The translations under genes and the position numbers were made by a program. DNA of 15,824 nt from Streptosporangiaceae bacterium (GTDB lineage: Bacteria > Actinomycetota > Actinomycetes > Streptosporangiales > Streptosporangiaceae), in the NCBI GenBank assembly GCA_030038715.1, contig JASHSO010000442.1, positions 1 to 15,824 of the forward strand. Direction: 5' to 3'. Below the pieces are notes generated by a model, which made no database searches, was not told the DNA's origin, and saw only the letters and a program-made list of their open reading frames with translations. Of this stretch, positions 1 to 15,824 are shown one piece after another. Each line of letters opens with the position of its first letter. Positions within the stretch are counted from its first letter, which is position 1.

Positions 1-325
1 CCGCCTGGAATCGCCAGCCGTGCAGCACCGCGAGGCCCTGCCCTGTGCCGCGGAGCGAGATCGCCAGGTAGGCCACTCCGTTCTCCACCTCGGCGGCACC
101 GCGGCCGCCCTCGAGCATGAAGTGCTTGCCCTCCTGGAAGAAAATCTTCTGCGGCGGATCGTTGAGCCGTGAAGGCATCAGCAGCGGCCGTGTGCCCACC
201 AGAAGCGCCTGCTCGGCCACCCTGGCCGCTCGGTTGGCCGAGCGCACGGAGGCGAAGGTTGCGACCGCCAGAACCAGCGTGCCGCCACCGGTGGCGAGCG
301 ATGAGATCGTCGCCCAGTCTGTCAC
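1..325 (-). CDS. Uncharacterised membrane-anchored protein, 5' part only (cut by window edge)
   Basis: An open frame runs on the minus strand from a GTG at 325 to the left edge with no stop, about 108 codons. The start is supported by a GGGGGA ribosome-binding site just upstream (VTDWATISSLATGGG...). Residues about 4-25 form one hydrophobic helix (SSLATGGGTLVLAVATFASV), followed by an amphipathic RSANRAARVAEQALL stretch and then RPLLMPSRLND. This layout, one N-terminal membrane helix and a soluble remainder ending a short linker with RPxLxPS, recurs in uncharacterised actinobacterial proteins; I recall the type but cannot name a family. It is divergent from the CHAD-parA operon across a 194-bp gap. 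The product would be anchored in the membrane with most of it on one side. Function unknown; the C-terminal part lies outside the window. Confidence 0.75.
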   Translation of the reverse strand, partial: MTDWATISSLATGGGTLVLAVATFASVRSANRAARVAEQALLVGTRPLLMPSRLNDPPQKIFFQEGKHFMLEGGRGAAEVENGVAYLAISLRGTGQGLAVLHGWRFQA

Positions 326-381
326 CCGATCCCCCAGCAAGTATGGCTGCCGTGCAGGCTTTCACCGTACCCAAGGGCTCG

Positions 382-406
382 GGACGCACGCCGCCCGCGT
401 GCGTCC
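382..406. repeat. Perfect 10-bp inverted repeat, 5-nt loop
   Basis: GGACGCACGC (382-391) and its exact reverse complement (397-406) are separated by CGCCC. It lies in what would be the 5' leader of the minus-strand gene starting at 325 if the promoter near 433-460 is used. It could be an RNA hairpin or an operator. No T-run follows, so it does not look like a terminator. Confidence 0.6.
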
Positions 407-432
407 GCCCCCAACGGCGATAGCGGCCGGCT

Positions 433-460
433 ACAATAAGTAAAGCCTGGATTAACACAA
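433..460 (-). promoter_or_regulatory. Candidate promoter for the minus-strand gene at 325
   Basis: Read on the minus strand: TTGTGT (455-460), a 16-bp spacer, then TATTGT (433-438). It sits in a clearly AT-rich island between divergent genes. The -35 match is partial. No experimental support. Confidence 0.4.
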
Positions 461-483
461 ACTTTCTAGTTGCTGACAATTCT

Positions 484-489
484 TATAAT
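484..489 (+). promoter_or_regulatory. Perfect -10 box TATAAT upstream of the CHAD gene
   Basis: TATAAT matches the housekeeping -10 consensus exactly, in an AT-rich stretch of an otherwise GC-rich region. Transcription would begin near 496, giving a short leader that contains GAGG (508-511) 8 nt before the GTG at 520. No good -35 exists at 16-18 bp, so the promoter may depend on the strong -10. Confidence 0.55.
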
Positions 490-519
490 TTTTCGAATCA
501 GTCGTACGAGGTCACGGTT

Positions 520-2097
520 GTGCGAAATGGCTCGTGCGAATTTGTACTCGATGACGCCGCAGCCGGGCCTGACGAGCTGGTGGCCGCGGCGCTTGAGCCT
601 GGCAGCGACGTTAGCTGGGCCGACGGCGGTCCCGTACGGACGTGCCGCAGGGCCTGGCTGGACACCTTCGACTGGAGACTGTACCGGGCCGGGCTGACGC
701 TCGAGCAGGTGAGCGGTCGGGGATTCGCAGACCTGACGCTGACCGGTCGCGACGGCGAGGTACTCGCGACCGAGCGGATCGGGGCTGGCGCCAGCGGGGT
801 GCGCTGGCCGAGTTTGCTTAGCGGGCTGCCGAGCGGCCCGCTACGTGAGCTGCTCGAGCCTGTTGTCGGCGTCCGAGCCCTCGCCCCGGTTGCCCGGGCC
901 ACCAGCAGGATCGACGAGCGCCGCGCGCTAAACGCCGAGGCCAAGACCGTCGCCAGGCTGGCGGTCGACCGCATGTCGGTGACGTTCCCGGCGCGCGCGG
1001 TCGTGCCGCCGCGGCTCTCGCTGGCGCCTGTGCGCGGCTATCAGGGCCAGGCCGACAGGCTAGGTCATGCGCTGGCGCACGTGCTCGGAATCAGCTCCGG
1101 TAGCGGCTCGGCGCTGGACGCCGCACTGGCCGCGGCGGGTCGTCGGCCAGCCGATAGAGGCGGCAAGGGCGCCGAGGTCCAGCTCACGCCGGCGATGCCG
1201 GCGCCGGTCGCGATGGTCGCCATCCTCGACGCGCTGGTGGACACGATCGAGGACAACGTGACGGGCGCAGTCCGTGACATCGATACCGAGTTCCTCCACG
1301 ACCTTCGCGTGGCCGTGCGCCGCACCCGGTCGGCGCTCAAGCTGGCGGGTCACTGCCTGCCCGTTGGGCTCGCGCGCCGGTTCCGGCCCGAGTTTCGCTG
1401 GCTGGGTGACCTGACGACGCCGACCAGGGACCTCGATGTGTACTTGCTGAGCCTCCCCGGCATGATCGCTGGCCTGGTCGCGGCGTCGGAGGCTGATCTC
1501 GTCCCGTTGCGCGACTACCTGGCACGCTCGCGGGCAGCCGCGCACCGCGATCTGGCGCGTGGCCTTCGCTCGGCGAGGTTCGCCAGGCTGATCCGGGAGT
1601 GGCGGACCGAACTGGCCGCCGTGCGACCTAGCCGGAAGGATCAGACGGTGGCGCGGCTCGCGGATGGCCGAATCACGGCCGCGAACAGGAACGTGCTGCG
1701 GACGGGCCGGCTGATCACCGCCGCCTCGCCGCCGGCCGACCTGCATGAGCTGCGCAAGCGCTGCAAGGAGCTGCGCTACATGCTGGAGCTATTCGGCTCG
1801 CTGCACGACCCGGCCCGGCGGTGGCAGGCAGTCAGGGAGCTGAAGGCACTGCAGGACTGCCTAGGCGAGTTCCAGGACGCGCAGATCGAGCGGGAGGAGA
1901 TTGGCGTGTTTGCGGAGCGGATGCTGGCCGAGCGCAGCGCGACGGCGGCCACGCTGCTGGCCATGGGAGAGATCGCGGCGGGACTTGCCAGGCGCCAGCG
2001 GCACGCCAGAAGCGTGTTCGACCTGCGGTTCGCCGACTTCGCTGGCCCGGCTAGTCAGGCCCGGCTGGCCGCACTGGCGAGGACGGCGGCCGCGTGA
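520..2097 (+). CDS. CHAD domain protein with degenerate N-terminal CYTH domain
   Basis: 525 aa, GTG start with GAGG 8 nt upstream. The C-terminal half (about 225-510) is a CHAD domain, an all-helical histidine-rich fold known to bind inorganic polyphosphate and to target polyP granules. It shows EFLHDLRVAVRRTRSAL at 257-273 and the second basic helix LHELRKRCKELRYMLEL at 408-424, then LQDCLGEFQDAQ near 454. The N-terminal about 150 residues resemble a CYTH triphosphatase fold (WLDTFDWRLYRAGLTLE at 46-62), but the protein lacks the opening ExExK metal/phosphate motif, so catalysis is doubtful. The stop overlaps the next start by 4 bp (GTGA), so CHAD protein and ParA-type ATPase are translationally coupled. 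Inference: a polyP-granule protein positioned or regulated by its ATPase partner. CHAD assignment is firm, CYTH moderately so. Confidence 0.9.
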   Translation: MRNGSCEFVLDDAAAGPDELVAAALEPGSDVSWADGGPVRTCRRAWLDTFDWRLYRAGLTLEQVSGRGFADLTLTGRDGEVLATERIGAGASGVRWPSLLSGLPSGPLRELLEPVVGVRALAPVARATSRIDERRALNAEAKTVARLAVDRMSVTFPARAVVPPRLSLAPVRGYQGQADRLGHALAHVLGISSGSGSALDAALAAAGRRPADRGGKGAEVQLTPAMPAPVAMVAILDALVDTIEDNVTGAVRDIDTEFLHDLRVAVRRTRSALKLAGHCLPVGLARRFRPEFRWLGDLTTPTRDLDVYLLSLPGMIAGLVAASEADLVPLRDYLARSRAAAHRDLARGLRSARFARLIREWRTELAAVRPSRKDQTVARLADGRITAANRNVLRTGRLITAASPPADLHELRKRCKELRYMLELFGSLHDPARRWQAVRELKALQDCLGEFQDAQIEREEIGVFAERMLAERSATAATLLAMGEIAAGLARRQRHARSVFDLRFADFAGPASQARLAALARTAAA

Positions 2098-2840
2098 AGA
2101 TCTTCGCCACGTACAACATCAAGGGCGGCGTCGGCAAGACGTCGACCGCCGTCAATCTGGGGTACCTGGCGGCCAGGGACGGATTCCGGGTGCTGCTGTG
2201 GGACCTGGACCCGCAGGGCGCAGCCAGCTTCCTGTTCCGGATCAAGCCCAAGGTCAAGGGGGGCGGCAAGGCGATCATCAGCGGCGCCCGGGCCATCGAC
2301 GCTGCGATCAAGGGCACGGACTACGACAACCTGGACCTGCTGCCCGCCGACTTCACCTACCGCAACCTGGACCTGCTGCTGGACAGCGCCAAGCGTCCCG
2401 AGCGCAAGCTCGCCAGGCTGATCGATCCGCTGAAGGCCGAGTACGACCTGGTCTTCCTGGACTGCCCGCCGAGCATTTCGCTCCTCTCGGAGAGCGTGCT
2501 GCACGCCGCTGACGTGCTGCTGGTCCCGCTGATTCCCACCACGCTGTCGGTACGCACACTCGACCAGCTCGCCGAGTTCGTGGCCGGCTTCAACGGGCAC
2601 CGGCCCGAGGTGCTGGCGTTCTTCTCCATGATCGACAGGCGTAAGCGACTGCACCTGCAGGTCTCGGCGGAGCTCCCGGAGTCTCGTGCGGGCTTCGCCA
2701 CCACCGCGATCCCCGCGCTGTCGCTGATCGAGCAGATGTCGGTGCGCCGCGCGCCCATCACGGCGTTCGCCCCGCGCAGCATCGGCGCCCGCCGGTACGC
2801 CGACCTCTGGCGGGAGGCACGGCAGCGCGCCGGGCTGTAG
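2094..2840 (+). CDS. ParA/MinD-family ATPase coupled to the CHAD gene
   Basis: 248 aa, GTG start inside the stop of the CHAD gene. It is a deviant Walker A ATPase: KGGVGKTS at 10-17 with signature lysine K10, switch I DLDPQGA at 37-43, and Walker B LVFLDCPP at 119-126 with D123. There is no N-terminal helix-turn-helix, so it is the small ParA/Soj/McdA-like class and not a plasmid ParA that represses its own promoter. The C-terminal part keeps the usual AIPALSLIEQM...RRAPITAFAP and a final basic helix. The family uses ATP-dependent dimerisation on nucleoid DNA to segregate or space cargo. No parB or parS is adjacent; the only partner is the CHAD protein, which suggests the cargo is polyphosphate granules (inference). 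A gap of 58 bp separates it from a convergent gene. Confidence 0.88.
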   Translation: MKIFATYNIKGGVGKTSTAVNLGYLAARDGFRVLLWDLDPQGAASFLFRIKPKVKGGGKAIISGARAIDAAIKGTDYDNLDLLPADFTYRNLDLLLDSAKRPERKLARLIDPLKAEYDLVFLDCPPSISLLSESVLHAADVLLVPLIPTTLSVRTLDQLAEFVAGFNGHRPEVLAFFSMIDRRKRLHLQVSAELPESRAGFATTAIPALSLIEQMSVRRAPITAFAPRSIGARRYADLWREARQRAGL

Positions 2841-2844
2841 CGTC

Positions 2845-2899
2845 AGTCCGGCCCGGGCACCAGGCTGCTGGCACCGGTCCAGTGCAGCCAGCCCGGACT
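2845..2899. terminator. Nested hairpin between convergent genes, candidate bidirectional terminator
   Basis: AGTCCGG (2845-2851) pairs exactly with CCGGACT (2893-2899). Inside, GGCTGC (2863-2868) pairs with GCAGCC (2884-2889), extended by TGG/CCA with a 2-nt bulge. There is no T-run, as is common in actinobacteria. It lies exactly between the stops of the ATPase gene and the convergent hydrolase gene. Confidence 0.45.
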
Positions 2900-3882
2900 C
2901 AGCCCAGACTGCGTACGAAGTCGATGATCGCGGCGCTGACGTCGTCGGCGCGTTCTTGCTGAGTCCAGTGACCACAGCCCGGCAGCAGGAGCGAGGCCCT
3001 CAGCTGCGGCACTGCGCTGGCGAGGCGCTCGGGGCTGAGGAAGCCCAGGACGGGGTCGCGCTCGCCGGCGATGAACAGCGCTGGCACCGGCACTTTGGCA
3101 TGCTGCCAGGAGCCGGTTAGCTCCCAGTTGCGGTCCAGGTTGCGGTACCAGTTCAGCGGACCGGTGAAACCCGACTGCGCGTACTGCTCGACGTAGCAGT
3201 CGATGTCGTGCTGGCTGAGCCAGCCGGGTAGCTCGCCCGGCTCCGTGCAGGCATCCAGGATGCCGCCGCCGGCCGGGATGGGCCGCATCGCCCCGCGCGC
3301 ATCCCCGGACAGGCTGTAGAGCAGCCTGCGGAATGTCGCCGCCGGGTCGCGGGAAAGCTCCTCGTCGGCAATCCCAGGCTGCTGGAAGTAGACCATGTAA
3401 AAGCTGTCGCCGAAGACTGCCCGCAGCGTGGCGACCGGCGGCGCGCTGCCGCGTGGCAGGTATGGCACGCTCAGCCCTATCACGCCGGTGACTCGGTCGG
3501 GACGGAACAGCGCAGCGTGCCACGCGACCGGCGCGCCCCAGTCGTGCCCGGCTATCACCGCGTGCTCGGCTCGCAGGGCGTCCATCAGCGCGATCACGTC
3601 GCCGGTCAGGTGCAGGATCGTGTACCCGCCCACGTCGTCCGGCTGGCCCGCCGGCACAGCCGGGCCGGTAGCGCAGTAGCCGCGCTGATCGGGGGCAACC
3701 GCGTGATAGCCGGCGTCGGCCAGGGCGGTCAGCTGATGACGCCAGGAGTACCAGCTCTCCGGGAATCCGTGCAGCAGCAGGACCAGGGGCCCCTCGCCGG
3801 CCTCCGCAACGTGCATGCGCAGCCCTGCGGCCTGGACGTACCGATGCCGGACCGACGCGATGTCCCCCGGAGGGCTGCTCAT
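2899..3882 (-). CDS. Alpha/beta hydrolase, epoxide hydrolase type (EphA/EphB-like)
   Basis: 327 aa from the ATG at 3882. A longer reading from GTG 3900 is possible, but the ATG follows TATTGT by exactly 6 nt, a leaderless arrangement. Alpha/beta-hydrolase landmarks are HGFP (38-41, oxyanion hole), DQRGY (65-69), nucleophile D114 in GHDWG, acid D276 in GERDP and catalytic H305 in GCGHW. Cap tyrosines in FYMVYFQQPG (162/165) and NWYRN (246) point to epoxide hydrolase rather than haloalkane dehalogenase; substrate unknown. No signal peptide, so it is cytoplasmic. It would open epoxides to diols, as in lipid or xenobiotic turnover. It converges with the ParA-type gene and its 5' region is repeated 567 bp upstream (see the repeat entries). 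Confidence 0.85.
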   Translation of the reverse strand: MSSPPGDIASVRHRYVQAAGLRMHVAEAGEGPLVLLLHGFPESWYSWRHQLTALADAGYHAVAPDQRGYCATGPAVPAGQPDDVGGYTILHLTGDVIALMDALRAEHAVIAGHDWGAPVAWHAALFRPDRVTGVIGLSVPYLPRGSAPPVATLRAVFGDSFYMVYFQQPGIADEELSRDPAATFRRLLYSLSGDARGAMRPIPAGGGILDACTEPGELPGWLSQHDIDCYVEQYAQSGFTGPLNWYRNLDRNWELTGSWQHAKVPVPALFIAGERDPVLGFLSPERLASAVPQLRASLLLPGCGHWTQQERADDVSAAIIDFVRSLG

Positions 3883-3916
3883 GCCGGGACAATACCCCAC
3901 CAGCGCAGTCGGATGG
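3875..3916. repeat. 42-bp direct repeat, copy 1 (hydrolase promoter and start)
   Basis: Matches 4442-4483 at 38 of 42 positions. It contains, on the minus strand, TATTGT (3889-3894), the 6-nt spacer CCCGGC and the ATG of the hydrolase. Three of the four differences are clustered just upstream of the -10 box. Confidence 0.85.
3889..3894 (-). promoter_or_regulatory. Leaderless-type -10 box for the epoxide hydrolase gene
   Basis: TATTGT on the minus strand is followed by 6 nt and then ATG (3882), the spacing seen in actinobacterial leaderless transcripts. No recognisable -35. Conservation of the same arrangement in repeat copy 2 (TATTCT, 6 nt, ATG) supports it. Confidence 0.55.
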
Positions 3917-3923
3917 TGCTGTC

Positions 3924-4358
3924 GTGCTGCCCGCCAATTGCGGGTCTCGGGCCTGCGCTGCCGTGGTCGCCGATGCGGTGAAGCTGCCGCTGCGGGACCG
4001 AGCCGCCGACCTGGTGATCGCGTTCATGTGCCTGCATGACTTCGACGACATGAGCGCCGCAGTCGGGGAGGCTTCCCGGGTGCTGGCACCGGGCGGCCAC
4101 CTCGCCGTCGCCTTGAAGCACCCGCACGTGACCGCGAAGCTGGCCGGGACGTATGCAGCCGAGCGCCGCTACACCGCGGACACCATGAGGAAGGCCGGGC
4201 TGACCATGACCTATGCGGGACTTCACCGGCCGCTGACGGCGTACACGGCGGCACTGGCCGCCTCAGGACTGGTAATCGAGGCAATCCGCGAGCCAGTCAA
4301 GGTTGACGGCGACAGCGTGACCATGCCGTTCCTGGACTTGCTCGCACGCCGGCCATGA
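3924..4358 (+). pseudogene. SAM-dependent methyltransferase, N-terminally truncated
   Basis: The frame gives 144 aa that align with the later half of class I methyltransferases: VVADAVKLPLRDRAADLVIAFMCLHD (motifs II-III), then ASRVLAPGGHLAVALKHP (the post-motif PGG), and an intact-looking C-terminal portion. Motif I, the glycine-rich SAM-binding loop (about 50-80 residues earlier), is missing. The sequence directly upstream is the 5' end of the divergent hydrolase, so the missing part was deleted and is not hidden in another frame. The GTG at 3924 has no convincing ribosome-binding site. It is bracketed by the two 42-bp repeats. Most likely a dead remnant; a small functional protein cannot be excluded, but it could not bind SAM in the normal way. 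Confidence 0.7.
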
Positions 4359-4449
4359 GCCCGACGTCAAGCTCGTCCAGGCAGGCAGGCGGTTGGCGGG
4401 CAAGGTCATGGATGTCATCCGCGCGATGGCCCGCGGCCGGCCTGCTCAT
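4297..4449 (-). other. Short antisense ORF starting at repeat copy 2
   Basis: ATG at 4449 opens a 50-codon frame (MSRPAAGHRADDIHDLA...) ending at 4297, antisense to the 3' end of the methyltransferase remnant. It begins with the same TATTCT-6 nt-ATG-AGC arrangement as the hydrolase gene. The product resembles nothing I recognise. It may be transcribed simply because the promoter was duplicated; real coding function is doubtful. Confidence 0.25.
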
Positions 4450-4483
4450 GCCGGGAGAATAGTGCACCAGCGCAGTCGGATGG
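4442..4483. repeat. 42-bp direct repeat, copy 2
   Basis: Partner of 3875-3916, 38 of 42 identical, same orientation. It contains TATTCT (4456-4461 on the minus strand), a 6-nt CCCGGC spacer and an ATG at 4449. Together the two copies flank the truncated methyltransferase. Confidence 0.85.
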
Positions 4484-4511
4484 ACACTCAGCGTCATATC
4501 CCGCCTTTAAT
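4481..4511 (+). promoter_or_regulatory. Weak candidate promoter for the unknown gene at 4588
   Basis: TGGACA (4481-4486, 5 of 6 to TTGACA) and TTTAAT (4506-4511, 5 of 6 to TATAAT) are spaced by 19 bp, which is longer than ideal. It lies in a locally AT-rich patch of the 229-bp gap. Confidence 0.3.
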
Positions 4512-4587
4512 ACCGATTGCGGAGGCGAGCGGCTCGCACGCGGAGCATCCTGTAAGGCAGGAGTTCTGAGTGTCAGGAGGGGGGCCG

Positions 4588-5091
4588 GTGAGCCGCAGGA
4601 TGCTTCGGCTGGAGGTTCCGGTCATCCCGGAGCGAATGATGTTCCGGGTGCACGATCCCGATGCCGACATCGACTCGCCCGGGGCGCCAGGGCCGCCGGT
4701 CGATGCCCTGATTAAGTCCAGCCGCGATCAGCTCATCATTTCGTGTGCGCAGGAGCACCTCGGCGTGCAGCTCACCATCGAGGAGTGGGACGACGCGCCG
4801 CCGCCGTTCAGCGACGGCTACGAAGACGAGGCTAAGTGCGTGCTTTACTTGCGGGGCTGCCTGACGATCGACATGGGCTCGGCCGGGCGGGCCGTAGACG
4901 GGCTGCGCCTTAGCGGCGGTGTGGGCGACTACGGCGTCCGGGTCTATACCAGGAACCGCACGGCAGCGCTGCAGAGCTACGGCGAGCTGTTCGAGCAGCA
5001 CGCCGATCCGCTGAGCGACGAGTTTCAGCAGGCGCGCAAGGAACTGGAGGGACTGGAGCAATACCTCATGCAGCTCTGGCGCGAGTCTTGA
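4588..5091 (+). CDS. Hypothetical protein, 167 aa
   Basis: I chose GTG 4588 because AGGAGG (4575-4580) lies 7 nt upstream; GTG 4570, six codons earlier, also has an AGGAG at 6 nt and cannot be excluded. The protein is soluble, with no signal peptide or membrane helix. It is acidic in the middle (EEWDDAPPPFSDGYEDEAK) and ends in GVRVYTRNR...LEGLEQYLMQLWRES. The final pattern, a G-x-VRV strand followed by (E)xYLxQLW, recalls a widespread group of uncharacterised actinobacterial beta-rich proteins, but I cannot name it. It is flanked by the methyltransferase remnant and by a convergent DUF3040 gene whose stop lies 15 bp downstream. Function unknown. Confidence 0.75.
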   Translation: MSRRMLRLEVPVIPERMMFRVHDPDADIDSPGAPGPPVDALIKSSRDQLIISCAQEHLGVQLTIEEWDDAPPPFSDGYEDEAKCVLYLRGCLTIDMGSAGRAVDGLRLSGGVGDYGVRVYTRNRTAALQSYGELFEQHADPLSDEFQQARKELEGLEQYLMQLWRES

Positions 5092-5106
5092 CGCTGCGGG
5101 GAACCG

Positions 5107-5442
5107 CTAGCCCGAACTCGGCTTGCCCGCCCTGCTCTGGGTCGTCTGCGTGGCCGCAGGCCGCGACGAGGCCGTTGCGGTCGGATGCGACTTCGGCGGC
5201 ACTGACTGGTCATGCCTGGCCATGTCGGCGTACGGGCTCAGCACGAACATCATCGCAGTCACGGCAGCTATGAGCGCTAGTGCGAGCAAGCCCCCTATCG
5301 TCCGAGCGCGCTGAGACCTGAACGCGCCCGGCAAGCGCTGCTGGCCGAACGAACTCAGCCGCGACGCAAGCCGCGGATCTTCGGCGGCGAGATTGCGCTC
5401 CATCTCGGCAAGGATGCGCTGCTCATCCATGGACAAAGCCAC
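5107..5442 (-). CDS. DUF3040 family small membrane protein
   Basis: 111 aa. The GTG at 5442 is preferred because GGAGG lies 7 nt upstream and because VALSMDEQRILAEMERNLAAEDPRLASRL matches the start of DUF3040 proteins (usually MALSEHEQRLLEEIER...DPRLA). A cytoplasmic amphipathic head (1-45) leads to one strong membrane helix at about 48-71 (GGLLALALIAAVTAMMFVL), then a Ser/Thr/Pro-rich, low-complexity tail. Family members are small actinobacterial proteins of unknown role, often near cell-division or cell-envelope genes; none is nearby here. It is divergent from the radical SAM gene. A single-pass inner-membrane protein; function unknown. Confidence 0.85.
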   Translation of the reverse strand: MALSMDEQRILAEMERNLAAEDPRLASRLSSFGQQRLPGAFRSQRARTIGGLLALALIAAVTAMMFVLSPYADMARHDQSVPPKSHPTATASSRPAATQTTQSRAGKPSSG

Positions 5443-5628
5443 AGCGCCACCTCCAGGCCGCCTGGTCAACACCTCGCGTGAACCGGCCATTACCGCCGGC
5501 ACCTTTCCCCCGATTCTTTACCAGCGCTTTGCAGCCGGCAAGAGGAACCTGGCTTGTGTGCTCTCCTGTCGCGCCCGGTACTGGCCCGCGCCCGAGTTCT
5601 GCACGGCGAGCCAAGGGCGGCGCAATAT

Positions 5629-5657
5629 TTGAACTAATCGAACGTACGTTCTATGAT
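5629..5657 (+). promoter_or_regulatory. Leaderless promoter of the radical SAM gene
   Basis: TTGAAC (5629-5634), a 17-bp spacer, TATGAT (5652-5657), then 6 nt and the ATG at 5664. Spacings are ideal, and the start codon lies at the predicted transcription start. The LexA box (5638-5653) fills the spacer and touches the -10, the expected geometry for repression. Confidence 0.75.
5638..5653. promoter_or_regulatory. LexA/SOS box
   Basis: TCGAACGTACGTTCTA matches the actinobacterial SOS consensus TCGAAC-N4-GTTCGA at 11 of 12 fixed positions, with a perfect GAACGTACGTTC core palindrome. It overlaps the promoter of the radical SAM gene. From memory, the Mycobacterium tuberculosis family member Rv2578c is likewise in the LexA regulon. 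Confidence 0.85.
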
Positions 5658-5663
5658 TCTGCT

Positions 5664-6758
5664 ATGCGATGGGACTCGCTACTGACCGCCGAGGACGAGC
5701 CCGACGGTGAGTCCGGCGATGAGTCCGGCGGTGAGTCCGCCCTGCGCCGGCCGACGCGGCGCAGTCAGGCGCCGCTCACGCTGTTTGACCGCGCGTCGGT
5801 CGCGAGGACGTTCGAGACGCCCGGGTTTGCCGGCATGACCTTCTACGAGGTCCAGGCGAAGTCGATCATCAACCGGGTACCGGCATCCGCCCGGGTCCCG
5901 TTCAGCTGGACCATCAATCCGTATCGCGGCTGCCAGCACGCATGTGCCTATTGCTTTGCCCGGAATACGCATACCTACCTCGACCTAGACGCGGGCCGGG
6001 ACTTTGACAGCAAGGTCGTGGTCAAGGTCAACGCGGCGGACTTGCTGCGCCGGGAGCTGGCCGCGCCGCGGTGGCGGGGCGAGCACATCGCGATGGGCAC
6101 GAATGTCGACTGCTACCAGCGGGCCGAGGGCAGGTACCGGCTGATGCCCGGCATCATCGAGGCGCTCGCCGCAGCCGCAAATCCGTTTTCCATCCTCACC
6201 AAGGGCACGCTCGTCCTGCGCGACGCCGATCTGCTCGCCCGCGCGGCGGAGGTAACCGACGTCGGGCTCAACGTGTCCGCCGGAATTATCGACAAATCTA
6301 TTTCTCGATCTCTAGAGCCCGGCGCGCCCGATCCCGACCGGCGGCTCAGCGTGTGCGCCGCGCTGAACAGGCGAGGCCTGCCGTGCGGCGTGCTGATGGG
6401 TCCGGTCGTGCCGTTCCTCACAGACTCCCCCGACCAGCTCGACCTGGCCGTCCGGAAGATCGCCGCGGCGGGAGCCGTGCACGTGAGCCCGATCGTGCTG
6501 CACCTGCGGCCTGGCGCCCGCGAGTGGTTCCTTGGCTGGCTGCGCCGACACCACCCCGAGTTGCTCGGCGCGTATCGCGACTTGTACGGCACCGGCGCGT
6601 ACGCGCCAGCGGTCTACCAGCGCCGCGTCGCCCAGCAGGTCGCCCGGCTGGCCAGCCAGTACGGCGTGGGCAGGGCAAGCCCGGCCGCCGCCCGCCGGGT
6701 GCAGCCGTCCGGGCCAACGCGCCCCGTCCAGGTCGGGGTTCAGCTCTCGCTGCTGTGA
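5664..6758 (+). CDS. Rv2578c-family radical SAM protein, SOS-controlled
   Basis: 364 aa from ATG 5664; the start is fixed by the leaderless promoter, and longer readings from 5478 would run through the promoter and SOS box. The radical SAM cluster motif is [13 protein letters not shown] with C90, C94 and C97, giving a [4Fe-4S] cluster that cleaves SAM to a 5'-deoxyadenosyl radical. Family hallmarks shared with Rv2578c include THxYLD, DFDxxVVVK, the [19 protein letters not shown] stretch, SILTKGTL and LHLRxGxxxWF. The family is annotated as SplB-like (spore photoproduct lyase/DNA repair photolyase-like), but its substrate is unproven. Some relatives carry an intein; none is seen here. An N-terminal low-complexity acidic insert ([11 protein letters not shown]) is encoded by a 12-bp tandem repeat. 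The SOS box suggests a DNA-damage role. Confidence 0.9.
5706..5741 (+). repeat. 12-bp tandem repeat, three units, in the radical SAM gene
   Basis: Units GGTGAGTCCGGC, GATGAGTCCGGC and GGTGAGTCCGCC encode [12 protein letters not shown]. They differ by one or two bases, keep the frame, and lie before the conserved domain, so copy number could vary without breaking the enzyme. Confidence 0.8.
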
Positions 6759-6844
6759 CCCCTGGCCGTCGTTGCTCTGCCGAGCGGCGTCTAGTCTTGA
6801 CCGGAGCCCGGACGCTCCACGCTCGCACATGATGACGAGGACCA

Positions 6845-7342
6845 GTGCCCAGCTCCCAGCCGACCCTCACGAAGCCGATCGAGACCAGGCGGCCGCACAG
6901 CGGCTCCGGGCCTGGCGCGGCCGACATCGCTGCCGTCGCTATCGGCGGCGGCCTCGGCAGTGTTGCGCGCTACCTGCTGGGGGCCGCATTCCCCGCGGGC
7001 AGCGGCTTCCCGTGGGCGATCTTCGCCGTGAACGTGTCCGGCTGCTTCTGCCTCGGGCTGCTGATGATCTACCTGCTCGAAGTCTGGCCGCCCCGCAGGT
7101 ACCTGCGGCCGCTGCTGGCGATTGGTCTGCTCGGCGGCTACACGACGTTCTGCACCTACGCGGCTGGCGTCATGCTGCTGCTGACCGGCCGAGCCGCGGC
7201 CCTGGCCGACGCCTACGCATTGACCAGCATCCTGGCGGCGCTCGTTGCCGTATGGGCCGGCCTCAAGTGCGGCCGGGCAGCCGCCCGGCGGCCGGCCCGG
7301 CTCGGCAGGGCCGACCACGCGAGAGGCGGCCGGAGGACATGA
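6845..7342 (+). CDS. crcB: Fluoride channel FluC/CrcB, first paralog
   Basis: 165 aa, GTG start with GAGG four nt upstream. Four membrane helices (about 28-46, 56-80, 88-110, 118-140) carry the FluC signatures: AVNVSG with pore Asn63, and GGYTTFCTY with the phenylalanine-box positions F102 and Y105. The usual second Phe is Tyr here. FluC dimers export fluoride passively in the inner membrane. The N-terminus (25 extra residues with K, RR) and C-terminus ([15 protein letters not shown]) are strongly basic, predicting both ends in the cytoplasm. First gene of a three-gene operon; its stop overlaps the DUF190 start (ATGA). It begins 86 bp after the radical SAM gene. No fluoride riboswitch was recognised upstream. 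Confidence 0.9.
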
Positions 7343-7680
7343 GGCTGGAAGGGGCTGCCCGGCGGATCACCATCTTCATCGGCGAGTCCGACCGCTACAA
7401 CCACAAGCCTCTGTACGCCGAGATCGTGCACCGCGCCCACCGGCGCGGGCTGGCCGGCGCCAGCGTGTTCCGCGGCCTGGAGGGTTTCGGGGCATCCTCC
7501 CGCATCCATACCAGCCGGCTGCTGTCGCTGAGCGAGGACCTGCCGCTCGCCATCATCATCGTGGACACCGCGGAGCGGGCTGACGCGTTCCTCGACGAGG
7601 TGGCCGACCTGGTCACCGGCGGCCTTGTGATCGTCGACGATGTCCAGGTGCATGCCTATACCGGCGGCAGCAGCCCGTGA
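7339..7680 (+). CDS. DUF190 (UPF0166) PII-like protein of the fluoride operon
   Basis: 113 aa, ATG start overlapping the crcB stop; GGAGG sits just upstream. It matches DUF190 almost throughout: [60 protein letters not shown] and [13 protein letters not shown]. The family has a PII-like ferredoxin fold and is commonly encoded next to crcB genes, where a regulatory or sensing role is assumed but not established. Soluble and cytoplasmic. Its stop overlaps the second crcB start (GTGA), so all three genes are translationally coupled and should be made in fixed ratio. Confidence 0.9.
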
Positions 7681-8069
7681 TCGTGCTTGCTGTGCTAGCT
7701 GGCGGCATGCTCGGCGCGCCCGCCAGGTACCTGGCCGACCGAGCGCTCCAGGCCAGGCATGACAGCGTGTTCCCGTGGGGCACGTTCGCTGTCAACATGA
7801 CCGGGTCGGTGCTGTTTGGATTCCTGCTCGGCGCGCAGCGTCATCTGGGCCTGCCCTCGGCCGGCTTCGCGGTGCTGGGTACGGGTTTCTGCGGCGGGCT
7901 AACGACGTTCTCGACGTTCGGGTACGAGACCTTGAGGCTGCTCGAGGACGGCGCGGTCGGTGAGGCCGGGATCAACGTGATCGGCAGTCTCGCTGTCGGC
8001 GTGCTGCTGGCCTGGCTCGGCTTCAAGCTGGCCGGCGCGCTCTTAGCCGCGACTCTCCCGGCATCCTGA
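7677..8069 (+). CDS. crcB: Fluoride channel FluC/CrcB, second paralog
   Basis: 130 aa, GTG start in a 4-bp overlap with DUF190. Four membrane helices with FAVNMTG (pore Asn40) and the canonical [12 protein letters not shown] (phenylalanine box F78, F81). Unlike the first paralog it has almost no tail, and its positive charges lie in loops 1 and 3 ([19 protein letters not shown]), predicting both ends outside. The two paralogs therefore have opposite predicted topologies, as expected for a FluC heterodimer built from two fixed-orientation subunits. The operon ends here; menF starts 45 bp further. Confidence 0.92.
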
Positions 8070-8081
8070 GCCCTCCGTCGG

Positions 8082-8106
8082 ACGGGCAGTTACCCGCCCG
8101 TAAAGT
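8082..8106 (+). promoter_or_regulatory. Short hairpin plus possible -10 before menF
   Basis: ACGGGC (8082-8087) and GCCCGT (8096-8101) form a 6-bp inverted repeat after the fluoride operon. TAAAGT (8101-8106) follows directly and ends 8 nt before GTG 8115, so it may be a -10 for a near-leaderless menF. Both readings are weak. Confidence 0.3.
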
Positions 8107-8114
8107 TGATTGCC

Positions 8115-9368
8115 GTGGGAGCCGACCAGGAGAGCCACGCTGACCCCGGACCGGACGGGCTGACTGTCCGCACGGTCAGGGTGGACGATTCCGGCGATCT
8201 GCTGTCGCGCCTGCCGAGCGGCTCGGTCTCGGCCTGGATCCGTGCGGGGGACGGCCTTGTCGGCTGGGGCGAGGCCGCCAGGCTGACGATGCCCGCTGGC
8301 GTCGACAGGTTCGCGGCTGGCGAGAAATGGCTGGCCGAGCTTTTCGAGAGCGCTGCGGTATCGGACGAGGTAGCGGCTCCCGGCACCGGGCCCGTGGCCT
8401 TCGGCAGCTTCACCTTCGATCCAGCCGCCGAGGGCTCGGTCCTCATCGTGCCGGCCACGGTCCTCGGCCGCAGGCTGGGCTCAGCGTGGCTGACCACGGT
8501 CACTGGCGCTGGCCGCCCGGCGGTGCCGGAGGTCACAACCCCGGTCGCACCCGCCGAGGTCCGGTGGAGCGACGGCAGCCGCACGGCGCTGCAGTGGGAG
8601 CAGGCGGTCTGTGCCGCGGTGGCGCGGATCAGGGCAGGCGAGTTGCGTAAGGTCGTGCTCGCCAGAGACCTGCAGGCGACCGCGTCGGGCGACATCGACG
8701 TCCGGGTGCTGCTAACCCGGCTTGCCGCACGGGCACCCGATTGCTACACCTTCGCGTGTGCCGGGCTGGTCGGCGCAACGCCGGAACTGCTGATCCGCCG
8801 AGAAGGCCAGGTGATCAGTTCGCTGGTGCTGGCCGGCACGATGGCCCGCGGCGGCAGCAAGGCCGACGACGAGGCGCTGGCATCGGCACTGCTCAGCTCG
8901 GCCAAGAACGCCGAGGAACACCGCTACACAGTCGATTCGGTACGCGACGCCCTGGCCCCTATCTGCGCACAGCTGAGCGTCGATCCGGCCCCGTTCCTGC
9001 TGCAGATGGCGGACTACCAGCACCTGGCGACGTCGGTGACCGGCACGCTTGCCAGGGACGCGTCGGCACTGGCTCTGGCCGCGCGGCTGCACCCCACGGC
9101 CGCTATCTGCGGTACCCCGACCGACGTTGCGATGGAGCTGATCAGGGAACTGGAAGGGATGGACCGCGGCCGGTACGCGGGCCCGGTCGGCTGGGTGGAC
9201 TGGCGCGGCAACGGCGAGTGGGGTATCGCGCTGCGCTGCGGCGAGGTCGACCGAAGGCGGGCCAGGCTGTTCGCCGGCTGTGGCATCGTGGCCGGCTCGG
9301 AGGCCAATGCCGAGCTCGCCGAGGCGGAGACGAAATTCCGCCCGATGCGGCGGGCCCTGGAGGGATAG
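8115..9368 (+). CDS. menF: Isochorismate synthase
   Basis: 417 aa from GTG 8115; TTG 8106 is the alternative, and neither has a ribosome-binding site. Chorismate-binding family: RKVVLARDL with the likely base K179, GATPELLI with the likely acid E224, LAGTMARG at 240-247, SSAKNAEEHRYTVDSVR, LHPTAAICGTP, and the C-terminal YAGPVGWVDWRGNGEWGIALR. It converts chorismate to isochorismate, the first step of menaquinone synthesis. The men neighbours (menD, menC, menE) favour MenF over siderophore isochorismate or salicylate synthases. Cytoplasmic, Mg-dependent. It is followed after 14 bp by an FAD oxidase-like gene that may be co-transcribed. Confidence 0.88.
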   Translation: MGADQESHADPGPDGLTVRTVRVDDSGDLLSRLPSGSVSAWIRAGDGLVGWGEAARLTMPAGVDRFAAGEKWLAELFESAAVSDEVAAPGTGPVAFGSFTFDPAAEGSVLIVPATVLGRRLGSAWLTTVTGAGRPAVPEVTTPVAPAEVRWSDGSRTALQWEQAVCAAVARIRAGELRKVVLARDLQATASGDIDVRVLLTRLAARAPDCYTFACAGLVGATPELLIRREGQVISSLVLAGTMARGGSKADDEALASALLSSAKNAEEHRYTVDSVRDALAPICAQLSVDPAPFLLQMADYQHLATSVTGTLARDASALALAARLHPTAAICGTPTDVAMELIRELEGMDRGRYAGPVGWVDWRGNGEWGIALRCGEVDRRRARLFAGCGIVAGSEANAELAEAETKFRPMRRALEG

Positions 9369-9372
9369 CGCG

Positions 9373-9403
9373 GCTGGCTACCATGGGCCGCATGGTAGCC
9401 AGC
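9373..9403. repeat. Perfect 13-bp inverted repeat over the start codons of the FAD oxidoreductase gene
   Basis: GCTGGCTACCATG (9373-9385) and CATGGTAGCCAGC (9391-9403) are exact reverse complements around the 5-nt loop GGCCG. The repeat begins 5 bp after the menF stop. Each arm contains one candidate ATG (9383, 9392), and a third candidate GTG (9407) lies 3 nt after it. It could be an operator or an mRNA hairpin that hides the start codons. No T-run, so a simple terminator is less likely. Confidence 0.85.
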
Positions 9404-10528
9404 GTCGTGACCAGCGCCCGTGTGGTTGTCGTAGGCGGCGGCATCGTCGCGGCGAGCGTTGCCTACCACCTCGCGCTGCGCGGCGTCGAAGTGGTCGTCG
9501 TTGACGACGACCACGCCGGAGCAGCGACCGCTGCTGGCGCGGGCATCATCTGCCCGTGGCGCGCGCACGCCGATGACGCCCGCTACCGGCTGTCAGCCGC
9601 GGGCGCGCGCTACTATCCGCAGCTCGTCGCCCTGCTCGCCGCCGACGGCGAGACCGAGACTGGCTATGCCACGGTCGGGGCGCTGTGCGTGGCACCGGAC
9701 GCCAGCGCCCTGCAGCCCCTGGCGGACAGGCTGCGCGCGCGCCGGGAGAACACTCCCGAGATCGGCGACATCACAGATCTCCAGCCCGGCGAGCCGACCA
9801 GGCTGTTCCCGCCGCTGGCTCCGAACTTGGCGGCGGTCTTGGTCAGCGGCGGTGGCCGCGTCGACGGCCGCGCGATCACGGCCAGCATGCTTCGCGCCGC
9901 CGTCCGTCATGGCGCCGTCACAATACGCGGCACTGCCACGCTCGATCAGGCCGGCCAGCAGGTGCGAGGCGTGCTCGTGGGCGCCGACCGCGTCCGGGCT
10001 GACGTTGTGGTCGTCGCGGCGGGCGCCTGGACCGCGCAGGTCTGCGCGGGTTTCGGCGCGGAGCTGCCGATCGGCCCGCAGCGCGGGCAGATCGTGCATG
10101 CCTGCATGGCCGGCACCGATACCTCGTCATGGCCCGCGGTGCTTCCGGCCGGGGACCCCTACCTGCTTGCCTTTCCCGGCGGCAGGGTCGTCTTCGGCGC
10201 CACCCGCGAGCACGCGGGCTTCGACTACCGGACGACGATCGGTGGGATCGGCGGGCTGCTTCCTGCAGCTCTGGCGGTGGCCCCCGGCCTAGGCGCGGCC
10301 ACGATGCTCGAGACCAGGGTGGGCTTCCGGCCGGTGACGCAGGACGGGTGGCCGCTGCTCGGGTGGCTGACCGACGGGCTTGTCGTCGCGGCGGGGAACG
10401 GTGCCGAAGGCCTGACGGCGGGCCCCGTCACCGGCCGTGCCGCCGCGGCGCTCGCGCTGGGCGAGAAGCCGGCGGGTTACCTGGCCGCGTTCGATCCGAT
10501 GCGCTTCCAGGCCGCTGCCCGTTTCTAG
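9383..10528 (+). CDS. FAD-dependent oxidoreductase, DAO family (glycine/D-amino-acid oxidase-like)
   Basis: 381 aa from ATG 9383; ATG 9392 and GTG 9407 are in frame and equally possible, since no start has a proper ribosome-binding site. The N-terminal FAD Rossmann motif is RVVVVGGGIVAASVAYHLALRGVEVVVVDD, with Ala replacing the third Gly of GxGxxG. Next come AGAGIICPW, a mid-domain GGGRVDGRAITASMLRAAVRHGA, VVVVAAGAWT, PQRGQIVH, and the C-terminal RPVTQDGWPLLGW...GLVVAAGNGAEGLTAGP closing the FAD site. This is the glycine oxidase/sarcosine oxidase/D-amino-acid dehydrogenase architecture; substrate unknown. It follows menF by 14 bp and converges on menD with only 2 bp between stops. No known menaquinone step needs it. 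Confidence 0.85.
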   Translation: MGRMVASVVTSARVVVVGGGIVAASVAYHLALRGVEVVVVDDDHAGAATAAGAGIICPWRAHADDARYRLSAAGARYYPQLVALLAADGETETGYATVGALCVAPDASALQPLADRLRARRENTPEIGDITDLQPGEPTRLFPPLAPNLAAVLVSGGGRVDGRAITASMLRAAVRHGAVTIRGTATLDQAGQQVRGVLVGADRVRADVVVVAAGAWTAQVCAGFGAELPIGPQRGQIVHACMAGTDTSSWPAVLPAGDPYLLAFPGGRVVFGATREHAGFDYRTTIGGIGGLLPAALAVAPGLGAATMLETRVGFRPVTQDGWPLLGWLTDGLVVAAGNGAEGLTAGPVTGRAAAALALGEKPAGYLAAFDPMRFQAAARF

Positions 10529-10530
10529 CG

Positions 10531-12267
10531 TTATATGACCCTGTCTACGGCGGCGCTGCAGGCCTGCGCGATTGCCGCGCGAAGCTTCGCGCCCGCCGAC
10601 CGATCGGTCTGCACTTCGACGAGGTGTAGCCCCGGCCCGGCCAGCGCGGCCCGCAGGCCAAGTGGCTTATCGAGTCGGCGATAGGGCAGCCCGGCCGCGC
10701 CTGCCAGCTGCTCAATATTGGTCCCGTGCGGGGTCGCGAAGACCCGCTCGAATGAGTCAGGGAAGGCGGCCTGCTCAAGGCCGGAGAAGATACCTCCGCC
10801 GTCGTTGTTGACGATCACCAGGCAGAGGTCCGGACGCGGCTCGGCCGGCCCGATCAGCAATCCAGGCGCGTCATGCAGCAGCGCAAGGTCACCGAGCAGC
10901 GCGGCAGCCGGCCCCCCGCCGGCCGCCTGATGGGCCAGGGCGGCACCGATCGACGCGGAAACCAGCCCGTCGATCCCGCTCGTGCCGCGATTGGCCAGCA
11001 CTCGCAGCCCGTCACGCGGCGCCATGTGCCGGTCGAGGTCCCTGGCGGGCATGCTGGATGCCACCCACAGCAAGGCGTCGGCCGACAGCGCAGCCGCAAG
11101 CTCACGTGCCAGCAGCGGTTCGCTCAGCTCGTCGTCCCCGTCTAGGACCGCGTTGGCCGCCGCGCTGGCGGCAGCGTCCGCCGCCAGCCACGACTCCAGC
11201 CAGCTGGGCCGCGGCGAGCGTCGCCGGGGGAGGTCGGCGGTGCGCAGCCGGAGGCCGGTCACCACCTCGGTCCCGCTGCGCCCCGGGTCGGCCCAGCGTC
11301 CCCTGGCCTGGGCGACGATGACGTGCCGGACAGATGCCCCGCTGGCGGCACGCAGCACCGACAGCTGCCCGCGAGACAGGCCAGGGCGGCCGGCGGAGAT
11401 GATCAGGTCTGGCCGATGCCGGTCCATGAAGCGCGCAGAATCGAGCAGGTATTGGTAGCTGCACAGCGCAACCGGGCCGCGGCGGGCAGCCGATGAGGGC
11501 TCAGCGAGCAGCGGCCAGCCGGCTGCCGCCGCCAGGCTGGCCAGTGCGCCGCCGTCAGCCGCCCCGTCCCCGCAGATGACGATGCCGCGCTCGGTCCAGT
11601 CGATCTCAGTCGGCTCGCCGGCTGCGCGCGCCGGTGAGAAGACAGTCCAGGGCGCACCGCCTGGCCTTCCATCCAGCGGCTCAGGCCAAGCGCGGCCGCG
11701 TTCGGGCTCGCCCGAATCGGGTACCAGCGGCTCACGTAGCGGCACATTCAGGTGCACCGGGCCCGCCGTACCGAGCGCATTCCCGCTCGAAACAGCCCAG
11801 GCGCGGGACGCCAGCGAGCGCCAGTACCCGACCTGCCCGGGCCTGTCCTCGGGGGCACCTGTCTCGCAGAACCAGCGGACCGCATTCCCGTACAGCTTGA
11901 TCTGGTCGATTGTCTGATTGGCACCGGTGCCACGCAGTTCCGGCGGCCGATCGGCAGTCAGCACGATCAGCGGCACGCACGCCTCGTCAGCCTCGATCAC
12001 TGCTGCGTGGAAGTGCGCGGCAGCGGTTCCCGACGTGCACACCACAACGGCCGGCCTGCCAGCCGCCTTAGCCAGCCCCAGGGCCAGGAACGCGGCGGAC
12101 CGCTCATCGATCCGCACGTGCAGCCGCAGCGGTCCCGCCGATGATGCGGCGTGCAACGCCATGGCCAGCGGCGCGCTACGCGAGCCGGGCGCGATCACCG
12201 CCTCGCGAAGCCCGCACCTGACCAGCTCGTCCACGACCACCGTGGCGAATGCCGTCGACGGGTTCAC
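10531..12267 (-). CDS. menD: SEPHCHC synthase, MenD
   Basis: 578 aa, GTG start with GGGGAG upstream; begins NPSTAFATVVVDELVRCGL, typical for MenD. A ThDP-dependent enzyme that joins 2-oxoglutarate (after decarboxylation) to isochorismate. N-terminal PYR domain with VIAPGSRSAPLA, then VVCTSGTAAAHFHAAVIEA and LIVLTADRPPELRGTGANQTIDQ. The C-terminal ThDP/Mg motif is GDLALLHD followed by LCLVIVNNDGGGIFS. Length is normal. It starts 19 bp after the menC stop on the same strand, so menC-menD form an operon. Its 3' end converges with the FAD oxidoreductase gene with a 2-bp gap and no terminator in between. Confidence 0.95.
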   Translation of the reverse strand: MNPSTAFATVVVDELVRCGLREAVIAPGSRSAPLAMALHAASSAGPLRLHVRIDERSAAFLALGLAKAAGRPAVVVCTSGTAAAHFHAAVIEADEACVPLIVLTADRPPELRGTGANQTIDQIKLYGNAVRWFCETGAPEDRPGQVGYWRSLASRAWAVSSGNALGTAGPVHLNVPLREPLVPDSGEPERGRAWPEPLDGRPGGAPWTVFSPARAAGEPTEIDWTERGIVICGDGAADGGALASLAAAAGWPLLAEPSSAARRGPVALCSYQYLLDSARFMDRHRPDLIISAGRPGLSRGQLSVLRAASGASVRHVIVAQARGRWADPGRSGTEVVTGLRLRTADLPRRRSPRPSWLESWLAADAAASAAANAVLDGDDELSEPLLARELAAALSADALLWVASSMPARDLDRHMAPRDGLRVLANRGTSGIDGLVSASIGAALAHQAAGGGPAAALLGDLALLHDAPGLLIGPAEPRPDLCLVIVNNDGGGIFSGLEQAAFPDSFERVFATPHGTNIEQLAGAAGLPYRRLDKPLGLRAALAGPGLHLVEVQTDRSAGAKLRAAIAQACSAAVDRVI

Positions 12268-12286
12268 TGGACGTTCTCCCCGCTGC

Positions 12287-13291
12287 TCAGCACACGGGCC
12301 GGGCCCGGCCGCAGGATCCTTGCTGGAACTGAGCGGGCAGGTACCGTGCGGCCGCCACCAGCCTGGCCCGCCAGGCTGCCGGATCGACCTCCCATCGGGA
12401 CAGCTCCGCTGGATCGACCGCCGCCCGCCTGACCGGCAGCGCGCCGCCCTGCTCGTGCAGCGGCTCGCCCGTCACGTCCCCGGCGAGCAGGCTCATCGTG
12501 GCAAGGCCGCAGGCGAAGTCCAGCGCCGGCAGCGCTGCGGCCAGCGCCACGCCGGCGGCCAGCCCCACCGATGTCTCGACGGCGCTGGACACGACCGCCG
12601 GGAGGCCGCAGGCCTCGGCCACCCGCAGGGCAGCCCGGACGCCGCCGAGTGGCTGAGCCTTGAGCACGACGATGTCGGCCGCCCCGGCCGCCCGCACCGA
12701 GACCGGGTCCTCGGCACGCCGGATCGACTCATCGGCTGCCAGCGGCACTGCCACCTGTCGTCTCAGCTCAGCCAGCTCGGCCACGGTCGCGCACGGCTGC
12801 TCGGCGTATTCCAGGCCGAAGCGCGCGAGGGCCCGCAGCATCGCGGCGGCGTGCGCGACGTCCCAGCCGCCGTTGGCGTCGACCCGGATGCGCCCGCCGG
12901 GGCCGATCGCGTCCCGCACGGCTTCGACCCTGGCGATATCGTCGCCGTCAGCCTGGCCCGGCTCGGCTACCTTGACCTTGGCAGTGCGGCAGCCCGAGCG
13001 TGCCACGATCGCGTGCGCCTGCTCGGGCGCGACTGCCGGTACCGTGACGTTCACCGGAATGCTGTCGCGGGCGGGCGCTGGCCAGCCGATAGCTGCTGAT
13101 TCCAGCGCGCACGCCAGCCAGCGCGCGCACTCGCGCGGGCCGTACTCCCCGAAGGGCGAGAACTCACCCCAGCCGGCCGGCCCGTGCAGCAGCGCACCCT
13201 CGCGCAGCGTGATGCCGCGGAACCGGGTCGGCATAGGGATGGCGTACGCCCGTAGCGTCGGCAGCAACTCGGCGGCGAGCCCGTCGACCAC
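12287..13291 (-). CDS. menC: o-Succinylbenzoate synthase, MenC
   Basis: 334 aa, GTG start with GGGAGGG upstream. Enolase superfamily enzyme that dehydrates SHCHC to o-succinylbenzoate. All catalytic and metal residues are in place: KVK (K105, K107), D138 in RVDANGG, E164 in EQP, D187 in ADES and K211 in VLKAQPLGG. The N-terminal capping part includes GWGEFSPFGEY. First gene of the menC-menD operon; divergent from menE across 49 bp, so the three genes probably share a control region. The last about 20 residues (QQGSCGRARPVC) look like an unconserved tail. Confidence 0.93.
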   Translation of the reverse strand: MVDGLAAELLPTLRAYAIPMPTRFRGITLREGALLHGPAGWGEFSPFGEYGPRECARWLACALESAAIGWPAPARDSIPVNVTVPAVAPEQAHAIVARSGCRTAKVKVAEPGQADGDDIARVEAVRDAIGPGGRIRVDANGGWDVAHAAAMLRALARFGLEYAEQPCATVAELAELRRQVAVPLAADESIRRAEDPVSVRAAGAADIVVLKAQPLGGVRAALRVAEACGLPAVVSSAVETSVGLAAGVALAAALPALDFACGLATMSLLAGDVTGEPLHEQGGALPVRRAAVDPAELSRWEVDPAAWRARLVAAARYLPAQFQQGSCGRARPVC

Positions 13292-13305
13292 CGCTCACCC
13301 TCCCG

Positions 13306-13333
13306 TTGCTGTCTGACCTGCCCGGATTAACCT
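13306..13333 (+). promoter_or_regulatory. Leaderless-type promoter of menE
   Basis: TAACCT (13328-13333) fits TAnnnT and lies 7 nt before the GTG at 13341, matching leaderless spacing; menE has no ribosome-binding site. TTGCTG (13306-13311) at 16 bp is a weak -35. The 49-bp gap also has to hold the divergent menC promoter. Confidence 0.5.
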
Positions 13334-13340
13334 TACGACC

Positions 13341-14546
13341 GTGACGCTCCGGCCCCTGCATGCGGTCCTGTTCCCGCCGACCGAGGGCGGCCGCATGCTC
13401 GCCGCGCTGGCCTCGGCGCTCGACGGGTCGGGTCCCGCGATCCTTCCGCTTGACCCGGCGCTGCCCAGGCCGGCGCTGGCGAAGATGCTCACCGCACTCG
13501 CCCCAGCCGTTGTCGAAACTACCGAGGGAACGTGGCACCCCCACCTCCCGGCTTCCGGCCCGGCCGCCGGAGTACAGGCCGACACCGCCGTGGTCATCGC
13601 AACCTCCGGCTCGACCGGCGTGCCCAAAGGGGTGGAACTCAGCGCGGCAGCACTGTACGCATCGGCGACGGCATCCCTGCGCCGTGTCGGCGCCAGGCCA
13701 GGCGATCGGTGGCTGTGCTGCCTGCCAAGCTTCTACATCGGCGGCCTGGGAGTGCTGGTCCGTTCGCTGGTGGCTGGTACCGACCCGGTAGTCACGCCGT
13801 CGGCCAGCCCGCAGGTCCTGGCCGCAGCCGACTGCCCGCACGTCTCGCTGGTCCCGACTCAGCTTCGCCGGCTGCTGGACGCCGGCTCCGGCCCGGGTCC
13901 GGTCAAGACTGTGCTGCTCGGCGGCGCAGCCGCCCCAGCGGGCCTGCTCGCCCAGGCCGAGCGGGCCGGCTGGCCGGTTGTCACCACCTACGGGATGAGC
14001 GAGACGTGCGGCGGATGCGTCTACGACGGCCTGCCGCTCGACGGCGTGTCCGTGGTAGTCGATGCGGCCGGGCGGATCCACGTCGCCGGGCCCGTGCTGT
14101 TTTCCGGTTACCGGCTGCAGCCATCGGAGACCGGCGCCGCGCTGGCAGGCGGCTGGTTCCGCACCGCGGACCTCGGCGAGATGACGGCCGATGGGCGCTT
14201 GCTGGTCCGCGGGCGCGCCGATGACGTGATCATCTCGGGCGGGAGCAAGATCGTGCCGGGCGAGGTCGAGGACGTGCTGGCAACCGGGGGCGGCGTCGCC
14301 GACGTTGTCGTAGTCGGGGTGCCTGATCCGGAGTGGGGCGAGGCGGTGACGGCGTTTGTGGTGCCCGCCGACGGGGGGAAGCCGCCGGATCCAGAGCAGC
14401 TCAGGGCAAATGTCCGGGACGCGCTTTCCGCCCATGCAGCACCCAAGAGCATCCTGGTTGTGCCAGAATTTCCGCTACTGCCCTCGGGAAAGCCAGACCG
14501 TGCTGCGCTGCGCGAGTTGGCAGCAGCGCGGCGCAGGGAATATTGA
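13341..14546 (+). CDS. menE: o-Succinylbenzoate-CoA ligase, MenE
   Basis: 401 aa, GTG start. ANL-superfamily adenylate-forming ligase: P-loop ATSGSTGVPKG (87-97), VTTYGMSETCGG (A5), WFRTADLGEM (A7), GRADDVIISGGSKIVPGEVE (A8 hinge), and LPSGKPDRAAL with the catalytic lysine near 384 (A10). It activates o-succinylbenzoate with ATP and CoA. The N-terminal domain is compact, as usual for actinobacterial MenE, compared with about 480 aa in Bacillus. Position beside menC and menD settles the specificity among ANL ligases. The next enzyme, MenB, is not in the window. No ribosome-binding site; probably leaderless. Confidence 0.92.
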   Translation: MTLRPLHAVLFPPTEGGRMLAALASALDGSGPAILPLDPALPRPALAKMLTALAPAVVETTEGTWHPHLPASGPAAGVQADTAVVIATSGSTGVPKGVELSAAALYASATASLRRVGARPGDRWLCCLPSFYIGGLGVLVRSLVAGTDPVVTPSASPQVLAAADCPHVSLVPTQLRRLLDAGSGPGPVKTVLLGGAAAPAGLLAQAERAGWPVVTTYGMSETCGGCVYDGLPLDGVSVVVDAAGRIHVAGPVLFSGYRLQPSETGAALAGGWFRTADLGEMTADGRLLVRGRADDVIISGGSKIVPGEVEDVLATGGGVADVVVVGVPDPEWGEAVTAFVVPADGGKPPDPEQLRANVRDALSAHAAPKSILVVPEFPLLPSGKPDRAALRELAAARRREY

Positions 14547-14574
14547 CCTGTTTGAGGGCACACACCAACGACGC

Positions 14575-14600
14575 GGGAACATTTAGCCGCCTCGTGCGTT
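14575..14600 (+). promoter_or_regulatory. Candidate ECF-type promoter (SigH/SigR/SigE-like) for the sigma gene
   Basis: GGGAAC (14575-14580), 17 bp, then GTT (14598-14600, within CGTTAC). This resembles GGAAY-N16-18-GTT promoters read by stress ECF sigmas. From memory, M. tuberculosis sigB and Streptomyces hrdB both have such promoters. The leader would be about 115 nt. Confidence 0.45.
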
Positions 14601-14724
14601 ACAAGATAGTGCCCGGCGCGCACGCTGCCAAGTCCGCCAGGGTCCCCGCCGACAGTTGAGTGCGCCTGCGCAAGGCGCCGGTAACCAGCGCATGCCTGTT
14701 ATGCGCCACGAAGGGAGGTACCTG

Positions 14725-15824
14725 ATGGCCAGGACAGCCACGCTAGCGTCGCCCCGCGAGGATGAGGAGACCACGACTCACGTGGACGAGCTGATCCAGC
14801 GCGGCCGCGGCCAGGGTTACCTGTCCCTGCCTGAGCTTCGCGACGCCTTCGAGAAGGCGCATGTTTCCCCGACCGAGGCGCGGTCCATCATCCGCGAACT
14901 GACCGAGGCAGGCGTGCTGCTCGGAAACGAGCCGGCCGACGCCGCCGATCTGCTGACGGCGGACCCCCCCGGCGTGGCCGCCGATCCCGCGCTGGCGGCG
15001 GACCCTGAGCTTGCCGGTCTTGCGGACTCCGTGGCGGCCGATTCCGGCCCTGGCGCGGAGAGCGACCTAGACGACCAGACCTCGGTCATGGGCGACTCGG
15101 TGCACACCTACCTGAAGTCCATCGGCCGCAGGAGCCTGCTGACTGCCGAGGAAGAGGTGGACCTGGCTAAGCGGATCGAGGCAGGGCTGTTCGCGGAGTA
15201 CAAGCTGGAGACCGAGCCGAGGCTTTCCAAGCGGTACCGCACCGAACTGGAGGCCGTGGCCGAGGATGGCAGGCGGGCTAAGGCGCACATGCTCGAGGCG
15301 AACCTGAGGCTTGTCGTATCGGTCGCGAAGAAGTACAGCGACCGTGGCCTCTCCCTGCTCGATGTGGTCCAGGAGGGAAACCTGGGCCTGATCAGGGCAG
15401 TGGAGAAGTTCGACTACACCAAGGGCTACAAGTTCTCCACTTACGCAATGTGGTGGATCAGGCAGGCGATCCAGCGCGGTTTCGCCGACTCGGCGCGGAC
15501 CATCCGGCTGCCGGTCCACGTGCTGGAGATGCTCAGCAAGCTGAGCCGGGTGGAACGCGACATGCACCAGCGGCTCGGCCGGGAGCCGACTCCTGAGGAG
15601 CTGGCCGTCGAGTTGGACCGCACGCCAGACCAGATCGAGGAGCTGCTGCGCACCAGCAGGCAGCCGATCAGCCTGGACTCCACCATCGGCGAGGATGGCG
15701 AGACCAGCATCGGCGACCTTATCGAGGACGTAGACGCGCCAGAGGCCGGCGAGCTGGTCGACCGCCAGCTCATGGCCGACCAGCTCCGGCACGCCCTCGA
15801 CGCGCTGACGCCGCGGGAAGCAAC
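14725..15824 (+). CDS. Sigma-70 family RNA polymerase sigma factor (HrdB/SigB-like), 3' end cut
   Basis: At least 366 aa, open at the right edge. ATG 14725 has AAGGGAGG 6 nt upstream. Order of regions: a region 1.1-like helical domain ([24 protein letters not shown]..., about 15-65), a short acidic Ala/Asp linker with AADP-like repeats (about 72-117), region 1.2 ([31 protein letters not shown]), region 2 ([14 protein letters not shown]...[40 protein letters not shown]), region 3 ([18 protein letters not shown]) and the beginning of region 4 (ALTPREA). Region 4 and its -35 helix lie outside. Region 2.4 departs from housekeeping sequence (Thr to Met before WW, and Gln for the -12-contacting Thr440 of E. 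coli). It may be the primary sigma of its lineage or a group 2 paralog; region 2.4 favours the latter. Confidence 0.9.

Follow-up and report, generated by a model that had tools for sequence, protein, structure and literature searches.

Polyphosphate (polyP) granules are a bacterial store of phosphate and energy, and several species space or move them in step with the cell cycle. In Pseudomonas aeruginosa, the granules are positioned through a nucleoid link by AlgP, a histone H1-like DNA-binding protein that is thought to tether them to the nucleoid (cited passages of PMC9239181 and PMC13052382). In the cited sections of the 2025 review (PMC13052382), AlgP is named for the P. aeruginosa granules, the ATP dependence of positioning is given as unknown, and no ATPase is named for polyP granule positioning. 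In the ParA/MinD cargo-positioning systems, such as McdA-McdB for carboxysomes, the ATPase gene lies beside a cargo-associated gene. The motif of these ATPases is a deviant Walker A box, xKGGxxK[T/S], with a signature lysine, and the part of the partner that contacts the ATPase is usually a positively charged, disordered N-terminus (cited parts of PMC10241942). The words polyphosphate and CHAD are absent from the main text of PMC10241942.

The CHAD proteins (phosins) used for comparison are CtCHAD (6qv7, 6qva) and Streptomyces PptA (6rn5), and pptA of S. lividans shares a transcript with ppk and a NUDIX gene (cited portion of PMC8003754). A folD-ppk-parA-CHAD cluster of Acidithiobacillus is already in print; the cited parts connect it with polyP metabolism and copper resistance, or see in it a PPK-linked adenylate cyclase (PMC10892726, PMC6416229). 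Neither section 3.3 of PMC10892726 nor the cited passage of PMC6416229 proposes granule positioning for that cluster. Judged by gene content alone, it keeps the same company as the genes described here, namely parA, CHAD (CYTH-CHAD) and ppk. Within the open-licence literature, a scope that leaves aside subscription papers and most preprints, we found no report of a CHAD-ParA pair as a positioning system.

The gene pair and its surroundings

The window, which is the whole stretch of DNA analysed, comprises 15,824 bases of contig G000:C60, and the assembly consists of 607 contigs and is 72.7% complete. A CHAD protein gene and a ParA-type ATPase gene form the left end of the window, both on the + strand, with the following features:

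484-489, + strand: TATAAT hexamer, putative promoter element, sole copy in the window
520-2097, + strand: CHAD protein gene, 525 aa, GTG start; TTM/CYTH-like N-terminal domain plus CHAD domain
520-1140, + strand: TTM/CYTH fold, residues 1-207; ExExK absent, DTFDWRL motif kept
1219-1899, + strand: CHAD domain, Pfam PF05235, residues 234-460, 174.1 bits against a cut-off of 25.6
1288-1323, + strand: first CHAD motif, EFLHDLRVAVRR; H260, R263 and R267 correspond to the CtCHAD polyP residues H253, R256 and R260
1744-1779, + strand: second CHAD motif, HELRKRCKELRY; R419-Y420 correspond to CtCHAD R418-Y419
2094-2097, + strand: GTGA overlap of the CHAD stop and the ATPase start, read in the sequence
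2094-2840, + strand: ParA-type ATPase gene, 248 aa, GTG start; Pfam AAA_31, 121.6 bits
2121-2141, + strand: deviant Walker A motif KGGVGKT (K10, K15), residues 10-16
2445-2462, + strand: DLVFLD, D118-D123, taken as the Walker B region

The 4-bp GTGA overlap described in the first-pass annotation was thus confirmed at 2094-2097. The same annotation had placed both genes under one promoter with a perfect TATAAT. The hexamer is present, but the promoter scan chose another hexamer pair (452-480) and left TATAAT without a -35 partner; moreover, neither TATAAT nor any of the variants searched occurs within 140 nt upstream in three relatives of the same genus. TATAAT as a conserved promoter is therefore unsupported. 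Since the CHAD and ATPase genes overlap, one promoter common to both is nevertheless plausible. Of the 16 regions examined upstream of the pair, the window's among them, 5 carry a repeat with 11-nt spacing, TTAAC-N6-TTAA[CT]. The carriers (L115, L294, L295, L116 and L117) have it about 60-80 nt upstream of the script-chosen CHAD start, and the background was 3 sites in 351,344 nt of neighbouring DNA on both strands, some of those very sites included. The window holds no full repeat and has a TTAAC half-site at 452-456. The repeat resembles PhoP or GlnR boxes, hinting at phosphate or nitrogen control of the pair.

The window contains 74 listed ORFs of at least 80 aa, and the 15 taken for genes besides the pair were scanned for families. 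No ParB family and no flagellar or chemotaxis family was reported among these 15, so that the earlier statement that no such gene is nearby holds within them. They include an alpha/beta hydrolase, a methyltransferase piece, a radical SAM protein of the Rv2578c family, two CrcB genes with a DUF190 gene, an FAD oxidoreductase and a sigma-70 factor. They also include chorismate-binding, TPP-enzyme, enolase-like and AMP-binding genes, which by our reading are a menaquinone set. The DUF190 domain ORF lies between the two CrcB-type genes (6845-8069); fluoride channels are formed by CrcB pairs. A 173-aa ORF at 4570-5091 gave no Pfam or NCBIfam match at E 0.001.

Features of the CHAD protein and the ATPase

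The N-terminal half of the CHAD protein was assigned to the TTM fold. The catalytic motif of CYTH/TTM enzymes is ExExK, which the window protein lacks, and this half is probably non-catalytic. Among the 80 pairs the ExExK pattern was found in one, the ORFs having been cut to their last 500 residues, hence with some N-termini out of view. The closest solved relative of the CHAD domain is CtCHAD of C. tepidum, which has also been solved with polyP (6qva). Residues H260, R263, R267, R303, R419, Y420 and K442 are invariant in 23/23 aligned sequences, and the roles of the matching CtCHAD residues in polyP contact are described in the cited part of PMC6537752. The first-pass annotation had regarded the CHAD protein as a polyP binder; the polyP-contacting residues of CtCHAD are kept, and binding is predicted from them.

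The ATPase has the ParA fold. Its KGGVGKT motif is invariant in 27/27 aligned sequences, five of them Soj-like, and the Walker residues K10 and K15 named earlier are indeed in place. Named near relatives of it are in the Streptosporangiaceae. The fold and the Walker motifs are shared with Soj/ParA of the ParABS systems; however, in a tree of 114 loci (the window included, and L179, which equals L029, counted once) the ATPase family formed a clade separate from Soj/ParA, which rules out an ordinary Soj. In the alignment, the family motifs WDLD, RxKPxVKGG, DRRKxLH and IEQM-RAP occupy places where Soj has others. The PRNVR stretch of Soj, at DNA-contact positions, is replaced by PALSL, while other basic residues are present. 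The same genome encodes one or more other ParA proteins; the Soj-type gene at G000:C565 is preceded by an ORF read as a XerD-type recombinase and has its downstream side off the contig. A partnership of the window's ATPase with a ParB elsewhere is unlikely.

A passive role may also be considered, in which nothing is actively spaced and the ATPase is either an ATP-dependent tether between granule and nucleoid or passes a polyP/CHAD signal on to chromosome segregation. The ParA fold and the strongly basic C-terminal part (residues 170-248, pI 11.65) would suit this, as would the polyP granules reported in the nucleoid region (cited parts of PMC6537752 and PMC13052382). A conserved hydrolysis site, however, is not obviously needed for such a role, and the Walker residues are invariant in all 27 sequences; we consider this reading improbable.

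Conservation of the adjacency and the tie to polyphosphate genes

A CHAD gene lay directly upstream of the ATPase in 83 of the 114 clade members examined, the window included (80 by our own CHAD HMM and 3 by Pfam). The 80 count L121, whose CHAD match comes in two pieces. Actinomycetota, Gamma- and Alphaproteobacteria and Desulfobacterales all have the pair. Measured between the CHAD stop and the start of the ATPase, the distance was -4 in 51 of the 80 pairs and -1 in 7, and all 80 fell within -23 to +48. Sixty genomes were drawn as relatives; a close ATPase (E <= 1e-30) was found in 20, the window's own included, and 19 of these 20 had the CHAD gene directly upstream. The profile scan of named genomes yielded at least 80 loci, namely 12 with identities of 41-65% and a Soj-like set of 68 with 27-38%. 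Among the matches listed, 8 of the 12 had CHAD directly upstream, and the same HMM found it beside none of the 68 Soj-like genes, whose flanks vary. One of the 12 (L033) begins only 365 nt before the ATPase, at a contig end, so its upstream side cannot be judged.

In the phylum draw of 396 genomes, an ATPase at E <= 1e-40 was found in 28, and CHAD was upstream in 17/29 loci (the window's own excluded). In a draw of 369 genomes from the class of a gammaproteobacterial locus, 53 carried the ATPase, at 54 loci, with CHAD upstream in 37 by our own HMM and in 3 more by Pfam. These three, in G655, G593 and G702, are short CHAD-only proteins. Since our HMM misses short CHADs, the counts made with it alone, including the 0/68, are lower bounds. 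A permissive CHAD rerun gave, beyond the pairs, weak matches only (best E 0.26). Conservation over the draws, together with the Soj-like control, rules out chance or a strain oddity. The adjacency is thus conserved across phyla, and the possibility that it occurs only in this strain was rejected.

The CHAD and ATPase tree distances were correlated over the 80 pairs (r 0.79, above all 1000 permutations). The value was 0.875 in 40 actinobacterial pairs and 0.741 in 38 gammaproteobacterial pairs, each above all 1000 permutations. Co-inheritance alone would give the same agreement. Two pairs per genome were observed in G739 (L218, L229) and G432 (L135, L145), and the pair was therefore duplicated or acquired as a unit. 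Eleven plasmid records matched the ATPase. In all six Paracoccus plasmids the order was CHAD, ATPase and then a CYTH gene, and in four a NUDIX gene is annotated between or following them. Such extended pairs lie at 5484-8651 of L280 and 2473-6249 of L285, and in P. marcusii CP157 phoU and phoB are close to the pair. The Marinobacter and Sphingomonas plasmids have no annotated CHAD near the ATPase; the Pontibacter match is at the record end, with its upstream side beyond the record; and the matching Halomonas and Novosphingobium stretches are unannotated.

Other phosphate genes also accompany the ATPase. The order PPK1-CHAD-ATPase was found in L029, where a PPK2 gene faces them, and in L163. 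In L246, 7 nt separate the end of PPK1 from the ATPase, next to which no CHAD was found. In L107 (5743-8281), no CHAD gene adjoins the ATPase relative (48%), and PhoU_div and a Pit phosphate transporter come after it. Furthermore, PPK1 (PF02503) was found in 95 of 100 ATPase-bearing genomes (77/80 and 18/20) and in 44 of 70 ATPase-less ones (p 1e-7, kinship ignored). The two lacking it among the 20 were G036 and the window's own genome, in whose 72.7% complete assembly no PPK1 was found. In assemblies rated 90% complete or better with no more than 5% contamination, a subset outside the gammaproteobacterial assemblies, which carry no rating, the counts were 17/17 and 10/10 compared with 33/48. 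CHAD (PF05235) occurred in 25/28 ATPase-bearing and 157/368 other genomes of the phylum draw, and in 49/53 ATPase-bearing (one as a broken fragment) and 12/63 other gammaproteobacterial genomes, kinship again being ignored. The ATPase-less genomes (70 for PPK1, 63 gammaproteobacterial for CHAD) came from the same draws and were picked by handle order. The link of the pair to polyP is strong, and the pair very probably acts on polyP.

These neighbours bear also on a role in the control of polyP metabolism, in which the ATPase would organise or switch PPK1/CHAD complexes, as BcsQ does in cellulose synthesis, with no moving of granules. The loci with PPK1 or with PhoU_div and Pit beside the ATPase and no CHAD (L246, L107), the CYTH and NUDIX genes of Paracoccus and a weak BcsQ profile similarity of the ATPase are consistent with it. 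We regard it as unlikely, yet as the least unlikely of the alternatives to granule positioning.

No CHAD was found adjoining the ATPase in 31/114 members, L033 counted here. Several of them have CHAD elsewhere in the genome. Searched genome-wide, CHAD was found in none of 3 of the 28 ATPase-bearing actinobacterial genomes, of 4 of the 17 unlinked gammaproteobacterial genomes (one more had only a broken fragment) and of an Alcanivorax genome with the ATPase. No common alternative partner appeared among the neighbours scanned, which were mixed (aminotransferase, AMP-binding, NtrC-type regulator, PhoU/Pit, hydrolase and others). One CHAD-less subgroup (L258, L259 and L261) lies directly downstream of a large gene, which in L258 and L261 is an NtrC-type response regulator. 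On the other side, the ATPase is missing from 157 of the 182 CHAD-bearing genomes of the phylum draw, as it is from many PPK1-bearing ones. Since CHAD/PPK1 genomes are often without it, polyP binding and storage do not need the ATPase.

The two genes might also be merely co-regulated, for example with phosphate supply, the proteins acting apart and the ATPase serving a ParB or other cargo elsewhere. The 31 relatives without an adjoining CHAD, and a ParB scan that covers window ORFs, leave room for this. The tight spacing kept over phyla and the want of CHAD beside the 68 Soj-like genes, among the matches listed, speak against it, and we hold it to be the least probable explanation of all.

A candidate system for positioning polyP granules

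The commonest neighbour of the ATPase has a polyP-binding domain, and polyP granule positioning with the CHAD protein as adaptor is therefore proposed, as the first-pass annotation had suggested. The CHAD protein would coat polyP granules via its basic CHAD domain, as the conserved residues with known roles suggest. The ATPase may form ATP-bound dimers on the nucleoid. The granule-bound CHAD protein would then contact the ATPase and stimulate its hydrolysis of ATP, which would place the granules at intervals along the nucleoid or divide them among the daughter cells, in the way that McdA acts on carboxysomes. Here the partner is a CHAD protein, not McdB, and the cargo would be a granule of phosphate polymer.

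The conserved pair, the non-Soj ATPase, the retained polyP residues and the co-travel with CHAD, PPK1 and other phosphate genes favour the proposal. A partner without the usual ATPase-contacting part does not: unlike such partners, the window's CHAD protein has no basic disordered N-terminus, since it begins MRNGSCEFVLDDAA, with a strand from residue 6, and among 22 N-termini viewed that of L034 looks basic. Contact through another site of the CHAD protein is possible. The replaced Soj DNA contacts, the CHAD-less members (31/114) and the CHAD genomes without the ATPase likewise count against positioning. The step from action on polyP to granule positioning is one that we infer. Weighing both sides, we think it somewhat probable that the CHAD protein serves as adaptor for an ATPase that positions, spaces or segregates polyP granules.

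More broadly, the unnamed ParA clade may be a dedicated ATP-driven machine for spacing and segregating polyP granules, its usual adaptor being a TTM-CHAD protein that has lost catalysis, in Actinomycetota, Pseudomonadota, Desulfobacterales and possibly Acidobacteria; we give this an even chance. The CHAD-ParA pair offers a concrete, gene-sized hypothesis for how cells may distribute their phosphate stores by an active process, and it is testable in cultivated species, among them Paracoccus marcusii, Rhodothalassium salexigens and Prauserella muralis. If true, it would add a storage polymer, as a new cargo class, to the DNA and protein bodies that ParA proteins carry.
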